Below, piece by piece: positions 1 to 58,210 of a stretch of 58,210 nt of DNA. Source of the DNA: a virus; the IMG/VR virus record IMGVR_UViG_3300007735_000763, positions 1 through 58,210 of that record. One strand, 5' to 3'. The notes under the pieces were generated by a model. That model did no database searches and was not told the origin of the DNA. It worked only from the letters and a program-made list of their open reading frames with translations. The translations under genes and the position numbers were made by a program. The number at the start of each line of letters is the position of its first letter. Position 1 is the stretch's first letter.

Positions 1-45
1 TGGGTGGTAGGCAATAACTGGCAAGTGCTTGAGGGAAAAAAATGA
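1..45 (+). CDS. 3' end of an upstream gene, probably tail fibre (partial)
   Basis: Reading from base 1 gives 14 codons (WVVGNNWQVLEGKK) and then TGA at 43-45, which overlaps the next start codon. The Trp/Asn/Val-rich tail resembles the C-terminal end of the fibre-like protein at 56481-57386. The gene lies just upstream of the lysis genes, where a tail fibre usually ends. It may be the missing end of the gene starting at 57399, but joining the window ends directly puts it out of frame. Confidence 0.45.
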   Translation, partial: WVVGNNWQVLEGKK

Positions 46-233
46 CGACTGTTCAAGAACTGGAGGTGACCGTGACAAGTCACATCGACGTTTGTGCGGT
101 GCGCTACGAGGCCATCCACGCCCGCCTTAAACGCCTTGAGGGGCTAGTCTTGAAGGTTGGCGGCACGATCATCCTTGTGCTGCTCACCGCCCTTGGCAGC
201 ATGGCCGTAATGCTAATGGATGCAATGAAGTGA
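42..233 (+). CDS. Small membrane protein, XhlA-like layout
   Basis: 63 residues: a soluble, partly coiled-coil N-terminus (about 1-38) and one hydrophobic segment (about 40-61) ending in a short Lys tail. The start follows a GAGGGAAAAA ribosome site. It heads the lysis block and overlaps the next gene by 4 bases (GTGA). Small coiled-coil plus single-TM proteins of this kind often accompany holins in phages (XhlA/hemolysin type). A direct role in lysis is inferred from position. Confidence 0.6.
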   Translation: MTTVQELEVTVTSHIDVCAVRYEAIHARLKRLEGLVLKVGGTIILVLLTALGSMAVMLMDAMK

Positions 234-637
234 ACGAGGACATCGAACTCCTGAAGGTGCAGATCAAGGCCGAGTTACAGCGCCTTGAGGCACAGAGCAG
301 CGCCAAAGACGTAGCGGGCAAGGCTATCGGCAAGGACGGCCTCAAGTACATCACAGCCATCGTAGTCATTGGCGTCCTCTCCAGCCTTGCGCTGGACAGC
401 GAGAAGATCGCCGCCGTGATGGGCTTGCTTGGTGCCTCGCTGACCGCCCTGATCTCCATGTTGGCGTCCATCGCTGGCACGGTGGAAAAGGAAGAAAAGC
501 CCGAGTTTGGTGTGATTAAAGACCTGATCGCCAAACTTGACAGGCTTGACCGTAAAGAGCAGCCAATGCGGGTAGACGTTGAAAACGGCCACGTTATTGT
601 GACCAAGGGCGATGATGTGGTGAGGGCCAGCAAATGA
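230..637 (+). CDS. Two-TM membrane protein next to the holin
   Basis: 135 residues starting at a GTG that overlaps the preceding stop. An amphipathic coiled-coil-like N-terminus (1-35) is followed by two hydrophobic helices (about 39-55 and 60-83), then a charged C-terminal half. It sits between the single-TM protein and the 3TM holin with 4-base overlaps on both sides, so translation is probably coupled. It could be a holin partner or antiholin. No specific family is recognised. Confidence 0.55.
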   Translation: MNEDIELLKVQIKAELQRLEAQSSAKDVAGKAIGKDGLKYITAIVVIGVLSSLALDSEKIAAVMGLLGASLTALISMLASIAGTVEKEEKPEFGVIKDLIAKLDRLDRKEQPMRVDVENGHVIVTKGDDVVRASK

Positions 638-1119
638 TGACGATGGTTAGCACGTTCCTGTCGTTCCTTGCGGGTGGTTTGCCGAAGATTCTGACGATCT
701 TTCAAGACCGGCAGGATAAAAAGCATGAGTTGGCTCTCGTCGCTGCTCAGAAGGAACGTGAGTTGGCGTTGGCAGAGCGTGGCTTCATTGCTCAGGCACG
801 GGTCGAAGAAATCAAGTTGGAGCAGATCCAAACGCAAACCGCTGCCGAAGAACGTCAGGCTCTCTACCAGCACGACATTGAAATTGGCAAAGGGGCATCA
901 CAGTGGATGATCAATCTCCGAGCCAGCGTGCGCCCCGTGGTGACGTACATCTTCGTGCTGGAACTCGTGGCGCTGAATGTCGCCGGGGTCTGGTATGCGT
1001 ACACCACCGGCATTCCGTTTGCGATTGCGATGGAGAACGTGTTCAGTGACGATGAGATGATGATCCTTGCCAGCATTATTGCGTTTCATTTCGGTGGTCG
1101 GGCGTTTAGCCAGAAATGA
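634..1119 (+). CDS. Holin, GTA 3TM type (DUF3154-like)
   Basis: 161 residues. An N-terminal hydrophobic helix (about 5-22), a long charged coiled coil (28-80), then two membrane helices (about 101-122 and 141-155). The stretch around NLRASVRP, followed by a TM helix and a late DDEMM...FHFGGRAF segment, matches the family called holin of 3TMs for gene-transfer release. It would make the inner-membrane lesion that lets the lysozyme reach the cell wall. The start ATG overlaps the previous stop (ATGA). A lysozyme two genes downstream supports a lysis cassette. Confidence 0.8.
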   Translation: MMTMVSTFLSFLAGGLPKILTIFQDRQDKKHELALVAAQKERELALAERGFIAQARVEEIKLEQIQTQTAAEERQALYQHDIEIGKGASQWMINLRASVRPVVTYIFVLELVALNVAGVWYAYTTGIPFAIAMENVFSDDEMMILASIIAFHFGGRAFSQK

Positions 1120-1592
1120 TCGGGGTATACGCAATCCGAAACGAGTCTGCCGGTAAGATTTATATCGGTAGCTCTTCTGATGTTAGGCATCGTTTGATAT
1201 GTCAGAAGTCTTATTTAAAAAACGGCAACCACCCCGCTACGATTCGGTCATTGCGCGGAACCAATCCAAACGTAAAGGACTTTCAGTTTTTAGTGGTGTG
1301 TGAAACCGCTGACATTAATCAAGCAAGGGAGTTAGAGGAGTTTTTACTCGCGGAAATCCCGAGCGACCGTCTTTATAACCTTGCTTTAGATGCAACAGGT
1401 GGCAGTGTAAAACGTGTAAACCGCGAACGGTACCGGGAGGGCGCCGCCAAACGTCTTGCTAATCCTAATTTCAGGAACAGGTTGAGTCAGGCTTGTAGGG
1501 GTAAGCGTCAAGTTGTGACATGCCCAAAATGCGGAGTTTCTGGTGGTGGCGGAAACATGCGTAGATATCATTTTGAGAATTGTTCAAAATGA
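1116..1592 (+). CDS. GIY-YIG homing endonuclease with C-terminal zinc finger
   Basis: 158 residues. The N-terminal GIY-YIG nuclease shows GVY at 3-5, YIG at 16-18, Arg25 and a candidate catalytic Glu near 72-75. The C-terminus has a CxxC...H...C zinc finger (C136, C139, H152, C156), an arrangement seen in free-standing phage homing endonucleases. It is wedged between holin and lysozyme, overlapping both by 4 bases, and its DNA looks more AT-rich than its neighbours. Both points fit a mobile gene that inserted without breaking the lysis operon. Confidence 0.85.
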   Translation: MIGVYAIRNESAGKIYIGSSSDVRHRLICQKSYLKNGNHPATIRSLRGTNPNVKDFQFLVVCETADINQARELEEFLLAEIPSDRLYNLALDATGGSVKRVNRERYREGAAKRLANPNFRNRLSQACRGKRQVVTCPKCGVSGGGGNMRRYHFENCSK

Positions 1593-2077
1593 AGGTAAGC
1601 CCTCGCTGTATTGAGATGCTCAAACACCATGAAGGTTTGCGTACGCGACCCTATCAATGTCCGGCATTGCTTTGGAGTGTCGGCGTTGGCCACGTCATTG
1701 ATCCAACACATCTAAATGTTCCATTCAATGAGCGCAAGAATCTACCGATACCGGCAGGCTGGGATCGCATCCTCAGTATGGGAGAAGTGGACGCTATTCT
1801 TGCTCAAGATCTTGGCCGGTTTGAGCGTGGGGTTCTTCGACTTTGCCCTGCTGCTTCTGGTCGTCAAGGAGTCTTCGATTCTCTCGTATCTTTTGCCTTC
1901 AACGTGGGGCTTGGAAACCTTCAGAGATCTTCTCTCCGGATGAAAACTAACCGGGGCGATCTTATGGAAGCAGCCGATGAGTTCCTGAAGTGGACCAAGG
2001 CTGCGGGCCGTGTCCTACCAGGTCTCGTCAAGCGACGCCAGGATGAGCGAGCCATGTACCTATCAGGAGTAGCCTAA
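1589..2077 (+). CDS. Endolysin, GH24 lysozyme (muramidase)
   Basis: 162 residues from the ATG that overlaps the preceding stop. A TTG nine bases upstream is less likely. The GH24 signature is clear: KHHEGLRTRPY, then SVGVGHVI. Catalytic Glu is E15. The positions usually Asp and Thr are C24 and S30, as in some lysozymes with a YxCP segment. A central SFAFNVG and a C-terminal GLVKRRQDERAMY, typical of the fold, are present. No signal peptide or SAR helix is visible, so export should depend on the holin. Confidence 0.9.
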   Translation: MKVSPRCIEMLKHHEGLRTRPYQCPALLWSVGVGHVIDPTHLNVPFNERKNLPIPAGWDRILSMGEVDAILAQDLGRFERGVLRLCPAASGRQGVFDSLVSFAFNVGLGNLQRSSLRMKTNRGDLMEAADEFLKWTKAAGRVLPGLVKRRQDERAMYLSGVA

Positions 2078-2292
2078 TGCGCATTGAACAAGCATCACGG
2101 ACCACGGATCAGGGCCTGATTGAGCCCGCCCACCTCATTGAGGTAGTTTGCGCGGCCTGCGGGTATGATTTAGACGAGGGGGAGTTGGAGGCCGACACCT
2201 GTTCCGACTGCGGGCAGGTGTTGGATCTGCGGCGTCACGTGGCGATCCAGGTGACGACCGTACCGGCAAGCGTAGGAGGAACACTGCCGTGA
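2077..2292 (+). CDS. Small zinc-ribbon protein
   Basis: 71 residues. Two CxxC knuckles (C25/C28 and C42/C45), separated by an acidic stretch, form a probable zinc ribbon. The start ATG overlaps the lysozyme stop (TAATG). It could bind nucleic acid or protein; nothing else indicates function. Confidence 0.6.
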   Translation: MRIEQASRTTDQGLIEPAHLIEVVCAACGYDLDEGELEADTCSDCGQVLDLRRHVAIQVTTVPASVGGTLP

Positions 2293-2486
2293 AGAAAAAG
2301 CGAGCGTTGAGTGCGAGCCGCGTGAATGCGGCGGGCAACTACACCAAGCCCAGCATGCGTAAACAATTGTTTGAGTCCATCAAAGCCCGTGCGGTGCAGG
2401 GAACTAAGGCAGGGCAGTGGAGCGCGCGCAAAGCACAGCTTCTAGCTAAGAAATACAAGGAGAAGGGCGGCTCTTATCGTGACTAA
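2289..2486 (+). CDS. Small basic protein with GQWSARKAQLLAKKYK motif
   Basis: 65 residues, strongly basic, starting at a GTG overlapping the upstream stop. The middle and end carry a motif (roughly GNYTKP, then GQWSARKAQLLA and KEKGGSYRD) that I recognise from memory as common in small proteins of aquatic phages with no assigned function. The high Lys/Arg content suggests DNA binding or a virion-associated role, but this is inference. Confidence 0.6.
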   Translation: MKKKRALSASRVNAAGNYTKPSMRKQLFESIKARAVQGTKAGQWSARKAQLLAKKYKEKGGSYRD

Positions 2487-2602
2487 GGTTTGCCTGCTTT
2501 GTCAGCAAGAGAAGATTGAATCGGCGTTCTAAGGATCGAATTGACTTGCTAGAAGCGGCAGTAAGATGCCTAAAGGAAAATGCAAATGGCTACAGAGACT
2601 AA
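2479..2602 (+). pseudogene. Possible frameshifted small zinc-knuckle/coiled-coil gene
   Basis: A GTG at 2479 opens 17 codons (MTKVCLLCQQEKIESAF) with a CxxC knuckle, ending at TAA 2530. Skipping one base near 2517 continues in another frame through NRRSKDRIDLLEAAVRC and on to TAA 2600-2602, a plausible helix. Together they resemble a short zinc-knuckle plus coiled-coil protein broken by a +1 shift. It may be a real decayed gene, a sequencing error or chance. Confidence 0.3.
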
Positions 2603-2867
2603 ATCAAGCTTTAGCATGGAGAAGGTCGTGGACATGTTGTTCCCGGTCTTGCTCGCGGCTGTGGGCTGGCTACTCTCGGAGATCACTTCGTTCCAGAACC
2701 GGCTGATTGCGATTGAGAGCAAAATGCCGATTTTGATTACAACTGACGGTGTGCCGACTGATAGTCCGATTAGCGCGGCTCGTAGACAGGATATGAAGGA
2801 TGACATCATGGCAGATATCCATGACCTTCAGGTTCGCGTCAAACTGATGGAAGAGCGTGGGAAGTAA
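2586..2867 (+). CDS. Membrane-anchored coiled-coil protein
   Basis: 93 residues from the ATG at 2586, eight bases after AAAGGA; an ATG six bases upstream is too close to that site. One hydrophobic helix (about 12-31) is followed by a short helix (FQNRLIAIESKM), a loop and a C-terminal amphipathic helix. It overlaps the next small TM gene by one base. The pair resembles accessory lysis membrane proteins (spanin-like or holin partners), but neither has a lipobox. Confidence 0.55.
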   Translation: MATETKSSFSMEKVVDMLFPVLLAAVGWLLSEITSFQNRLIAIESKMPILITTDGVPTDSPISAARRQDMKDDIMADIHDLQVRVKLMEERGK

Positions 2868-3022
2868 TGGAATTGTTCGAGATATTTACTCGCGCATGGC
2901 CGGTAATTCTTGCGCTCATCACGTTGATCATCGTGCTCTCGAAGCTCGATCTACGCGTGGCCGTCTTGGAAGAGAAGATGAAAGCGGCTTGGGATTTGAT
3001 TAACAAAAAGGTAGACAAATGA
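2867..3022 (+). CDS. 51-residue single-TM protein
   Basis: ATG at 2867 overlaps the upstream TAA; TGA at 3020-3022 overlaps the next ATG. The protein has a hydrophobic helix (about 9-27, PVILALITLIIVLS) followed by an amphipathic coiled coil (LRVAVLEEKMKAAWDLINKK). The tight couplings on both sides argue that it is real. Topology resembles small inner-membrane lysis accessory proteins. Confidence 0.55.
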   Translation: MELFEIFTRAWPVILALITLIIVLSKLDLRVAVLEEKMKAAWDLINKKVDK

Positions 3023-3252
3023 GAGCCCCTCAACAGTCTTTACGGAACTGGACAGCCCAGAAGTGGAGGACCAAAAGTGGTAAGCCATCTAGTAAAACAG
3101 GTGAAAGATACCTTCCAGAAGCTGCGATCAAAGCTCTCAGCCCTGCTGAGTACGCTCGTACAACGGCTGCGAAGCGCCGTGGCAAAGCTAAAGGGAAGCA
3201 GTTCGTAAAACAGCCGAAGGCAATTGCCCGGAAGACCGCACAGTACAGGTGA
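3019..3252 (+). CDS. Basic protein, DUF5872-like
   Basis: 77 residues, very basic. The pattern QSLRNWTAQKWRTKSGKPS, then TGERYLPEAAIKALSPAEYA, then a Lys-rich tail ending in KQPK...YR matches a small family of phage and bacterial proteins I recall as DUF5872 (unverified). ATGA overlap with the upstream gene. Function unknown; its composition suggests nucleic-acid binding or virion packaging. Confidence 0.65.
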   Translation: MRAPQQSLRNWTAQKWRTKSGKPSSKTGERYLPEAAIKALSPAEYARTTAAKRRGKAKGKQFVKQPKAIARKTAQYR

Positions 3253-3256
3253 CGTC

Positions 3257-3700
3257 ATGGCGAGTGTGAAGAAGGATGCGATCGGCCAGGAGATCCGCAA
3301 GTCGTACGAGCGCGGCCAGAAGGGCTGCCCGGAGGCGACGCAGGATATCCACGTCAACCTGGACAATCGCAACAATGCGATTAAGGAGTACGGCTACGGG
3401 CCGTTGAACCCGGAGTCGGAGTCGCGGGCGTTCTGGGACAAGAAGGCCGAGCTCTGGCAGACGACCGTCCGGGAGGCCAAGAAGTCCCGTTGCGGCAACT
3501 GCGCGGCGTTCATCCAGACCCCGGAGATGATCGTTTGCATTGAAAAGGGCATTCACGACTACAACGAGGAGATGGATCACGAGAACTATGCCCCGGAGGT
3601 CGTCGAGGCGGCTAACCTCGGCTATTGTGAGCTCTTCCACTTCAAGTGCGCCGGCGATCGCACGTGTGACGCGTGGCTCGTGGGCGGCCCAATCAAGTAA
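3257..3700 (+). CDS. Cysteine-rich protein, possible Fe-S or zinc binder
   Basis: 147 residues from the ATG at 3257, placed after AGGTGA. Six Cys are clustered: C79, C82, C94, C124, C131 and C137, in the order CGNCAAF, MIVC, LGYCELFHFKC, RTCDAW. The spacing is faintly like a high-potential iron-sulfur protein (CxxC, C, GxC) but the extra Cys could equally bind zinc. It lies just before the tail accessory gene. I recognise this Cys pattern as recurrent in aquatic phage contigs, without a known function. Confidence 0.55.
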   Translation: MASVKKDAIGQEIRKSYERGQKGCPEATQDIHVNLDNRNNAIKEYGYGPLNPESESRAFWDKKAELWQTTVREAKKSRCGNCAAFIQTPEMIVCIEKGIHDYNEEMDHENYAPEVVEAANLGYCELFHFKCAGDRTCDAWLVGGPIK

Positions 3701-3709
3701 TATGCGTCC

Positions 3710-5563
3710 ATGGCATACTTCAGACTCTTTCTCAAGCCGGGTGTAGACAAGCAAAACACCGAATACGGCGCAGAAGGCGGATGGATCGACTCCGATTACA
3801 TCCGTTTCCGGTATGGTTTGCCGGAAAAACTAGGGGGATGGACCCTTTTTAACGGGTCTGATGTCTACTTTGTCGGCCAACCGAGCGAGATTTTCACTTG
3901 GACCGACCTCGAGAGTGCCCCCTATGTAGTGATGGGCACCACCAAGAAGGTCTATATCTACTACGGCGGCTCTTGGGCCGACATTACGCCTATCCGGGCC
4001 ACCCAAGCCGGCGTCACTTTCGACACCACCAACACCTTGACGACGGTTACCGTCAACGACACGGCGCATGGCTGTCTGGTTGGCGACTTTGTGACGCTTT
4101 CCAATGTCACGGGTAACCCAGGCGGCATTACAAACGCTAGTTTGACGGGGGAGTTTGAGGTCCAGGAGGTCCTAAACGCCAATGAATACACCATTGTCTC
4201 GCCCGCTGCGGCGACCAGCACGGCCACGGCGGCAGGGTCGGCCGATGCGGCCTACCAGATCAATGTAGGCTCTGATCTTAGCTATAGCGACTTCGGTTGG
4301 GGCACCGGAACCTGGGGTCTTTTTACCTGGGGCACGCCGCGACCGGCTTCCGCAGGTCTCGCACTCAATTCTCGTGTCTGGCAGTTTGACAATTTCGGCG
4401 AAAAGTTGATTTTGCAGCTTGTGGATGGCGCGATTTACGAGTGGGATCCAAATTCCGGCATCACCACCCGCGCTACCACCATCTCTGGCGCGCCGACCAA
4501 GAGCAAGTACGCATTGGTATCTACCCCTGATAGACACCTGATCTGCTTTGGCACCGAAAGCACGATCGGAACGCCATCCTCACAAGATCCGATGTTTGTC
4601 CGCTTCTCTAACCAGGAAGACATCAACAGTTTCGTCGCTACCGCGACCAATACTGCGGGCGGCCAGCGTCTGACGGACGGAAACGAGATCGTTTCGGCGC
4701 TGCGGTCACGCGGACAGATCCTGATCTGGACCGATACGGCGTTGCACGGCATGCAATACCTCGGACCGCCGTATACGTTCGGTTTTCAGCAGCTTGGAGC
4801 CAACTGCGGCCTGATCGGGCCTCATGCGTCTGCCGATGTGAACGGCGTGGCGTATTGGATGAGCAAGGACGCGTTCTTTGTCTTTGACGGTACGGTCAAA
4901 AAGCTTCCTTGCACCGTGCAGGACTATGTATACGACGACATCAACATCGTTCAAAACGAAAAGGTGCATGTCGGCATCAACACGCAGTTCAACGAGGTCA
5001 CTTGGTGGTACTGCACGGCCGATAGCGACTACATCAATCGCTTTGTGACCTTTAACTATCTTGAGCAGGTCTGGTCCGTGGGCACTATGGCTCGGACCGC
5101 GTGGACGGATGTCGGTACGTTCGACAAGCCGCTCGCGACAAGCTACGACCCGAACGGGACCGAAGCAACACTGACCACGATCCATGGACTTACGGCGGGC
5201 CGCGCACGTCTTTACAACCAGGAAGACGGTAAGAACGGCAATGGCTCGGCGATCACGGCCTACGTCAAGTCGGGATACTTTGACCTGGGCGATGGCGATC
5301 AGATGTTGTACATGCGCCGGTTTATCCCCGACTTCAAAAACCAGGAAGGCGATCTGACAGTACATTTGCTGCTTCGGCCCTATCCGCAATCCTCTGCCGT
5401 CCCGAGCTCTTTGGATCCTTATGTGATCACTCCTACGACGGATAAAGTCGACACTCGGGCGCGTGGGCGGCAGATTAGTTTGCGGATTGAAAGCGACGCC
5501 GTAGATACCAACTGGCGCTTTGGCACGATGAGGGTGGATATCCAGCCGGATGGCTTGCGATGA
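3710..5563 (+). CDS. Tail accessory/DNA stabilization protein, P22 gp10-like
   Basis: 617 residues. The opening (FLKPGVDKQNTEYGAEGGW, then IRFRYGLPEKLGGW) is typical of beta-rich tail accessory proteins of short-tailed phages that plug the portal vertex after packaging. The rest shows repeated short beta strands with Trp/Gly turns, compatible with a propeller, and no membrane segment. It ends 4 bases inside the next gene. The exact relation to P22 gp10 is inferred from N-terminal style and context. Confidence 0.6.
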   Translation: MAYFRLFLKPGVDKQNTEYGAEGGWIDSDYIRFRYGLPEKLGGWTLFNGSDVYFVGQPSEIFTWTDLESAPYVVMGTTKKVYIYYGGSWADITPIRATQAGVTFDTTNTLTTVTVNDTAHGCLVGDFVTLSNVTGNPGGITNASLTGEFEVQEVLNANEYTIVSPAAATSTATAAGSADAAYQINVGSDLSYSDFGWGTGTWGLFTWGTPRPASAGLALNSRVWQFDNFGEKLILQLVDGAIYEWDPNSGITTRATTISGAPTKSKYALVSTPDRHLICFGTESTIGTPSSQDPMFVRFSNQEDINSFVATATNTAGGQRLTDGNEIVSALRSRGQILIWTDTALHGMQYLGPPYTFGFQQLGANCGLIGPHASADVNGVAYWMSKDAFFVFDGTVKKLPCTVQDYVYDDINIVQNEKVHVGINTQFNEVTWWYCTADSDYINRFVTFNYLEQVWSVGTMARTAWTDVGTFDKPLATSYDPNGTEATLTTIHGLTAGRARLYNQEDGKNGNGSAITAYVKSGYFDLGDGDQMLYMRRFIPDFKNQEGDLTVHLLLRPYPQSSAVPSSLDPYVITPTTDKVDTRARGRQISLRIESDAVDTNWRFGTMRVDIQPDGLR

Positions 5564-6969
5564 GCAAGATCAACAACGTCCGCCTGCCTAATGCTGCCAC
5601 AGCAGGGTATAGCGCGGAGCAGTTCAATCAGCTCATACGTTCTCTCGAACAGGTTATTTTTCAGCTTAACAACACCTATACGCCTGTTGTCACCGAAGAC
5701 AAAGATACCGCTTATGCGTGGTACGGGGACGGCGGAGGATGCATTGACATGAATGGAGTACCCGTACCAATTTCGTTTCCGCCTACAGCATTAGACGCTT
5801 TCGGACGTCAGCGCGTTAGCGAACCGTATACGCTTTTTGATAGCCAAAATCGTTACGCTGCGGACAATCAGTTTGACGTATCGACGACGGGCACGGGGAC
5901 AACGACCTTCTTGTCCAACGAAGCTGCGGTAAAAATGGAGGTCACGGCCGGTGGTGTAGGCTCCGTGATCCGTCAGTCTTACCGCTCGTTCCCTTATCAG
6001 CCTGGCAAAGGCCTCTTGGTCCTTGCGACGTTCGTCATGGATAGTAGCCAAAGCCTGAATCTCACGCAGCGTGTGGGGTATTACAACGACCAAAACGGCG
6101 TGTTCTTCCAGCGTGTAGACGGCACGTATTCGTTTGTGCTTCGTTCGTATGTCACGGGTTCGGCTTCCGATGCGCGGACCGTGAATCAGTCTTCTTGGAA
6201 CGGCGACAAGCTTGATGGCACGGGGCCGAGTGGACTGACTCTAGACCCATCCAAAGCGCAGATCCTGTGGATGGACTTTGAGTGGCTGGGCGTGGGCTCA
6301 GTTCGCTGTGGATTCATCATCAACGGCGAGTACATCACCTGTCATACCTTCAACAATGCGAACGAGATCACCAACGTCTACATGACTACGGCAATCTTGC
6401 CCGTTCGCTATGAAATCAAGACCGTCACTTCCGCCGTAGCCGCTTCGATGAAAGCGATCTGTTGCTCGGTGGTGTCGGAAGGTGGGTTTGAACAGACATC
6501 CATTGACCACGTAGCGCGTCGCACTACGATCTTAGGCACAATCGGGACGACGTTTTTGCCCCTTGTATCCATTCGCCTTGCGTCCGGGCGCACGGGCGCA
6601 GTTGTGCTCCCAAATCGTGTTCAAGTTTTGCCTACAACCAGTCAAAACTATGAAGTTGCTTTGATTAAGAACCCAACGCTGACAGGGGCTACCTGGGCTG
6701 CTACGGTCCCCTCTGACTCAAACGTAGAGTTCGATGTTGCTGCAACGGCAACAACGGGCGGTAGCATTGTCCAGACGGACTACACCACGGCGTCTGGCTC
6801 TGGAGGGGCTACGGGCTTAAATGCCTCAACAGGCTACAACTGGGATCTTCAGCTAGGCGCATCGATTGCGGGGACGAGTGACATCTACACCGTTGCGATC
6901 CGTACCGTGTCGGGTGCCACGACCGGAGATGCTGTCGGCTCCCTTTCGTTCTATGACCTGACGCAGTAG
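5560..6969 (+). CDS. Virion structural protein, beta-sandwich C-terminus
   Basis: 469 residues. A short helical N-terminus (YSAEQFNQLIRSLEQVIFQL) precedes a region with the phrase DAFGRQRVSEPYTLFDSQNRY, which recurs in structural proteins of many tailed phages and large viruses. Jelly-roll-like strands follow to the C-terminus. ATGA overlap with the preceding tail gene. Probably an exposed head or tail component; exact role unknown. Confidence 0.6.
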   Translation: MSKINNVRLPNAATAGYSAEQFNQLIRSLEQVIFQLNNTYTPVVTEDKDTAYAWYGDGGGCIDMNGVPVPISFPPTALDAFGRQRVSEPYTLFDSQNRYAADNQFDVSTTGTGTTTFLSNEAAVKMEVTAGGVGSVIRQSYRSFPYQPGKGLLVLATFVMDSSQSLNLTQRVGYYNDQNGVFFQRVDGTYSFVLRSYVTGSASDARTVNQSSWNGDKLDGTGPSGLTLDPSKAQILWMDFEWLGVGSVRCGFIINGEYITCHTFNNANEITNVYMTTAILPVRYEIKTVTSAVAASMKAICCSVVSEGGFEQTSIDHVARRTTILGTIGTTFLPLVSIRLASGRTGAVVLPNRVQVLPTTSQNYEVALIKNPTLTGATWAATVPSDSNVEFDVAATATTGGSIVQTDYTTASGSGGATGLNASTGYNWDLQLGASIAGTSDIYTVAIRTVSGATTGDAVGSLSFYDLTQ

Positions 6970-6977
6970 AGGCGATC

Positions 6978-7304
6978 ATGGCAAACAAGTATCTCCGCAA
7001 GTATTTAATCCCAAGCGCTGCTACAGAAACTCTCCTGTACACCGTCCCCTCGGCCAATGCGACGGTCGTGCGTTCTTTGCGCGTCACGAACACCGGCACC
7101 GGCACGACGGCTATTACCGTTGCTCATACGGGCACCGGCACGACGTATTACCTGCAAAAGAACCGCTCCCTGGATGTAAACGGGACGTTTGACGTGTTTA
7201 ATGGCATCCCTTGCGTGTTAGAGGCGGGAGACGTTTTACGAGTCACCTCTAGTCTGGCGGGATCGCACTTTTACCTGTCTTACCTGGAAATAGATCGCTC
7301 CTGA
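6978..7304 (+). CDS. Small beta-rich virion protein
   Basis: 108 residues, mostly short beta strands with Thr/Gly-rich turns (TNTGTGTTAITVAHTGTGTTYYL), no membrane helix. It follows the larger structural protein with an 8-base gap. This type of small beta barrel is common as decoration or tail-tip protein in aquatic phages. A promoter or terminator in the 108-base gap after it is not convincing. Confidence 0.55.
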   Translation: MANKYLRKYLIPSAATETLLYTVPSANATVVRSLRVTNTGTGTTAITVAHTGTGTTYYLQKNRSLDVNGTFDVFNGIPCVLEAGDVLRVTSSLAGSHFYLSYLEIDRS

Positions 7305-7412
7305 CAGGTGGACAACCCTTGACAACTTCCCCCATAATCCGAGCCATCTTCGCGTCCTTTCCCGGCGCGCGACCCCTTGCTGGGTCTTTGGCTCCAACTG
7401 GAAAGGACGGCT

Positions 7413-9554
7413 ATGGAAAATGAAGGCATCATGGCCTTGCCTGAGGGGCAGGGCGCACAACCCGACGCACTCCCTCAACTGTCCAGTGCCGACACCTACG
7501 ATGCGGTGCTCACGGGCCTTGGGAACAACAGCCCAGAGCAGTCCGCTGCCGTAAAGAGTGCGGTTCGTCAGGCCATTGCCGAGCTAAACCTTTCTCCCGA
7601 AGAGCTTGATGCCGTACTCCAGGTGCTGGAGTACATGTCGCAGAACCCGCAGGAGTACGGGAAGCTCCGTCAAAGCCTAATCGACCGGGATCTGATGGAT
7701 CCCGATGACCTGCCCGAGCAGTATGACGCCGAGTTCCTGGGCACCGCCCTCATGGTGCTCAACGAGGCGAAGCTGGCTCGAGCGGAGACCGCACAGGCGG
7801 TCACGCAGATGGCCCCAGAGGTCGAGGGCCTCGGCCCACTGCCCATGGCCGAAGGCGGTCTGGCCGACATGGCCCGTGTGCTGGCTGCGCAAGGCCGTAA
7901 TGGCGACACCATGCTGGCGCATATCACGCCGGCCGAGGCGCGTTTGCTTAAAAGCCGGGGCGGTGCTGGGACATACAACCCGTATACCGGCCTGCCTGAG
8001 TTTTTCCTGAAGAAACTCTTCAAGGGCATCAAAAAAGCAGTCAAGAGTCTTCTCAAGAACCCAATCGTCCGTGTCGTTGCCACCGTAGCACTAGCCTCCT
8101 TTATGGGCCCTGCTGCGGCAAGTGTGGTAGGCACTATCGCTCCTGGCGCTGCGGCTGCTACAGCGGCTGCGGCATCCACGGCGTTGGCAAGCGTGGCTTC
8201 TTCCGCTGCGGTCAGTGCAATGGCGGGGGAGAAGATCGACCCAAAGAGCCTTTTGATCAATGCCGCGACCAGTTACTTTGGAGCAGGCGGCACGATCGGG
8301 GGCTACAACCCTGTTCAAAGCATTGCCAAGTCTGATTTCTTGAGGAACTTTGGCATTACTCCGGGCAGCAGCACGGCAACGGGTATTGCGACAGGCATCA
8401 CCAATACGGCGATCGGCAGAGCCGCCGGCATGGACACGCAACAGGCCTTGTTGATGGGCATTCAAAGCGGCGTAATGGCCGGGATGCAACAGAGCCGAAG
8501 CCTTGCGGATCTCGCTAAACAAACGCCGGATGCGCTTAAGGAGATGGGGTATTCGGATGCCCAGGTTGCAGACATCCAAAAAGGCATTGCACCGGGAGCG
8601 CCTGCCGTTGCTCAGACAAAGCCCGCTGCTACGCCTGCCGAGGTAGAAGGAGCCAAGACTGCGGCAGCTCAAACAGCGGGAGCTGGCGGCATAGAGCAGA
8701 TATCAACGGCGATGGATCTGCCAAGACTATCCAGCCTAACCCCGCCACCTGGCATGCAATATGACGTAGGAACAGGCAAGTTCGTGCCTGTGGGCACTGT
8801 AGGAACCATGGCGCCGAGCGCGGCGGCACCTGGGGGCTTTGACTACACAAAACTGACTGCTGGGCAGCGGTTTGGGGAGATCTTTTCACCTTCGCCGGGC
8901 AACGAAAGCACGATTGTTGATCGCTTGACAAACGCTTTCTTGGTCAACCCCGCCGCAAAAACCGATGTGGGTCGTTATCTCCCGGCGGGGCTGACATTAG
9001 CGGGTATTGGCGCACTAACAGGAAGCTACAAGTCACAGCCCGTAGATCAAAATCCCGCTTTTAACCGGGATTACACCGGCATGAACTACATCCGGGATAA
9101 CCCGCAGCTTTTTGGCGGCAGTTTAGGGCGCGTTGAGGGGATGCCTGCTCCATATAACCCACTTGTGCCCACGTCGCCCTATGGCCCAATGCCTATGGGA
9201 GCCCCTCCTACAGTTATTCCGCGTGGCGCGACTTTACGCCCCGCTGGCATTGTGCAGCCGTATAACATTGCGGGGCTTTACGGGGTGCCTGACCTAAATC
9301 CTCCCGTTGAACAGCCGATCTACATGAACCGGGGTGGTGACCCATCCAAATTTCCGCGTAAAACGGGACCGATCAACGGCCCTGGCACGGGCACTTCAGA
9401 TTCGATTCCCGCCATGCTGTCCGACGGGGAATTTGTATTTACGGCCAAGGCCGTTCGTAACGCCGGCGGCGGCAGTCGTCGCAAGGGCGCGAAGCGTATG
9501 TATGCCTTGATGAAAAAACTTGAAGGCGGACCAGTCATGAAGGGTGACGCATAA
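7413..9554 (+). CDS. Internal virion protein with hydrophobic Ala/Gly core
   Basis: 713 residues from the ATG at 7413, six bases after GAAAGGA. The N-terminal third is helical and acidic. A basic helix (FFLKKLFKGIKKAVKSLL, near 195-212) leads into a long Ala/Gly/Val hydrophobic stretch (about 215-275) that could insert in a membrane. The C-terminus carries GPGTGTSDSIPAMLSDGEFV and KGAKRMYALMKKLE, a signature I associate with virion proteins of aquatic podoviruses. It probably takes part in DNA ejection. Confidence 0.55.
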   Translation: MENEGIMALPEGQGAQPDALPQLSSADTYDAVLTGLGNNSPEQSAAVKSAVRQAIAELNLSPEELDAVLQVLEYMSQNPQEYGKLRQSLIDRDLMDPDDLPEQYDAEFLGTALMVLNEAKLARAETAQAVTQMAPEVEGLGPLPMAEGGLADMARVLAAQGRNGDTMLAHITPAEARLLKSRGGAGTYNPYTGLPEFFLKKLFKGIKKAVKSLLKNPIVRVVATVALASFMGPAAASVVGTIAPGAAAATAAAASTALASVASSAAVSAMAGEKIDPKSLLINAATSYFGAGGTIGGYNPVQSIAKSDFLRNFGITPGSSTATGIATGITNTAIGRAAGMDTQQALLMGIQSGVMAGMQQSRSLADLAKQTPDALKEMGYSDAQVADIQKGIAPGAPAVAQTKPAATPAEVEGAKTAAAQTAGAGGIEQISTAMDLPRLSSLTPPPGMQYDVGTGKFVPVGTVGTMAPSAAAPGGFDYTKLTAGQRFGEIFSPSPGNESTIVDRLTNAFLVNPAAKTDVGRYLPAGLTLAGIGALTGSYKSQPVDQNPAFNRDYTGMNYIRDNPQLFGGSLGRVEGMPAPYNPLVPTSPYGPMPMGAPPTVIPRGATLRPAGIVQPYNIAGLYGVPDLNPPVEQPIYMNRGGDPSKFPRKTGPINGPGTGTSDSIPAMLSDGEFVFTAKAVRNAGGGSRRKGAKRMYALMKKLEGGPVMKGDA

Positions 9555-11311
9555 TGGCCGATACAACCGTTCAACAACAAATTGTTCGCGAAGCCCCAGA
9601 AATCGAGGCATACAAACTCGATTTATTGCAGCAGGCTCGAGATCTGGCGTTTAACGTCAAACGCGATGCTGCGGGCAATATCATCGGTTCCACGACTCCT
9701 CTTTCCCAGCAACTTCCCGGTTACACGGTTGCAGGCTTTTCGCCCGCACAAATCGCTGCAATGCGGGCCGCCGAAACGCAGGGCGTGGGCTCGTATATGC
9801 CCTACATTTCTGCCGCTAATCAGGCAGTTGGAGCAGGGGCCCAAACGACCGCCGAGGCCGCAGACGTACTGCGTGGAGCGGATACGCGCAATCAGTTTTT
9901 TGATGCGCAGCAGGCTATGCGCAATGCCGCATTAGCAGGCAGTGGGATTGCAACTGGAGTAGGGCAGCTCGGCACGGGGCTTGGCTATCTTGACTTGGCC
10001 GCCCAACGCGCTTTGGCCTCCGATGTCTCAGGACGCTTAGGCGGAGCTTACCAAGACGTAGAGACAGGCCTTGGCGCATTAGCCACGGCCCAGAACATGG
10101 CGGCCCTTGCCTCGCAAGCAGAGATGAGGCCTGCGACGGCGGCGATTGGACAAGGACTCACGGGCCTTACCGGTGCGCAGCAGTTGGCTTTGGGCGCTGC
10201 GGGCGCGGACTTCGCCGGATCCCAAGCATTGCTTGGACAAGGCATCGGCGGCTTCCGTCCGGGCATGGAAACCGCTGCCTTTATGAACCCCTATCAACAG
10301 CAGGTGATTGATGAGGCGATGCGCCAAATCAATCGCCAGGGCCAGATCGCCCAGCAGGGGTTGTCTGCCCAGGCGGTTCGTTCGGGCGCATTCGGTGGTG
10401 AGCGAGAAGGCGTGCAACGTGCCGAGCTCGAGCGCGGGCTCATGGAGCAAAAGGCCAACACGATCGCAAGTCTCCTTAACCAGGGTTATTCGCAGGCGCA
10501 GGCCAACGCCATGGCGTCCTTTGAGCAACAGCAGCAGCGGCGCATGCAGGCAGGCCAGACTGTGGGCCAACAGGCGGCGCAACAGGCGCAGTTAGGGCAG
10601 GCGGCTGCGGGGCTTTACGGCAATCTTGCCCAGAACCAAATCGCTGCGGGGCAGGGCCTGGGACAACTTGGCGTGCAGCAGGCGCAACTGGGCCAGTCCG
10701 CTGCGAACATCTACCAGCAAGCGGCACAGAACTACGGCAACCTTGCCGCTCAGACAGGTGCACTTGCAGGCCAAGAGTCAAACATCCAACAGAACATCTC
10801 CAACCTCCTCGCTTCGCAGGCCGAACGCCGTGGGAACGTCGCGCGCACTGCTGCGGATATCTATGGAGCGCAGGCCGGGACGTTCCAGAACATCGGCCAG
10901 GGGATTGGATCGCTGGCTGGGCAGCAGTTTGGCATTGGTCAAAATATTGCGCAGGGTCTGGGTGCGTTGGGCGGTCAGTTGGGCCAACTCGGTGTACAGC
11001 AGGCCGCCTTGGGTCAGACGGCGCAGGCGCTTCAGCAGGGCGACGTCAACTTCCTCTATAACGTGGGTCAGGCGCAGCAGGCCCTCAATCAACAGGTCGA
11101 GGATGCCAAGCGCGCGACTGCATTGCAGTCCATCTATGCGCCGTACCAGCAGGTCGGGTTCCTATCGGACGTCTATCGCGGTGCGCCGTCTACCTCGATG
11201 TCTACAATGGTTGCAAGCCAGCCCACGGCAAGCCCGTTCCAGCAAGCCGTCGGCATCGGACTTGGTGCAGTTGGTACACTGGCAGGCGCAAAGAAGGCCG
11301 GACTTTTCTAA
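9554..11311 (+). CDS. Gln/Ala/Gly-rich internal virion or tail protein
   Basis: 585 residues, low-complexity helical, with phrases repeated throughout such as GQLGVQQAQLGQSA and GQLGVQQAALGQTA. A more conserved centre reads MNPYQQQVIDEAMRQINRQG, then QGLSAQAVRSGAFGGEREG, seen in other phage internal proteins. The C-terminus has a short hydrophobic Gly/Ala helix. It starts one base inside the upstream stop. Candidate for a channel-forming or ejected protein. Confidence 0.5.
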   Translation: MADTTVQQQIVREAPEIEAYKLDLLQQARDLAFNVKRDAAGNIIGSTTPLSQQLPGYTVAGFSPAQIAAMRAAETQGVGSYMPYISAANQAVGAGAQTTAEAADVLRGADTRNQFFDAQQAMRNAALAGSGIATGVGQLGTGLGYLDLAAQRALASDVSGRLGGAYQDVETGLGALATAQNMAALASQAEMRPATAAIGQGLTGLTGAQQLALGAAGADFAGSQALLGQGIGGFRPGMETAAFMNPYQQQVIDEAMRQINRQGQIAQQGLSAQAVRSGAFGGEREGVQRAELERGLMEQKANTIASLLNQGYSQAQANAMASFEQQQQRRMQAGQTVGQQAAQQAQLGQAAAGLYGNLAQNQIAAGQGLGQLGVQQAQLGQSAANIYQQAAQNYGNLAAQTGALAGQESNIQQNISNLLASQAERRGNVARTAADIYGAQAGTFQNIGQGIGSLAGQQFGIGQNIAQGLGALGGQLGQLGVQQAALGQTAQALQQGDVNFLYNVGQAQQALNQQVEDAKRATALQSIYAPYQQVGFLSDVYRGAPSTSMSTMVASQPTASPFQQAVGIGLGAVGTLAGAKKAGLF

Positions 11312-11320
11312 GGGGTCGAC

Positions 11321-13378
11321 ATGGCAAACGCACGAGAAATGTTAGACGACGTCGACAATGTCGGCATCATGCAAGGCTTCATGGACGAGATGGAAGACGA
11401 CATGGAGGAAGAAGAGGGCGCAGACGAGGAATACTCGGCTGCGAAGATGCTCGATCGTCGCCCCGACTCGCCTGAGATCCTCATGAACAACCTTCGCGGA
11501 GACATGCGCTCAGTCGATGCCCGTCGCGAAGAGCTTGCCGATCTTGTAGGCTACGCGGCCGCGTCAGAGACCCCGGACTCTGTGCTTGCCATGCTCCAGC
11601 CTGTGCTCGCGCAGCAGGGCGGTCTTGGCGCGCTTCCACAATCAGGGCCCATGGCTCAAGGGCCACAGGCACCGATGATGCCGCCGCCTCCGGGACCCAT
11701 GGCCCCACCTCCTCCTGGCGCGCCGCCTATGCCGCCCGAGGCCATGATGCCTCCCCCTCCGCAAGACGGAGGCATCGCTGCACTTCTTGCGGCCGGTGCT
11801 CCCGGAGGCGGCCAGGCACCTCCGCAAGCGCCGATCAACATGAGAGACGGCGGGTATGTACAGCATTTTCAGCGCGGGTCAGATGAGGAAGGCGTGACCC
11901 AGTCTGAGGAAGATGATTCGCCTTCCGGGATGCAGGTCACCCCAGACATGGTGCAGCTTGCTCGTGCCGGCTATAACCGACTCTTGACGCAGCAAATTGC
12001 TCCTGAAGTCAACCTGCGCACGCGTACCGCAGAACGAGAAAAGCTCTATCGAGAACTTCTCGGCGACAACAAAGAGATGCAACAGGCGCAGCTCCTTTTG
12101 ATGCTGGGCCAGAAGGGCCTGCAACTTGCCGGCAACGTCGATGCGCAGGGCCGTCCTTTGCGCGGTTCAACATTGAGTCGTTTTGCGACCGTGGCATCCG
12201 AGGTGCCTGGCGCAGTCAGTCAGTTTATCTCTGATGTTGACAAGCGGCAGAACGCGATTCGCATGGCCGCGATTCAAGCGGCAGAAAAAGAGTCCGAACA
12301 GACGCGAGAGAGCAATCTCAGGCTCATCGAATCGCAGCGTAAGGCGTTTGGTGACATCCTTAAGAGCGCAAAAACTTCGCTGGGAGACTTTGGTAAGGGC
12401 GGTCTTGGCCCGCATTGGAACTTTGTTTTGAGGCCGGGGGTCGCTCAAGCGTTTGCGGACGGCGAACTGGACACCGACGACGCCAATCGGTTTGTCGCTT
12501 CGGCAAACGTCATTCTTGCAGACGGCCGTCCGAGGACAGAACGCTTTACCAATGATCAAGGCTATCTCGTCACTCGGCAGGTTCCGGGGTACGAAGTGCC
12601 TTGGTTGAGCCAAGCGTTGAATCAGGGGATTCCGCTATATCGCCAAGGGCCGCGTCCCGCGACAAAACCGAATACGGTTCCTATTGGCGCAGGGACCATC
12701 TCTCCTGATGCTGCGCCAGCGCCGGCTGCGGAACCTACAGGAGAGCCTACAGCAGAACCCACAGTGGCACCTACGGCAGCGCCCGCGACGGGCCCTGCCG
12801 CAACTAGCGGGATAAGTGCCGCCGAGCGTCAGTTTGCGCAGCCCACGATCTGGGCCGCTGCGCAGCAGGGTATTGGCTTTATCCCCAAGCTTAGTTCTGA
12901 GCTTGCTCGTCGGCTTCCGGTAAATATTGCTGGCGAACTGGGGCGCACCCAGCAACAGGCTGCGGAAACGATTGCTAAACTTGCTCCGCGCGTTGCAATT
13001 GCCTTGCGTGAAACGACTAAGCTTGCGGAGGGCGAGCGGCAGGATATCAACATGTACCTGAACCTCGACCCGCAATATCTTGAGAACCGTGTTGGTTACC
13101 TTAACAACTTGGTTTCTCTCGGTCAGGTGCTTTATCGCATCCGTAACGACGCATTGGACAAGGCTTCGGATCGCACTCTGTCAAACACGGTTGCTAATGA
13201 ACAGCGCATGAAGGCAAGCGAGATCCAAGCGGTAATTAACATGGTGGGCATACCGCCGGTCGTGTCGACCCGTGAGGAATACCTTAGACTACCAATCGGC
13301 GCTCAGTTCCTTGTGTTTAACCGCGAAAAGCAGGCTTGGGTGCCGGATACTCGAAAAGCGTTGCCTGACGAACAGTAA
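11321..13378 (+). CDS. Large virion protein with acidic N-terminus and Pro-rich linker
   Basis: 685 residues. A very acidic start (MEDDMEEEEGADEEY, near residue 25) is followed by a Pro/Met/Gly linker (about 115-155), a helical middle and an Ala/Pro/Thr repeat linker (near 465-490). The C-terminal 190 residues are helical. It lies between two other internal virion candidates, with 10- to 15-base gaps. No enzyme motif seen. Confidence 0.5.
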   Translation: MANAREMLDDVDNVGIMQGFMDEMEDDMEEEEGADEEYSAAKMLDRRPDSPEILMNNLRGDMRSVDARREELADLVGYAAASETPDSVLAMLQPVLAQQGGLGALPQSGPMAQGPQAPMMPPPPGPMAPPPPGAPPMPPEAMMPPPPQDGGIAALLAAGAPGGGQAPPQAPINMRDGGYVQHFQRGSDEEGVTQSEEDDSPSGMQVTPDMVQLARAGYNRLLTQQIAPEVNLRTRTAEREKLYRELLGDNKEMQQAQLLLMLGQKGLQLAGNVDAQGRPLRGSTLSRFATVASEVPGAVSQFISDVDKRQNAIRMAAIQAAEKESEQTRESNLRLIESQRKAFGDILKSAKTSLGDFGKGGLGPHWNFVLRPGVAQAFADGELDTDDANRFVASANVILADGRPRTERFTNDQGYLVTRQVPGYEVPWLSQALNQGIPLYRQGPRPATKPNTVPIGAGTISPDAAPAPAAEPTGEPTAEPTVAPTAAPATGPAATSGISAAERQFAQPTIWAAAQQGIGFIPKLSSELARRLPVNIAGELGRTQQQAAETIAKLAPRVAIALRETTKLAEGERQDINMYLNLDPQYLENRVGYLNNLVSLGQVLYRIRNDALDKASDRTLSNTVANEQRMKASEIQAVINMVGIPPVVSTREEYLRLPIGAQFLVFNREKQAWVPDTRKALPDEQ

Positions 13379-13393
13379 GAGGTCTATTCCAAG

Positions 13394-16300
13394 ATGGAAG
13401 ACGAACCGCAGTTTACACAGGAAGACCTCCAGGCACTTTTGGCCACGCCTCCTGGCTCCCCACGACCCGATGTAACCGTAACGCGTATTGGGGATCGTGA
13501 GATCGAGCCAGTTGAGCCTTTGATCTCTCGACAGATCAAGGGAGACCCCTCGGCCATCGCCATGAAAGAGCCTGGCCAGCCAGGCGGTCGTACGGCTTCG
13601 CCGGATTCATTGAGTCAAGAAGATCTCGCGGCCTTTGGTCACGTGCCTGACTCAGCGGGGGCTAACACTGCGGATGCAGCGAAGCAGTATGCTCGAGGCA
13701 CCGCAGCGGGTCTTCTTGAGACCGGACCTGCGATCTCTGGCGCTATCTTTGGCGGACGCATGGGCGCCATGATGGCGTACGGCATGGGCCCTCTGGCGCC
13801 GTATGCGCCTGTCATTGGCGCAGGCGCTGGATTTATGGCCGGTCTTTTGACAGGAAAGCCCCTGTCAGAACTCCTGGTCGAAGCCCCGGAAAGTAAAGAT
13901 CTCGTCCCTTATTTTGAAGGCGGCAAGACTTTTGGCGATACGATTGCTTTTGCACCGGCTGCTTTCTATCTCCCGTCGGCACTGGGCACCAGAATCGGCC
14001 CTTATATCAGCAGACTCGGAGAGTTTGCTCGTAAATCCCCTAAGTCATATCTACTTGGCGAAACAACGGGCGGTTTGTCGAGTTCCGTAGGCACCATCCT
14101 GGCGGAAGAGGCTGCGCCAGGTCAGGCGGGTGTGCGCTTTGCTAGTGAACTGACCTTTGGTATTGCAAACCCCGCTCGATTTGTCCCGAACCTGACATCC
14201 TGGGGCGCAAGTAAGATTAAAACGCTTTGGGCCCTGCGCACGGCGGAGGGGCGCGAGGCTTTTGTTACCGCTGGAGCGGAGTCTGCACGAGATGAAGCTA
14301 CTCGCCGGCTGATTCAAATCCTTGAGCAGCAGGGCGAAGACATCCCTGGTCTCATCAAGGCCCTAGAAGAGCCCCTTCCGGGTGCTCCAGCCGTCAGTTA
14401 TCCCCCCGGCGGCCAACGCGGGCAGATGACTGGCCCCACCGCTGCACAAAAGACGGGCTCGGTTGCGCTTTCACAACTCGAAGCCGCGCTTGGTACGTTG
14501 GATCCTAACTTTAGCGCGGAACTGACCGAGCAAGGGCGGCAGGCGTTGCTTGCTTTCTCTCGCGTCGTAAACAAGCTCCAAGAAGCGGGGTCGCCGGAGG
14601 CGCTTCAGATCGCCGCAGAGATGCGTGAGCAGTTCTTTACCAACGCGATCAACAATCGCATGGAAAGAGCCAATGCCCGCGCGGCAGAAAGGATTGCTCG
14701 AATCAGTCGCGACACTCCGGCGGCGCGCGTACAGATCGGACAGATCGTGCGCGACGAGGTTGAACAAGCGCTCGAGAACGCCCGTGCAGCAGAGCGTTTT
14801 TATTGGGAACGCGCTGATCGTGAGGCTATGCGCCCTCAGGGAACCATTCGGGTGCAGGACCAGGCCGCTATGTCGCCTTTGGTCGACGCAGCCTATAAGC
14901 GAGAAGCCAGTCTTGTGCTTCAAAGCCTCCGCCAGGCCCGTGACATTAACGTCAACGATGTAGGCCAGGTCTCTCGCTACACGAAAGAAAAAGCCGTCTC
15001 TATTGCTGAGTTCATCCGTCGTAATGGCGGTATTACGGATATTGGTGGCGAACTCGCTGCGCGAGATATCAATAACAAGCGATTCCGTGGCCTCGTCAAA
15101 GCGCCGCGTGAGACGCAAAGTGGCGTGTTGCTACCAAAGGACCCGCGATCGGGCGAAGACGCCGTACGCGAGAAGCTCTTTGACGCGGGATATTTCCCTG
15201 GTAAGCGTAACTACAGCGACATCACCCTCGAAGAAATTGCCGATGCGTTGGAGCAGGACCTTTCCGGTAACCGTTTTTGGCAGGGCACGGTGCGCGAGAA
15301 GTTGGCGCCCGTCTTTGCAGAACGCGAAGTCATTGATGAATGGGCCTCGCAAGGCATCGATCGCAGCATGGACGTTGCGAGCATCGCGGCTCGGATGCGG
15401 TCGCTTGACGAAGCAGCGCGTAAATCCGGTACTACGACCTATGTAAACGTAGAGCGCATTGCTGGCCCTGGGGTCAAGACGATCCCGCGCCCGCGTCAGC
15501 TTATCCCCGAAAACACCGTACGCGCGTACCTCGAGCGTGTGGCCCAGATTGGCCCAGCATTAACGGATTCGATGATCCCGGCGGATGTCCGGCGCATCAT
15601 GTCTAGTCTGGGCATTGGCGATGAGGCGATCGCGCTGTATCGCCGAGGACGTGCCACGGATCAGTTTGCCAAGACGGGCAAGGTGCATTATCGGTACTTG
15701 CCCCGTCCCGAGCAGCTCTCAAAGATCAAGCCGGGCGATCTGATCAACTATCGATCAAACCTCCTTGCACTGGGCAGACAAGCGCGTGCTCGAGGCGAGG
15801 TCTCTGATGCAAGTTTTTACAGCTATCTCGCAGAGTCGATGCTGGATGACCTGTCGAAGCTCGATAACCCCGCCTATGACAAAGCGCGTGAGTTCTCGAA
15901 CGCGTTGAACGACACCTTTACCCGGACGTTTGCTAACGACTTGTTGGGCACCGCCCGCACTGGAGCAGACAGGTTCCCTGCGGAGACTTTGGTCGAGGAT
16001 GCCTTTGGTGTTGGTGCGGATCTCACCGCCCTTCGCATGAAAGAGATTGAGAACGCCGTGGGTTTCATGCGCGATCGGCTTGCTAAAGCCGCCGCTGAAG
16101 CGCCTGCGGTAATCCCTGGCGATACGCGTTTTGAAGACGAAGCCAGGATGCTTCGTGAGTTTGCGCAGGTCTCTACGAGGGGGGTTTCCTCGATCCAGGA
16201 CGCGCAGAACCGTGTACTTCGCCTACTTGCCTCTAAAACTATTCGGCAAGATCCCGCGACAAACACGCTGCGTCTCAATAACACCCAGCTGAATAAGTTT

Positions 16301-17428
16301 GTAGCGGAGAACAAACCTCTGCTAGATCAGCTCGGTATCACGGGCGATCTGACGGATGCGGTGCAGGCAGAGAATGTCCTTCGCGCGGTGCTCGAGCAGA
16401 ACAGTGTCTTGAACAAAAACGTCCGCAATCAGACGGCCTTCTCGCAGGTCTTGTCCTTTGAGAATCCGACCAATGCGATTGCGGCGGCCCTGCGTAGCAA
16501 GTTCCCCATGCGAAGCATGGCGCGGATTGCTCGTCTTGCGCAGCGCGGCGGCCCGGAGGCCATGGAAGGGCTCAAGTCATCGTTGTATGACTATGTCTTC
16601 ACCAAGGCCTCTGGCGGCACGGACGTTCTTGACCCGAAGAAGTTCAAGGACGCGTTCTTTAAGCCGTTTGCCAAGGATCAGCCAGCACTTGCCGACATCA
16701 TGCGCACTCAAGGCATCATGTCGCCACAGGAACTGACTAATGTTCGTCGTCTCGCAGACCAGATGCTTCGCATCGAAGATGCGATGGATAACAAAGTAGC
16801 GCTTCAGAACATCATCCAGGGCGCAGATGCGGTCAGCGAACTTGCGATGCGCGTGATCGGTTCCAAAATCGGTACGACGGCCTCTGGTGGTGGCCCTGGT
16901 GCGTTGATCGCGGCGTCCGCAGGCTCGAAGGCCATCCGTCAGATCTTTGACAAGATGCCGATGATGATGGTGCGCAAGACCATCCAGCGTGCTGCCCAGG
17001 ATCCGACGCTGATGGCGCAGTTGCTGCGTCGAGCGCCCTCTGAGCGCGAAAAGTTCCAGCTTGCCAAGTCCATGCATGCGTACATGCTGGCCGCTGGGTT
17101 GAACTATGCGACGTACGAAGAGCCGCCTGAAGCAAAGGTCGCGACCCAAGGACCACGGGCCTCGGATCAGTTGCAGAATATCCAGGATATCTACAACCGC
17201 CTGCGCGGACGGCCGCAGCCTCCGGCTCCGACCACAAGAGGCGCCCCAGGGCTCCCGCGTCAAGGGGCGGCTCCGCCTACAACGGGCGCCCCGGCAGGGG
17301 GCGGAGCACCGACGGCAGGAGCTCCTACGCAGAGTCGGCAGATGCTTCAGCAGCTCTTCCCATACGATGCGATCGTAGGGGCCGCAGCGCTGTCTCAGAA
17401 TCCGGCGATGCAGCCTCCGGTGGCCTAG
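13394..17428 (+). CDS. Giant internal virion protein (1344 residues)
   Basis: The largest gene in the window. An N-terminal acidic segment leads to Gly/Ala-rich hydrophobic stretches (about 110-160, GAIFGGRMGAMMAYGMG...) likely to be membrane active. A long alpha-helical body with many charged residues and a Pro/Ala/Gly-rich C-terminal linker follow. Size, position after the other internal proteins and composition fit an ejected protein like T7 gp16. No lysozyme or transglycosylase motif is visible. Its stop codon overlaps that of the converging minus-strand gene at a shared CTAG. Confidence 0.5.
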   Translation: MEDEPQFTQEDLQALLATPPGSPRPDVTVTRIGDREIEPVEPLISRQIKGDPSAIAMKEPGQPGGRTASPDSLSQEDLAAFGHVPDSAGANTADAAKQYARGTAAGLLETGPAISGAIFGGRMGAMMAYGMGPLAPYAPVIGAGAGFMAGLLTGKPLSELLVEAPESKDLVPYFEGGKTFGDTIAFAPAAFYLPSALGTRIGPYISRLGEFARKSPKSYLLGETTGGLSSSVGTILAEEAAPGQAGVRFASELTFGIANPARFVPNLTSWGASKIKTLWALRTAEGREAFVTAGAESARDEATRRLIQILEQQGEDIPGLIKALEEPLPGAPAVSYPPGGQRGQMTGPTAAQKTGSVALSQLEAALGTLDPNFSAELTEQGRQALLAFSRVVNKLQEAGSPEALQIAAEMREQFFTNAINNRMERANARAAERIARISRDTPAARVQIGQIVRDEVEQALENARAAERFYWERADREAMRPQGTIRVQDQAAMSPLVDAAYKREASLVLQSLRQARDINVNDVGQVSRYTKEKAVSIAEFIRRNGGITDIGGELAARDINNKRFRGLVKAPRETQSGVLLPKDPRSGEDAVREKLFDAGYFPGKRNYSDITLEEIADALEQDLSGNRFWQGTVREKLAPVFAEREVIDEWASQGIDRSMDVASIAARMRSLDEAARKSGTTTYVNVERIAGPGVKTIPRPRQLIPENTVRAYLERVAQIGPALTDSMIPADVRRIMSSLGIGDEAIALYRRGRATDQFAKTGKVHYRYLPRPEQLSKIKPGDLINYRSNLLALGRQARARGEVSDASFYSYLAESMLDDLSKLDNPAYDKAREFSNALNDTFTRTFANDLLGTARTGADRFPAETLVEDAFGVGADLTALRMKEIENAVGFMRDRLAKAAAEAPAVIPGDTRFEDEARMLREFAQVSTRGVSSIQDAQNRVLRLLASKTIRQDPATNTLRLNNTQLNKFVAENKPLLDQLGITGDLTDAVQAENVLRAVLEQNSVLNKNVRNQTAFSQVLSFENPTNAIAAALRSKFPMRSMARIARLAQRGGPEAMEGLKSSLYDYVFTKASGGTDVLDPKKFKDAFFKPFAKDQPALADIMRTQGIMSPQELTNVRRLADQMLRIEDAMDNKVALQNIIQGADAVSELAMRVIGSKIGTTASGGGPGALIAASAGSKAIRQIFDKMPMMMVRKTIQRAAQDPTLMAQLLRRAPSEREKFQLAKSMHAYMLAAGLNYATYEEPPEAKVATQGPRASDQLQNIQDIYNRLRGRPQPPAPTTRGAPGLPRQGAAPPTTGAPAGGGAPTAGAPTQSRQMLQQLFPYDAIVGAAALSQNPAMQPPVA

Positions 17429-18135
17429 CTAAAGTACTTAGCCATCTGGTCGCAGTCTTCGTCGTGGTAACACTCGACGCGCTTCAGCCATTCGTCTTTG
17501 TATCGGTCGAACTCCGAGCCCGTGGTGCTGAACTCCTGCGTGCCGCCTGATTGCAGCGCGATCAGCACGTAGCCGTGCTTGATCGAAGTGCCGTGCACGA
17601 TGTCGTGCGCGAGCGCGTAGGCAGCGAGCTGATGGAAATAATCCTGAATCCATTCGTGCTTTTTGGGCTTTAGGGACTGTTTGAAGTCGACAATGGCCGG
17701 ATTCCCACGGTAAACGCCTACCAAATCCGTCGTCCCGGCGTACTTACCAGGGTAGTGAAGCGCCACTTCGGACCCCCAGATCTCCCCGAGATTGACGAAA
17801 TACTCGTTCACCAGGCGATATCCCATCTCGTAGCCCTTGGTCATGAGCCAGTTGGTGGGTTTTGGTAGGTCACGGTACGCGATCATCCGCTCGATCACAT
17901 TGTGCATGTGCGTCCCAACGGTCGCCGCTTCGTTCTTGATCCGGTTTGCTTCCTCCTGCCCAACCCTCGCGGCCCACGCGTCAAGGGATTTCTTGTCCTT
18001 GGTCGCAGAGAGGATCGTGGTCACGCTAGGCAATGCAACGGCATTCCCATCCACGTATCGACGTCCGTCCGGGGTATCGACCCGTTCAAGCTTTTCGTAC
18101 TTGTAGAGCCGTTTGATCGGGATCAGATCAACCAT
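17425..18135 (-). CDS. PD-(D/E)XK exonuclease, RecB/MGME1-like
   Basis: 236 residues. Motifs in order: SVTTILSATK...LDAWAARVGQEEANRI (35-66), GTHMH (74-78), acidic E123 in SEVAL, D137 in AGTTD, D150-F-K152, and QLAAY (169-173). This is the layout of the RecB-type single-strand exonucleases including mitochondrial MGME1 and many phage nucleases. The active site is DFK rather than the common D/ExK. Start ATG follows GGAGGTG and overlaps the upstream helicase by 13 bases. Likely acts in recombination or replication end processing. Confidence 0.8.
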   Translation of the reverse strand: MVDLIPIKRLYKYEKLERVDTPDGRRYVDGNAVALPSVTTILSATKDKKSLDAWAARVGQEEANRIKNEAATVGTHMHNVIERMIAYRDLPKPTNWLMTKGYEMGYRLVNEYFVNLGEIWGSEVALHYPGKYAGTTDLVGVYRGNPAIVDFKQSLKPKKHEWIQDYFHQLAAYALAHDIVHGTSIKHGYVLIALQSGGTQEFSTTGSEFDRYKDEWLKRVECYHDEDCDQMAKYFS

Positions 18136-19574
18136 TTGCGCACCTCCTCGCCAAGCACCTGAGTCGAGATGTCGATCTTTTCCCTCAATGCCTTGACGAT
18201 CTTTTCATCCACTGTCTTGGGTGTAATCAGGTCAATGTACGTCACGTTCTTCCGCTGGCCGATACGGTGGGCCCGATCCTCCGACTGGAGCCGCTTCTCA
18301 AGGTCGAAGCTATTGCTGTAGTACACGACCACGTTCGCTGCGGTCAGGGTCAGGCCGTAGCCGCCAGTGCTGGGATTTCCCACGAAAAAGCGCAGTTTGC
18401 TATCGGGGTTTTGGAACTCCGCAACCACCCGCTGCCGCTCGTCATCGTCCGTATCGCCAAAGTACGTCCCGACGCTCTCCATACCGTACTCGGCCTGCAA
18501 GGCCTGCTTGATCATCAAGATGTCGTGCCGGTAGGTGGCCCAGATGATCATCTTGCCGTCGGTCTCTTCGACGATTGACATGAGCTCTGCAACACGATTA
18601 CTTGGTATAGGCAGCAACGCTCCACTATCAAGCTTGACGTGCCCGCATACGATTTGATGCAGGCGCATCAATTGCGTGAGGGCATTGACCGTGGACATCA
18701 GTCCCTGGTCGAACTGCGCAAGCGCAAGGGTCTTCATTTCGTTGTAGGCCTGCTTCTGCTGATCAGTCATGTCGACCTCTCGCTTGACGTAGAGCTTGTC
18801 AGGGAGATCTAAACATTCCTCTTTCTTGACGCGGAAGCTGAAGCGATCGAGCTTTTCTTTGAGCTCATCGAGCCTCTGGTAGCCGACGATCTGCTTGAAG
18901 CTATGGCTCGCAAGACGCCGCTCGATCGTCACCGCGTAGCGCGCCTGGAAACTGTAGTAGGACGGCGAGTCAAGACACGCGTCGGACAAGAACGCACACT
19001 GCTGATACAGGTCAAGCGGTGATTTCGTCACCGGGGAGCCTGTCATGATGCGGCGATACTTCGCCATTTTGCCTGTTTTTTCAGTGTTTTTGCTGCGTTT
19101 GCTGCCTGGCGTCTTGATTGTCGTCGACTCATCGATCGCCATCATTGCGTTATGTACGAACAGGAATCTTTGAGCGAACTTCGTGCCTCGCGGCGTCGAG
19201 AAGGCCTCTATGTTCATCACGAGGATCTTCAAGTCCTCGGTGATCTCGAACAACGAATCAAGGGCCTCCTGCTCCGCCTTGCGTGGCGTTGCGGCCCACA
19301 GCGCCATACGGTAGACCACGTGCTCGGGCATGTGTTTCGGGATCTCGGTGTCTACCCAGTTGCGGTACACGCCCTTCGGTGCCACGATCAGCGCCGCATT
19401 GATGCGGCCGAGGTCATACAACATGGCGATATTGTTGATCAACATGAAGCTCTTTCCAGTGCCCATGTCTGCGAACAATGCCGCAACCTGATGATCCCAA
19501 AAGCGTTGTAGGTACGCCGCCTGGTGCACAAACGGCTTGTTTTTGAATCGATACGTCTGTAAGAATTGGCTCAT
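18123..19574 (-). CDS. SNF2-family (SF2) DNA helicase/translocase
   Basis: 483 residues from the ATG at 19574, preceded by GAGAGGAAC; an in-frame ATG 30 bases upstream is less well placed. Walker A is MGTGKS (37-42), the DExx box is DEST (148-151), and the C-terminal RecA lobe ends with SEDRAHRIGQ (motif VI, to 440). Compact SNF2 proteins without extra domains occur in many phages and plausibly remodel protein-DNA complexes or forks. It forms a two-gene minus-strand operon with the exonuclease, divergent from the replication genes. Confidence 0.85.
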   Translation of the reverse strand: MSQFLQTYRFKNKPFVHQAAYLQRFWDHQVAALFADMGTGKSFMLINNIAMLYDLGRINAALIVAPKGVYRNWVDTEIPKHMPEHVVYRMALWAATPRKAEQEALDSLFEITEDLKILVMNIEAFSTPRGTKFAQRFLFVHNAMMAIDESTTIKTPGSKRSKNTEKTGKMAKYRRIMTGSPVTKSPLDLYQQCAFLSDACLDSPSYYSFQARYAVTIERRLASHSFKQIVGYQRLDELKEKLDRFSFRVKKEECLDLPDKLYVKREVDMTDQQKQAYNEMKTLALAQFDQGLMSTVNALTQLMRLHQIVCGHVKLDSGALLPIPSNRVAELMSIVEETDGKMIIWATYRHDILMIKQALQAEYGMESVGTYFGDTDDDERQRVVAEFQNPDSKLRFFVGNPSTGGYGLTLTAANVVVYYSNSFDLEKRLQSEDRAHRIGQRKNVTYIDLITPKTVDEKIVKALREKIDISTQVLGEEVRKWLI

Positions 19575-19598
19575 GTTCCTCTCGCTTTCTAACAGGGC

Positions 19599-19627
19599 TT
19601 GCAATCCCTGAAGCGCGAGTCTACACT
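19599..19627 (+). promoter_or_regulatory. Candidate sigma70-like promoter for the replication operon
   Basis: TTGCAA at 19599-19604, a 17-base spacer and TACACT at 19622-19627, each 4 of 6 to consensus, in the gap between the divergent helicase and the first + strand replication gene. A transcript would start near 19634, leaving a short leader with AAAGGAG before ATG 19653. Confidence 0.45.
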
Positions 19628-19652
19628 GGCCCCAGGTTTTGAGAAAGGAGAA

Positions 19653-20003
19653 ATGTCAGTGCCTAAGGTGTATGTCGTTTCCGAGACGTTGCAGCACAAC
19701 ATTGCAAGTGCTCTCGATTACGGCCAGATTGAGACCATTCTGCCACCCAATGCACAGATTGCCTTTTCTGTGGCTCCGACCGTGCGTCGGGTCCAACGAA
19801 AGCTCGACAAGTTCACCGATGAGGACTTTCTGCTCCTGATCGGCGACCCGTCAGCAATAGGCATCTGCTGTGCAGTGGCAGCGTTTAAGAACAACGGTAG
19901 ATTTAAGTGCCTCAAGTGGGACAAGCGAGAACGCCGCTACATTCCCCTCGAGGTGGATCTTTTCAAGAAAGGAGAATTAGATGAGCCTTACGAGCTTATT
20001 TGA
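19653..20003 (+). CDS. 116-residue early protein of unknown function
   Basis: ATG at 19653 follows a strong AAAGGAG. The protein has a compact alpha/beta look with basic patches (RRVQRKLDKF, KWDKRERRYIP). The stretch FLLLIGDPSAIGICCAVAAF recurs, to my memory, in small phage proteins of unknown role placed beside replication genes. It overlaps the next gene by 23 bases. Confidence 0.6.
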   Translation: MSVPKVYVVSETLQHNIASALDYGQIETILPPNAQIAFSVAPTVRRVQRKLDKFTDEDFLLLIGDPSAIGICCAVAAFKNNGRFKCLKWDKRERRYIPLEVDLFKKGELDEPYELI

Positions 20004-20532
20004 AAAAGAAGCCGACGCTCTGCGCGTCAACGACGAGCAGATCACCGGTATCGCCGCCCTCGCGCGCCGTGCCAAGTCCCTCGAGAAAGAAATCGAGGAC
20101 CAGGAAACGGAACTCAAGGGCCTGAAAGACAAGTACCGCAAGCTGACCGAGGAGACGCTCCCGGAAGCACTTGCTGAGATGGGGATGTCCTCCTTCCGCA
20201 TGGAAGACGGCAGCTCCGTCAACATCAAGCCCTTCTATAGCGCCTCGATCAGCGAAGCACGTCGTGCCGAAGCCTTCCAATGGCTCAGGGACCACGGCTT
20301 TGACGACATCATCAAGAACACCGTCAGCGTCCGTTTCGGTCGCGGCGAGGCCGAGCTTTGCAACCGCCTTCTGGGGCTGCTCGGCAGTAGCGGATTCCGC
20401 TCTGAACAGGCGGAAAAGGTCGAGCCCTCTACTCTCAAGGCTTGGGTGAGGGAACGGGTGGAACGGGGCGAGGAGTTCCCAACAGAACTCTTCGGCGCGT
20501 ACATCGGGAAACGAGCCGAAATCAAATCTTAA
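19981..20532 (+). CDS. Coiled-coil replication-module protein
   Basis: 183 residues. A coiled coil (about 25-65, RAKSLEKEIEDQETELKGLK) precedes a mixed alpha/beta domain with EDGSSVNIKPFYSASIS and a C-terminal VEPSTLKAWVRERVE...PTELFGAYIG. Its ribosome site AAGGAG lies inside the previous gene. The position directly before the SSB-like gene suggests a role in replication or recombination. No enzymatic motif; family not identified. Confidence 0.6.
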   Translation: MSLTSLFEKEADALRVNDEQITGIAALARRAKSLEKEIEDQETELKGLKDKYRKLTEETLPEALAEMGMSSFRMEDGSSVNIKPFYSASISEARRAEAFQWLRDHGFDDIIKNTVSVRFGRGEAELCNRLLGLLGSSGFRSEQAEKVEPSTLKAWVRERVERGEEFPTELFGAYIGKRAEIKS

Positions 20533-20548
20533 TCAAGGACAAAGAAAC

Positions 20549-21319
20549 ATGGCTAAAACAGCATTAGCAGAGAAGACCCAGGGCACCGCCCTGGCCATCG
20601 CCACCGCCTTCGAGGAGGATGCCAGCAGCAGCTTTGCCGGCATGAACCAGGACGACTTCGCCCTGCCGTTTCTGCGCCTCCTGACCAACACCTCCCCCGA
20701 GGTGGGCGAAGTAGAAGGTGCCCTGCCGGGCATGATCTACAACAGCGTCACGGGCCAGCTCTTCGACGGCAAGAAGGGCATCACCGTTGTGCCATGCGCT
20801 TACGTGCGCCAGTACATCGAGTGGGCACCGCGTGGTAGCGGATCGGGCGCTCCGATCCATATCTACCCCGCAACGTCTGACATCCTCTCCCGCACGCACC
20901 GCGAACCGGGCGAGAACAAGGACTATCTCGATAACGGCAACTACATCGAGAACACGGCCAACCACTACGTCATGGTGATCGACGCCGACGGCACGCCGTC
21001 GCCGGCACTGATCGTGATGAAGTCCACTCAGCTCAAGAAGAGCCGCAAGTGGAACAGCATGATGCAGTCGGTGAAGATCCAAGGCAGCAACGGCCTCTTC
21101 ACGCCGCCGATGTACAGCCAGTCCTACCGGCTGACCACGGTCCCCGAGTCGAACGACAAGGGCAAGTGGTTCGGTTGGGAAGTGGAGCGCATTGGCACAC
21201 TGGAGGACCAATCGGTCTATGCCACGTGCAAGGCGTTCGCGCAGTCGGTAAGCTCGGGTGCTGTCAAGGCAAAGCCCGAGACGGATGGTGAAGGATCTTC
21301 GGGTTCTGTGCCGTTCTGA
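20549..21319 (+). CDS. Probable single-stranded DNA-binding protein
   Basis: 256 residues. The body is beta-rich with aromatic residues (LPFLRLLTNTSPEV, PGMIYNSVTGQLFDGKKGITVVPCAYVRQYIEW), compatible with an OB fold, and the end is flexible and acidic (ETDGEGSSGSVPF), finishing in Pro-Phe like SSB interaction tails. It lies directly before the primase. The assignment rests on layout and the C-terminal tail, not on a clear family motif. Confidence 0.5.
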   Translation: MAKTALAEKTQGTALAIATAFEEDASSSFAGMNQDDFALPFLRLLTNTSPEVGEVEGALPGMIYNSVTGQLFDGKKGITVVPCAYVRQYIEWAPRGSGSGAPIHIYPATSDILSRTHREPGENKDYLDNGNYIENTANHYVMVIDADGTPSPALIVMKSTQLKKSRKWNSMMQSVKIQGSNGLFTPPMYSQSYRLTTVPESNDKGKWFGWEVERIGTLEDQSVYATCKAFAQSVSSGAVKAKPETDGEGSSGSVPF

Positions 21320-21357
21320 TGATTTTCCGGGGCCGAAAGCAGTGTTCCCCCCACTTA

Positions 21358-21376
21358 CCTACTCACTGCGAGTAGG
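21358..21376 (+). promoter_or_regulatory. Leader hairpin before the primase gene
   Basis: CCTACTC, five-base loop, GAGTAGG: a perfect 7-bp stem in the 80-base gap before the primase. No U tract follows, so it is more likely an operator or mRNA structure than a terminator. Confidence 0.45.
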
Positions 21377-21399
21377 CCCCACCTTTCGAGAAAGTAGAA

Positions 21400-22932
21400 A
21401 TGACCGATATCACACGGTTCAAGGCGATCTTTTCGGGCTTGGATATCGCCTACGGGACCTACAAGATTGAAGGCGAGAAAGGCAACGGCAAGCAAGCCGG
21501 TAAAGCCGTCGTCGTACGCAAGCCGCCAACGGATGACCTTTGGCAAAAACACCTCGAGGGTGCAGAGCCGTCACTCGGCATCATCCCCATTCGTGCAGAC
21601 AACTCCTGCATCTGGGGCTGCATCGACATTGACCAGTACCCGCTCGATCACGCGGGACTCGTCCAAAAGATTCGCGGGCTAAACCTCCCGCTCGTCGTCT
21701 GCCGGAGCAAGTCCGGCGGCGCGCACGTATTTCTGTTCGTCAACGAACCCATGCCCGCAGGCGAGATGCAAAAATATCTCAAGGCCTGCGCAGGACTTTT
21801 GGGCGAGGCCGGTCGCGAGATCTTTCCAAAGCAAGCGGAGATCCTTGTCGAACGCGGCGACACGGGTAACTTCCTTAACCTCCCGTACTTTGGCGGCGAC
21901 GACACCATGCGTTACGCCTTCAAAGACGACGGTAAGGCGGCAACGCTCGAGGAGTTCTATGAACTCTACGACAAGTTCGTGCAGCCAAAGACCGTGGAAG
22001 TCCCAGAAGGGCCCAAGGCTCCCGAAGCACCGATCAAGGACGGGCCGCCGTGCTTACAGGCGATCTGTGCACAGGGCGTGCCTGAGGGCACGCGGAACAA
22101 CGCGTTATTCGCCATCGGAACGTATCTCAAGCGCGCGCACCCTGCGACCTGGGACAACGCCATCGTCGAGTACAACTACAAATACGTGAGTCCGCCGCTG
22201 CCGAACAATGAAGTGCAGCTTCTGATCAAGCAGCTCAATAAAAAGGACTACAAGTACAAGTGCAAGGACGCGCCGCTCAACTCCTTCTGCAACAGCGGCC
22301 TATGCAGGACTCGCAAATACGGGATCGGGGCTCACGGGCCAGATAGCCCGCAGCTCTCCGCGCTCTCCAAGTACGCGAGCGAACCGCCCTTGTGGTTCCT
22401 GGACGTAAACGGCAAGCGCATCGAGCTTGATACAGAAAGCCTCTTCAACCAGATCGCCTTCCAAAAGGCGTGCGTCGAGAAGCTGAACGTGCTTCCCCCT
22501 GCCGTGCGTAAGCAGGACTGGGAGCAGATGCTGAATGGGCTGCTCACAGAGATGGTCGAGAGCGAACAGATCACGGTCGCGAGTGAAGATACAACCGTCA
22601 CGGGCCAGTTCAATGATCTTCTCGAGGAGTTCTGCACGCACTTGCAGCAGGCGATGGATCGGGACGAGATCCTACTCGGCCGCCCGTGGACGAATGACGA
22701 TGAGGGCAAAACATACTTCCGCATGAAGGATCTGAATGCCCATCTCGTGCGCAACAACTTCAAGGCGTTGACCTCGCCAAAGATGGCGCAGCGCGTCCGA
22801 GACATTGGCGGTGAGCCGATCAGCCTCTTTATCAAGAACCGAGCCGTGCGCTGCTGGCGCATCCCGCGCTTTGAGCGGCAGGACTCGCCCTTTGATACGC
22901 CGGAACAAAAGAAAGGTAGGAGCCCATTCTAA
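21400..22932 (+). CDS. Archaeo-eukaryotic-type primase (AEP)
   Basis: 510 residues. The N-terminal domain carries the AEP signature: CIDIDQYP with D76 and D78 as metal ligands, then SKSGGAHVFL with H109, and further on ERGDTGNFLNLPYF. The middle has a PriCT-like helical region (ICAQGVPEGTRNNALFAIGTYLKR) and a small Cys cluster (CNSGLC). It resembles primases of the TOTE-associated group found in phages. It would make primers for the family A polymerase encoded 2 kb downstream. The C-terminus ends RSPF, like the SVPF tail of the SSB candidate. Confidence 0.8.
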   Translation: MTDITRFKAIFSGLDIAYGTYKIEGEKGNGKQAGKAVVVRKPPTDDLWQKHLEGAEPSLGIIPIRADNSCIWGCIDIDQYPLDHAGLVQKIRGLNLPLVVCRSKSGGAHVFLFVNEPMPAGEMQKYLKACAGLLGEAGREIFPKQAEILVERGDTGNFLNLPYFGGDDTMRYAFKDDGKAATLEEFYELYDKFVQPKTVEVPEGPKAPEAPIKDGPPCLQAICAQGVPEGTRNNALFAIGTYLKRAHPATWDNAIVEYNYKYVSPPLPNNEVQLLIKQLNKKDYKYKCKDAPLNSFCNSGLCRTRKYGIGAHGPDSPQLSALSKYASEPPLWFLDVNGKRIELDTESLFNQIAFQKACVEKLNVLPPAVRKQDWEQMLNGLLTEMVESEQITVASEDTTVTGQFNDLLEEFCTHLQQAMDRDEILLGRPWTNDDEGKTYFRMKDLNAHLVRNNFKALTSPKMAQRVRDIGGEPISLFIKNRAVRCWRIPRFERQDSPFDTPEQKKGRSPF

Positions 22933-23210
22933 TGCTCAAGATCGACGGCTTTGACAATGCGTTGATTGGTATATCCACCGTCTGGCAAAAGCATGAGGGC
23001 GGTGGGGCGGAGCGCGTGGATACGCTGATCTATGACGGAGAGATCATCACGACGATCCTCATGCACCAATCAGGCATGTCTCACGAAGAGGCGCTCGAGT
23101 ACATCAGTTTCAATATCGAAGGCGCCTACGTCGGCACAGCCACCCCCATCATCGTCTGGCCCTGCGACATGGACAGGGTCAATGAAATAGCGGAGGAAGC
23201 AGGTGATTAA
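22932..23210 (+). CDS. Conserved small phage protein, 92 residues
   Basis: Starts at an ATG overlapping the primase stop by one base. The segment EEALEYISFNIEGAYVGTATPIIV recurs in small proteins next to phage replication genes, with no assigned role. Mixed alpha/beta, acidic C-terminus. The overlap implies co-translation with the primase. Confidence 0.65.
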   Translation: MLKIDGFDNALIGISTVWQKHEGGGAERVDTLIYDGEIITTILMHQSGMSHEEALEYISFNIEGAYVGTATPIIVWPCDMDRVNEIAEEAGD

Positions 23211-23379
23211 GAACTACCACAAGTCCGTCTTTGTCGTGCTGCATATCGCCCTCGACGGTGTTTCCGTCGTTGGCGTGTATGATGATTATCGCGACGCTGA
23301 TGACAAGCGACAGGAAGAACCCGAGAAGTTCACTGTCACGATCGCCCCGTACTACCCAGCCCCGATGACCGAGCCATGA
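23203..23379 (+). CDS. 58-residue early protein
   Basis: Begins at GTG 23203, six bases after GGAGG, overlaps the upstream gene by 8 bases and the next ATG by 4 (ATGA). It reads as a short beta hairpin (KSVFVVLHIALDGVSVVGVYDDY) and an acidic middle. The dense overlaps support it being translated. No family recognised. Confidence 0.55.
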   Translation: MIKNYHKSVFVVLHIALDGVSVVGVYDDYRDADDKRQEEPEKFTVTIAPYYPAPMTEP

Positions 23380-24875
23380 GCGTCGAGAAGGTCTTCGGTC
23401 CCCCTGGCGCAGGCAAGACGACCTACCTGCTCTCCGTGGTAGAGCGGGAGCTTGCTGCGGACGTCCACGCGACACAGATCGGCTACTTCGCGTTTACCCG
23501 CAAAGCCGCGACCGAAGCCCGTGACCGGGCGATACAGAAGTTCCCGTCACTAAACCCGGACCTCGATTTCCCCTGGTTCCGCACGCTGCACTCACTCGCC
23601 TACCGCTGCCTCGGTATTGGTACGAAGGACATGATGACGCCGCAGCACTACGCAGAGTTCGCTAAAGAGGCGGGGATTGAGCTCGCCGCTGAACAGGGTG
23701 AGGAGGAGTTTGCCGTCAAGGTCGACCATCCGATTCTCAACGAGATCAACATCGCGCGGATCAAGGGCAAGGACCTGCGACAGCATTACAACGAAAGCCG
23801 CATGGCGATCGAGTGGCATCATTTCGAGTACGTTGACCGAGCCTACCGACATTACAAAGCCTCCCACGGCCTTCTTGACTTCACCGACCTCCTCGAGCGA
23901 GTGGTCGACGAACCTGAACGCTTACCGCGACTGAAATCGCTCATCATCGACGAAGCCCAGGATCTTTCCAAGCTCCAGTGGCGACTCGTCTGTGAGCTCA
24001 TCGAACGCGCAGAGAAGACCTACATCGCAGGCGACGATGACCAGGCGGTCTACACCTGGGCCGGTGCTGACGTTGATAGCTTTCTCACGCTCGAGGGCGA
24101 CATCCGCATCCTCGATCAGTCCTACCGCGTCCCCTCCAAGATCCACGCCCTCGCTGATCGCATCGTGCATCGCATCCGCAAGCGCCAACCCAAGATCTGG
24201 AAGCCGCGCACCGAAGGCGGCGTGATCACTTACTACAACGATTTCCACCACGTGAATCTCACCCAGGGCGAGTGGCTCGTGCTTGCCGCGACCAACTACA
24301 TGCTCACGGAGATGCACGAGTGGATCAAATCCCAGGGCCTACTCTTCGAGCGCCACGGACAACGGAGCATCCCCGAGTCCGTGCTCACCGCCGTCGTCGG
24401 CTGGGAGCGACTGCGCAAGGGCCAGGAGATCCCCTTCGAGATGGTTAAGGTGATCTATAAATACCTTGATACGAAATTCGTTAAACACGGGCACAAAGGG
24501 CTCAAGACGGCGGATGTACACACAATGTACACACACGCCCTGCTTGCCGAGAAACATGGGCTTTTGACCGATGCCATCTGGCACGAGGCCCTCGCCAAGA
24601 TCGGCGAGGACAAGCGCAACTACCTCATCGCCCTCCTGCGTCGCGGCGTGAAGCTCACGGGCAAAGTGCCGATCAAGCTCTCCACGATCCACGGCGCCAA
24701 AGGCGGCGAGGCCGACAATGTTTTATTGATCAGCGACCTTTCGACGAAGTTCGCCAAGGAGTACGAAGTCAACCCAGACGACATCAACCGCCTGCTTTAC
24801 GTCGGGATTACCCGCGCTAAGCAGACGCTGCACGTGATTCTCCCCCGAAATAGTCAAAAAGGTTTCCGACTGTGA
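23376..24875 (+). CDS. UvrD/Rep-family SF1A helicase
   Basis: 499 residues. Walker A GPPGAGKTT (8-16); FAFTRKAA (Ia-like); DEAQD (192-196, motif II); GDDDQAVYTWAGA (motif III); QSYRVP (motif IV); STIHGAKGGEADNV (motif V); LLYVGITRAKQTLHV (motif VI). All motifs of a 3'-5' SF1A helicase are present in a shortened form (UvrD is about 720 residues). With no DnaB-like gene in the window, it is the best candidate for the replicative helicase alongside the SNF2 protein. Confidence 0.9.
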   Translation: MSVEKVFGPPGAGKTTYLLSVVERELAADVHATQIGYFAFTRKAATEARDRAIQKFPSLNPDLDFPWFRTLHSLAYRCLGIGTKDMMTPQHYAEFAKEAGIELAAEQGEEEFAVKVDHPILNEINIARIKGKDLRQHYNESRMAIEWHHFEYVDRAYRHYKASHGLLDFTDLLERVVDEPERLPRLKSLIIDEAQDLSKLQWRLVCELIERAEKTYIAGDDDQAVYTWAGADVDSFLTLEGDIRILDQSYRVPSKIHALADRIVHRIRKRQPKIWKPRTEGGVITYYNDFHHVNLTQGEWLVLAATNYMLTEMHEWIKSQGLLFERHGQRSIPESVLTAVVGWERLRKGQEIPFEMVKVIYKYLDTKFVKHGHKGLKTADVHTMYTHALLAEKHGLLTDAIWHEALAKIGEDKRNYLIALLRRGVKLTGKVPIKLSTIHGAKGGEADNVLLISDLSTKFAKEYEVNPDDINRLLYVGITRAKQTLHVILPRNSQKGFRL

Positions 24876-26740
24876 GCACCGTCCCTATGTTCCCCCGCAG
24901 CGCCGAATGGGTGCCGCCCGTCAGTTTTCCAGATCTTTCCGCCGCAACAGAGATTGCGATCGACCTTGAAACATGTGACCCCCACATGGAGTCGATGGGG
25001 CCAGGATGGCCCCGGAAGGACGGCTACATCGTCGGCTACGCGGTCGCGGTAGACGGCTGGAAAGGCTACTTCCCAATCGCCCACCAGGGCGGCGGCAACC
25101 TCGATGAGCGCATCGTCAATCGTTGGATGAAGAAGATCCTCGAGCTGCCGTGCGACAAGATCATGCACAACGCCGCCTACGATCTCGGCTGGCTTCGCGC
25201 ATCAGGCTTCACGGTCAACGGCACCGTCTACGACACCATGCTCGCCGCGCCGCTGATCGATGAGAACCGCTACAGCTACGCGCTCAACTCACTCGGCTTT
25301 GATTACCTCAAAGAGGTCAAGTCCGAACAGGGCCTCAAGGACGCGGCCTCTGACTTCGGCGTGCACGCCAAGAAAGAACTCTGGAAACTCCCCGCCATGT
25401 ACGTCGGAGACTACGCCGAACAGGACGCGGCGCTCACGCTCAAGCTCTGGCATCACCTAAAGACCCTGATCCGCAAGGAAGAAGTGGAGTCCATCTTCGC
25501 GCTCGAGACCGAGCTCCTGCCGATCCTCATCGATCTCACCTACCAGGGCATCCGCTTCGATCGCGCCAAGTGCGAGCAGTTGATTGATGAGTTCAAACAG
25601 AAAGAGATCGAGCACATCAAGCAGATCAAATCCCTCTCGGGCGAGAAGGTCGACATTTGGGCTGCGGCAAGCATCGCCAAGGCGTTCGACAAGCTCTCGC
25701 TGCCGTATCCCAAGACCACGACAGGGCTCCCGAGCTTTACGAAGACCTTTCTCGATTCTCACGATCACCCGATCGCCAAGCTCATCGTCGAAGCAAGAGA
25801 ATTTAATAAGACTCATGGTACCTTTCTCGAGCCCTACCTACGCCACAGCGCCAAGGACGGGCGTATCCACCCGCACATTAACCAGATGCGTTCCGAGGAC
25901 GGGGGCACCGTCACCGGCCGCCTCTCCATGAACAACCCCAACCTCCAACAGGTCCCCGCTCGCCATGAAATCATCGGTCCCCTGGTACGCTCGCTTTTCC
26001 TGCCTGAAGAAGGCCAACTCTGGGCCGCCAACGATTTCAGCTCACAGGAGCCTCGGCTTCTCGTCCATTACGCGGCCCTACTCGCTCTACCAGGAGCGGA
26101 GCGCATGGCGGACGCATACCGCAACGATCCAAACACCGACTTCCACCAAATGGTGGCAGATATGGCGGGGATCAAACGCAAAGCCGCCAAGACCATCGGA
26201 CTCGGATTGATGTATGGGATGGGTAAGCAGAAGCTTGCCAACTCCCTTGATCTCCCGCTCGATGAAGCCTCTGAACTCATCACGGCCTTCCACGCCAACG
26301 TCCCCTTCCTCCGGGGCACGATCGACTCTGTGATGCGCCGCATCGAACACCCCGCCTCGGGCGGCTCGATTAGAACGCTTCTAGGTCGCAAGTGCCGCTT
26401 CCCGCTCTGGGAACCCGTCGAGTACGGCATCAACAAGGCCCTGCCTCGAGAGCAGGCCGTCATTGAATACGGACCACGGATCAAGCGCGCGATGACCTAC
26501 AAGGGCCTCAACAGACTCATTCAAGGCTCCGCCGCCGACCAGACCAAGGCCGCGATGGTCGCGCTGCATAAGGCGGGACACCGCCTCCTCCTGCAAGTGC
26601 ACGACGAAATCGCCATCAGTGTCGATGGGAAAGAGATCGCGGACCAAGCATCAAGGATCATGCAAGAGGCAGTTTCCTTGGAAGTGCCCTCGCGCGTGGA
26701 TGTCGAGATTGGCCCCTCCTGGGGCGAAGCAAGAGGTTAG
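24872..26740 (+). CDS. Family A DNA polymerase with 3'-5' exonuclease
   Basis: 622 residues from a GTG overlapping the helicase stop. Proofreading motifs: DLETCD (D31, E33), MHNAAYDLGWL, YAEQDAALTL. Polymerase motif A DFSSQEPRLL (D388), motif B KRKAAKTIGLGLMYG, motif C QVHDE (D578, E579). No 5' nuclease domain. At the position matching E. coli Phe762 the residue is Leu444. It completes the replication operon with the primase and helicase. Confidence 0.92.
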   Translation: MSTVPMFPRSAEWVPPVSFPDLSAATEIAIDLETCDPHMESMGPGWPRKDGYIVGYAVAVDGWKGYFPIAHQGGGNLDERIVNRWMKKILELPCDKIMHNAAYDLGWLRASGFTVNGTVYDTMLAAPLIDENRYSYALNSLGFDYLKEVKSEQGLKDAASDFGVHAKKELWKLPAMYVGDYAEQDAALTLKLWHHLKTLIRKEEVESIFALETELLPILIDLTYQGIRFDRAKCEQLIDEFKQKEIEHIKQIKSLSGEKVDIWAAASIAKAFDKLSLPYPKTTTGLPSFTKTFLDSHDHPIAKLIVEAREFNKTHGTFLEPYLRHSAKDGRIHPHINQMRSEDGGTVTGRLSMNNPNLQQVPARHEIIGPLVRSLFLPEEGQLWAANDFSSQEPRLLVHYAALLALPGAERMADAYRNDPNTDFHQMVADMAGIKRKAAKTIGLGLMYGMGKQKLANSLDLPLDEASELITAFHANVPFLRGTIDSVMRRIEHPASGGSIRTLLGRKCRFPLWEPVEYGINKALPREQAVIEYGPRIKRAMTYKGLNRLIQGSAADQTKAAMVALHKAGHRLLLQVHDEIAISVDGKEIADQASRIMQEAVSLEVPSRVDVEIGPSWGEARG

Positions 26741-26744
26741 TCCT

Positions 26745-27143
26745 GTGCCTAAGAACAAAGAAGTTTTTATCCCTGACCCAGAGGACTTGCGGATCTGGGA
26801 GGAGTACATGAACGCCCCGCCCAGGCCAAAGCCCGTGATCCCACGGGATCAGTATCGCCGGCGCAGGAAGAGTAAACGCAAGGTCCAGCAGATCGAGCGC
26901 AACCGCGTGTCGCCCACGCTCCGGGGATTCCGTTCGATCATGGTACGAAGATCGACCTATGAAATGCTCTTTGAGATGAAGATCTTCTACAAGAAAAGTT
27001 TTACCCACATTGTCCACGAGCTTGTAAACATCGCCTACCAAAAGACGTACAAGCAGGCTGAAGTGCTTGCGCGCATCGAAGCAAATAGGATAAAAAATGA
27101 AACATCTGACCCAACTCAACCTCGACGTCGCTATAACGTATGA
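26745..27143 (+). CDS. Basic DNA-binding candidate, ribbon-helix-helix-like C-terminus
   Basis: 132 residues from GTG 26745, seven bases after AAGAGGT. A Pro/Arg-rich middle (PRPKPVIPRDQYRRRRKSKRK) precedes a segment that fits a ribbon-helix-helix: FRSIMVRRSTYEMLFEMKIFYKKSFTHIVHELVNIAY. First gene of the early block after the polymerase, so a transcription regulator is plausible. Overlaps the next gene by 47 bases. Confidence 0.5.
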   Translation: MPKNKEVFIPDPEDLRIWEEYMNAPPRPKPVIPRDQYRRRRKSKRKVQQIERNRVSPTLRGFRSIMVRRSTYEMLFEMKIFYKKSFTHIVHELVNIAYQKTYKQAEVLARIEANRIKNETSDPTQPRRRYNV

Positions 27144-27333
27144 TATTCTCGAGCCGATCCAGGTGCAGGAGTACATCCTCCCGCCCATGATCGAGCTTCG
27201 AGATGCGTATGTAGAACTGGAGAAAGAAGACGGTAAAAAGGCCCGCGTGAATGTACTCAAGGTATTGAGTGAATCGCAGCGTATGCTGCTTGAAGATGAG
27301 ATCATTGAAGCTTTAACAGGAGAAAGAGAGTGA
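27097..27333 (+). CDS. 78-residue early protein
   Basis: ATG after AGGATAAAAA, starting inside the preceding gene. Acidic, helical C-terminal half (VLKVLSESQRMLLEDEIIEALTGERE), beta-like N-terminus. ATGA-type overlap (GTGA) with the next gene. No recognised family. Confidence 0.55.
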   Translation: MKHLTQLNLDVAITYDILEPIQVQEYILPPMIELRDAYVELEKEDGKKARVNVLKVLSESQRMLLEDEIIEALTGERE

Positions 27334-27530
27334 ACGTATTTCCAGAACGAGTGACCGATGACCGTGGATCCGCCAAGATTGAAGGCGGGATCACGCTGCG
27401 TGATTACTTCGCAACCGCCGCAATGCAGGCGATCCTCAGTGGCCAGGGCGGCCATTACCACAACCGCTGGGAACTTGTGGGCGATGCCTACAAGGTCGCC
27501 GATGCCATGCTCGAGAGTCGCGAGAAATGA
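27330..27530 (+). CDS. Conserved early phage protein (GITLRDYF family)
   Basis: 66 residues, GTG start overlapping the previous stop. GGITLRDYFATAAMQAIL, then DAYKVADAMLESREK at the C-terminus. This arrangement is very common among small phage proteins (from memory) and has no experimental role. Followed by a 4-base overlap with the next gene. Confidence 0.65.
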   Translation: MNVFPERVTDDRGSAKIEGGITLRDYFATAAMQAILSGQGGHYHNRWELVGDAYKVADAMLESREK

Positions 27531-27715
27531 GTGTCGTCTCCAAAGTCCGCCGCTGCACCGAATGCAAACAGGTCTTCGCGTCCCCAGACGCGTTCCGCTT
27601 GCACAAGCGCGTGGATGGGAACTGCCGCTCGATCGAGGCCCTGACGGCGATCGGGTACATACAGACACCAAAAGGCTGGCTTCATACCAAAGTGCCGCCT
27701 GGGAGTAGGCGATGA
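27527..27715 (+). CDS. Small zinc-finger protein, FDXHR-like
   Basis: 62 residues. C10xxC13, H26 and C33 make a likely zinc site: CTECKQVFASPDAFRLHK, then NCRSIEALTAIGY. The layout resembles the phage FDXHR putative zinc-binding family (CxxC, F-x-x-H, CR...L...G...W). Overlaps both neighbours by 4 bases. Presumed nucleic-acid or host-protein binder. Confidence 0.65.
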   Translation: MSVVSKVRRCTECKQVFASPDAFRLHKRVDGNCRSIEALTAIGYIQTPKGWLHTKVPPGSRR

Positions 27716-27963
27716 CTCTTGATAATGTCTTCCAATGGTCCCAGGAGGCCGGAGTGGCTTCGGGATCCGAGCCCGTGAATATCACCGCACTCCAACGCTT
27801 CGCCGCCCTCGTTGCCGCTGCCGAGCGGGAGGCGTGTGCGAAGGTGTGTGAGGAAACACTAACGCATCACTACATAAAGAAAATGGCCGACAAAGACCAC
27901 CCGATGCTTCTTGCGGCGTGTGCCGACTGCGCCGCCGCCATCCGTGCGCGAGGTGAGGTATGA
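27712..27963 (+). CDS. Small early protein, paralogue of 28396-28698
   Basis: 83 residues. It shares RFAALVAAAEREACAKVCEE and a terminal CAAAIRARGE with the gene two places downstream, so the two probably arose by duplication. Helical, with several Cys (ACADCAAAIRA) that might bind metal. This family is frequent in aquatic phages, function unknown. ATGA overlaps on both sides. Confidence 0.6.
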   Translation: MTLDNVFQWSQEAGVASGSEPVNITALQRFAALVAAAEREACAKVCEETLTHHYIKKMADKDHPMLLAACADCAAAIRARGEV

Positions 27964-28298
27964 CCAAAGTAGACATTGCAGACCGCGTTCGTATCCGAGC
28001 GATGAAGGCTTGCACTAGTGGTGACATGGAACTGTTTAACCTACTAGTGGAAGTGCTTAATCGGTTTGAATCGACTAACCGTTTCTATGGCACACCTTTA
28101 ACAGCACTTGGCTTGACCGTGCGTACGCATAACATTTTGGAACGAGACGGCGTGTACAGCGTCGAACAGTTGAAGGAGGTATCAAAAATAGATCTTTTGA
28201 GGATGCCGAGAATGGGCAAGAAAGGTTTACGCGAAGTTGAAGATGCCTTGCAGTGTTGGAACAACGCAAACCAATCTGAACAGGAGCAACCGCGATGA
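27960..28298 (+). CDS. RNA polymerase alpha C-terminal-domain-like protein
   Basis: 112 residues. Residues 45-100 follow the alpha-CTD of bacterial RpoA: TPLTALGLTVRTHNIL, then DGVYSVEQLKEVSKIDLLRMPRMGKKGLREVEDAL. The DNA-contact positions equal to E. coli Arg265, Asn268, Gly296 and Lys298 are kept (R55, N58, G86, K88); Ser299 is Gly89. The N-terminal 40 residues are helical and unlike RpoA. It may bind UP-element DNA, sigma or activators to redirect host transcription. A plain helix-hairpin-helix protein is the alternative. Confidence 0.7.
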   Translation: MTKVDIADRVRIRAMKACTSGDMELFNLLVEVLNRFESTNRFYGTPLTALGLTVRTHNILERDGVYSVEQLKEVSKIDLLRMPRMGKKGLREVEDALQCWNNANQSEQEQPR

Positions 28299-28399
28299 CC
28301 CGCGACGACATTGATTTTCACGCGTTGATGATTGCTGCAACGTTAATGTTAGTTGTGGCTGTAGTCTCGTTTCTTGCCGCATTGCTGGTGATGCCATGA
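28295..28399 (+). CDS. 34-residue single-TM protein
   Basis: ATG 28295 overlaps the upstream stop and TGA 28397-28399 overlaps the next ATG. MTRDDIDFHAL is followed by one hydrophobic helix to the end (about 11-33). The first 18 bases are identical to the first 18 bases of the next gene (MTRDDI), suggesting that the start region was duplicated. Confidence 0.5.
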   Translation: MTRDDIDFHALMIAATLMLVVAVVSFLAALLVMP

Positions 28400-28698
28400 C
28401 CCGCGACGACATTATCCGCATGGCGCGAGAAGCAAACTGCACAACGCCGGGACAAGTACTTCAATTCACGATAGAAGAACTTAAACGCTTCGCCGCCTTT
28501 GTTGCCGCCGCCGAGCGAGAAAAACTTACGCAGGCCGCAATGTCAGCAGCGGAGATAGCCATTGATAAGGCTATTGAGTTGGAGCGAGAGGCGTGTGCGA
28601 AGGTGTGTGAATCAGAAGCCGCAAAACTTAGTCAATCACGCGATGCACTTGCAATTGGAATCTGCGCCGCCGCGATTCGGGCGAGGGGTGAGACATGA
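28396..28698 (+). CDS. Small early protein, paralogue of 27712-27963
   Basis: 100 residues. MTRDDIIRMAREA at the start, LKRFAAFVAAAERE in the middle, EREACAKVCESEA and a terminal CAAAIRARGE. The ends and centre match the protein at 27712-27963, with an extra helix in between that partly repeats the AERE/EREA unit. Common in aquatic phages, function unknown. Confidence 0.6.
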   Translation: MTRDDIIRMAREANCTTPGQVLQFTIEELKRFAAFVAAAEREKLTQAAMSAAEIAIDKAIELEREACAKVCESEAAKLSQSRDALAIGICAAAIRARGET

Positions 28699-28916
28699 AG
28701 ACCATTATCCACGTGAACCAACACGCCATCCGCAAGAACATCAAAGCCGATAAGCGCGAGCCGGTGCTCACGGTCAAAACCTATAAGTCCAACACCTACG
28801 CCCATGAGGTCGCGCTACACGGGCCGTCCAAGGTCGTCTATTCGCCCGATAAGCCGCTCTCCTGCGGCGCCAGGGTTTGGATTGAGACCGAAGATAAAGT
28901 GGAGATCATCCGATGA
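28695..28916 (+). CDS. Conserved small early protein (HVNQH family)
   Basis: 73 residues, beta-rich: MKTIIHVNQHAIRKNIK, then VLTVKTYKSNTYAHEV, LHGPSKVVYSP and CGARVWIETEDKVEII. From memory this small barrel-like protein recurs in many phage early regions without known function. Overlaps both neighbours by 4 bases. Confidence 0.65.
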   Translation: MKTIIHVNQHAIRKNIKADKREPVLTVKTYKSNTYAHEVALHGPSKVVYSPDKPLSCGARVWIETEDKVEIIR

Positions 28917-29239
28917 GCCGCAAAGCTGTACTCGAGCGCACGCTCGGCAAGAAAGCCGCCAAGAAATTCTTGCCGGCACCCAAGAAACAAGTCGCTACTC
29001 CCGTCACTCTGGAAGTGGACTGCGACCTCGTTGAACAGGTCGTCGTCCAGGAACTCATCGGCCTTCACACTTCGCTCTCGCGCGACCTTAAGGATCGCAA
29101 AGGGGGCAAGAAGATCGCCGTCTTTGATCGCGACAAAAATATCGACATCGCAACTCTCAACGGCCACCTCTTCGCCGTGGAGACCGTGCTCAAGTACTAC
29201 ACGACGCCTGCGCAGCTCAAGGAATACGGTTTCAAGTAA
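28913..29239 (+). CDS. 108-residue basic early protein
   Basis: A Lys/Arg-rich N-terminus (LGKKAAKKFLPAPKKQ) precedes a helical region (VEQVVVQELIGLHTSLSRDLKD) and a C-terminal helix (LFAVETVLKYYTTPAQLKEYGF). No known motif. Last gene of an overlap-coupled run; the following gene has its own promoter signal. Confidence 0.55.
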   Translation: MSRKAVLERTLGKKAAKKFLPAPKKQVATPVTLEVDCDLVEQVVVQELIGLHTSLSRDLKDRKGGKKIAVFDRDKNIDIATLNGHLFAVETVLKYYTTPAQLKEYGFK

Positions 29240-29266
29240 TGCTCCGGGCCGCTAGAATCGCGGCCC
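29230..29266 (+). promoter_or_regulatory. Leaderless promoter with palindrome around the -10
   Basis: TAGAAT at 29253-29258 lies between two perfect 7-base arms, GGGCCGC (29246-29252) and GCGGCCC (29260-29266). The right arm ends at the base before ATG 29267. A weak -35 (TTTCAA, 29230-29235) is 17 bases upstream. There is no Shine-Dalgarno site. This fits a promoter whose transcript starts at or near the start codon, controlled by a protein binding the palindrome. Confidence 0.5.
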
Positions 29267-29692
29267 ATGAAGGTCGTCTGTGAAAAGGTCGACCCTTCAA
29301 ACCCGGAAGTCGAAGAGACTCTCATCGAGCTGCAACGGGCTTGTCTGCCGCACGATGCTTTGTACTTCCCGGAAGAGGGGGTTTGGTGGATCGCGTACCA
29401 CCGGCGTACACCGGTCGCGTTCGCTTGTCTTGTCCCATCCCAGCAGATCGCCGATGCCGTCTATCTCAGCCGATCCGGGGTCACCCCGCTCGCTCGAGGC
29501 GGCGGCATCCAACGTCGCCTTATCCGCGTACGCCTCATCTGGGCTAAACGGCAGGGCTACAACTGGGCGGTGTCAGACACCACGGATAACGAACCAAGCG
29601 CCAATAACCTCATCGCGTGTGGCTTCAAGCTCTACACGCCGCCTCTCCCCTATTCTTTTGCACGAGCCCTGTATTGGAAAAGAAAACTCTAA
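29267..29692 (+). CDS. GNAT-family N-acetyltransferase
   Basis: 141 residues. GNAT layout: WWIAYHRRTPVAFACL strand region, LSRSGVTPLARGGGIQRRLIRVRLIWAK (acetyl-CoA pyrophosphate loop 72-82 followed by its helix), and DTTDNEPSANNLIACGFKLY near the end. The substrate is unknown; phage GNATs may modify host or virion proteins or small molecules. The start codon directly follows a palindrome with an embedded -10 and has no ribosome site, so the mRNA is probably leaderless. Confidence 0.75.
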   Translation: MKVVCEKVDPSNPEVEETLIELQRACLPHDALYFPEEGVWWIAYHRRTPVAFACLVPSQQIADAVYLSRSGVTPLARGGGIQRRLIRVRLIWAKRQGYNWAVSDTTDNEPSANNLIACGFKLYTPPLPYSFARALYWKRKL

Positions 29693-30079
29693 ATGCCGTT
29701 CAAGGACGCCAAGGTCCGCAAAGAACGGCAGCGAGAGTATTCGCGGCGCTGGTATCTCTCTAACCAGACCAAGGCCCGCGCGGCCATCAGCCGCCGCAAG
29801 AGACAAGAGAAAGAACGCTGGGAGACCTACCGCGCGCAACACGCCTGCGCCCACTGTGGCTTCTCGCACCCTGCGGTAATCGACTTTCACCATGTCATTC
29901 GCACCAACAAACAATCCGTCAATGACCTCGCCACTCGCCAGGGCAACGTCTCCGCCGCGATCCGCGAGGCGTCAGAGAAATGCATCCCCCTCTGCTCGAA
30001 CTGCCACCGGATATTGCATTGGCGGGAACGGGAGCGTATAAAGCTCGAGAGAAAGAAGAAAGTCAGGAGAAAAAAATGA
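29693..30079 (+). CDS. HNH-like endonuclease
   Basis: 128 residues, very basic. C52xxC55, then DFHH (64-67), then C101xxC104-H105 and H109: the zinc knuckles and His core of an HNH/treble-clef fold. The N-terminus (KDAKVRKERQREYSRRWY) is a basic helix as in small HNH proteins of phages. It may nick DNA during packaging or be a minimal homing enzyme. Starts immediately after the acetyltransferase stop. Confidence 0.65.
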   Translation: MPFKDAKVRKERQREYSRRWYLSNQTKARAAISRRKRQEKERWETYRAQHACAHCGFSHPAVIDFHHVIRTNKQSVNDLATRQGNVSAAIREASEKCIPLCSNCHRILHWRERERIKLERKKKVRRKK

Positions 30080-30225
30080 CCGGAAGTTGGCTACTGTTGA
30101 TTTTGTTGATTGGACTTGGTATAAGTTTGTACTTCTGCTACCGGCGAAAGCCCCAGGACCCCGGATGGCGTAACGTGCCGCCCCCGAACTGGAGATGTCG
30201 CCGAGGCGGAAAAGATTATTTGTAA
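30076..30225 (+). CDS. 49-residue single-TM protein
   Basis: ATG after AGGAGAAAAA, overlapping the HNH stop. One hydrophobic helix (about 4-20), then a Pro/Arg/Trp-rich tail. N-out/C-in or the reverse cannot be told. No family recognised. Confidence 0.5.
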   Translation: MTGSWLLLILLIGLGISLYFCYRRKPQDPGWRNVPPPNWRCRRGGKDYL

Positions 30226-30243
30226 CCTAGAAAGGAGATTGAT

Positions 30244-30462
30244 ATGGATAGTTTTGAGAAAGGCCTTTTGGCCATTGCTGCTGTCATTCTGGCGCTGTTT
30301 CTGATGGTGTTTGTGCTAAATGCCTACGACGGGCACCTCCGCGCCCAGGTGCTTAAAAATGCCGAGGACCCGCTCTACGCGGCCTGCGCCTACGACTCCG
30401 CTAAGGATCGTGTCCCCTCCTCGTGCTTCGCCCTCCTCACCCAGAACAAGGAATTGCCCTAA
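30244..30462 (+). CDS. 72-residue single-TM protein
   Basis: Preceded by the leader AACCTAGAAAGGAGA, which recurs before the gene at 33184. A hydrophobic helix (about 8-27) is followed by a soluble part with two Cys (CAYD, SSCFALL) that could form a disulfide in the periplasm. Starts a new small operon after an 18-base gap. Confidence 0.55.
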   Translation: MDSFEKGLLAIAAVILALFLMVFVLNAYDGHLRAQVLKNAEDPLYAACAYDSAKDRVPSSCFALLTQNKELP

Positions 30463-30947
30463 TGAAAAAGTTCAAAAAGCCCCAAGCCCAAAAGGCCTAC
30501 CAACACTTCCTCGATAACCCAGGCGCCAAGCCCATGAAGGTTGCCAAACGCTTCAAGCTCTCCGCCCCCTACGCCTACAAGCTCCGGGACAAAGCCGCCG
30601 GCAACAACCCCGCCAAGAAGATCCAACGGCCGGCACCGGTCAAGACCGTCTCGATCGAGGAGATCTTCGCCCCCGCGTCACTCGAAACGACCCTCGGCTC
30701 ACGGGGCAAGGTCTACGGCTCGTTCCGCGACAACGCCTGTCTCGCCCAGGCCCTCAAACGGTCGATGGCGGATCACGCCCAGGATCTCGGCAAGACCTTC
30801 GCCGATGACCAATGGGAAGCCCTGGAGATGATCTCCACCAAGATCTCCCGGATCGTGACAGGAGATGCCGATAACATCGACCAATGGCACGACATCGCCG
30901 GCTACGCGACGCTCATCGCCGATCGGCTCCGAGGACTCGTCAGATGA
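30462..30947 (+). CDS. DUF6378-like protein with N-terminal helix-turn-helix
   Basis: 161 residues. The first 50 residues are basic and fit a helix-turn-helix (PMKVAKRFKLSAPYAYKLRDKA). The C-terminal domain reads YGSFRDNACLAQALKRSMAD, then EALEMISTKISRIVTGDADNI, then DQWHDIAGYATLIADRL, matching a common phage domain I recall as DUF6378. The fusion of a DNA-binding segment with this domain suggests a regulatory role. ATG overlaps the previous stop (TAATG). Confidence 0.65.
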   Translation: MKKFKKPQAQKAYQHFLDNPGAKPMKVAKRFKLSAPYAYKLRDKAAGNNPAKKIQRPAPVKTVSIEEIFAPASLETTLGSRGKVYGSFRDNACLAQALKRSMADHAQDLGKTFADDQWEALEMISTKISRIVTGDADNIDQWHDIAGYATLIADRLRGLVR

Positions 30948-31183
30948 TGCGCCCGGCCATCAACTCCACGGACGATCCCCCTGTGCCGATCACAGACGTC
31001 CTCCTGCGCGAATACGTCTACGCCCTGCGTAGACGTATCGAGGTGGGGCAGGACCTCCTAGAGTCCCTCGTGGAGGATATACGGCGGCTTAAACAGGAAC
31101 GGGACGGTCTACAGAACCAACTCGAACGGGTGCTCGTCGATTTGCATTGGTACGAATCCAAGCGCAAGATGGACCCCGCATGA
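30944..31183 (+). CDS. Coiled-coil protein, 79 residues
   Basis: ATGATG start overlapping the upstream stop. Almost the whole C-terminal half is a coiled coil (EVGQDLLESLVEDIRRLKQ, then RDGLQNQLERVLVDLHWYE). No enzymatic motif. Coupled to both neighbours by 4-base overlaps. Confidence 0.55.
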   Translation: MMRPAINSTDDPPVPITDVLLREYVYALRRRIEVGQDLLESLVEDIRRLKQERDGLQNQLERVLVDLHWYESKRKMDPA

Positions 31184-31422
31184 GCCAGTTCTCCATGATG
31201 AACATCTCGACCCTCAAGGACGAACCCCTCGTCCAGATGATCGTCGTCACGATCAACGGGACCCGCTACGCCCTCGTCGGGCCCGTGGTCCACGTGCCAG
31301 GACTCATCGAGAACGAACTCGATGTCTCCGAGATCGAGTTCGGCGAGATCATGACCGCCTGCGCCGCAGCCCGGATGCTCGAGGGCGACTTCCAAGAGCT
31401 GATGGGGGTCGATGTTCAATAG
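31180..31422 (+). CDS. 80-residue acidic early protein
   Basis: ATG overlapping the previous stop. A beta-rich N-terminus (LVQMIVVTINGTRYALVGP) and a helical acidic C-terminus (IEFGEIMTACAAARMLEGDF). Last gene before the terminator at 31479-31510. Unknown function. Confidence 0.55.
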   Translation: MSQFSMMNISTLKDEPLVQMIVVTINGTRYALVGPVVHVPGLIENELDVSEIEFGEIMTACAAARMLEGDFQELMGVDVQ

Positions 31423-31478
31423 GCTTGCGTGGCCTCTCCCTAGGAATCGCTAGTACCTCTACGATCACGTGCCACGGA

Positions 31479-31510
31479 CCCCACCGGTGATGAGCCGGTG
31501 GGGTTTTTTA
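31479..31510 (+). terminator. Rho-independent terminator closing the early operon
   Basis: CCCCACCGG (31479-31487), a 7-base loop, CCGGTGGGG (31495-31503), then TTTTTTA. A perfect 9-bp GC-rich stem with a U tract, about 57 bases after the last early gene. Confidence 0.9.
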
Positions 31511-31596
31511 TTGCGGTGGGGAGGCGGCGGGGATGGGGGTGGAGGGGTCGAGGACCATGGATCAAGGGCCAAAGTGACCGCATCGTGGCCAAAAGG

Positions 31597-31831
31597 GGCG
31601 TTTTGGGCGGTCTATATAGATCTTTTTAGGGTCTAATGATTTTTTTATGAAAATTTTAAAATTTGGTGTATTAGACGTAATAGGAGTAATAAGTTAATAG
31701 AAACAATAAGTTATGTACTGTACAGTACCATTACAGTACTTCAGTAGTGAAATTGATATAAAAATCGCGCGAGAACTTTTTTTTTGAAAAAAAAAAAACA
31801 TTAGACCCTAAAAAAGTCTATATAAAACGCC
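31597..31831. repeat. Long inverted repeat around an AT-rich core (origin candidate)
   Basis: Left arm 31597-31638 and right arm 31799-31831 are inverted copies. They share 16 identical bases, TTTTTAGGGTCTAATG (31623-31638) against its complement (31799-31814), then a near-identical TATATAGA-containing part and GGCGTTTT, with a 9-base insertion in the left arm. The 160-base core is very AT-rich, ends in a long A tract and holds short direct repeats (ATAAGTTA twice, TACAGTAC twice). No ORF is supported here. It looks like a replication origin or similar control site. Confidence 0.6.
31715..31728. repeat. 14-bp perfect palindrome in the AT-rich core
   Basis: GTACTGTACAGTAC is self-complementary; TACAGTAC is repeated at 31732-31739. 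It is a likely protein-binding site (initiator or repressor) inside the putative origin. Confidence 0.55.
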
Positions 31832-31843
31832 AAAAACGACTCC

Positions 31844-31879
31844 TTGGCAGGAGTAGTTGCCCTGTTGTAGAGTGGCAGC
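31844..31879 (+). promoter_or_regulatory. Promoter for a leaderless transcript at 31880
   Basis: TTGGCA (31844-31849), 18-base spacer, TAGAGT (31868-31873), then six bases to ATG 31880. With the usual 6-8 base distance the transcript begins at the start codon. There is no ribosome site. GGCA/TGCC half-sites at 31846, 31858 and 31874 overlap both hexamers and could be operator elements. Confidence 0.65.
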
Positions 31880-32095
31880 ATGTTGCACGTTGAATCCACC
31901 GTCCCCCTGCCAGACGACCGTCCCCGGTTGAAGTACCCCTTTGACGATATGCAGGTGGGGGATAGCTTCCTGATTACCGAGGCAGGCATGGTCAAGAACG
32001 CCCGTTCGGCGGCCTGGATGTACTCCAAGCGTCATGGGATGAAATTCTCCTGTCGGAAGGTGGACGGCGGCTGGCGCGTCTGGAGGACGGCGTGA
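31880..32095 (+). CDS. Small conserved phage protein (VGDSF...RVWR family)
   Basis: 71 residues: YPFDDMQVGDSFLITEAGM, a short helix with SAAWMYSKRHGMKFSCRKV, and GGWRVWRTA at the end. This compact alpha/beta pattern recurs in many phages and plasmid-like elements, possibly DUF7303 (from memory). It starts the packaging operon just after the putative origin, from a promoter that would make a leaderless mRNA, and overlaps the small terminase gene by 4 bases. Confidence 0.65.
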   Translation: MLHVESTVPLPDDRPRLKYPFDDMQVGDSFLITEAGMVKNARSAAWMYSKRHGMKFSCRKVDGGWRVWRTA

Positions 32096-32787
32096 GCGGC
32101 AAGAAGGAAGACGCCTTCATGGCCAAGGTCGGCCGTGGGATTCCCAAGACGACCCTCGACAAGATCAACCAGCCCGTCCCAGCAAGGAGCGGGAACGGCA
32201 CTAAGTCCAAGAGGCGTGACCAACCGTTGACGACGCAAGAGTGGAAGTTCGTCAACGAGTTCGTCGCTGGGGACGGCCATGTCACCGCCAAGGAGGCAGC
32301 CCTGCGGGCGGGCTACCCTGAGAAGAAGATCAAGTACTACGCCGAAACGCTGACCAACCCAGACATGAATCCGCATATCGTGGCGGAGATCCAGAAGCTG
32401 CGGGCGGAGTTCGCCGAAAAGTACGGCACAACCTACGAGCGGCACATGAGGGACTTGCAGCTCATCCGCGACCAGGCCCTGGCTGCGGGAGCCTACGGCG
32501 CCGCCGTCCAGGCTGAGTACCGTCGAGGGCAGGCCCTGGGAACGATCTACATCGACCGCAAGGAGATCCGCCACGGCACGATCGACTCCATGAGCAAGGA
32601 GGAGGTCATGCGCAAGCTCGAGGAGATTAAGAAACTGTACGGTGCGGGAGGCGGCCCGATCATTGACATAACACCGCGACAGGTCGAGGAAAGCCTGACG
32701 GAGGAAAAAGATGCCAGCGAAGCCCGAGACGAACCTGTACAACAGGCTGAAGGACAACCTATCAGGCTGCCTTATTACCCGGATTGA
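32092..32787 (+). CDS. terS: Terminase small subunit
   Basis: 231 residues from a GTG overlapping the preceding stop. Residues about 46-95 match the Terminase_2 helix-turn-helix: LTTQEWKFVNEFVAGDG, AKEAALRAGYPEKKIKYYA, LTNPDMNPHIVAEIQKL. A helical oligomerization region and an acidic tail follow. It would recognise packaging sites on phage DNA and feed the large subunit, which is unusually far away here (5.6 kb, beyond an accessory cassette). The 3' end overlaps the nuclease gene by 77 bases. Confidence 0.85.
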   Translation: MSGKKEDAFMAKVGRGIPKTTLDKINQPVPARSGNGTKSKRRDQPLTTQEWKFVNEFVAGDGHVTAKEAALRAGYPEKKIKYYAETLTNPDMNPHIVAEIQKLRAEFAEKYGTTYERHMRDLQLIRDQALAAGAYGAAVQAEYRRGQALGTIYIDRKEIRHGTIDSMSKEEVMRKLEEIKKLYGAGGGPIIDITPRQVEESLTEEKDASEARDEPVQQAEGQPIRLPYYPD

Positions 32788-33127
32788 GTCGCGGGTAAAC
32801 CTCGGCATCCCAGACTGCTTCTTGGCGTTCCGTAACGGCGAGTTCATCCCACTTGAGCTGAAGGTCGTCAAGCACGGACGCAAGGTGCGTCTGTCCCCGC
32901 ATCAGGTCGCGTATCACTTGCGGCACGCACAGAACGGCAACCGCACTTTTATTTTGGTTGAATACAAACCGCCGCGAACGATCAAGGAAGATCCACGTCT
33001 GATGCTCTTTCGTGGTTCGCAGGCGATGGAGCTCTTGCAGTCGGGCATCGACACAACCCCGGTCATCTCCTGGCACGCCCAGGCGGTGATGTGGCGAATT
33101 TTAGAAATGGAGCTTGAACAGGCGTAG
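32711..33127 (+). CDS. VRR-NUC-like PD-(D/E)XK nuclease
   Basis: 138 residues. LGIPDCFLAFRNGEFIPLELKVVK holds the active site (G32, P34, D35; E49-x-K51), followed by LSPHQVAYHLRHA (Q65), as in VRR-NUC nucleases that cut structured DNA. It overlaps terS by 77 bases, so the two are co-translated, suggesting a role in resolving branches before packaging. The start ATG has GGAGGAAAA upstream inside terS. Confidence 0.8.
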   Translation: MPAKPETNLYNRLKDNLSGCLITRIESRVNLGIPDCFLAFRNGEFIPLELKVVKHGRKVRLSPHQVAYHLRHAQNGNRTFILVEYKPPRTIKEDPRLMLFRGSQAMELLQSGIDTTPVISWHAQAVMWRILEMELEQA

Positions 33128-33143
33128 CGGACTGGGATAGAGT
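33114..33143 (+). promoter_or_regulatory. Candidate promoter before the gene at 33184
   Basis: TTGAAC (33114-33119), 18-base spacer, TAGAGT (33138-33143): the same spacing and -10 as the promoter at 31844. The transcript would begin near 33150 and carry the AACCTAGAAAGGAGA leader. Confidence 0.5.
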
Positions 33144-33183
33144 CGATCGGCTACGCCAATTTAAACCTAGAAAGGAGACTGAC

Positions 33184-33438
33184 GTGAAAGTTACATTTGT
33201 GGTTTACAACCATACAAACAATTCGATAAGTCTGGTAAAGAGTCAGGTCAAGGGCAATAAACCTACTGACGCAGAATGGGAACGCGCCGCACAGAGTGCA
33301 AAGGATGCGATCGCAGAGAAAGAGGATAAGAAACTCTCTGCCTGGGTAGGTAAGCTTTATCGCGGAACGTACTCGATCTCAACCGTGTTCAAAGGATGGG
33401 TGGACTTTGAGGATCGCGCCCCTGTTGACTTGGGGTAG
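33184..33438 (+). CDS. 84-residue protein of unknown function
   Basis: GTG start after AGAAAGGAGA. A beta strand start (KVTFVVYNHTNNSISLVKSQV) then a helix (DAEWERAAQSAKDAIAEKED) and a C-terminal region with VGKLYRGTYSISTVFKGW. No family recognised. Own promoter upstream. Confidence 0.55.
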   Translation: MKVTFVVYNHTNNSISLVKSQVKGNKPTDAEWERAAQSAKDAIAEKEDKKLSAWVGKLYRGTYSISTVFKGWVDFEDRAPVDLG

Positions 33439-33442
33439 CAGC

Positions 33443-33646
33443 ATGAACATCAAACTAATGAAGTTGCCGCCTCGCAAAAAGCTTTGGGGGTGGGACTACA
33501 ACAAGAACCGTGAACTACAGATGACGGGGAAGGAATGGCACGAATATGCCCGCCGCCCTGAATTGAAGACTGAAAGGGGCGGCGACTCCGCTTTCGGCGG
33601 AGGGGTCGAGGTATGGCTCGATGGAAAAAACGTGAATCGACGTTGA
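33443..33646 (+). CDS. 67-residue basic protein
   Basis: ATG 33443 after GGGGTAGC, four bases beyond the previous stop. KLPPRKKLWGWDYNKNREL at the start, Gly-rich end. Unknown. It overlaps the next small ORF by 34 bases. Confidence 0.45.
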   Translation: MNIKLMKLPPRKKLWGWDYNKNRELQMTGKEWHEYARRPELKTERGGDSAFGGGVEVWLDGKNVNRR

Positions 33647-33753
33647 TCCCGCCGCCGCACCCGCCAAAACCGCCCGATGAGGTCAAGCAGTTTAGGAAAA
33701 CGATCTGGCGGTTGTTGTGGTTCGTGATCGTTCATCAAATATTCGGGAGGTGA
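33613..33753 (+). CDS. 46-residue tail-anchored membrane protein
   Basis: ATG 33613 follows a GAGG-rich stretch inside the preceding gene. A basic, Pro-rich N-terminus (LIPPPHPPKPPDEVKQF) is followed by a hydrophobic, Trp-rich C-terminal helix (TIWRLLWFVIVHQIF). The length and overlap leave some doubt. Confidence 0.4.
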   Translation: MARWKKRESTLIPPPHPPKPPDEVKQFRKTIWRLLWFVIVHQIFGR

Positions 33754-33832
33754 CTTGTCTTTTACTTTGTTTAGGTTCAGTATCCGATTCACCGGGGCAT
33801 AATGCCTCTTTTCGAGAAAGGAGAAAGTTAAA

Positions 33833-34930
33833 ATGACTACCTTGAGTCAAGCCTCACAACAATGGGCAAGCCGCCCGCCAGAGGAACGATTCACTAGCCT
33901 TCCCGCCATGCGGGAAGCCCTCGAAGTCCTGCGCGCGAACTCTCGCGCGACGGTTGTCTCGTCTCGTCAGTTGTCTGCGGTGCCGACCGACGACAATCGC
34001 GGGCTGCTGATCGAGGGGCCGACTGGTCACGCCACGACGCCGACTAACTGGTCGTTTGGGCAGCTCGCGAATCTCTCGGGGGCTCCTGCTCATTACCTGC
34101 GAACACTCCCGGCGCCCCTGGCTGCGGATTGTTTGAACTATGGGCTAAAGGTCGAGCGCGATGCGACCGATACGGGCGTTCTGCTTACTCGGCGCGGGGG
34201 CGACGTCATCGAGTTACGCGCTGCAACGGGGCCGCGCTACGGGCGAATTTGGAATGACGAAGTAGTGCGCGCGCTCGAGGATCGTTTCGGCGATGGTGTC
34301 TCGGGAGACTTTCGGGTCCCTGGTATCTTTGGACAGTCGCTCGACCAGGTGACGATCGGGAACACGACGTTATTTGCAGGCGATCGCGATATGTTCGTTT
34401 TCCTCGCCGACGAAAAGAATCGTATCGAGCTGCCGAATCGGCGCGACGGGAAAACAGGCGAGCTCGCTCGCGGGTTCTTCGTCACTAATTCGGAGACGGG
34501 AGCAGGCGCGCTCAAAATTAAGACGTTCCTGTTCGACTATGTTTGCGCGAATCGGATCGTCTGGGGCGCGCATGAGCTCGGGGAGATTTCGATTCGACAT
34601 ACGGCATCCGCTCCCGATCGGTTCCTCGAGGAAGCCGTGCCCGCGCTGCTTGACTACTCGCAGGCTTCCGCCTCGACGGTCTCGAATGTCTTGAAGCGAG
34701 CGCAGGAAGCGAAGCTCTCGAAGGTCGACCAGTTTCTCGCGTCGCGTTTCGGGCCGCGCGTCGCGGATCGGATCAAGGTCGTACATCAGCAGGAAGAAAA
34801 CCGACCGATCGAGACGGTCTGGGATGCCGTGACAGGCGCGACTGCTTACGCGCGCTCGATCCCGTGGACGGATTCGCGGGTCGAGTTCGAAGAGCTCGCA
34901 GGGGATATGCTCGAAGCTGCGGCGGCTTAA
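33833..34930 (+). CDS. DUF932 (phage/plasmid-like) protein
   Basis: 365 residues, ATG after CGAGAAAGGAGAAAGTTAAA. The DUF932 core is clear: FGQLANLSGAPAHYLRTLP, then GDRDMFVFLADEKNRIELP, then ARGFFVTNSETGAGALKIK and FLFDYVCANRIVWGAHEL, with a helical C-terminus. The family is widespread on phages and plasmids and has no known biochemistry. It is a single-gene unit, with a terminator right after it, followed by the amidoligase/amidotransferase pair. Its DNA belongs to the atypical-word region of 33.8-38.1 kb. Confidence 0.8.
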   Translation: MTTLSQASQQWASRPPEERFTSLPAMREALEVLRANSRATVVSSRQLSAVPTDDNRGLLIEGPTGHATTPTNWSFGQLANLSGAPAHYLRTLPAPLAADCLNYGLKVERDATDTGVLLTRRGGDVIELRAATGPRYGRIWNDEVVRALEDRFGDGVSGDFRVPGIFGQSLDQVTIGNTTLFAGDRDMFVFLADEKNRIELPNRRDGKTGELARGFFVTNSETGAGALKIKTFLFDYVCANRIVWGAHELGEISIRHTASAPDRFLEEAVPALLDYSQASASTVSNVLKRAQEAKLSKVDQFLASRFGPRVADRIKVVHQQEENRPIETVWDAVTGATAYARSIPWTDSRVEFEELAGDMLEAAAA

Positions 34931-34950
34931 CCTGTCCAGGTGCTAATCGA

Positions 34951-34985
34951 AAAGGCCAGGGGCGATCCCTGGCTTTTTCTTTTTT
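34951..34985 (+). terminator. Terminator after the DUF932 gene
   Basis: GCCAGGG (34955-34961), 5-base loop, CCCTGGC (34967-34973), extended by A/T pairs and followed by TTTTTCTTTTTT. It isolates DUF932 from the next unit. Confidence 0.9.
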
Positions 34986-34993
34986 GCAGGGAG

Positions 34994-35021
34994 TTGCAGC
35001 GGGTCGCGGTTCTGTTAGTAT
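34994..35021 (+). promoter_or_regulatory. Candidate promoter of the amidoligase operon
   Basis: TTGCAG (34994-34999), 16-base spacer, TAGTAT (35016-35021). Downstream the leader has a 6-bp hairpin, CGGGGC / GCCCCG with loop ATCCC (35028-35044), then AAAGAGGG before ATG 35071. Confidence 0.45.
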
Positions 35022-35070
35022 CGGCGGCGGGGCATCCCGCCCCGTAGAAAGTTAGAAAGAGGGAAACACA

Positions 35071-36522
35071 ATGTCGAATATTTTCGAGTTGCCATTCCTG
35101 GCGAGATCGGTAGCTGATTTGCAGCGCGCGGATCGTCTCGCGAATCGGATCGTCGATTGTCTCGCGTCTCTCCAGGATGCGGACGACGATCGCGGTTATC
35201 TCCAGGCCGTTCGATTCTTTGGTCGTATGGTTCGAGCGTCGCTCGATCCCGAGCGCAGCGAGACCTCGCGCCCTTCCGACCTGGCGTTCGTCCAGGACGT
35301 GCTCGAGCGCGCGACCACTCGCGGGTTTTATGCTCCTGCGTTCGCCTACTCGTTTTCGCGAAAGTTGGCATTGGGCCAGGTTGTACGTCGGGTAAACGTC
35401 CAGGATCTAGTCGAGAGTCATTTCGAGAGTGCCGAGGGATCGGATCGGAACGCGATCATCGAGTTATGCGGCGAGCACCACTCGATCATGTTCTGCAATC
35501 ATTGCGACGAGCTGTTCGCCGACCAGGATCTTCAGCGGCGATACGGCGGCGGGTGGGTCTGCTCGAGCTGCCGTGAGGACGTCTTCCAATTCTCCGAGCG
35601 TTATGACGCCTGGGTGCATGATGACTGTGTTCGGGCGGCGCTCGATGAGGACGGAGATCGATGCATCATCGACGAGGACGATTCCGAGTTTCATTTCGAC
35701 GAGGAGCTCGACCAGTATGTGCATGATGATTACGAGCCGCCCTCGAGGTCAGTAATTCGGAACTACCATTCCTCGAAGCCGTTCTTTTCTGTCCGTCGCG
35801 ATACCTGGGTCGAGCAGCATCGGCGCGCCCTGGGAGTGGAGCTCGAGGTCGAGGGGTACTCCATCGATCCCGTCATCGCTGCGCGCGCGATCCACGATCA
35901 CGTCAACGGCGGCGAGTTCGGTCGTAATCTGTTCTTCGAGCGCGACGGCAGTTTGTCCAACGGGTTCGAGTTGATCTCGCAGCCTATGAGCGTGCCGGCG
36001 TTGCGCGAGACGTTCCAGTTCTTGCGTCAGCCTTCCCTGGTTCGAGGTCTCCGCAGTCATCGCACGACGACGTGCGGCCTCCATGTTCACGTCACCAGGG
36101 CGGGGCTCTCGAACCTCACGATCGCCAGGGCGGTGACGTTCGTAAACGATTCGGGGAATGATGCCTTCATCCAGGCATTGGCTCGACGTTACAACACGGG
36201 TTTCTGCAACATCCGAGATAAGGAGCTCGAGACCGCTCACCTGCCAGGGGATCGATACGAGGCGATCAATCTCACGGGGAGCGAGACGATCGAGTTCCGA
36301 ATCTTTCGCGGTTCGCTCAAGTATGAGGCCGTGATTGCTGCGATCGAGTTTTGTCATGCCCTGCTTGACTACTGCGCGCGACCGGAGACGGCGGCGGGGG
36401 GCTTGAATGCTCAAGCGTTTATTCGTTGGTGCGCGAACCATTTGGCCGACGAGACGGCGATCCTGCGGTCGTATGTGAACGATCGCATGGCAGGCCTGTT
36501 CCAACATTCTGAAGCGGCCTAA
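35071..36522 (+). CDS. Amidoligase (COOH-NH2 ligase) with zinc-finger insert
   Basis: 483 residues. The C-terminal half is an amidoligase of the glutamine-synthetase-like fold: GVELEVEG (255-262), FFERDGSLSNGFELIS, GLHVHVT (336-342) and INLTGSETIEFRIFRG (399-414) supply the acidic and His residues for ATP-Mg. The N-terminal half is helical, then has a zinc-binding segment (C142xxC145, C164xxC167, H183 and C186) and acidic patches. It would form an amide or isopeptide bond on an unknown carboxylate. The amidotransferase 21 bases downstream is the likely ammonia source. Confidence 0.8.
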   Translation: MSNIFELPFLARSVADLQRADRLANRIVDCLASLQDADDDRGYLQAVRFFGRMVRASLDPERSETSRPSDLAFVQDVLERATTRGFYAPAFAYSFSRKLALGQVVRRVNVQDLVESHFESAEGSDRNAIIELCGEHHSIMFCNHCDELFADQDLQRRYGGGWVCSSCREDVFQFSERYDAWVHDDCVRAALDEDGDRCIIDEDDSEFHFDEELDQYVHDDYEPPSRSVIRNYHSSKPFFSVRRDTWVEQHRRALGVELEVEGYSIDPVIAARAIHDHVNGGEFGRNLFFERDGSLSNGFELISQPMSVPALRETFQFLRQPSLVRGLRSHRTTTCGLHVHVTRAGLSNLTIARAVTFVNDSGNDAFIQALARRYNTGFCNIRDKELETAHLPGDRYEAINLTGSETIEFRIFRGSLKYEAVIAAIEFCHALLDYCARPETAAGGLNAQAFIRWCANHLADETAILRSYVNDRMAGLFQHSEAA

Positions 36523-36543
36523 CAGGGCCAGGGAGTTCTGACT

Positions 36544-37506
36544 ATGTGTCTATTAGTTCATCAGCCCTCGAGCACGTCATTCTCGAATGATTTTCTCGCG
36601 GATGTTTACTCGAGCAATCGCGACGGCATCGGCGCGATGTATGCCCTGGGCGGTCAGCTGCACGTCGTCAAGGCGTTGCCGAAGAATGCCGACGAGTTCA
36701 TCGAGTTCTATCGGCAGCACGTCGAGGGGCGCGAGTCGATCTGGCACGCGCGGATGCAGACTCACGGCGACATCGATCTCGAGAATTGTCATCCGTACCA
36801 GGTGACGGCTCGAGTTGCCCTGGCTCATAACGGGATTCTGTCGACGGGTAACTCCTGGGACAAGGCGCGCTCGGACACTTGGCATTTCATCCGAAATATT
36901 GTTCGACCAGCTGTCGCGAGCGACGAGGCGATCGTGCTCGATCCTTCCTGGCAGTCGTTCCTGGGCGACCTGATTGGCGCCTCGAATAAGTTCGGCATGA
37001 TGACGGCCGACGGCCAGGCGGTGATCATCAATCGCTCGAGCGGCGTCCAATACTCGGGCGCCTGGTTGTCGAACACTTACGCCTGGAGCGCGCACAAGTT
37101 CGGCGTCGGATCGGTTGCGACCAGGTACACGGGCGCGCGCATCTGGTCGGGTTATGACTGGGATGATTACGCGCTCGAGCCTGTGATCGCGAAAGGCTCG
37201 AAGTCGTCCAGGGGCTCGAAGTCCCTGGGCGGGGATTCCCTGGCGAGGATCACCAGGGCGGCGCGCAATTCCTACATTCGCGGGACGTTGGCTCAATGGG
37301 TCGAGGACGCACCAGGGAAGGCGGCGATCCTGGTCAATGCCATCGAGGACGATCCGACGGGCGAATGCGGCGAGCTCGCCTGGGACGACCCAGAGCTCGT
37401 CGTCGATGCCCTGGCTAAATGGTTCGAGCTCGAGGGGTTAGAGCCTGGGCATGCGGCGAGTCGTGTCGAGGATGATCCCTGGGCGCGCTACGGGTTCCAG
37501 GACTAG
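36544..37506 (+). CDS. Class II glutamine amidotransferase (Ntn hydrolase)
   Basis: 320 residues. The nucleophile is Cys2, exposed after Met removal. NRDGIG (25-30), HARMQTHGD (68-76) and LAHNGIL (93-99) complete the glutaminase site with Arg70, His74, Asn96 and Gly97. About 150 further residues include a basic/Ser-rich linker (KGSKSSRGSKSLGG). No synthase domain is attached, so ammonia must go to a partner, most simply the amidoligase of the same operon. Terminator directly downstream. Confidence 0.85.
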   Translation: MCLLVHQPSSTSFSNDFLADVYSSNRDGIGAMYALGGQLHVVKALPKNADEFIEFYRQHVEGRESIWHARMQTHGDIDLENCHPYQVTARVALAHNGILSTGNSWDKARSDTWHFIRNIVRPAVASDEAIVLDPSWQSFLGDLIGASNKFGMMTADGQAVIINRSSGVQYSGAWLSNTYAWSAHKFGVGSVATRYTGARIWSGYDWDDYALEPVIAKGSKSSRGSKSLGGDSLARITRAARNSYIRGTLAQWVEDAPGKAAILVNAIEDDPTGECGELAWDDPELVVDALAKWFELEGLEPGHAASRVEDDPWARYGFQD

Positions 37507-37535
37507 TCCTCGAGCAGGTCATCCAGGCGACCAGG

Positions 37536-37563
37536 AAAGGGCCCTTCGGGGCCCTTTCTTTTT
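37536..37563 (+). terminator. Terminator after the amidoligase/amidotransferase operon
   Basis: AAAGGGCCC (37536-37544), TTCG tetraloop, GGGCCCTTT (37549-37557), then CTTTTT. A perfect 9-bp stem 30 bases after the stop codon. Confidence 0.95.
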
Positions 37564-37599
37564 GCCTGGTGAGGGCTCGCCTGGGGCGCCCTGGGCGGT

Positions 37600-38135
37600 C
37601 TCGCTCGAGGGGCAGTTGTCCAGGTGGTATCCGATCGCTCGAGCTCGGGCGATCGCTCGAGGTTCCCTGGTCGATCGTCTTTCCTGGGTTGTCCAGGTTG
37701 CTCGAGTTCGGGCGCTGCCTGGCTCGAGGGCCTCGATCGATCTCCCTGGATACGTTGCTCGATGTATGTGATCCGCGATCCTCGATCCTGGTCTCTTGCG
37801 TCGTGAGCTCCAGGCGCGCGCGTGCCTTGTTTCGTAGGTCGAGCGCGGTGTCGAATGGGCATTTCTTTGATCCGTGATCCTCGATCCTGGTCGCGTTGTT
37901 CGTGATCCAGGCGGCGCGATCTGCTCGCCTGGATCGGCGATCGGCTGGTCGTGTATGTCATTCCGTCGGCGTGTATGTCATTCCGCTGGCGATCGGATCG
38001 GCTCGAGGTCGGCGATCGGCGGCGATCGGATCGGTGCGACCAGTCGGATCGGCTCGGCGATCGGCTCGGCGATCGGTCTGGATCGGCTCGGCGATCGGCT
38101 CGAGGGTCGCGGATCGCGGGCCTCGGTGGGGATTT
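37600..38135. repeat. Repeat-rich noncoding region (CGATCG/CTCGAG/CCTGG words)
   Basis: The interval 37564-38349 has no supported gene. Its first part is built from short recurring words: GGCGATCGGCTC-type units repeat about five times in 38047-38105, and CTCGAG and CCTGG are scattered across 37600-37760. Two imperfect copies of a block with GATCCTCGATCCTGGTC begin near 37768 and 37868, about 100 bases apart. Long open frames here encode only Arg/Ser/Asp-rich repeats and are probably artefacts. It may be the tail end of the acquired cassette, a packaging or recombination site, or a noncoding RNA. Confidence 0.6.
37951..37990. repeat. 20-bp tandem repeat, two copies
   Basis: GTGTATGTCATTCCGTCGGC (37951-37970) is followed by the same 20 bases with two changes (CT for TC, 37971-37990). 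It lies inside the repeat-rich region. Confidence 0.8.
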
Positions 38136-38194
38136 CTTTGGTAATTCTTTGACGTACACCGGAGAATTCTTTGAGGGCGGCGGGCCAAAAAAAT

Positions 38195-38265
38195 GGCCGG
38201 TTGTGTAAAGGCAAGGGCTAATGCCCGATTTCACACATTGGATTTCTGGCCAAAGAGAACCGGCC
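38195..38265. promoter_or_regulatory. Nested hairpin upstream of the large terminase
   Basis: Three levels of inverted repeats share one centre region. GGGC/GCCC with TAAT loop (38215-38226) sits inside TGTGTAAA/TTTCACACA with one bulge (38202-38237). Outside are GGCCGGTT (38195-38202) and AACCGGCC (38258-38265). Strong secondary structure without a U tract suggests a control or packaging site. Confidence 0.5.
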
Positions 38266-38315
38266 CAGGGGGAAGGAAAAAGTGCCCCCTTTGATTAACT
38301 TGTCAACTCGTGTAA

Positions 38316-38331
38316 AAATTTGTGCAAATTT
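38316..38331. promoter_or_regulatory. 16-bp palindrome before the large terminase
   Basis: AAATTTG, TG, CAAATTT: perfect 7-base arms, 19 bases before ATG 38350. TTGATT and TTGTCA upstream could serve as -35 elements. Candidate operator for late genes. Confidence 0.5.
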
Positions 38332-38349
38332 CTACGCAACGGACTTCTG

Positions 38350-39813
38350 ATGAGCGCAGTTCCCCAAGACGTGGAGGCCGAACGGCTACGGCTGGAATAC
38401 CGGCTAATGCTTCTGGAAACCCAGGACAAGGCCCGGACCAACTTCATCGACTTTGTGCGGTACGTTTGGCCCGAGGCGATCCTGGGCGATCACCATCGGC
38501 GCATGGGGGCGGCCTTCGATCGGATCGCCAAGGGCAATCTGAAGCGGCTAATCATCAACATGCCGCCCCGTCATACAAAGTCCGAGTTTGCGTCCTACCT
38601 GTTGCCGGCCTTCCTGATGGGGCGCAAACCCCGTTTGCAGACGATCGAAGCGACGCACACAGCGGAACTGGCCGTTAAATTCGGCCGTAAAGTCCGCGAC
38701 CTGATGATGTCGGACCGTTATCGGGAGCTCTTTCCCCAGGTAGACCTGAAGCAGGACAGCAAGGCCGCCGGCCGGTGGGACACGAACCATGGCGGTAGCT
38801 ACTTCGCTGTCGGTGTGGGCGGTGCGGTCACCGGACGCGGTGCCGATTTGCTGATCATCGACGATCCGCATTCGGAGCAGGATGCGTATTCGGACCTTGC
38901 CTTGGACAACGCATGGGATTGGTATCAGGGCGGTCCGCGAACCCGTCTCCAGCCAGGAGGAGCCATTGTCATCGTCATGACCCGTTGGGGCACCAAAGAC
39001 CTGACGGCGCGCCTGCTTAAGGCGCAATCCAGTCACAACGCGGATAAGTGGGAGGTCATCGAGTTCCCGGCAATCCTGCCATCAGGCAATCCGCTTTGGC
39101 CGGAGTTCTGGTCCCTTGACGAACTAGAGGGGGTCAAGTCTTCGCTGTCGGTGCAGAAGTGGAACGCGATGTATCAGCAGCAGCCGACGAACGATGAGGG
39201 TGCAATCCTCAAGCGTGAGTGGTGGAAAGTCTGGCCTGAACCGCAGCCCCCGATCGTGAACTACATCATCCAAAGCTACGACACGGCGTATAGCAAAAAG
39301 GAAACTGCCGACTATAGCGTGATCACGACCTGGGGCGTGTTTTATCCTGGCGAAGACAGTGGGCCGAACATCATCCTGCTTGATGTCCTGCGTGGTCGGT
39401 GGGACTTTCCTGAACTAAAGCGAATTGCGAAGGAAGAGTACAACCGCTGGAACCCTGACAATGTGCTGATCGAGGCCAAGGCCACGGGCGTGACGTTGCA
39501 ACAAGAACTTCGTCGCGTCGGCATCCCCGTCACCATGTACACCCCTGGCGGACGCCGATCGGGCACCGATAAGGTCAGTCGCGCGAACGCGGTCGCCCCT
39601 GTGTTCGAGGCGGGGATGGTCTGGGCCCCGGACACCGATTGGGCGGAAGAGCTGATCGAGGAGTGCGCAGCGTTCCCGAACGGCGACAACGACGACATGG
39701 TGGACTCGACGACGCAGGCCATCATGCGTTTCCGTCAGGGCAACTTCATCAACCTTCAAACGGATTACAAGGAGATGCCGTCGGGAAGATCGCTTGCCCC
39801 TGAATACTATTGA
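38350..39813 (+). CDS. terL: Terminase large subunit
   Basis: 487 residues from ATG 38350; a TTG 30 bases upstream is in frame but lies in the palindrome. ATPase: MPPRHTKSE (Walker A variant, K77), TGRGADLLIIDDPHSE (Walker B, D171/D172), VIVMTRWG coupling motif. Nuclease: QSYDTAYSKKETADYS (D311) and an acidic NGDNDDMVDS near the C-terminus. It packages DNA through the portal. The start has only a weak ribosome site. The order terL, structural genes, portal is conserved, but terS is 5.6 kb upstream. Confidence 0.95.
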   Translation: MSAVPQDVEAERLRLEYRLMLLETQDKARTNFIDFVRYVWPEAILGDHHRRMGAAFDRIAKGNLKRLIINMPPRHTKSEFASYLLPAFLMGRKPRLQTIEATHTAELAVKFGRKVRDLMMSDRYRELFPQVDLKQDSKAAGRWDTNHGGSYFAVGVGGAVTGRGADLLIIDDPHSEQDAYSDLALDNAWDWYQGGPRTRLQPGGAIVIVMTRWGTKDLTARLLKAQSSHNADKWEVIEFPAILPSGNPLWPEFWSLDELEGVKSSLSVQKWNAMYQQQPTNDEGAILKREWWKVWPEPQPPIVNYIIQSYDTAYSKKETADYSVITTWGVFYPGEDSGPNIILLDVLRGRWDFPELKRIAKEEYNRWNPDNVLIEAKATGVTLQQELRRVGIPVTMYTPGGRRSGTDKVSRANAVAPVFEAGMVWAPDTDWAEELIEECAAFPNGDNDDMVDSTTQAIMRFRQGNFINLQTDYKEMPSGRSLAPEYY

Positions 39814-39823
39814 CGCCTAGAAT
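39794..39823 (+). promoter_or_regulatory. Candidate late promoter
   Basis: TTGCCC (39794-39799), 18-base spacer, TAGAAT (39818-39823), the same architecture as the promoters at 31844 and 33114. The transcript would start near 39831, with GTAGGGGATCT as ribosome site before ATG 39854. Confidence 0.5.
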
Positions 39824-39853
39824 GCAAGGGCATGCATCCGTAGGGGATCTCGA

Positions 39854-42445
39854 ATGGCAAGACGGGGCGACGAATTTGACGGAATGGACTCCGCGCAGGA
39901 GTTCACGGACGACACGTCTGCGGCGGATATGCTCTCGCAGTATTTTGGCAGAGTGCCTGAAGATACGCCCGCCGCTCCAGAAAACACGACTGCGCTTGAG
40001 CAATTGCAAGCGCTTGTGCAGATGGAGGAGCAGCGTCGTGCGGCCGAGGCGCAAGCGACACGGCCCATGGACCAGCCACAGCCTGCTGTCGACACCACGA
40101 TGCCCACAGGCGAATCAGTGCCTGTTGCGCCACAACCTGCTGCATCAAACCTTCCCCCTGGCGTCACCCAAGCAGATCTGGATGCGATTGCAGCAAGCTT
40201 TCGTGATGCGGGCTATGGTCCGAACAATAATATTTTAGGTCAGGGAATCAACCTCTCGGGGGTTGGTCTTGGCGGTAGCTACATGCCTGGCGGTCCGGCG
40301 CAGACGCCGACGCCCACGATCAATTTTACGGGCGATCCGAACCAGCCGTACTTTGACATGCGCACGCCGACAGGCGGCGTAGATCCCAAGTATTTTGTGC
40401 CGGGGCTTACGAGTCCTTCTGTCAACACCGTGGGCCCAACGGACCGTGGCGTTCCTCAGCGCCGGGAAAACGAATGCCCGCCGGGGCTGGAGTACAGTTA
40501 CGAGCTTGGCCGTTGCGTGCGCCCGGAGACTATCGAGCCACCGCCACCTCCACCCCCACCGCCTCCCCCCCCTCCTCCACCCCCGCCGCCACCGCCTCCT
40601 CCCCCGCCGATCAAGTGCGATCCGGGGTATATCTACAATCCTGAGACGCGGCAGTGCGAGAAGGAGATTGTTACTCCTCCGCCTCCTCCGAAGGATTGCC
40701 CGCCAGGACTTGTGAGAGACCCGGCGTCTGGGCTGTGCGTGCCACCGCCTCCTCCCCCGCCGCCTCCGCCTCCCCCGCCGCCTCCGCCACCACCTGGTGA
40801 CGACTGTCTACCGGGCAATCGGCGTGATCCGGTGACGGGCAAGTGCATGCCTATTTGTGGGCCTGGATCCGTATACGATCCGGCGACGGGCAAGTGCGTG
40901 CCTATAACTCCACCGCCCCCGCCTCCACCCCCGCCACCGCCTCCCACGGAGTGCCAGCCGGGATATGAACGCAACGCAGCAGGGCAGTGTGTGCCGATCC
41001 GTCTTGACCCCTGTCAGCCGGGCTATGTACGCAGCACGGTAACGGGTAAGTGTGAGCCAATCACCATAACGCCCCCGCCTCCGCCGCCCCCACCGCCCCC
41101 CGGACCGACACAGCCGCCTACCCCGCCTCCGGGCGTAATCCAGCCGTTCGATCCGTCGGCCGCGATGCTTGCGGCGTACAGGAGGATGTTCGGCACGGGA
41201 GCCGTGAACCTTGGGCGGTCGGACGCGACTGGTGGTGGCACGCCCACGTCCCCGTTGGTCAGCACCACAGGGGTTGGAGCGCCCACTCCGGGCACTGGGA
41301 CTGCGAGGTCTCCTGTTCCGTTGCCGGGGTTCCAGAACGTGACGTTCACGCCTGGCCAGCCGCAATTCTTTGGGAATGTCCCAGGAGCCATGCTCCCCGG
41401 CACGTTGCCCTCAAACTACAACCCGATTAGCAATTACAAGGGACCGTTAGCCACGGACGTTTTGGCGCAGAACCCGAACCTGAGTCCGACGATTCTCGGC
41501 GGCTTGCAGGGGCTGGGGTATTACACGGATCGTTTGGGCAATCGGATCTTTGCGCCGGGCGGGGCCTTTGCAAATCCTGTCAGGGCCTTTGCCGATGGCG
41601 GTGAGGCGGACAAAGACGAAGCATCGGCAACGTCCGCACAAGCCGAACTTCGTGCGCTGCTTGACGCCATGCCTGCTGAGACGGAGACGGAGGTGTCGGT
41701 CTCCCCGACCTCTCGCTCTGTTCGTAAGACAAAGAAAAAGGCTGTGGACACGGGCAAGGCCAAGGGCATCTCCATGAGCCTTGAAGAGTCGATGGCGAGC
41801 ATTGAGCCGCCAAGCCGCGCCTCGGCCCGTGATCAGTTAGCCGCGCTCATGCGACGCAATCGCGGTCTTGTGGCGAAGACGTTCAGTACGCCGACGCTCG
41901 ATCGTGCAAGCCTCGCGGCTCGCGGACCACTGACCACGAAGCGATTCCAGGATGGCGGTGAGGTGGACGACAGCACCCCGTTGCAGCGTCGTATCTACAT
42001 GGAATCCGTCAGCGATCCTGCCAAGCGCACTGCGCCGATCACTGAGAAAAGCATGTCGGCCAAGGAGCTGGATAAACTTCGGACGTTGATTGAGATCGCC
42101 GAAGCCAATCCTTCTCTTAGCGAAAAGACAGGCAAGCCCTTGCCTGGCGTTGTCGACTACGCGCATCAGCGGATGTTGATGGAGAAGGTAGACCCGATGG
42201 GCAGCCTTCCGATCTCCATGCGCGATTCGGATTACAACGCGTTGGAGTCGGGCAATCTGCGTAACACGCTCGGGCAGTTTACGTTTGAGCGATTGCCGGA
42301 TGGATCGTTGGTCGTGAAGGACACGTACGATTACACCGGAGACGTAGGCGCCAGGTTTAATCCGTTGATTCAATACGCGAATAAGGTCGGTGTGAATCGT
42401 CCAGTCAGGATCGCACTGCCGCCCAAGAGCACGAAGAAGAGGTAG
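39854..42445 (+). CDS. Virion protein with polyproline rods and repeated Cys modules
   Basis: 863 residues. Acidic N-terminus; Gly/Pro-rich region; then residues about 206-404 alternate runs of up to about 27 prolines with six or seven small modules of the form C-x-P-G-x(4-6)-P-x-T-G-x-C-x-P (ECPPGLEY...GRC, KCDPGYIY...RQC, DCPPGLVR...GLC, and so on). A Pro/Gly spacer and a C-terminal domain with SLPISMRDSDYNALESGNL, LGQFTFERL and VRIALPP follow; I recall that last domain from other phage virion proteins. It could be an extended head or tail fibre. Confidence 0.55.
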   Translation: MARRGDEFDGMDSAQEFTDDTSAADMLSQYFGRVPEDTPAAPENTTALEQLQALVQMEEQRRAAEAQATRPMDQPQPAVDTTMPTGESVPVAPQPAASNLPPGVTQADLDAIAASFRDAGYGPNNNILGQGINLSGVGLGGSYMPGGPAQTPTPTINFTGDPNQPYFDMRTPTGGVDPKYFVPGLTSPSVNTVGPTDRGVPQRRENECPPGLEYSYELGRCVRPETIEPPPPPPPPPPPPPPPPPPPPPPPPIKCDPGYIYNPETRQCEKEIVTPPPPPKDCPPGLVRDPASGLCVPPPPPPPPPPPPPPPPPPGDDCLPGNRRDPVTGKCMPICGPGSVYDPATGKCVPITPPPPPPPPPPPPTECQPGYERNAAGQCVPIRLDPCQPGYVRSTVTGKCEPITITPPPPPPPPPPGPTQPPTPPPGVIQPFDPSAAMLAAYRRMFGTGAVNLGRSDATGGGTPTSPLVSTTGVGAPTPGTGTARSPVPLPGFQNVTFTPGQPQFFGNVPGAMLPGTLPSNYNPISNYKGPLATDVLAQNPNLSPTILGGLQGLGYYTDRLGNRIFAPGGAFANPVRAFADGGEADKDEASATSAQAELRALLDAMPAETETEVSVSPTSRSVRKTKKKAVDTGKAKGISMSLEESMASIEPPSRASARDQLAALMRRNRGLVAKTFSTPTLDRASLAARGPLTTKRFQDGGEVDDSTPLQRRIYMESVSDPAKRTAPITEKSMSAKELDKLRTLIEIAEANPSLSEKTGKPLPGVVDYAHQRMLMEKVDPMGSLPISMRDSDYNALESGNLRNTLGQFTFERLPDGSLVVKDTYDYTGDVGARFNPLIQYANKVGVNRPVRIALPPKSTKKR

Positions 42446-42447
42446 TC

Positions 42448-44511
42448 ATGGCCTCGAAGGAAGAACTGCGCAAGCTGATGCTTGCGATGAACCCTGACGC
42501 GGAGCAGATCGAGGAAGCGGCGGCCGCTGCACCCCGTGTTCCGGGCGCGGCCAAGGCACTTGGTAAGGGCTTTTACGAGGCCAATGTGGAGCCTTTGTTA
42601 TCGCCAAGAGAAACCGCGATGGCGATCTTTGGGGCGGGCCAGGAGTTTGTGCGCGACCCGAAGGAGTTCTCGAAGAGCGTAGCAAGGTCGGAGATGGAGC
42701 GGCTGAAGGCCGCAGGCGAGACGCCTGAGGCGGGGGCCGAGTACTACGGCGGGATGTTGAGTCCGTTCAGTCTATTCCGTCGGTTGCCCAAGACTGAAGT
42801 TGTACGGCCCAAGGGCCAGGGCGTTGTGCTTGATTACCCGGACGCCCCGTTGGTAGCCATGGGGGACAAGAACACCACGTTGGATGAGCGTTATGGCAGC
42901 ACTCGTTATCCAAAGGGGTTTGTCAATCGAACCATTGAAGACGGAAAAGCTAGGGTAACTGCTTTAGTAGAACGCGAAGCGTTGGATGCTGATAAGACCA
43001 CAGCGATTAACAATTTCCTTGACACCAAAGTACGTAATTACTTTGTCAATCAATTTGGCACCAAAGACGACCCCATCTTCAAGGCTATCAAAGAGGGGCG
43101 CTTATCGAGCGTTAGACTCAAAGAGCCTGGCGGCATACGCGAGTATCTCCCTGTGGCAGCGAGGGAGGGAAAGACGCGCGTCAATCCTGAAACAAAAGAG
43201 TCGGTCTTTTATCCAACTAGCAGCGCACAGGCTGCACTTGAGGATATCAACAAGATCTACGACGAGCTGACCAACATGCGTGGGACGGTCATTGCTAACA
43301 GAACGGTTGGCAAGCCCGAGAACGAGTTTGCGCTTCTTGACCAAGAGCGCCCGAAAGCGCAGCAGTTGCTTGACGAAACCACACAAGCGCTTCTTGACGA
43401 ACGAAATGCGGCGTATGAGATCAACCCTTCCGTAGGCATACTAGGGTACAAAGATCCGGCATTTGCCAGTAAGGCCAAGCCAAGCAGGAAGCTATTGAAT
43501 GTCTTGCCTGAGCGCGGACGTCAAAGACGTACTGTTGCTGCGGAAGATCTGGACGCGTTGATGTTGGCACAAGACCCAAACATGCCGAAGTCCATAAAGA
43601 CAGCCATTGAAAAAGGGCAGCCCATCTATGACATGAATCCCAGGGGCGCCCTTGGCGACATCCTGAACACGGAGGTGTTAGTCAACTACTTGGCTACGCT
43701 TCCTACGCGCGAGATCAAGAACCTACGATATGAAGACGCCGTTCGTGGGGCCGTGAAACTAGATGAACTCACAACGGAACGTAATGCAGTTATCGCGCGC
43801 GTGCGCGAGGGCAAGCCTGTTGACAAGAAGGTTTTCCTAGAAGGCGTAAGCCAGCCGATCATTAGCTACGGCAAAGAAAGCGCCTTTCCTGGATTCACTT
43901 GGCGTCAGATAACCGATCCCGAAGCAACTACCCTTGAGGGCGCGTATATCGGGCATTCCGTGGGCGGATACGCTAAAGAAGGCGGGTACGGCCCCGAACG
44001 ATATAAGGCGTTTTTGTCCGGCAAAAACAAAGTCTATTCGCTAAGAGATGCCGAAGGCCGACCCGTTACAACGATAGAGACCATGGAAGTTCCAGAGCGT
44101 GGAACGATTGTGACGCAGGTCAAAGGCGCAGGTAGCAAGACTGGGAACTCTGGCGACAAGACTCCCTACGATCCGTTGCTGGTAGATTTCTTCAACAAAA
44201 TAAACGCTGCGGCAATCACTGAGTCAGACACTTATCTGCCTCCCTTATCGCGAGAGTACAAGCAGCAAAGAGGCAATCCTGTTCCCAGCAGACTTTCGGC
44301 CAGGGTTGGCGCGCCGCAGCCCATTGGACGTCCTGCGCCAGCAGAGCCGCCTGTACCCCAACAGGTCCCGCCTGCTCCGGCACAACAAGGCATTGGCCAA
44401 CTACCGCAGGCTCCGCAAAATCCCCCTCGCCAAGCGTTCCGTAACATGGACGATGCGACCTTCTTGCGGTTCCTAAGAAGACTGCGCGGAATGCCAGAAG
44501 GCGAAGAGTAA
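42448..44511 (+). CDS. Virion protein, shared N-domain plus PcfJ-like segment
   Basis: 687 residues. The first 120 or so residues (LRKLMLAMNPDAEQIEEAAA, GKGFYEANVEPLLSPRET, YYGGMLSPFSLFRRLP) are closely similar to the start of the next gene, so the pair is paralogous there. The middle is helical. Around 490-550 TTLEGAYIGHSVGGYAKE, then NKVYSLRDAEGRPVTTIE resembles PcfJ-like domains of phage polyvalent proteins. A Pro-rich linker and a short helical end follow. It is probably carried in the particle and may be injected. Confidence 0.5.
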   Translation: MASKEELRKLMLAMNPDAEQIEEAAAAAPRVPGAAKALGKGFYEANVEPLLSPRETAMAIFGAGQEFVRDPKEFSKSVARSEMERLKAAGETPEAGAEYYGGMLSPFSLFRRLPKTEVVRPKGQGVVLDYPDAPLVAMGDKNTTLDERYGSTRYPKGFVNRTIEDGKARVTALVEREALDADKTTAINNFLDTKVRNYFVNQFGTKDDPIFKAIKEGRLSSVRLKEPGGIREYLPVAAREGKTRVNPETKESVFYPTSSAQAALEDINKIYDELTNMRGTVIANRTVGKPENEFALLDQERPKAQQLLDETTQALLDERNAAYEINPSVGILGYKDPAFASKAKPSRKLLNVLPERGRQRRTVAAEDLDALMLAQDPNMPKSIKTAIEKGQPIYDMNPRGALGDILNTEVLVNYLATLPTREIKNLRYEDAVRGAVKLDELTTERNAVIARVREGKPVDKKVFLEGVSQPIISYGKESAFPGFTWRQITDPEATTLEGAYIGHSVGGYAKEGGYGPERYKAFLSGKNKVYSLRDAEGRPVTTIETMEVPERGTIVTQVKGAGSKTGNSGDKTPYDPLLVDFFNKINAAAITESDTYLPPLSREYKQQRGNPVPSRLSARVGAPQPIGRPAPAEPPVPQQVPPAPAQQGIGQLPQAPQNPPRQAFRNMDDATFLRFLRRLRGMPEGEE

Positions 44512-45465
44512 ATGGCCGCCTCTCGAGAAGATCTTCGCAAGCTGATCTTGGCCATGAACCCCGATGCGCAAAACATCGAGGAAGCCGCAGCAGCCGCGCC
44601 CCGCGTGCCTAAGATGGCCAAGGCGTTTGGGCGAGGGTTCTACGAGGCCAACGTCGCCCCATTACTGTCTCCATACGAGACGGCGACGGCGATCTTTGGC
44701 ACAGGCAAAGAGATGGCCCGTGCGCCGGTAGAGACGACCAAGAGCATGGCGCGATCGGAGCTTGAGCGATTGCAGCAAGCCGAGCGCAGTCCAGAGGCTG
44801 CCGCCGAGTATGCGGGCGGAATGTTCAGTCCGTTTAGCATGCTCCGTCGTGCGCCAACCATGCGTGAGATCACCGCCTATCAGGGCTCGCCGGCGAAGTT
44901 TGAGCCGACCCCAGACAACCCGCTTGGCGAGTTTGACATCACCAAAGCGGGCAGTGGCGTGGGCCAGCAAAACAGAGGCCCCGGCACCTACATCGCTGAG
45001 AACCCAAAGGTTGCAAACCGATATCGTATTGCCCCCGGCAGCACAGATCCCAAGAAGGGATTTATGTACACGGTCGATCTGCCTGATCCGATGATTGAGA
45101 AGATGATTGACCTTGATGCGCCGATCATGAATCAGCCAAAGATCCGTGAGACGCTTTTGAAGATCGCGGACGACGACGTGCTGCCGCCAGAGAGCGCACA
45201 GTATCTGCGATACATGCTGACGAGCCAGGACAAAGCATTGCAAAAGTACCCGCTTACGGGTCTCGGTTTGGTTTCTGTGCCGCGTGAGTTTGGCGGCATC
45301 TTCAAAGACGTTACCGAAGCCAATGCGGTTCTTCAGCGTTATGGCATTCCAGGCTCGAAGTGGAAGGACGACATCTCGCGTGGCCCGGACAAAGGCACGC
45401 GTAACTTCGTGGTATTCCCTGGGGAAGAGAAAAAGGTCAAGATCCTGAAGCGCGAAGGCAGGTAG
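44512..45465 (+). CDS. Virion protein, shared N-domain plus ART-like C-domain
   Basis: 317 residues. The N-terminal 120 residues copy the preceding protein's start. The rest begins ITAYQGSPAKFE, FDITKAGSGVGQQNRGPGTYIAENPKVANRYRI, then GFMYTVDLPD: the arrangement of ADP-ribosyltransferase-like domains attached to phage polyvalent proteins (YxGSP...G-x-G...Y). The usual R-S-E triad cannot be assigned with certainty. If active it could be an injected host-modifying enzyme. Confidence 0.5.
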   Translation: MAASREDLRKLILAMNPDAQNIEEAAAAAPRVPKMAKAFGRGFYEANVAPLLSPYETATAIFGTGKEMARAPVETTKSMARSELERLQQAERSPEAAAEYAGGMFSPFSMLRRAPTMREITAYQGSPAKFEPTPDNPLGEFDITKAGSGVGQQNRGPGTYIAENPKVANRYRIAPGSTDPKKGFMYTVDLPDPMIEKMIDLDAPIMNQPKIRETLLKIADDDVLPPESAQYLRYMLTSQDKALQKYPLTGLGLVSVPREFGGIFKDVTEANAVLQRYGIPGSKWKDDISRGPDKGTRNFVVFPGEEKKVKILKREGR

Positions 45466-45497
45466 CCTTTCATCACGAAACGTATTAGGATTACAAC

Positions 45498-47816
45498 ATG
45501 CCAATTGACAAAGCTATCAACCAGGCCCCGGACGCCGGCATTCTGGTCATCGCAGAGGAATCTGCCCCAATGCCGGACGTGGAGATTGTCCTGGACGCTG
45601 ACGGTAGTGCGGTCATAGAGATTGGCGAGCAGGAAGCGAAGGAAGTCGACTTCTACGCGAACCTTGCGGAGGTCATTGAGCCGGAGGCGTTGTCCAGGAT
45701 TGCTCTGGACGTGTCCGCGATGTTCGAGGCGGACAAGGGTTCGCGTTCGGATTGGGAGCAGATGTATGCCAAGGGGCTGGATCTGCTGGGCTTGCGCATG
45801 GAAGAGCGCACCAAACCCTTCCGTGGAGCGGCTGGCGCGGCCCATCCGATGCTCCAAGAGGCGATCATCCAGTTCCAGGCGCAGGCTTTTCGTGAGTTGA
45901 TGCCCGCAGGCGGCCCTGTTCGCACGCAGATCCTGGGCAAGGAGACCGTGGACAAGTTCCAGCAGGCCTCGCGCGTGCAGGATTTCATGAATTATCAGAT
46001 CACGACGGTGATGGAAGAGTACACACCGGAGTTCGATCAGCTCCTGTACTACACCGGATATGGCGGATCGACGTTCAAGAAGGTCTATTACGACGCTTCG
46101 CTCGGTCGGATGGTCTCCAAACTGTGTTTGGCGGACGATGTTTACATCCCGTACAACGGTTCGAGCGTCGTTTCGCAGTGTCCGAGGCTCACTCACCGCA
46201 TTGCGATGGACTCCAACGAGTTCAGAAAGCGTGTGGTGGCCGGCGAATACCTCGATGTACCGGTTGATTTGGAGCCAACGCCCGCAGATCCGAGCCAAAT
46301 CCAGGCTGCGATCGACAAAGTAGTCGGAATCCAGCCCACGGACTCGGCGGGCGAGGTGTTTTTGCTCGAAATGTTGGTCGATTTAGACATTCCGGGCTTT
46401 GAAGACAAGGACGACAGCGGCAATCCGACCAAAATTAAGCTGCCGTACGTGGTGACGCTGGCTGAAGACACGTTAAAAGTCATTGGCGTGCGTCGAAACT
46501 GGAAGGAAGACGACAAACTCAAGCGTCGGCGCAACTATTACGTGCACTACGTGCTCGTCGAAGGCCCTGGCGCGTACGGTCTGGGCTTTGTGCACCTGAT
46601 CGGTGGTCTTTCCAAGGCCGCGACGACGGCTTTGCGGCAGTTGATTGACGCGGGAACGCTTGCCAACCTGCCTGCGGGCTTCAAGGCACGCGGCGCGCGG
46701 ATCGCGGACGATTCTGACCCGATCCAACCTGGCGAGTGGCGCGACATCGAGGTAGGCGGCGCGGAGATTTCTTCGTCCTTGCTGCCGTTGCCGTACAAAG
46801 AGCCGAGTCAGGTGCTCTTTGCGCTGCTTGGATTCCTCGTAGACGCCGGCAAGCGGCTCTCGAGCACCGCTGACATGCAGGTCGGCGACGGAAATCAGTA
46901 CGCACAGGTCGGCACGACGCTTGCGCTCCTCGAGCGTGGCTCGATGGTGATGTCGGCGATCCATAAGCGACTGCACTACGCACAGTCGCTGGAGTTTCGG
47001 CTGCTGGCCGAGGGCTTTGGCGAGTATCTGCCGGATGAGTACCCGTACGAAGTGCCGGGTGCGAGCCGAAAGATCAAACGGGTCGACTTCAACAACATGG
47101 TGGCGGTGCTGCCAGTTGCCGATCCCAACATTTTCAGCAGCGCGCAGCGTATTCAGCTTGCCCAGATGCAGTTGCAGATGGCGCAGAGCGCCCCGCAGAT
47201 GCACAACATCTACGAGGCGTACTACCGCGTGTACTCTGCGCTCAACGTGCGCGACATTGACGGCATTCTCTTGCCGCAACACACGCAGATGCCGAAGGAT
47301 CCGGCGAGTGAGAACGCATCCGTACTTAACAGCATGCAGCTCAAGGCCTTTGCCGGCCAGCAGCACGATGCGCATATCGCTACGCACTTGATGATGGGGC
47401 TTTCGCCGATCCTCCAGGGCAACCCGATGGCGGCAATGGTGCTTCAGCAGCACATTCTTGATCACGTGCGTTTGAAGGCCGAGGAAGACGTCGAAGCGGA
47501 TCTCTTCAAACTGTACGGTACGGATCCCGATCGCATGGTCTCGCAGATCCAAAAGGAAGGCATGGTTGCGATCAAGGTCGCGCAGTACATGCAAGAGGTT
47601 CGCAGCCTACAGGATCAACTCTCGGGTGCGGGAGCCGGGGCAGAAGACCCGTTGGTCGCGCTTAAGGAGAAGGAAATCGAGCAGCGCGCGCAGGCGGAGC
47701 AGGCGAAGATCCAGCTTAACCAGCAGAAGTTGCAGCTTGAGCAGCAGAAGCTCCAGCAGTCGACGCAGATTGATCAACAACGCCTGCGATTGCAGGCCGC
47801 TAGAGGAGGACGTTGA
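45498..47816 (+). CDS. Portal protein, P22-like
   Basis: 772 residues (P22 portal is about 725). Landmarks: FRGAAGAAHPMLQEAIIQFQAQAFREL, DQLLYYTGYGGSTFKKVYYD, LPLPYKEPSQVLFALLGFLVDAGKRLSS, and a long C-terminal Gln/Glu/Lys coiled coil (about 690-772) like the P22 helical barrel. It forms the dodecameric DNA channel and binds TerL and the head-tail adaptors. ATG follows TAGGAT. Confidence 0.85.
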   Translation: MPIDKAINQAPDAGILVIAEESAPMPDVEIVLDADGSAVIEIGEQEAKEVDFYANLAEVIEPEALSRIALDVSAMFEADKGSRSDWEQMYAKGLDLLGLRMEERTKPFRGAAGAAHPMLQEAIIQFQAQAFRELMPAGGPVRTQILGKETVDKFQQASRVQDFMNYQITTVMEEYTPEFDQLLYYTGYGGSTFKKVYYDASLGRMVSKLCLADDVYIPYNGSSVVSQCPRLTHRIAMDSNEFRKRVVAGEYLDVPVDLEPTPADPSQIQAAIDKVVGIQPTDSAGEVFLLEMLVDLDIPGFEDKDDSGNPTKIKLPYVVTLAEDTLKVIGVRRNWKEDDKLKRRRNYYVHYVLVEGPGAYGLGFVHLIGGLSKAATTALRQLIDAGTLANLPAGFKARGARIADDSDPIQPGEWRDIEVGGAEISSSLLPLPYKEPSQVLFALLGFLVDAGKRLSSTADMQVGDGNQYAQVGTTLALLERGSMVMSAIHKRLHYAQSLEFRLLAEGFGEYLPDEYPYEVPGASRKIKRVDFNNMVAVLPVADPNIFSSAQRIQLAQMQLQMAQSAPQMHNIYEAYYRVYSALNVRDIDGILLPQHTQMPKDPASENASVLNSMQLKAFAGQQHDAHIATHLMMGLSPILQGNPMAAMVLQQHILDHVRLKAEEDVEADLFKLYGTDPDRMVSQIQKEGMVAIKVAQYMQEVRSLQDQLSGAGAGAEDPLVALKEKEIEQRAQAEQAKIQLNQQKLQLEQQKLQQSTQIDQQRLRLQAARGGR

Positions 47817-47817
47817 G

Positions 47818-48066
47818 ATGCCTTTGAAACGTGGATCGAGTCAGAAGACGATCAGCTCAAACATTGGTGAGATGGTCCGTTCCTTCAAGAAGAAGGGCAA
47901 GATCGGCACCAGCAAGCCGTCGAGTGTTGGCGCCGCAGCCAAGCAGGCCGCAGCCATTGCGTACTCTAAGGCCGGCAAGTCGCGCAACATGGGTAAGGGC
48001 GGCGTGATGGGCGCTGTCAAGACCGTCAAGAAGAAGGATGGCAACCGCCCCGTCAAGATTTATTGA
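47818..48066 (+). CDS. Small basic protein, DUF6496-like
   Basis: 82 residues, ATG after AGAGGAGGACGTTGAG. MPLKRGSSQKTISSNIGEMVRS, then AAKQAAAIAYSKAGKSR, and a Lys-rich tail: the pattern of small basic phage proteins I recall as DUF6496. One base after the portal stop. Possibly DNA- or scaffold-associated in the head. Confidence 0.6.
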   Translation: MPLKRGSSQKTISSNIGEMVRSFKKKGKIGTSKPSSVGAAAKQAAAIAYSKAGKSRNMGKGGVMGAVKTVKKKDGNRPVKIY

Positions 48067-48081
48067 TTAGATCCCGCGCTT

Positions 48082-48109
48082 CAGGGAGGGCGCTGACCTC
48101 TCTGCTTTT
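48082..48109 (+). terminator. Possible weak terminator in the head operon
   Basis: CAGGGAGG (48082-48089), 7-base loop, CCTCTCTG (48097-48104) with one G-T pair, then CTTTTC. It may reduce read-through between portal and head-assembly genes. Confidence 0.4.
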
Positions 48110-48123
48110 CATGGAAACTTACC

Positions 48124-48315
48124 ATGCTTGATTTTGCAGAATCTGTTCTGAAAGAAATCAGAAAGCTTCGCCAAAGCTCGGAGGAGATGGTCCTCCATGG
48201 CGCTATCCAGGACATGGAGCGGTATCGCTTCGTCATGGGTCGTCTTGAGGCATTAAAGCTGGTTGAGGAATCCGTGAAGGAGCTTTTGAAGCGGCGCACG
48301 GAAGACCAGTTTTAA
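48124..48315 (+). CDS. 63-residue helical protein of the head module
   Basis: Almost entirely helical and charged: MLDFAESVLKEIRKLRQSSE, then DMERYRFVMGRLEALKLVEESVKELLKRR. This kind of short helical protein beside the portal is common in phages; the role is unknown. Fifteen bases before the co-chaperonin gene, probably the same transcript. Confidence 0.6.
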   Translation: MLDFAESVLKEIRKLRQSSEEMVLHGAIQDMERYRFVMGRLEALKLVEESVKELLKRRTEDQF

Positions 48316-48329
48316 CCACCAGGAGACTT

Positions 48330-48797
48330 ATGAACGTAGAAGCTAAAAAGCTGACTGCTTTGGAAGAAAAGTGGCAGCAGGAGATCGCCGCAAAAGTGCC
48401 GTCGCTTGAAGACGCGTACACCACAGAGGGTCTAAAGCCCGAGAACCTTGACGCTTCCGTCGTCGACCGCATTCCCACACCGACCGGCTGGCGCATCGCC
48501 ATCCTGCCGTACCGTGGGGCTGAGAAGACCAAAGGCGGCATCGCTCTGGCCGAGGAAACGCAGCGCAAGCAGCAGTTGACGACTGTGTGCGGCTACGTGC
48601 TCAAGGTAGGTCCGGTGGCGTATGCCGATGAGGGTAAGTTCCCGACCGGCCCGTGGTGCAAGCAGGGTGATTGGATCATCTTTGGTCGTTATGCCGGCGC
48701 GCGGATTCCGATCGATGGCGGAGAGATCCGGTTGATTAACGACGATGAGGTCTTGGGGATCGTGAACGATCCTGAAGACGTCCTCCACATGTGGTAA
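48330..48797 (+). CDS. GroES-like co-chaperonin
   Basis: 155 residues, ATG after AGGAGACTT. The Cpn10 fold is visible from about residue 50: TGWRIAILPYRGAEKTKGGIAL with a mobile-loop-like AEETQRKQQL, GYVLKVGPVAY, QGDWIIFGRYAGARIPIDG and NDDEVLGIVNDPEDVL. GroES proper is 97 residues; here about 45 N-terminal residues are added. A phage GroES analogue (compare T4 gp31) could adapt host GroEL to fold the capsid protein encoded 2 kb downstream. Confidence 0.8.
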   Translation: MNVEAKKLTALEEKWQQEIAAKVPSLEDAYTTEGLKPENLDASVVDRIPTPTGWRIAILPYRGAEKTKGGIALAEETQRKQQLTTVCGYVLKVGPVAYADEGKFPTGPWCKQGDWIIFGRYAGARIPIDGGEIRLINDDEVLGIVNDPEDVLHMW

Positions 48798-48808
48798 GGA
48801 GAGAACAG

Positions 48809-49726
48809 ATGGTGCAGGAACAATTGGAATATAACGTCGGCGAGGACGAAACCCCCGCCACAGTCAGTTTGAGCGAGGACGGCAAAGCAGAGGTCGTCCC
48901 CGAGACCGCCCCTAAAGCAGAGGCTGCTCCGGCTCAAGAGAAAGAACTGGATCAGTACAGCGATAACGTCAAAAAGCGTATCGACAAGCTAACGGCCCGG
49001 CTGCGGGAGACGCAGCGCCGTGAGCAGGCGGCGCTGGAGTACGCCAAACAGGTTCAGGCGCGTGCGCAGGAGCTTGAGCAGCAGTACATCCGCACGGACG
49101 AAGGCCGGCTGACCGAGGCCAAGGGCCGTGTTGAGACACAGGTCGTCGCGCTCAAGCAGATCATCCGCAAAGCCCGTGAAGAGGGCGACGTGGATACGGA
49201 GACCGAGGCCCAGCAGCGCCTGACCGCGCTCACGCTCGAACAGAACCAGATCGATCAGGCCTCCGGGCAGCGAGCCGCGTGGCTTGCCCAGCAACAGGCG
49301 GCACAAGAAGCCGCAGCTCAACAGGCGGCGCAGGCTGCCGCCCAGCAGCCTCGTCAGGTTGATCCACGGGTCGAGGAGTGGGCTGAGAGAAACAAGTGGT
49401 ACGGACGGGATAATGTGATGACCCATGCTGCGTGGGGCATTCACCGCCAGTTGCTCCAGGTTGAGGGATTTGACCCCAACTCGGACGAGTACTATCATGA
49501 ACTTGACAAACGTATCCGAGAGGCTTTTCCGCAGAAGTTTGCGGAAGAGAGTTCGGGTACGCAGGGCAGGGCAACAAGAACCGTGCAGACGGTTGCCCCG
49601 GCTTCACGATCCTCTGGGATCAACACCACTGCACGCCGCACTGTCAAATTGACCCCTAGTCAAGTGGCAATTGCAAAAAAGCTGGGCGTTCCCCTTGAGG
49701 AATACGCCAAGTACGTGAAGGAGTAA
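48809..49726 (+). CDS. Probable scaffolding protein
   Basis: 305 residues, ATG after AAGGAGAG. Acidic N-terminus, long coiled coil (about 55-130, VKKRIDKLTARLRETQRREQ), Gln/Ala-rich helix (near 155-180), and a C-terminal basic helical motif (LTPSQVAIAKKLGVPLEEYAKYVKE). This layout and the position just ahead of capsid genes fit an assembly scaffold, absent from the mature head. Confidence 0.7.
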   Translation: MVQEQLEYNVGEDETPATVSLSEDGKAEVVPETAPKAEAAPAQEKELDQYSDNVKKRIDKLTARLRETQRREQAALEYAKQVQARAQELEQQYIRTDEGRLTEAKGRVETQVVALKQIIRKAREEGDVDTETEAQQRLTALTLEQNQIDQASGQRAAWLAQQQAAQEAAAQQAAQAAAQQPRQVDPRVEEWAERNKWYGRDNVMTHAAWGIHRQLLQVEGFDPNSDEYYHELDKRIREAFPQKFAEESSGTQGRATRTVQTVAPASRSSGINTTARRTVKLTPSQVAIAKKLGVPLEEYAKYVKE

Positions 49727-49731
49727 GGACT

Positions 49732-50217
49732 ATGTCGGACGTTAAAATGACTGTTACCCGCGCTTCTCGTGAGACCGAAACTCGCGCGAAGACCGCGCGA
49801 CGCCGACCATGGGCACCGCCTTCACGCTTGGATGCGCCCCCGGCACCTCCGGGTTACAAGCACCGTTGGATTCGGGCTTCGGCAGGAGGGGTAGAAGACC
49901 GCTCGAACATTGCAGGCCGTCTCCGTGAGGGGTACGAGTTTGTACGAGCGGACGAATATCCTGACTTCCCGACCCCATCGGTAGACGATGGTCGACACGC
50001 TGGCGTAATCAGCGTGGGAGGCCTCCTCTTGGCTCGTATCCCCGAAGAAACTGTCGAGGAACGCAACGCGTATTACCTGAATAAGGCGAGCGACCAAATG
50101 CAGGCTGCGGACAACGAGCTGATGAAGAGCAATGCTCACTCGAGCATGGTGATCGAACGCCCGTCCCGCCGGTCTCGTGTTTCATTCGGCGGTTCCAAAA
50201 CTGGAACCAGTGAATAA
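49732..50217 (+). CDS. Head-module protein of unknown function, 161 residues
   Basis: Arg/Pro-rich N-terminus (TARRRPWAPPSRLDAPPAPPG), a central beta-like segment (YKHRWIRASAGGVEDRSNIAGRL), then GGLLLARIPEETVEERNAYYLNKA and a Ser/Arg-rich tail. I recall similar proteins between scaffold and capsid in other aquatic phages. Likely involved in assembly or head completion. Confidence 0.55.
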   Translation: MSDVKMTVTRASRETETRAKTARRRPWAPPSRLDAPPAPPGYKHRWIRASAGGVEDRSNIAGRLREGYEFVRADEYPDFPTPSVDDGRHAGVISVGGLLLARIPEETVEERNAYYLNKASDQMQAADNELMKSNAHSSMVIERPSRRSRVSFGGSKTGTSE

Positions 50218-50237
50218 CTTTTTAGAGGATTTATCAA

Positions 50238-50816
50238 ATGGCAAATGTAGACAAAGCCTTTGGTTTCCGTCCTCTCGGCAATTTGTCTGCGACTGGAGCT
50301 CAGAAGCAGTACGGTTACGAGATTGCGGATAACCAGTCAGGTGCGATCTACCAGGGCGACCTGGTGACGATCGTGAACGGCTATGTTGTTAAGTTCCTCC
50401 CGGCTACGCACGCTGCGGCGCTGGGGGTCTTCAACGGTTGCTTTTACATCGACCCGACGTCGGGCAAGCCGACCTGGAAGAACTACTATCCCGGTAGCGT
50501 CAACATCACCGAAGGCAAGATTACTGCCGACGTGATTGACGATCCGAGCCAGTTGTTCATCGTCCAGGCCGATGGTGTCGTTTCTCAGGCCAACATTGGC
50601 AAGAACGCGGACGTCATTGGAACTGGCGGCAGCACCACCACGGGTGTGTCTACGATGGAGCTGAACACGGCGACCATCGCGGATACGGCGGCACTCAACC
50701 TCAAGATCGTTGGCCTGTGGAATGTCCCTGGCAATGAACTCGGGGAGTTTGCCGTGCTTGTTGTGAAGATCAACGAGCACCTGTACGGCAGCACCGGCGT
50801 TAAGGCCGTAACCTGA
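50238..50816 (+). CDS. Capsid decoration-type protein
   Basis: 192 residues, mostly beta: AFGFRPLGNLSATGAQKQYGYEI, SGAIYQGDLVTIVNGYVVKF, then LGVFNGCFYID. The order of strands and the position immediately before the major capsid gene match small barrel proteins that sit on the capsid surface. Start ATG after AGAGGAT. Confidence 0.6.
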   Translation: MANVDKAFGFRPLGNLSATGAQKQYGYEIADNQSGAIYQGDLVTIVNGYVVKFLPATHAAALGVFNGCFYIDPTSGKPTWKNYYPGSVNITEGKITADVIDDPSQLFIVQADGVVSQANIGKNADVIGTGGSTTTGVSTMELNTATIADTAALNLKIVGLWNVPGNELGEFAVLVVKINEHLYGSTGVKAVT

Positions 50817-50833
50817 TTATAGGGGCATAAAAA

Positions 50834-51742
50834 ATGGCTATTTCACGTGCACAACTTGTTAAGGAGCTGGAGCCGGGCTTGAACGCCCTGTTCGGCCTCG
50901 AGTACAAGAACTACGAAAACGAGCACGCCGAGATTTACTCGGTGGAGACCTCGGATCGTGCGTTCGAGGAAGAGGTGATGGAGTCCGGCTTTGCCGAGGC
51001 TCCGGTGAAGACGGAAGGCGCTGGCGTTGCATACGACCAGGCTCAGGAAGTCTACACTGCTCGCTACACCCACGAGACGATCGCTCTCGCGTTCTCGCTC
51101 ACCGAAGAAGCCGTTGAGGACAACCTCTACGACCGTCTCTCGGCGCGTTACACGAGGGCGCTTGCTCGTTCCATGGCTCAGACGAAGCAGATCAAGGCGG
51201 CCAGCGTGCTTAACGGCGCGTTCACGACCTCCCTTGGTGGCGACGGCAAGCCGCTTTGCGCAGATGACCACCCGACTTTGACGGGTCCAAATCTGGCGAA
51301 CGAGCTGGCCACCGCAGCGGATCTGAGCGAGACCTCCCTCGAGCAGGCTCTGATCGACATCGCCAAGTTCACCGATGAGCGTGGCCTGAAGATCGCTGTT
51401 CAGGGCTTGAAGCTCGTCATCCCGAAGGAACTCATGTTTACGGCTGATCGTATCCTCAAGTCGACGCTTCGTACGGCGACGGCGGATAACGACATCAACG
51501 CTGTCAAGAACATGGGCATGGTGCCGCAGGGCTACACCGTGAACCACTTCCTGACCGACCCGGACGCTTGGTTTATCAAGACCGACGCTCCGAACGGCAT
51601 GAAGATGTTCCAGCGTGTATCCATCAAGACTGGTTTCGAGGGCGACTTCGACACCGGCAACGTGCGGTACAAGGCTCGCGAGCGCTACAGCTTCGGCTTC
51701 AGCGACCCGCGTGGCATCTTCGGATCGCCCGGCGCTGCTTAA
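50834..51742 (+). CDS. Major capsid protein, Mu gpT-like (HK97 fold)
   Basis: 302 residues. VKELEPGLNALFGLEYKNYE, then GAGVAYDQAQEVYTARYTHET, AFSLTEEAVEDNLYDRLSARY and a C-terminal TGFEGDFDTGNVRYKARERYSFGFSDPRGI are typical of the gpT-like major head protein group. No N-terminal prohead protease target is evident. Preceded by the decoration protein, followed by a strong terminator. Confidence 0.88.
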   Translation: MAISRAQLVKELEPGLNALFGLEYKNYENEHAEIYSVETSDRAFEEEVMESGFAEAPVKTEGAGVAYDQAQEVYTARYTHETIALAFSLTEEAVEDNLYDRLSARYTRALARSMAQTKQIKAASVLNGAFTTSLGGDGKPLCADDHPTLTGPNLANELATAADLSETSLEQALIDIAKFTDERGLKIAVQGLKLVIPKELMFTADRILKSTLRTATADNDINAVKNMGMVPQGYTVNHFLTDPDAWFIKTDAPNGMKMFQRVSIKTGFEGDFDTGNVRYKARERYSFGFSDPRGIFGSPGAA

Positions 51743-51755
51743 TCAGCAGACAAGC

Positions 51756-51783
51756 AAGGGGGCCGCAAGGCCCCCTTTCTTTT
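51756..51783 (+). terminator. Terminator after the major capsid gene
   Basis: AAGGGGGCC (51756-51764), GCAA tetraloop, GGCCCCCTT (51769-51777), then TCTTTT. Perfect 9-bp stem 14 bases after the stop codon. Confidence 0.93.
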
Positions 51784-51823
51784 GCCTATAGACTGGCATA
51801 GAGTTCGTCCACGGGGGTTGTTC

Positions 51824-52414
51824 GTGCCATACGCGCAAGACGTCATTGGGATATACAAGATCGTCAACAAGGCGACGAATGCCTGTTATGTTGGGCAATC
51901 CCAGTGCGTTAAAAAGCGCATAAAAGAACATTTCCGGCTACTGCGTTGGAATAAGCATCCAAACGTCAAGCTCCAGAATGCTTACAACAAGTACGGTGCC
52001 CAGAATTTCGTTTGGGAACTTGAGGTGGTGTGCGAGGACACAGAGGACTTGGACAAGCTCGAAGAGGCTTTTCTGTCCAAGCAGGCGTGGTTTGACGAGC
52101 CCACCATCTACAACATTGCCGATTTTGCCAAGGCCCCGATGCGCAATCGCCAGCATTCCGAAGAGGTGCGTGAGCGGATTCGCATCGGCCGTCGAGCCTC
52201 GACGTTTGATTACCGCTCAGAGGGCTACAAGAAACGCTTGTCTGAGGCACACCAAGAGCGGTGGTTTTCTGATCCTGAGTTCATTGCAAAACTCAAGTAC
52301 ATAGTTGACAATCCAGACATGACGTATGCCGAGCGCGCGCGTGTTCTGGGCAAGGACATCTCGTCCACTCGTAGACTTGCGCTCAAATATCAGCATTTAA
52401 AAGGAGTTTTATAA
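51824..52414 (+). CDS. GIY-YIG homing endonuclease with NUMOD3-like repeats
   Basis: 196 residues from GTG 51824, after a GGGGG stretch; a TTG two codons upstream and one at 51782 inside the terminator are alternatives. Nuclease: VIGIYKIVNKATNACYVGQSQCVKKRIKEH, catalytic Glu in KLEEAFL. The C-terminal part has two NUMOD3-like segments (RQHSEEVRERIRIG, YKKRLSEAHQERW) and an HTH-like end (YAERARVLGKDIS). It sits between capsid gene and downstream decoration gene, outside the terminator. TAGAGT at 51799 may be its own -10. Confidence 0.85.
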   Translation: MPYAQDVIGIYKIVNKATNACYVGQSQCVKKRIKEHFRLLRWNKHPNVKLQNAYNKYGAQNFVWELEVVCEDTEDLDKLEEAFLSKQAWFDEPTIYNIADFAKAPMRNRQHSEEVRERIRIGRRASTFDYRSEGYKKRLSEAHQERWFSDPEFIAKLKYIVDNPDMTYAERARVLGKDISSTRRLALKYQHLKGVL

Positions 52415-52415
52415 C

Positions 52416-52748
52416 ATGGCCGCTACGCATTTTTCCGGGCCGGTAGTATCTGATAACGGGTTTGTTGTTGGCTCTGGTGCCACCGTTTCTAAACTGCTTA
52501 GTGCTTCCGCTAGTCTGGACTTTGGCTCTATTTCTGCTGGGGCCCAGGCGGATCTGACGATCACTGTCACGGGGGCCACCACAGGCAACGAAGTTATTAT
52601 GGCTCTTCCGGCTGCTCCGGCTGCGGGCATCGTCTTTAACGCGTTTGTTTCTGCTGCGAATACGGTTACCGTTCGCGCAAGCAACATCTCAGGCTCTCCT
52701 GTGAACCCGTCGCCTGCTACATACGGTGTTGTTGTTCTGTCCGCCTAA
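52416..52748 (+). CDS. Small beta-rich head protein
   Basis: 110 residues, Ser/Ala/Val/Thr-rich beta strands: SGPVVSDNGFVVGSG, LDFGSISAGAQADLTITVTG, NTVTVRASNIS. The start follows AAAGGAG at the end of the GIY-YIG gene. Common next to capsid genes in aquatic phages; probably decoration. Confidence 0.6.
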   Translation: MAATHFSGPVVSDNGFVVGSGATVSKLLSASASLDFGSISAGAQADLTITVTGATTGNEVIMALPAAPAAGIVFNAFVSAANTVTVRASNISGSPVNPSPATYGVVVLSA

Positions 52749-52763
52749 AGTCAGGAGGCTCTT

Positions 52764-53066
52764 ATGAGCTTTGCAAGTGACGTCAAGGCCAAAACCGTGG
52801 TCGCCACAGGCGACATGGTCAATGGCCGCACCCGTATCCAAGGCATTTACTACACCTGCACTGGAACGGCGGCTTTAATCACCCTAAAAACGGGCGGGTC
52901 TGGTGGAACGACGGTGATGGAAGTGCGGACGCCTCCGGCTGCCGGCGCATACGACATCATCATCCCGGACGATGGCATCTTGGCGACCGACGGCGTGCAT
53001 GCCACGTTGTCTTCTGCCGAGGTTCTCAGCGTCACCGTGTTGTACGTGGGCGGAGCACCGGCCTAA
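52764..53066 (+). CDS. Small beta-rich structural protein, 100 residues
   Basis: KTVVATGDMVNGRTRIQGIYYTC, then LKTGGSGGTTVMEVRTPPAAGAYDI and LSVTVLYVGG. Strand-rich with no helix-forming stretch; one base overlap with the next gene. Likely a virion decoration or tail component. Confidence 0.55.
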   Translation: MSFASDVKAKTVVATGDMVNGRTRIQGIYYTCTGTAALITLKTGGSGGTTVMEVRTPPAAGAYDIIIPDDGILATDGVHATLSSAEVLSVTVLYVGGAPA

Positions 53067-53392
53067 TGAGACGCGGTCCGATGGGCATTGCCCTTCGGGG
53101 AGGCGGAGCGGTCCGCAAGGGCATGGGTATCGCTACCTCTGTCAAAAGCGGCAACTTCCGTCCAACCAAACAGGGTGCTGGCATGACCAAAAAGGGCGTG
53201 GCGGCATACCGTCGCGCCAATCCTGGCAGCAAGCTCCAAACCGCCGTTACTGAGTCTAGTCCCGGTCCCGCGCGCGCGAAGCGACGAAAGTCGTTTTGCG
53301 CGCGTTCGGCTGGGCAGATGAAGATGTACCCCGAAGCGGCTAGAGATCCCAACAGTCGCATACGTCAAGCACGCAGAAGGTGGAAGTGTTAG
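53066..53392 (+). CDS. Basic protein, DUF6321-like
   Basis: 108 residues. A Gly/Arg-rich start (GPMGIALRGGGAVRKGMG) resembles that of the gene at 53813. The core has GMTKKGVAAYRRANPGSKLQTAVTE, AKRRKSFCARSAGQMK and a final DPNSRIRQARRRWKC, a pattern I recall as DUF6321. Highly basic, with Cys near both core ends; may bind DNA or be packaged in the head. Confidence 0.65.
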   Translation: MRRGPMGIALRGGGAVRKGMGIATSVKSGNFRPTKQGAGMTKKGVAAYRRANPGSKLQTAVTESSPGPARAKRRKSFCARSAGQMKMYPEAARDPNSRIRQARRRWKC

Positions 53393-53395
53393 TTC

Positions 53396-53644
53396 ATGGA
53401 AATCATGATTTGGAACATTGTGCTGTCTGCGATCGTGGCAGTAATGGGGTTTATGTTGAAGGGCAAGTTTGACGAATTGGCTCGTTTGAGCATTTTGTTG
53501 AACAGAACCCGTGAAGAGGTTGCGAGGGAACACATTACTCGCAAGGAAGTTGACGATAGGATCGAAAAGTTCGTCGCACATGTCGACCAACGGTTCAATC
53601 GTCTCGAACTGAAACTTGATGAGCTGCGAGGCTCGAGGAACTGA
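53396..53644 (+). CDS. Membrane-anchored coiled-coil protein
   Basis: 82 residues. N-terminal hydrophobic helix (about 3-20) followed by a long coiled coil (LARLSILLNRTREEVAREH, then VDQRFNRLELKLDELRG). Topology is like the small lysis-region proteins at 2586 and 2867, but this one lies within the structural operon. Confidence 0.55.
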   Translation: MEIMIWNIVLSAIVAVMGFMLKGKFDELARLSILLNRTREEVAREHITRKEVDDRIEKFVAHVDQRFNRLELKLDELRGSRN

Positions 53645-53646
53645 CA

Positions 53647-53811
53647 ATGGCTGGCAAGATGAAAATGGTCATGAAGAAGGGCAAACGAGTCCCTGCCTTT
53701 GCCGCTGATGGCATGGGTAAGATGAAGAAGGGCGGTATGGCCGACAAGAGCGGCCGTGCCATGAAGAAGGGCGGCAAAGACGCGCGCGGTCGCGCGATGC
53801 GAGGGTACTAA
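53647..53811 (+). CDS. 54-residue Lys/Gly/Met-rich protein
   Basis: ATG 53647 three bases after the previous stop; TAA 53809-53811. Composition is almost only Lys, Gly, Met, Ala, Arg, with MKKGG-type repeats (GKMKKGGMADKSGRAMKKGG). Such peptides are frequent in phage head regions and may bind packaged DNA. Confidence 0.55.
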   Translation: MAGKMKMVMKKGKRVPAFAADGMGKMKKGGMADKSGRAMKKGGKDARGRAMRGY

Positions 53812-53812
53812 C

Positions 53813-54070
53813 ATGGCAGGTCGTGGAATGGGCGCAGCCGTCCGTGGTGGCGGCGCCGTGGGCAGTGGTCCGCGAAACAAGATGGTCTCTGAGCCGAGCA
53901 TGAAGACTGGCAAAGTCGTCATGGCGTCGAAGGGCGGTGCTATTAACCAGCACAAAGAAATGGCCATGGGCATGATGGGCGGCGGCATGATGAGCCGTGG
54001 CTACAAAAAGGGCGGCATGGCCAAGAAAAAGGTCAAGAAGATGCGCTACGGCGGATCGTCTTGCGGCTAA
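53813..54070 (+). CDS. Gly/Met/Lys-rich basic protein
   Basis: 85 residues. It starts GRGMGAAVRGGGAVGSGP, similar to the start of the protein at 53066, suggesting partial duplication. Then EPSMKTGKVVMASKGGAIN and a Met/Gly/Lys tail (GMMGGGMMSRGYKKGG). Disordered and basic; function unknown. Confidence 0.5.
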   Translation: MAGRGMGAAVRGGGAVGSGPRNKMVSEPSMKTGKVVMASKGGAINQHKEMAMGMMGGGMMSRGYKKGGMAKKKVKKMRYGGSSCG

Positions 54071-54073
54071 TAA

Positions 54074-54739
54074 ATGGCTACTTCGGGCACAACCGACTTC
54101 AACCTTTCCATCGATGACATCATCGAGGAGGCGTTTGAGCGTTGCGGCATGCGGCCGACGGCGGGCTATCAGCTCTCGTCGGCCCGCCGTTCGCTCAATC
54201 TCGTCTTTTTGGACTGGGCGAACCGTGGATTAAATCTTTGGACCATTGAGCAAGCGACGTATACGCTGACTCAGGGCACCAAAGAGATCACGCTTGCCAC
54301 GGATACGGTCAACGTGCTCGAGGCAATCATTCGCCAAAACAGCCAGGGCGTTAATTCTGATGTCTACATCGAGCGAATCAGCCGAGAAGACTACCTCAAC
54401 GTCCCGGATAAGACCTCAGAGGCGCGACCGGCGCAGTTCTACGTCGAGCGCACCAACACGCCAAAGGTCTACTTCTATCCGGCTGCGGATCAGACGTATA
54501 CGTTCGTCTACTATCGCATCCGCCGGATCCAGGACGCTGGCATCTACACCAACACCACGGACGTAAACTTCCGTTTCTTGCCGTGTCTGGTGTCTGGTCT
54601 GGCCTTTCAGCTCTCGCTCAAGTACGCGCCCGAGCGCGCGCAGGCCCTGAAGGCACTCTACGAAGAGGACTTCAACCGCGCGGCCTCGGAGGATCGGGAC
54701 ACTGCCAGCGTGCAGTTTGTGCCTGATATGGGGGTTTGA
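54074..54739 (+). CDS. Head-tail adaptor, P22 gp4/T7 gp11-like
   Basis: 221 residues. IDDIIEEAFERCGMRPTAGYQLSSARRSLNLVFLDWANRGLNLW at the N-terminus, RPAQFYVERTNTPKVYFYP in the middle, and FLPCLVSGLAFQLSLKYAPERAQALKALYEEDFNRA near the end: the helical-beta-helical plan of adaptors that dock under the portal. The gene at 55088 has the same plan. One base after it the zinc protein begins. Confidence 0.65.
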   Translation: MATSGTTDFNLSIDDIIEEAFERCGMRPTAGYQLSSARRSLNLVFLDWANRGLNLWTIEQATYTLTQGTKEITLATDTVNVLEAIIRQNSQGVNSDVYIERISREDYLNVPDKTSEARPAQFYVERTNTPKVYFYPAADQTYTFVYYRIRRIQDAGIYTNTTDVNFRFLPCLVSGLAFQLSLKYAPERAQALKALYEEDFNRAASEDRDTASVQFVPDMGV

Positions 54740-54740
54740 C

Positions 54741-55091
54741 ATGGCATACGCCACTGGCAAGTTCTCCTACGGTCTTTGCGACTTCTGTGGGCAGCGATAT
54801 CCCTACAATGTCCTGCGCAAACAGTGGCAGGGCTACATGGTGTGCCCGGACGACTATGAGCCAAAGGAACCGCAACTGGAGCCGCTCCGTTATCGCGGCG
54901 ATGCTATCGCGCTGCGTGACCCGCGTCCCGATCGTATCGAGCCGGTCTCCGTGTTCGTCGGTGCGCCTGGGTTTACGGCGTTCCAAAGCTTTGGTACAGC
55001 GCGCAACACGAACGATATGCGCCCGTACATCGTCGGCCAGGCGTTGATTGCGCAGGGTGTTGTTGGTGGAGTCACGGTAAGCACGTCATGA
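54741..55091 (+). CDS. Small zinc-binding structural-region protein
   Basis: 116 residues from ATG 54741. CDFCGQRYPYNVLRKQWQGYMVCPDDYEPKEP contains CxxC and a later C: an incomplete zinc ribbon with the fourth ligand possibly Asp or His. The second half is Pro/Arg-rich. Similar small proteins occur between adaptor genes in related phages (from memory). ATGA overlap with the next gene. Confidence 0.55.
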   Translation: MAYATGKFSYGLCDFCGQRYPYNVLRKQWQGYMVCPDDYEPKEPQLEPLRYRGDAIALRDPRPDRIEPVSVFVGAPGFTAFQSFGTARNTNDMRPYIVGQALIAQGVVGGVTVSTS

Positions 55092-55744
55092 CATACGACG
55101 AACTGGTCACCAATATTCGTAACTACACCGAAGTGAACTCCAATGTGTTCACTAACTCGGTGATCAATACGTTTATCACCATGGCGGAGAATCAAATCCT
55201 TCGCGAGATCGATCTTGACGTGTTCAAGCTCGAGGTGAGCGGCAATATGACGAGCGGCAACAAGTTTTTGACCGCTCCGAGCGATATTTTGACCCATCGG
55301 TACATGATGATCACGTCTGGGAATGATCAAATCTTCCTAGACTTCCGTGACACGTCGTTTATGAAGGAATACTGGCCGAACGGGGCCTCAACGAGCGTGC
55401 CAAAGTATTATTCGGTGTGGGATCAGAACACGTTCTACATCGCACCGACTCCGAATGCGAACTTTACGGTCGAATTGGGCTATATCTACCGTCCGGCGCA
55501 GCTTTCTTCGACCAATACGACGACTTGGATCAGCAATAACGCCCCGGAAGCCCTGCTTTATGCCTGTTTGATCCAGGCCTATAGCTACACCAAGGGCCCG
55601 GACAACATGCTTCAGTACTTTACGAACTCGTACAAGCAAGCGATCCAGGGCCTCGGCATCGAGCAGCAGGGACGCCGCCGCCGCGACGAGTACCGCGATG
55701 GTATGATCCGCCTGCCGCTCAAATCGGAGTCACCTGGCCCATGA
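55088..55744 (+). CDS. Head-tail adaptor/tail tubular protein A-like
   Basis: 218 residues. MTYDELVTNIRNYTEV, FITMAENQILREIDLDVF, then VPKYYSVWDQNTFYIAPTPN, FTVELGYIYRPAQLS and APEALLYACLIQAYSYTKG, ending in a basic RRRRDEYRDG. This follows the T7 gp11/P22 gp4 adaptor plan. It overlaps both neighbours by 4 bases. Together with 54074 it would build a two-ring neck. Confidence 0.65.
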   Translation: MTYDELVTNIRNYTEVNSNVFTNSVINTFITMAENQILREIDLDVFKLEVSGNMTSGNKFLTAPSDILTHRYMMITSGNDQIFLDFRDTSFMKEYWPNGASTSVPKYYSVWDQNTFYIAPTPNANFTVELGYIYRPAQLSSTNTTTWISNNAPEALLYACLIQAYSYTKGPDNMLQYFTNSYKQAIQGLGIEQQGRRRRDEYRDGMIRLPLKSESPGP

Positions 55745-56028
55745 TTACTGTTGAAATGCCTGTTATAACGGGCGGAGTTTCGGTCGCCACGACCCAAAAT
55801 CGAGGTTGGGGCATCGAGGAACTCGCCCAACGGGCGTCGGACAAGATTATTTTCGTCGGGGATCAGTCGCATCCGGCTGTCCAGGCGCAGGCGCGGGCCT
55901 TTAAGGACCGTGTTACCCACGTGGTCGCCTTCTATTTGAGGGAGGCGGTCGAGCAAGACCGTGCCACGATTGCCAATCGGCTTCGTGAAGCGGGGCATCC
56001 AGAGCTGGTTCACTTGTTAGGAGAGTAG
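55741..56028 (+). CDS. Conserved small phage protein, 95 residues
   Basis: RGWGIEELAQRASDKIIFVGDQSHPAVQAQARAF, then VAFYLREAVEQDRATIANRLREAGHPEL. This helical pattern is very common in aquatic phages next to tail genes, with no assigned role. ATGA overlap with the adaptor. Confidence 0.65.
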   Translation: MITVEMPVITGGVSVATTQNRGWGIEELAQRASDKIIFVGDQSHPAVQAQARAFKDRVTHVVAFYLREAVEQDRATIANRLREAGHPELVHLLGE

Positions 56029-56030
56029 AA

Positions 56031-56468
56031 ATGGCATTTTCAGGCAATTACATGTGCACCAGCTTCAAGGTGGAGCTGATGAAGGCGGTGCACAACTTCA
56101 CAACGGGCACCGGAAACACCTTCAAGCTTGCCTTGTACGACAACAGCGCGTCCTTTACGGCCGCGACCACGGCGTATACGGCGACCAACGAGGTGGCAAA
56201 CTCCGGCACGTACTCCGCTGGCGGCGGTACGCTTACAAATGTGACCCCGACGAGCTCGGGCACGACGGCGTTTACGGACTTTGCGGACCTTTCGTTCACC
56301 AGCGCGACGATCACTGCCTACGGGGCGTTGATTTACAACGATACGGCGGCGGGCGATCCGTCGGTTTGTATCCTCGACTTTGGTGGCGCGAAGACTTCGA
56401 CCAGCGGCACGTTCACGATCATCTTCCCGACGGCTGATTCGACTAGCGCAATCATCCGCATCGCGTAA
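56031..56468 (+). CDS. Small tail/fibre-associated protein
   Basis: 145 residues, beta-rich and Thr/Ser-rich: CTSFKVELMKAVHNF, NTFKLALYDNSASFTAATTAYT, ALIYNDTAAGDPSVCILDFGG. A family I recall near tail fibres. It is likely exposed on the particle. Confidence 0.6.
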   Translation: MAFSGNYMCTSFKVELMKAVHNFTTGTGNTFKLALYDNSASFTAATTAYTATNEVANSGTYSAGGGTLTNVTPTSSGTTAFTDFADLSFTSATITAYGALIYNDTAAGDPSVCILDFGGAKTSTSGTFTIIFPTADSTSAIIRIA

Positions 56469-56480
56469 TTTGAGTCGGAA

Positions 56481-57386
56481 GTGGCCGATGCAGTCGTTGC
56501 TTTCCAAGGGTGGAATGCTTCTGGCGTAGGCTGGGGCGAAGACCCTTGGGGTGAGAGCCTCGCGGCACTGCCTACGGGGACGGGCGCGGTTGGCTCGGTC
56601 ACTATTACCGCTAACGCAAGCGTTAGCGTTACGGGCGTTTCGGCCACTGGGGCGGTTGGCACTGTCACGGCCGCCGCCGGGGCCGATGTCTCCGTCACAG
56701 GCCTGGCAGCAACGGGTTCCGTTGGATCGGTTCAGATCACAGGCGATGCCAACGTCAGTCTGACAGGCGTTTCGGCCACGGGTGCCGTCGGCACCGTTAC
56801 GATCAGCGGCGAGGCAAACGTCCCGGTCACCGGGCTCCAGGCCACGGCCTCCGTGGGTTCGGTCACCGTTACCGCTGGGGCCAGCGTCAACGTCACGGGC
56901 GTCCAGGCCACAGGTGCGATCGGCACGGCAGCCGTCACGGGCACGGCAAACGTCACGCTTACAGGTGTTGAAGGCACCGGCGAAGTCGGATCGGTTGACG
57001 TCAATGCCGGCACGGACGTCAACGTCACGGGGGTCGCGGCTACCGGAGCCGTAGGCTCGGTACAGATCACAGGAACGGCCAGCGTTTTGTTGACCGGGGT
57101 CAGCGCAAGTGCGCTCCTTGGCAATGTTACGGTGGTCACGGAACAGAACGTCAATGTCACAGGCGTTTCTGCAACCGGCCAAGTCGGCTCGGTCACTACA
57201 ACTTCAGATGCAAATGTCACACTCACGGGCGTCTTTGCTACGGGCCAGGTAGGATCTGTGTTGGTTTGGGGCGTGATTAATGACAATCAGACGCCCAACT
57301 GGCAGAATGTCGATGACTCGCAGACACAAAATTGGGTCATAGTCAACGACGGCAACACGGTGATTTGGACGCAGGTGGTTACCTAA
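56481..57386 (+). CDS. Fibre-like protein of 22-residue repeats
   Basis: 301 residues from a GTG. Ten to eleven tandem 22-residue units of the form V-x-V-T-G-V-x-A-T-G-x-V-G-S-V-x-x-x-x-x-A-N run from about residue 30 to 265, with only a few substitutions per unit, predicting a regular beta solenoid or stacked hairpins. The C-terminus is Trp/Asn/Asp-rich (NWQNVDDSQTQNWVIVNDGN). Probably a shaft or receptor-binding structure of the tail. Confidence 0.6.
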   Translation: MADAVVAFQGWNASGVGWGEDPWGESLAALPTGTGAVGSVTITANASVSVTGVSATGAVGTVTAAAGADVSVTGLAATGSVGSVQITGDANVSLTGVSATGAVGTVTISGEANVPVTGLQATASVGSVTVTAGASVNVTGVQATGAIGTAAVTGTANVTLTGVEGTGEVGSVDVNAGTDVNVTGVAATGAVGSVQITGTASVLLTGVSASALLGNVTVVTEQNVNVTGVSATGQVGSVTTTSDANVTLTGVFATGQVGSVLVWGVINDNQTPNWQNVDDSQTQNWVIVNDGNTVIWTQVVT

Positions 57387-57398
57387 AGGAAGAATGTC

Positions 57399-58210
57399 AT
57401 GGCTAGTACTTATTCCACTAACCTGAAGATCGAGTTGCAGGCAACCGGTGAAAACTCCGGCACTTGGGGCACGATCACCAACACCAACCTCGGCACCGCG
57501 CTCGAGCAGGCGATCGTCGGCTACGGCAACCCGAGTTACGCCTCGGACGTTAACCTGACTCTGACCTACACGGACACCAACGCCGCCCAAGCGGCGCGCG
57601 CCCTGGTCCTAAACGTCACCTCCGCAGTCAGCCTCACGGCCACGCGCGAGCTGGTCGTCCCGACGATCCAGAAGCAGTACATCGTCCAGAACAACACGAC
57701 CGGATCTCAAAGCATCACGGTCAAGACCTCCGCCGGCACGGGCATCACGGTGCCAAACGGCCGCAAGGCGCATCTCTATGTCGACGGCACGAACGTCATC
57801 TACATGGATGATTACGTCGACATCAACGGTGGTGCGATCGACGGCACGCCGATCGGCGCGAACAGTGCGTCGACGGGTGCGTTCACCACAGTTACTGCCT
57901 CTGGAAACATCACCAGCGGCGGCATCCTGCAAGCCCTTGGCACGGTGCAATCATCCTCTGGCGCAGACTTGTCGCTGAACGCTAACGGCGCAAACCGCGA
58001 TGTGTTTTTGAAGGTCAACGGCACGACGCTGATGACCGTGCAGGGGTCTACGACCAACGTCGGCATCGGCACGACGAGTCCGGCAAGAAAACTTACGATA
58101 AGCGGATCAGGCGTATTTGCCGCAACAACGGGTTCGTCAATTCGCTTGGATAATTCAAGCACAGGCAGATTTGCAATCGTAGACCTTGACAACTCTCAAA
58201 ACATCGCGCT
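57399..58210 (+). CDS. Tail fibre protein, N-terminal part (cut by window end)
   Basis: 270 full codons from ATG 57399; an ATG 5 bases upstream opens only a short frame. MASTYSTNLKIELQATGENSGTWG is a classic start of phage tail fibre and tip proteins. A repeat-rich middle (TPIGANSASTGAFTTVTASG) and VGIGTTSPARKLTISGSG, typical of fibres ending in an S74-type chaperone, follow. No stop before 58210, so the C-terminus, where receptor specificity lies, is absent. Confidence 0.75.
   Translation, partial: MASTYSTNLKIELQATGENSGTWGTITNTNLGTALEQAIVGYGNPSYASDVNLTLTYTDTNAAQAARALVLNVTSAVSLTATRELVVPTIQKQYIVQNNTTGSQSITVKTSAGTGITVPNGRKAHLYVDGTNVIYMDDYVDINGGAIDGTPIGANSASTGAFTTVTASGNITSGGILQALGTVQSSSGADLSLNANGANRDVFLKVNGTTLMTVQGSTTNVGIGTTSPARKLTISGSGVFAATTGSSIRLDNSSTGRFAIVDLDNSQNIA

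Follow-up and report, generated by a model that had tools for sequence, protein, structure and literature searches.

Phages are known to control the function of the C-terminal domain of the RNA polymerase alpha subunit (alpha-CTD of RpoA) by modifying the domain or cutting it off. The T4 proteins Alt and ModA target R265 for modification (PMC2988021, available part), and Rac of phiKMV-like phages severs the alpha-CTD from RNA polymerase during infection (PMC7552054, available part). R265 and N268 of RpoA bind DNA and are required for binding, and E261 and K271 take part in protein contacts (PMC11434276, available part). An alpha-CTD-like domain is also contained in the BREX protein PglW (PMC12839542, available part). 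Phages can encode the domain themselves: ORF 40 of Erythrobacter phage vB_EliS-L02 is named an alpha-CTD protein, by annotation alone, and among the papers looked into, such a phage protein is named only in the available part of that source (PMC9127768). Our literature search, with subscription papers mostly outside its reach, found no functional test of a phage-encoded alpha-CTD.

The window analyzed here is an entire IMG/VR virus record of 58,210 bases that carries phage DNA polymerase, terminase, and portal genes. Between the polymerase and terminase genes lies a gene encoding a 112-residue protein (Table 1), which matches the Pfam family PF03118 (RNA_pol_A_CTD) at 41.6 bits, above the curated cutoff of 23.8 bits. 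A PF03118 profile search of the whole record finds this single place. A phmmer search of the PDB returns the E. coli alpha-CTD (E 1.9e-6, residues 46-98), and the sole other Pfam match, HHH_5 (E 0.035), falls under its cutoff. These Pfam and phmmer E-values rule out a chance resemblance. Full-length RpoA models (NCBIfam, among those listed) have cutoffs of at least 227.8 bits, and the best score of the protein is 43.4; the alpha-NTD, which serves RNA polymerase assembly, is absent. The preliminary description had proposed that the C-terminal half follows the RpoA alpha-CTD, and both sequence and predicted fold bear this out. Its label of a "mimic" is better replaced by that of a captured domain, given the grouping with proteobacterial RpoA described below. 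The gene encodes a captured alpha-CTD, a fresh member of a phage protein type already annotated.

Table 1. Coordinates of the features discussed; positions refer to the window unless a contig is named.
Feature	Position	Strand	Basis or remark
112-aa alpha-CTD gene	27960..28298	+	ATG start; 3 further IMG/VR viral copies, 93-95% aa identity
N-terminal helical hairpin, residues 1-40 (predicted)	27960..28079	+	Model; weak family B hairpin match
alpha-CTD domain, residues 41-98	28080..28253	+	PF03118 E 1e-10; same bases from profile search of record
Arg55 codon (= RpoA Arg265)	28122..28124	+	Sequence and alignment
Apparent mobile cassette	27931..28311	+	90.8% DNA identity with L001; ends near gene borders
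Upstream module gene, EREACAKVCE ... AAIRARGEV	27712..27963	+	3' end is left junction, overlaps alpha-CTD ATG
Downstream paralogous module gene, EREACAKVCE ... AAIRARGET	28396..28698	+	
Free-standing hairpin ORF, 66 aa	27330..27530	+	phrog_2201 E 1.6e-13; hairpin HMM E 1.3e-7
Sigma region 4/alpha-CTD fusion	L162:2521-3234		
Sigma region 4/alpha-CTD fusion	L193:2350-3213		
Sigma region 4/alpha-CTD fusion	L195:2269-3189		
Sigma region 4/alpha-CTD fusion	L197:2296-3195		
Sigma region 4/alpha-CTD fusion	L198:2359-3273		

A structure model was built on 14 rows, comprising the four near-identical copies and 10 alpha-CTD stretches of other viral loci. Its pLDDT is 87.5, compared with 49.3 for a prediction from the four close copies alone; the added rows steer the C-terminal fold, and the model therefore depends partly on the sequence match. 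In the model, helices 3-20 and 23-39 form a hairpin that precedes the alpha-CTD; superposition of the latter on experimental alpha-CTD structures gives 0.7-1.1 A and Z scores up to 11.5. The best 50 Foldseek matches listed are all RNA polymerase entries by title, including 7vpd_S, with 40% identity and 0.7 A across 55 aligned columns. The VIA-align Z scores are 11.5 for the cyanobacterial alpha chain 9dvu_A, 10.6 for the Spx-bound alpha-CTD 1z3e_B, and 9.8 for 3n97_C from an alpha-CTD/sigma4/DNA complex.

The fold belongs to the helix-hairpin-helix group, and a generic DNA-binding protein of that group, acting in replication or repair rather than transcription, would be compatible with the HHH_5 match under its cutoff and with a location between DNA polymerase and terminase genes. 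The comparison with such proteins, suggested in the preliminary description, was run: the alpha-CTD ranks first in Pfam, Foldseek, and VIA-align, and the best other helix-hairpin-helix rows, Dmc1/RAD51, score Z 8.6-9.5, lower than the top alpha-CTD. No better match to another helix-hairpin-helix protein appears among the matches listed. In addition, phage DSL-LC04, which has matching replication genes, shows no match for this gene within the compared stretch, which argues that the gene is no core replication part. We regard the generic DNA-binding role as improbable.

Alignment to E. coli RpoA equates R55, N58, G86, and K88 with R265, N268, G296, and K298, and these four equivalents, singled out in the preliminary description, are identical in all four known copies. 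E302 is also kept, so that five of the six DNA-contact residues of the 265 surface (R265, N268, G296, K298, S299, E302) are retained and S299 is replaced by G89. Further substitutions are D259 to A49, E261 to G51, C269 to I59, and K271 to E61, and three of the four copies carry E in place of K at position 297. Because S299, C269, K271, and D259/E261 are replaced, the functional face is incompletely kept. Among 30 distinct phage alpha-CTD domains, 29 have R in the R265 column and the other has K; the N268 column holds N in 20, H in six, and R in four. K occupies the K298 column in 25 of these domains, and 13 have an acidic residue at position 259.

The acidic residues 259 and 261 of RpoA contact sigma. 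Position 259 is acidic in 19 of 19 RpoA rows and position 261 in 18 of 19, and the two are A and G in all three distinct domains of the window gene's family. Competition for UP-element DNA by the phage alpha-CTD, one of the roles first proposed, stays possible because the phage domain retains R265, N268, G296, and K298. Sigma as a target of competition, also proposed there, fares less well: with the acidic pair absent from this family, contact with sigma appears unlikely.

The alpha-CTD face might instead act as a protein decoy that baits host activators or other RpoA-docking factors, silencing activator-dependent host genes with no need for DNA binding. Many activators dock on the domain (PMC11434276, available part), as does Spx (PMC2801614, available part), and the model matches the Spx-bound form. 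However, the protein-contact positions 259/261 and K271 are changed, and the best-kept residues are those that contact DNA, which makes the decoy rather unlikely.

The N-terminal 40 residues are unlike RpoA, as originally noted, and have no PHROG or Pfam match of their own. They match, weakly, the hairpin HMM of a viral protein family that we call family B (11.3 bits, a score equalled or passed by one of 2000 shuffles), and the elements MTK, D, I, and AMKA stand in register with the family B locus L209. Family B proteins are viral, approximately 122-131 residues long, and consist of a hairpin of the type LLDxFAIEAMKA ... AYxIAExMLExR followed by an alpha-CTD. A family B scan gave 12 loci (L199-L210, where L199 is the L089 contig and L204 the L045 contig). 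Contig L209 carries two family B-type alpha-CTD proteins, as fragments starting at 1541 and 3998. The window itself encodes a free-standing copy of the hairpin domain that family B joins to its alpha-CTD (Table 1), and this ORF also matches phrog_30599, labelled transcriptional regulator (E 1.1e-4). The weak HMM match and the common register suggest that the N-terminal hairpin of the 112-residue protein may be homologous to a common phage mini-protein hairpin of the family B/phrog_2201 type. Family B and the window protein each combine a hairpin, predicted in the latter, with a proteobacterial-type alpha-CTD. Family B differs in its longer second helix and in the N268 column (five H, four R, and two N among 11 domains), and it keeps C269, N294, and mostly S299.

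Three further copies of the gene are found in IMG/VR, in contigs L001, L002, and L003. Between the window and each relative, dN is 0.025-0.033 and dS 0.42-0.44 (dN/dS 0.06-0.08), so the protein is maintained; the gene is under purifying selection. Outside the gene, the contigs have little in common. Besides the cassette, the window and L001 have two short pieces in common. In the comparison with L002, window positions 27930-28298 match at 89.4%, and a separate piece of 191 bases matches elsewhere; with L003, positions 27794-28298 match at 83%, together with several short module pieces. L002 and L003 are alike in a single 373-base region (96.5%) that begins 30 bases upstream of the ATG and runs to four bases past the stop codon; nothing else exceeds the comparison threshold. 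For L001 and L003, a 370-base match at 98.1% is accompanied by six fragments of 27-48 bases. The pair L001 and L002 has, in addition to the gene, four other regions that match at 69-74%, so that these two may be related phages. In all four contigs, the 3' end of a module-like gene precedes the alpha-CTD gene, and its last bases, ATYCGKGCGMGRGGTGAKGTATG, overlap the ATG; the stretch downstream differs among the four. The GC content of the gene is 46.9%, compared with 57.4% for the window. Near-identical copies in largely unrelated phage contigs thus give the gene the appearance of a one-gene mobile cassette, and recombination at the common module ends is likely how it moves.

Searches for additional relatives were also performed. 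A pattern search of genome contigs gave 52 stretches, of which none was confirmed, and a search with the RxHN signature gave 11, namely the three known contigs and eight apparent chance hits. A recent copy from a host was considered and rejected: the 399 genomes from the order of G005, a betaproteobacterial MAG, give only full-length RpoA among the matches listed. P0001 matches 377 of these genomes, once each and in frames of at least 325 residues among the matches listed.

The genes flanking the cassette belong to a repeated family in the window, EREACAKVCE...AAIRARGE, with near-identical repeated ends; the upstream member carries repeats D2, D3, and D5 of the window repeat search. At least 120 viral stretches (L033-L152) contain the EREACAKVCE pattern, and three of these loci (L045, L089, and L113) hold family B members. 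The pattern is also present in five MAG contigs titled as five different phyla. The module genes look like recombination sites for gene cassettes.

The nearest named phage is DSL-LC04 from lake water (terminase 78%, DNA polymerase 77%), and the stretch compared has primase, helicase, polymerase, and terminase small subunit genes in the window's order. The small genes at 26741-29692 of the window, including the alpha-CTD gene, have no match in that stretch, and the gene at 29693-30079 matches at another place and strand. The alpha-CTD gene belongs to a variable island, where it is an accessory cassette. Such a location, and the absence from the compared DSL-LC04 stretch, would also suit a passenger gene with no role for the phage. 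The purifying selection measured against the window copy speaks against a passenger, which we consider very improbable.

Several other features of the window were recorded. The gene run of the alpha-CTD gene also holds, approximately 1 kb downstream of it, a GNAT acetyltransferase gene (29267-29692; PF00583, E 1.1e-6), whose nearest phage match, Limnohabitans phage YIMV22061, hints at a freshwater host. The product of 22932-23210 is 49% identical to that of a DSL-LC04 gene annotated as "RNA polymerase sigma-G factor"; a Pfam sigma domain is absent from both products, and the annotation looks doubtful. Positions 35071-37506 hold an Amidoligase_2 gene and, after it, a weak match to class-II glutamine amidotransferases. 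The AT-richest stretch (31592-31845, 78% in its richest 100 bases) contains long A/T tracts flanked by 55-nt inverted repeats that are 84% complementary, and a strong terminator-like stem at 31476-31506 precedes it. This stretch is a candidate origin, control region, or alpha-CTD target. An Rfam search of the window gave no match.

Other phages carry alpha-CTDs outside RpoA, including Morganella phage Mecenats66, Microbacterium phage Mazun, and Mycobacterium phages Zenteno07 and Mithril. Relatives named alpha-CTD proteins in BFVD come from an uncultured Caudovirales phage, Mithril, and Rhodococcus phage Finch. ORF34 of Mecenats66 (L005:2641-3204) is a fusion of NinX and alpha-CTD domains, and a second NinX-type ORF lies nearby. 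IMG/VR proteins have the domain at either end or in tandem. Fusions of a sigma70 region 4-like HTH with an alpha-CTD were tabulated as five distinct proteins of IMG/VR viral contigs (Table 1; L195 is tabulated jointly with L196), with region 4 E-values of 4.3e-13, 1.3e-8, 3.9e-7, 2.9e-6, and 2e-4, the last under the cutoff. Over 91-93% of its length, L193 aligns with two phage records from human faeces.

In a tree of 65 columns with 21 open forks, the window family and family B group with proteobacterial RpoA with modest support (91/94). The branch that unites the window protein and family B (88/89) includes the Morganella phage protein as well. Of the five sigma fusions tabulated, four group with Bacteroidetes-type RpoA (98/95). 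The separate placements with proteobacterial and Bacteroidetes-type RpoA argue for more than one capture of the alpha-CTD by phages. Placement of the actinophage proteins in one clade with the window protein was also considered; the tree, with its few columns and 21 open forks, places them elsewhere. That the domain recurs in separate phage lineages, sometimes in fusion with sigma region 4, suggests that phages have a class of transcription regulators that is so far unstudied.

These data allow us to propose a function. The most likely reading, to which we give about an even chance, is that the protein is a detached, DNA-binding alpha-CTD on a helical hairpin that modulates promoter choice through interference with or redirection of transcription. 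The alpha-CTD would read A/T-rich minor grooves as that of RpoA does, and the hairpin would dimerise it or bind a partner. Because the domain is not tied to RNA polymerase, it could occupy or mark upstream promoter DNA. UP-element or activator-dependent host transcription might then be weakened; alternatively, polymerase might be steered to phage promoters via the hairpin's partner. The DNA-contact residues kept in every copy and the near-invariant R265 equivalent count for a DNA-binding role. Counting against it are the S299, C269, and K271 replacements with E at 297 in most copies, a DNA face that is not uniform among phage relatives (N268 mostly H or R in family B), and a sigma-70 promoter scan that found two promoters near the gene compared with 3.2 expected, and hence no excess. 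The sigma region 4 fusions tie phage alpha-CTDs to promoter recognition; they stand in other tree lineages and have little direct bearing on the window protein.

The prominence of R265 permits a further explanation. As the target of T4 Alt/ModA and the best-kept residue, it could mark the detached alpha-CTD as a sacrificial substrate that absorbs alpha-modifying ADP-ribosyltransferases or acetyltransferases of rival phages, and the nearby GNAT gene would fit. However, DNA binding explains R265 equally well, such enzymes would first have to meet the protein, and the search with the window GNAT gave only two phage records, the Limnohabitans phage first, which lends no support to a likeness to Rac. 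The sacrificial role is therefore highly unlikely.

Returning to the promoter-targeting reading, a broader and distinctly more tentative version is that phages have repeatedly lifted the alpha-CTD from RpoA as an exchangeable promoter-targeting cassette, either bare on hairpins, as in the window family and family B, or fused to sigma region 4. The window gene would then be a mobile form, blind to sigma, that redirects host transcription solely through binding to DNA. If so, a sigma region 4 fusion would place both upstream promoter-reading modules of the holoenzyme in one phage protein. A phage that supplies its own detached alpha-CTD would represent the simplest form of the strategy of acting on this domain. 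With 112 residues and one key arginine, Arg55, the idea is approachable with one protein and one point mutant.

The window protein resembles the RpoA alpha-CTD in fold, in sequence over 53-58 residues, and in R265, N268, G296, K298, and E302. It differs from RpoA in having a helical hairpin instead of the alpha-NTD, so that it could not assemble into RNA polymerase as alpha, and in carrying A49/G51 for acidic 259/261 and G for S299. Like the sigma region 4 fusions, it is an alpha-CTD outside RpoA in a viral contig, whereas those proteins are sigma-fused and mostly of Bacteroidetes-type affinity. Annotated phage proteins such as vB_EliS-L02 ORF 40 are likewise small and carry an alpha-CTD, but those compared have other N-terminal parts. 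With phiKMV-like Rac and T4 Alt/ModA, the window protein would share phage control over alpha-CTD function; those proteins cut off or modify the host domain, whereas the window protein is an extra copy of it.

Follow-up and report, generated by a model that had tools for sequence, protein, structure and literature searches.

The stretch of DNA analysed here (the window) is a 58,210-base IMG/VR virus record. Among named phages it is most closely related to DSL-LC04, whose portal protein is 75% identical, and then to the HTVC023P-type phages. The replication genes of the window form a module around an AEP-TOTE primase (Table 1), in which a DnaB-type helicase is absent and no initiator was recognised. 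The early operon ends in an intrinsic terminator, and between this terminator and the terminase small subunit gene (terS) lies an element of approximately 250 bp, at the junction of early and packaging genes where the first-pass annotation had placed it. The lowest-GC 120-nt stretch of the surrounding loci falls inside this element, with a GC content of 24% in the window. A sigma-70-like promoter for the late operon is suggested by a weak match beyond the element; 0.7 such matches are expected by chance in the scanned region. The 71-aa ORF that precedes terS is conserved, and accompanies terS also in L120, a locus described below. Two other regions of the window were observed in passing. The product of 27960-28298 (+) matches the C-terminal domain of the RNA polymerase alpha subunit (PF03118, E 1e-10); it was not found in the relatives compared and could alter host transcription. 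At 35071-37506 (+), between two terminase genes, an amidoligase-like gene (PF12224) adjoins a weakly class-II glutamine amidotransferase-like gene (PF13230).

Table 1. Features of the window that bear on the element, in order of position
Feature	Position	Strand	Remarks
SNF2-type helicase, replication module	18123..19604	-	
Pam3 gp33-like protein (DUF7307)	19981..20532	+	
Pam3 gp34-like protein	20549..21319	+	
AEP-TOTE primase	21400..22932	+	
UvrD-type helicase	23376..24875	+	
Family A DNA polymerase	24872..26740	+	
Intrinsic terminator of early operon	31476..31506	+	13-pair stem, 8 G-C, T tail
GGACCA-type short repeats, 5' of left arm	31552..31571	+	Family consensus GGACCACGGACCACGGGTCA; conserved alignment columns
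Left dyad arm	31597..31638	+	Extended 31592-31646; pairing kept in relatives
First iteron, degenerate, GGTGTATTA	31665..31673	+	Most relatives GACGTAAT; alignment, offsets
Iteron GACGTAATA	31674..31682	+	
Iteron GGAGTAATA	31683..31691	+	Offsets
IHF-like site AAACAATAAGTTA	31701..31713	+	One mismatch to WATCAANNNNTTR
14-bp palindrome	31715..31728	.	Not conserved as such
Inverted iteron	31730..31734	-	ATTAC on + strand
Last iteron, degenerate, GTGAAATT	31747..31754	+	Most relatives GGTGTAATT; alignment, offsets
CGCGCG motif	31766..31771	.	
T/A tracts, inner side of right arm	31777..31798	.	
Right dyad arm	31799..31831	-	Extended 31791-31845
Sigma-70-like late-operon promoter, TTGGCA ... TAGAGT/TGTAGA	31844..31873	+	Weak match; spacing similar in relatives
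71-aa ORF between element and terS	31880..32095	+	Weak DUF7303 match
Terminase small subunit, Terminase_2-like	32092..32787	+	

The first-pass annotation had described a long inverted repeat here, with arms of 42 and 33 nt that share an identical 16-nt block (TTTTTAGGGTCTAATG) and differ by a single 9-nt insertion. The arms were indeed inverted copies, with both pairs of coordinates exact; the block and the insertion were confirmed, and two mismatches were observed besides. The A tracts, the AT-rich interior and the palindrome of 14 bp (GTACTGTACAGTAC) that it had listed were all present, and a direct repeat of 17 bp was found. Using an ungapped repeat finder, the arms could be extended at both ends (Table 1), with 84% complementarity and a spacer of 144 nt. 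Their local-alignment score of 34.2 lies far outside the distribution obtained from 2000 dinucleotide shuffles (mean 8.4, sd 1.3, maximum 16.2), and across the 58 kb the repeat is the top scorer of such geometry (33.5, against 13.7 for the runner-up). As single-stranded DNA the element is predicted to fold with -44.3 kcal/mol (z = -8.2), which was equalled by none of 200 shuffles.

Searching with the terminase small subunit returned 80 IMG/VR loci. The element was present 5' of terS in all 72 loci that reach at least 480 bases upstream, as judged by alignment to 38 non-redundant representatives. It is carried by DSL-LC04 too, and by three metagenome-assembled-genome contigs from an independent collection, binned as Rhodoferax, Burkholderiales and Verrucomicrobiota. 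With a search pattern built from the iterons and the IHF-like site, terS was found to start 217-472 bp away in 66 of the 66 family matches that have terS downstream. Analogues in HTVC023P and HTVC027P scored weakly and were recognised by eye. The matches in L225-L228 and several others resemble chance matches in coding sequence, and chance matching is possible for L134 and L166 as well. L120, a related phage, has the element in inverted orientation at a distance of 2.8 kb from the terS block; the GGACCA-type repeat travels with it there, and is seen also in HTVC023P. Next to the inverted element of L120 (3400-3920, -) are a gene for a RusA-like resolvase and a run of tandem repeats of the ATGCCCTTTGGT type. 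A second, inverted iteron core was observed in L061 (70-114, -), at the contig end and about 3.4 kb from the main element.

Alignment of the relatives revealed that the palindrome is not kept, and that what is kept are GTAAT repeats arranged on a common plan: three direct iterons, an IHF-like site, one inverted iteron, one further direct iteron and, in 35 of the 38 representatives, a CGCGCG motif. Offsets within the core are near-constant among these representatives, at 14, 23 and 31 for the first three iterons (+) in most of them, 46 for the IHF-like site, near 73 for the inverted iteron and near 93 for the last direct one. The IHF consensus WATCAANNNNTTR occurs exactly in 20 of the 38 cores, and in 35 when a single mismatch is allowed, as compared to 0.4% exact occurrence in shuffled cores. 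The copy in the window is slightly degenerate, in its first and last iterons and at one position of the IHF-like site. Iteron-type origins are expected to have at least three regularly spaced direct repeats next to DNA that unwinds easily; the window has two good and one degenerate direct iteron at regular spacing, and AT-rich DNA that is likely to unwind adjoins them. An IHF-like site between repeated sites would also suit an attP with IHF and arm-type sites. Neither a tyrosine integrase nor a serine recombinase was found in the window record, which may be incomplete, and we rejected this reading, to which we would give almost no weight.

The arm sequences diverge strongly between phages, and within one phage the two arms tend to correspond to each other. 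Over the 38 representatives, pairing of arms with their own partners exceeded cross-phage pairing to an extent that 0 of 20,000 permutations reached, and the same held for the 16 representatives with dissimilar arms (0 of 100,000). Some representatives have arms that score no better than cross-pairs, and in one, G002 (L040), no arm pair was observed among its top repeats. It had been proposed that arms absent from close relatives would speak against an origin; relatives keep the pairing and not the arm sequence, and the argument does not apply as it was worded. Complementarity of the arms could also persist through template-switch correction, without selection. The strong predicted fold and the covarying arms would also suit a structured non-coding RNA. 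G-T and A-C mispairs are about equally common in the arms (55 and 49), so that wobble pairing of the kind seen in RNA is not apparent on either strand, and there is no G-U excess. No match was obtained in Rfam, and the element is probably little transcribed since it is flanked by a terminator and a promoter. With neither an Rfam match nor a wobble bias, a structured RNA was rejected as very improbable.

Comparison of closely related contigs revealed that the element is exchanged as a unit. The L021 contig matches those of L024 and L028 at 96-97% nucleotide identity over most of the shared length (more than 26 kb), a stretch that takes in the terminase and the replication genes. The exception is a block of about 0.6-0.75 kb, which contains the element and an opposite-strand HNH-type ORF (in L021 the HNH match is below Pfam's cut-off). 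Among aligned elements, 74 of the 199 pairs with terminase genes at least 93% identical have elements that are less than 75% identical; in pairs with swapped elements the 140 bases directly downstream have a median identity of 96%. Since cassettes swap in near-identical genomes, different arms and two iteron layouts evidently function with one and the same set of proteins. A subtype test of TerS against the replication genes revealed this swap but did not discriminate between the two, because L021 and L024 share both gene sets almost identically. At least 21 loci (L024, L006, L035, L042, L065, L071 and L079 among them) have small HNH_3-type ORFs of several different kinds a short way upstream of the element, all on the minus strand and about 505-1080 bases 5' of terS; in the window no HNH ORF lies beside the element. 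Homing or exclusion by these HNH proteins might plausibly drive the exchange.

Inverted repeats around AT-rich DNA, in versions that are swapped between genomes, might also be taken for a MITE with terminal inverted repeats; a small mobile element of non-autonomous type was the alternative offered by the first-pass annotation. This alternative fails: the window genome holds a single copy, the site is fixed across the family with no empty site seen, and the exchange is an allelic replacement. In addition, the arms vary while the interior is conserved, and are thus not a conserved terminal sequence. We consider a mobile element scarcely credible. On these sequence comparisons the arms form a dyad at the level of DNA, and are not the ends of a transposon or part of an RNA.

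The nearly constant place of the element in the window's own family, 217-472 bp 5' of terS, like that of a packaging site, is a point against an origin, as are the flanking terminator and promoter. It could instead be a packaging initiation site (pac/cosB-like), where the iterons would be bound by TerS and the DNA bent by IHF as in lambda cosB, with cleavage by the large subunit close by. The cosB of lambda, which precedes the gene for the small terminase subunit, is built of repeated protein-binding sites grouped around an IHF site, and the iterons and IHF-like site described here resemble that plan; to our knowledge, cosB is without a long dyad. In L134, a phage with a distant terminase, GTAAT repeats occur together with an IHF-like site directly 5' of terS, although this may be a chance match like several of the terS-less ones in coding sequence. 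No obvious pile-up of contig ends was seen by eye at the element in the 80 loci. The element travels with terS in the main family and is separated from it in L120, where it is inverted, in 023Pt_psg01 and in the siphophages considered below; in 023Pt_psg01 and HTVC027P terS points the opposite way.

These siphophages (K21lambda1, PMBT28, Kokobel2 and JeffCo) have an AEP-TOTE primase related to that of the window, and head and tail genes that are unrelated. K21 and the window have in common the AEP-TOTE primase, the SNF2 and UvrD helicases, PolA and the Pam3 gp33- and gp34-like proteins. K21lambda1, PMBT28 and Kokobel2 each carry, at two intergenic places, iteron clusters of three direct and two inverted copies, with one further direct iteron in K21 and PMBT28; one of the two clusters lies immediately upstream of the AEP primase, and this primase-side copy is about 25 kb from terS. 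In the Klebsiella phage K21lambda1 (L232) the TGGAACGG clusters are at 22028-22126 and 45042-45271, about half a genome apart; PMBT28 likewise has two TGGAACGG clusters, those of Kokobel2 are of GGTTCCA, and in JeffCo the repeats are GGTAAC and the arrangement is weaker. The two strongest inverted repeats genome-wide coincide with or adjoin the iteron elements in K21, Kokobel2 and JeffCo; the iterons themselves contribute to these repeats in K21, and in Kokobel2 and JeffCo the arms consist of sequence distinct from the iterons. The siphophage elements thus resemble that of the window in having direct iterons (three, or two in JeffCo) followed by inverted ones, within or beside inverted repeats, in intergenic DNA at operon starts and together with the same replication module. 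They differ in iteron sequence (TGGAACGG, TGGAACC or GGTAAC) and in being present twice per genome, and no IHF-like site or CGCGCG plan was noted in them.

023Pt_psg01 shares the replication genes and has its terS inverted; an element of similar kind, with TGGCACA iterons and CGCGCG, has kept its place there where the early operon ends. CRP-901 shares the structural genes (portal-type) and has different replication genes, and no element lies 5' of its terS. Taken with the siphophages and L120, this co-occurrence favours replication over packaging, and we regard a packaging site as unlikely. The association with the primase is not universal. ct3Et533 and R5C have the primase, with no such element visible (R5C was scanned in part), and a crude scan for iteron clusters in 80 diverse AEP-primase loci gave no enrichment, 9 of 80 falling below -7 as compared to 8 of 80 controls. 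L236-L238 have iteron clusters just upstream of the primase; in L252, L264, L278 and L306 intergenic clusters that look alike by eye are found further upstream. As regards packaging in siphophages, the Acinetobacter phage Loki uses headful packaging and has permuted ends (PMC5313236).

With a terminator of the early operon on one side and a promoter-like site on the other, the element might also control transcription of the late operon, with the iterons as operators for a phage regulator and the AT-rich DNA as an upstream activating sequence. The elements of K21, PMBT28 and Kokobel2 also precede sigma-70-like promoters at operon starts, as judged by eye. However, operators have no need of long complementary arms that are free in sequence, the iterons are about 90-180 bp away from the promoter-like site, and the 140 nt downstream remain 96% identical when the element itself has been swapped. 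Transcription control seems to us unlikely, slightly more so than a packaging site.

Cumulative GC skew had been proposed as a check for an origin. In six of seven genomes a local skew minimum was observed no more than about 430 bp away from the element (at -236, -269, +311, -289, -289 and -427 bases relative to its centre), with none near in the seventh. The switch coincides with the boundary of early and late operons as well, and the signal does not reach beyond the early operon, since skew at third codon positions is back to about zero further left. In 023Pt_psg01 the element is at a skew maximum instead of a minimum, and the siphophages have no skew signal at their elements. The check was thus borne out in part: because of the operon boundary, the reversal in 023Pt_psg01 and the absence in siphophages, the skew lends weak support, and we did not accept it as proof of an origin.

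We propose that the element is a putative iteron-type origin of phage replication. This reading, which agrees with that of the first-pass annotation, appears to be the best single explanation, with a probability of roughly 0.55. Conserved iterons, an IHF-like site, AT-rich DNA, a dyad and the similar elements of phages that share only the replication genes speak for it; protein binding, melting and initiation at the element are what we infer. In the mechanism that we envisage, a phage protein belonging to the AEP-primase replication module would bind the five GTAAT iterons, of which the fourth is inverted, and a host IHF-like protein would bend the DNA at the site between them. This bend could help the flanking T/A tracts to melt. 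The long arms might then form a cruciform or single-strand hairpins, which would hold the bubble open or mark the place for loading of helicase and primase, and replication would begin beside the boundary of early and late genes.

In the literature searched, we found no account of the element, nor of an origin in phages with an AEP-TOTE primase, UvrD and PolA. The origins of pSC101, R6K and lambda have spaced iterons with AT-rich DNA adjoining, and an IHF site in several cases. Unlike these, the present element was found without a known Rep or O-type initiator, and its iterons are enclosed by arms of 33-42 nt that are variable in sequence and keep their complementarity. It also differs from lambda cosB in that similar elements occur beside primase genes far from terminase. 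The closest experimental analogue is the putative origin of SCCmec, where inverted repeats and 5-nt iterons are bound by a helicase and a primase-polymerase pair carries out priming (PMC7581432). The resemblance lies in intergenic inverted repeats and short iterons, which in the pattern-2 version of SCCmec go with a primase-polymerase and an initiator helicase (eLife 2020, PMC7581432). In SCCmec the Cch2 helicase binds the iterons, whereas no Cch2-like initiator was identified for the window element; moreover, the repeats of the window family lie inside a long dyad, together with an IHF-like site, and are exchanged as a whole cassette.

A more specific and tentative idea, which we hold to be possible and no better than that, is that of an interchangeable origin cassette. 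One set of replication and packaging proteins would serve all its versions, the arms being recognised by shape (their complementarity) instead of sequence, and near-identical phages would exchange the versions, perhaps through HNH endonucleases that are encoded next to the element and cut rival versions. The phages with an AEP-TOTE, UvrD and PolA module include HTVC023P-type pelagiphages and isolated siphophages. A precise 250-bp origin candidate, a motif plan and related isolates make the proposal testable. If true, a DNA dyad that keeps its pairing through sequence turnover, and is swapped between genomes 96-97% identical, would be unusual, and this combination of turnover and exchange would point to strong selection on an origin or a nuclease target.

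Follow-up and report, generated by a model that had tools for sequence, protein, structure and literature searches.

Phage genomes have long been known to contain genes for amidoligases and glutamine amidotransferases (GATases), and their job has only been guessed at. In the gp108/gp109 pair of the Marvinviruses Marvin and MosMoris, annotated 'glutamine amidotransferase domain', an Amidoligase_2 ligase whose N-terminal part bears CxxC zinc knuckles is followed by a class II glutaminase that begins with MC, and database entries give the ligase gene a wrong label. The Methylophilales (OM43) phages MEP401/402 carry an adjacent amidoligase and GATase, reported as auxiliary genes in PMC10580990, and LUZ24/tf- and StenR_269-type clusters hold an amidoligase close to a class II GATase. 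The locus described here, found in a window of 58,210 nucleotides (the whole stretch analyzed, IMG/VR record IMGVR_UViG_3300007735_000763), shares the two-gene order of the Marvinvirus and MEP401/402 pairs and the same families, but at only about 26-30% identity to the former and about 30% to the latter, for which the alignment shows a divergent zinc part. The LUZ24/tf and StenR_269 clusters, in contrast, add ATP-grasp, GGCT, COOH-NH2 ligase and other genes to the two seen here, and no GGCT or ATP-grasp gene was found among the window proteins scanned. The small GATase of StenR_269 aligns with the window glutaminase at 99% probability, whereas its ligase is only remotely similar, the alignment being limited to the catalytic core.

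Three real genes lie on the plus strand between TerS/nuclease (32092-33127) and TerL (38350-39813), where an earlier note on this DNA had placed them. They encode a DUF932 protein of 365 aa (33833-34930; PF06067, E 9e-8, above cut-off; phrog_1362, 4e-46), a zinc-ribbon amidoligase of 483 aa (35071-36522; PF12224 Amidoligase_2, 6e-8, 33.2 bits against a cut-off of 22) and a class II glutaminase (amidotransferase) of 320 aa with a Cys2 nucleophile (36544-37506; GATase_4, 1.7e-4, just below cut-off). All three are under purifying selection, with dN/dS against relatives of 0.15-0.35 for the ligase, 0.17-0.24 for the glutaminase and 0.06-0.17 for DUF932. A minus-strand open reading frame at 37503-38234 that recurs in relatives (cluster 7) probably arises only from the repetitive and biased DNA there.

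The Amidoligase_2 profile matches all 37 ligase relatives (E 0.01 or better). Searched by sequence against solved structures, the ligase gave no significant match, only weak zinc-finger ones; the best PDB matches of its AlphaFold model (pLDDT 87.6) in Foldseek were glutamine synthetase (GS, 9e-6), Dop/PafA and YbdK (E 9e-6 to 2e-3). The model thus places the enzyme in the GS superfamily, as the earlier note had supposed, and since TM-scores are low for the ligase (about 0.3) and the glutaminase (0.35-0.39), both fold assignments rest on E-values, motifs and topology. The predicted catalytic core (residues 254-436, 35830-36378, plus strand) contains the motifs GVELEVE, DGSLSNGFE, CGLHVHV and TIEFRIF; within the 255-414 region where ligand residues had been proposed, E257, E259, D292, E300, H338, H340, R395, N400, E408 and R410 do not vary in any of the 37 sequences and include the conserved metal/ATP acidic and histidine residues of Amidoligase_2 (E257, E259, E300, H338, H340, E408, R410). 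PafA and Dop, which share the superfamily fold and act on protein carboxylates, differ in that no Pup-like protein or proteasome link lies near the pair, and the likeness is one of low TM-scores. Upstream of the core, a CxxC pair, C142-x2-C145 ... C164-x2-C167 (35494-35571, plus strand), is retained in 36-38 of 38 sequences, at least two CxxC occur in the ligases of 68 of 70 loci, and the cysteine pattern suggests that this ribbon binds zinc.

For the partner, 32 of 33 family members match GATase_4 (best E 4e-8), and the Foldseek matches of its model are GlmS (1.5e-5), then EgtC and PurF, which together indicate a class II glutaminase with an alpha-beta-beta-alpha Ntn fold. Cys2, directly after the initiator Met, is invariant in all aligned members, and Arg70, His74 and Asn96, which the earlier note had also picked out, vary little or not at all across 33 homologues, as do His68, Thr73, Gly97 and Asp111. 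The motif HxRxxTHG...NxHP...HNG aligns to GlmS, and the glutamine-binding residues R70, T73, H74, N96, G97 and D111 are present, their Arg-to-Gly part in register with GlmS. A predicted helical C-terminal domain follows (residues 233-296, 37240-37431, plus strand; AlphaFold helices with conserved W252, P257 and K259).

The two genes travel together. When viral loci were fetched with the glutaminase alone, the ligase lay directly upstream on the same strand in 58 of 59, and the sole exception begins at base 2 of its contig; conversely, among loci fetched with the ligase alignment, the glutaminase is absent from truncated loci only. Spacing is mostly 3-53 bp, and no gene fusion occurs among the loci examined. 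Protein distances of ligase and glutaminase correlate across 67 loci (r = 0.84), and the partial correlation after accounting for TerL is 0.74 in the 32 loci with TerL (Mantel, 0 of 1000). Ligase and glutaminase are therefore one obligate, co-inherited two-gene module, and the conserved neighborhood looked for in related phages exists for these two. The outcomes that the earlier note had named as speaking against its coupling of a GS-fold ligase to a stand-alone class II glutaminase, namely models lacking either the GS-like fold or the Ntn active site, or a neighborhood not conserved between phages, did not occur: the two proteins keep their expected folds and active sites, and the neighborhood is conserved.

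Alternatively, the pair could be a writer and an eraser: the ligase would couple glutamate, or some other amino acid, to an amine, and its partner would be the gamma-glutamyl amidohydrolase that takes it off again. EgtA with EgtC and PuuA with PuuD are such ligase and amidohydrolase pairs. EgtA, the ligase of the ergothioneine pathway, belongs to the GS superfamily, EgtC has the class II GATase fold and is the next match of the partner after GlmS, and the YbdK match reflects a ligase fold common to gamma-glutamyl ligases; EgtC also illustrates that class II glutaminase-like proteins can be gamma-glutamyl hydrolases. However, EgtC works as a hydrolase within a metabolite pathway, with no zinc ribbon and outside any mobile-element module, whereas the best sequence and fold matches of the window protein are GlmS-type glutaminases and every residue that binds free glutamine is kept. 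Larger phage amidoligase clusters do carry GGCT, a cleaver of gamma-glutamyl amides (UFV-P2, PMC3890496). No GGCT goes with the present pair, since no neighboring gene is common to more than 15 of 70 distinct loci, and we consider the writer and eraser arrangement unlikely.

The same count bears on DUF932, for which the earlier note had proposed a partner role in a three-gene cassette. In 12 of the 70 distinct loci DUF932 immediately precedes the ligase, and in three more it is near the pair in another order (15 in all), but most paired loci are without it, and the same genome slot in relatives holds DUF932 only in 22 loci, the pair only in three and all three genes in 14, so that the gene occurs separately in both directions and the expected co-occurrence is not regular. 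In the empty-site comparison with relatives that keep DUF932 and TerL but have no pair (L077, L079, L081, L087, L075 and L093), blastn homology ends at about 34871-34916 and resumes at 38175-38274, which delimits an inserted cassette (34931-38175) with almost no counterpart in pair-less relatives; short homologous stretches inside it lie at 37950-37985 (L079, L093) and 37869-37985 (L075). The boundary thus falls between DUF932 and the ligase. A strong intrinsic terminator (34949-34979, plus strand; 14-bp stem and T run, identified by scan) also separates them, and a second follows the glutaminase (about 37533-37563, plus strand); both fold far better than shuffled sequence (z -4.54 and -4.59). 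DUF932 is a resident neighbor outside the ligase-glutaminase module, and joint action of the three proteins, already largely refuted, is very improbable. Enrichment of CCWGG/CTCGAG, considered as a mark of the module, is not general, because it is confined to the window and its nearest relatives.

The terminators agree with the two promoter-gene-terminator units proposed earlier (33833-34985 and 34994-37563); of the promoters, a sigma-70 scan found none, the candidate at 34994-35021 included. That candidate (plus strand, TTGCAG-16-TAGTAT with TG before the -10) aligns in most relatives. Upstream of the ligase, most of the aligned relatives keep an extended -10 element resembling TG-nTAGTAT/TATGAT, with a leader and then a ribosome-binding site behind it, so that an own promoter for the pair is plausible. 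The shared upstream motif GTTNAGTATCSG, considered as a phage promoter, is no more frequent than chance.

That the pair recurs in phages unrelated to one another, in plasmids and in integrated elements suggests that it modifies some target at the expense of glutamine. We consider it fairly probable that the accessory cassette encodes the two subunits of a glutamine-dependent amidating enzyme, with zinc ribbons choosing the target. An inserted 'moron' between DUF932 and TerL would supply both subunits; Cys2 of the glutaminase would release ammonia from glutamine, the GS-fold ligase would activate a carboxylate using ATP and metal ions, and ammonia, passed between the subunits, would attack the activated carboxylate to give a primary amide. 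The N-terminal zinc ribbon and the beta-rich segment that follows it may select or dock the target. A macromolecule is a likelier target than a free metabolite, and candidates are the host cell wall, a host protein or a component of a competitor. With two inseparable genes, a zinc targeting part and mutable residues, the question of function becomes testable.

A narrower form of the amidating enzyme would act on a peptidoglycan carboxylate and thereby block superinfecting phages or their lysins. MurT/GatD, a precedent for such chemistry, combines a Mur-ligase fold with a class I glutaminase, and AsnB/LtsA represents further glutamine-dependent peptidoglycan amidation. The window pair was tested for the MurT/GatD combination and has a GS fold, a class II Ntn glutaminase and a zinc ribbon instead. 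The likeness lies in the design, an ATP-dependent ligase subunit and a glutaminase subunit that together make an amide, in MurT/GatD on peptidoglycan and with glutamine (PMC3267633); according to PMC10580990, Iyer et al. (2009) suggested a cell-wall change against superinfection as the role of phage amidoligase/GATase genes. Yet an enzyme working on a lipid-linked precursor would not usually carry a zinc ribbon, still less an array of them, and the carriers (Betaproteobacteria, Mycobacterium, Nocardia) differ greatly in wall type, which makes a peptidoglycan target doubtful.

In another narrower form, the pair would serve mobile elements as a weapon or shield by amidating a competitor or host-defense protein recognized by the zinc part, a reading that draws on genomic context. 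Wherever the pair could be placed, its carrier was a phage, a plasmid, an integrative element or an island with mobile-element-like neighbors. For example, in Polynucleobacter integrative elements the pair sits between an integrase and SIR2-HerA defense genes, and tandem pairs of Nocardia with diversified zinc arrays adjoin ParB-like, SSB and DprA-like genes; in two of the genomes a tyrosine integrase gene lies a few kb upstream. However, the defense neighbors occur in one Polynucleobacter element lineage only, a third element having an unknown gene there, and neighborhood is not function; PADLOC, moreover, has no model for the pair and gave no match for ligase or DUF932 and a marginal one for the glutaminase (0.002, CARF model). 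This use of the enzyme is accordingly offered as a tentative possibility.

The distribution of the zinc part strengthens the earlier suggestion that it binds the target, a role that we infer from its wide spread and its expansion in Nocardia. Zinc knuckles and glutaminase occur together in 68 of 70 mobile-element pairs, 25 of 25 Nocardia ligases, two mycobacterial plasmids and Marvinvirus, and knuckle-less ligase relatives, a comparison set of two lineages only (the C. difficile lineage and a Microcoleus phage), have no adjoining glutaminase. A search for unpaired phage ligase relatives that might widen this contrast gave loci from the C. difficile lineage only, two scans yielding none. Within the literature accessible to search, we found no earlier description of the link between zinc ribbon and glutaminase, nor of the pair on mycobacterial plasmids, Polynucleobacter elements or Nocardia tandem islands.

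In Nocardia, two or three pairs stand in tandem, with 7-11 CxxC per ligase, and the copies have been kept apart over species, because the ligases of the first copy group in a separate supported clade (100/99). Tandem pairs with long zinc arrays suggest that the module is used for several targets. More speculatively, and in our estimate improbably, an expandable zinc-ribbon array could direct the glutamine-fuelled GS-fold ligase to protein (or nucleic-acid-bound) targets of hosts or rivals, with one pair per phage or integrative element and two or three diversified pairs in Nocardia islands, each kept for a different target. Should the pair amidate proteins, it would constitute a mobile-element protein modification separate from pupylation and ADP-ribosylation. 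The glutaminases vary as well: those of actinobacteria, like that of Marvinvirus and unlike that of the window, have a Cys-rich zinc-ribbon-like tail instead of the helical C-terminal domain.

The DUF932 gene (33833-34930), the zinc-ribbon amidoligase gene (35071-36522) and the class II glutaminase gene (36544-37506), all on the plus strand, were found at the positions originally proposed, between TerS/nuclease and TerL of the window, an entire IMG/VR virus record of 58,210 bases, and all three are under purifying selection. Their reading as promoter-gene-terminator units holds for the strong intrinsic terminators that follow DUF932 and the ligase/glutaminase pair; a sigma-70 scan returned no promoter for the pair, and one of its own is plausible from comparison of relatives. 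The terminase and portal are closest (79% and 75%) to those of phage DSL-LC04 (Dishui Lake, listed host Gammaproteobacteria), with Pelagibacter phages HTVC027P and HTVC023P among the next matches. An 863-aa protein encoded after TerL (39854-42445) has long proline runs and no PHROG match.

The earlier note had taken DUF932 as a third partner, a role that its distribution contradicts. Among 39 nuclease-to-TerL intervals from the same phage group, which were sampled by search with a few contigs fetched twice and hence do not give population rates, 22 carry DUF932 without the pair, 14 carry all three genes and three carry the pair without DUF932, as do other phage lineages. DUF932 is thus a neighbour of the pair, not a partner. 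DNA homology between the window and pair-less relatives breaks off close to where DUF932 ends and returns at 38175-38274, just before TerL, with only short matches between, which marks the pair as an inserted cassette. In the corresponding interval, DSL-LC04 has an unrelated 349-aa gene. In Erythrobacter phage ZS04 (L239, 4992-6128), a DUF932 homologue with 51% to the window protein is labeled 'integrase'.

The ligase and glutaminase are an obligate pair. Searching with the glutaminase alone, the ligase was found directly upstream in 58 of 59 viral-contig loci, the remaining locus beginning at contig base 2, and a reciprocal search with the ligase gave the same pairing, broken by contig ends only. 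The two genes keep the same order on the same strand, separated by little sequence (mostly 3-53 bp); no third gene, DUF932 included, occurs in more than 15 of 70 loci with distinct ligases. Protein distances of the two are correlated (r 0.84, 67 loci), also after removal of the TerL signal (partial r 0.74; Mantel 0/1000; 32 loci with TerL). Marvinvirus, whose ligases are labeled 'glutamine amidotransferase domain', OM43 phages and MW202733 also carry the pair. Two glutaminases of 552-582 aa (L167 4960-6615; L168 5293-7038) carry a long tail of low-complexity QEQ/AEQ repeats plus an additional segment at the C-terminus.

The predicted folds were borne out, with modest TM-scores, so that the assignments rest jointly on E-values, motifs and topology. 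All 37 ligase relatives examined match Amidoligase_2, and the AlphaFold model of the ligase (pLDDT 87.6) is nearest, among solved structures, to glutamine synthetase, Dop/PafA and YbdK, with conserved motifs GVELEVE, DGSLSNGFE, CGLHVHV (similar to the GMHxH motif of glutamine synthetase) and TIEFRIF. The AlphaFold model of the glutaminase (pLDDT 76.9) matches GlmS, EgtC and PurF, and its GlmS-type motif set is intact. The EgtC match accords with EgtA/EgtC logic, in which the partner would be a gamma-glutamyl hydrolase, a reading we consider less likely. Because the dedicated glutaminase never leaves the GS-fold ligase, we favor, with some confidence, ammonia supply by the former to the latter, which would yield a primary amide on a carboxylate. 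Phage amidoligase/GATase genes are already known, and the published proposal for them, as PMC10580990 cites Iyer 2009, is a cell-wall change against superinfection. The zinc arrays are in our judgement a better fit to a protein target; cell-wall amidation and conflict between mobile elements are narrower versions of the ammonia-supply reading, and their confidences overlap with it.

In the ligase, C142/C145/C164/C167 are nearly invariant. At least two CxxC knuckles are present in 68 of 70 ligases with an adjoining glutaminase and one in the other two, while knuckle-less relatives (C. difficile elements, a Microcoleus phage) also lack the glutaminase, a contrast drawn from two lineages only. 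Nocardia ligases carry 7-11 CxxC each. Since the array grows and varies around a constant catalytic core, the zinc part may serve target recognition.

Beyond phages, the pair is present on mycobacterial plasmids and, beside an integrase, in 3 of 186 Polynucleobacter genomes. SIR2 and HerA-type defence genes follow it in two of the three Polynucleobacter integrative elements (L222-L224) and an uncharacterized gene of ~415 aa in the third; the element typed in full has a relaxase next. Of 401 genomes from the Nocardia family group, 17 have the glutaminase, mostly as two tandem copies with a spacing of ~2.1 kb and in N. jiangxiensis as three; in the regions that were read, every copy is accompanied by a zinc-array ligase (L225 2330-8816; L272-L281). 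Conserved neighbors include DprA-like, ParB_N-like, DUF4192 and SSB genes, and two of the genomes have a tyrosine integrase a few kb upstream. The ligases of the first copy group in a supported clade of their own (100/99), so the duplication predates the species sampled. A literature search that stopped short of Iyer 2009 and the Marvin paper found no published description of the two-gene form with a zinc ribbon, of its tandem arrangement in Nocardia or of its SIR2-HerA neighbors.

The pair and the non-coding stretch downstream (34937-38150) are strongly enriched in CCWGG (17.4 per kb, against 3.1 elsewhere) and CTCGAG (6.2 per kb, against 0.7), an excess weaker in the nearest relatives (L009, L010) and not general among other paired loci. 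Before TerL, 37567-38150 is a long run in which the short units GATCGG, CTCGAG and GGCGATCG recur imperfectly, and ORFs on both strands there are probably spurious. Two direct 20-bp copies around CGTGTATGTCATTCCG at 37950-37989 are possibly a binding site before TerL; TGTATGTCATTCC also occurs twice in each of four loci with DUF932 and no pair (L079, L083, L084, L093).
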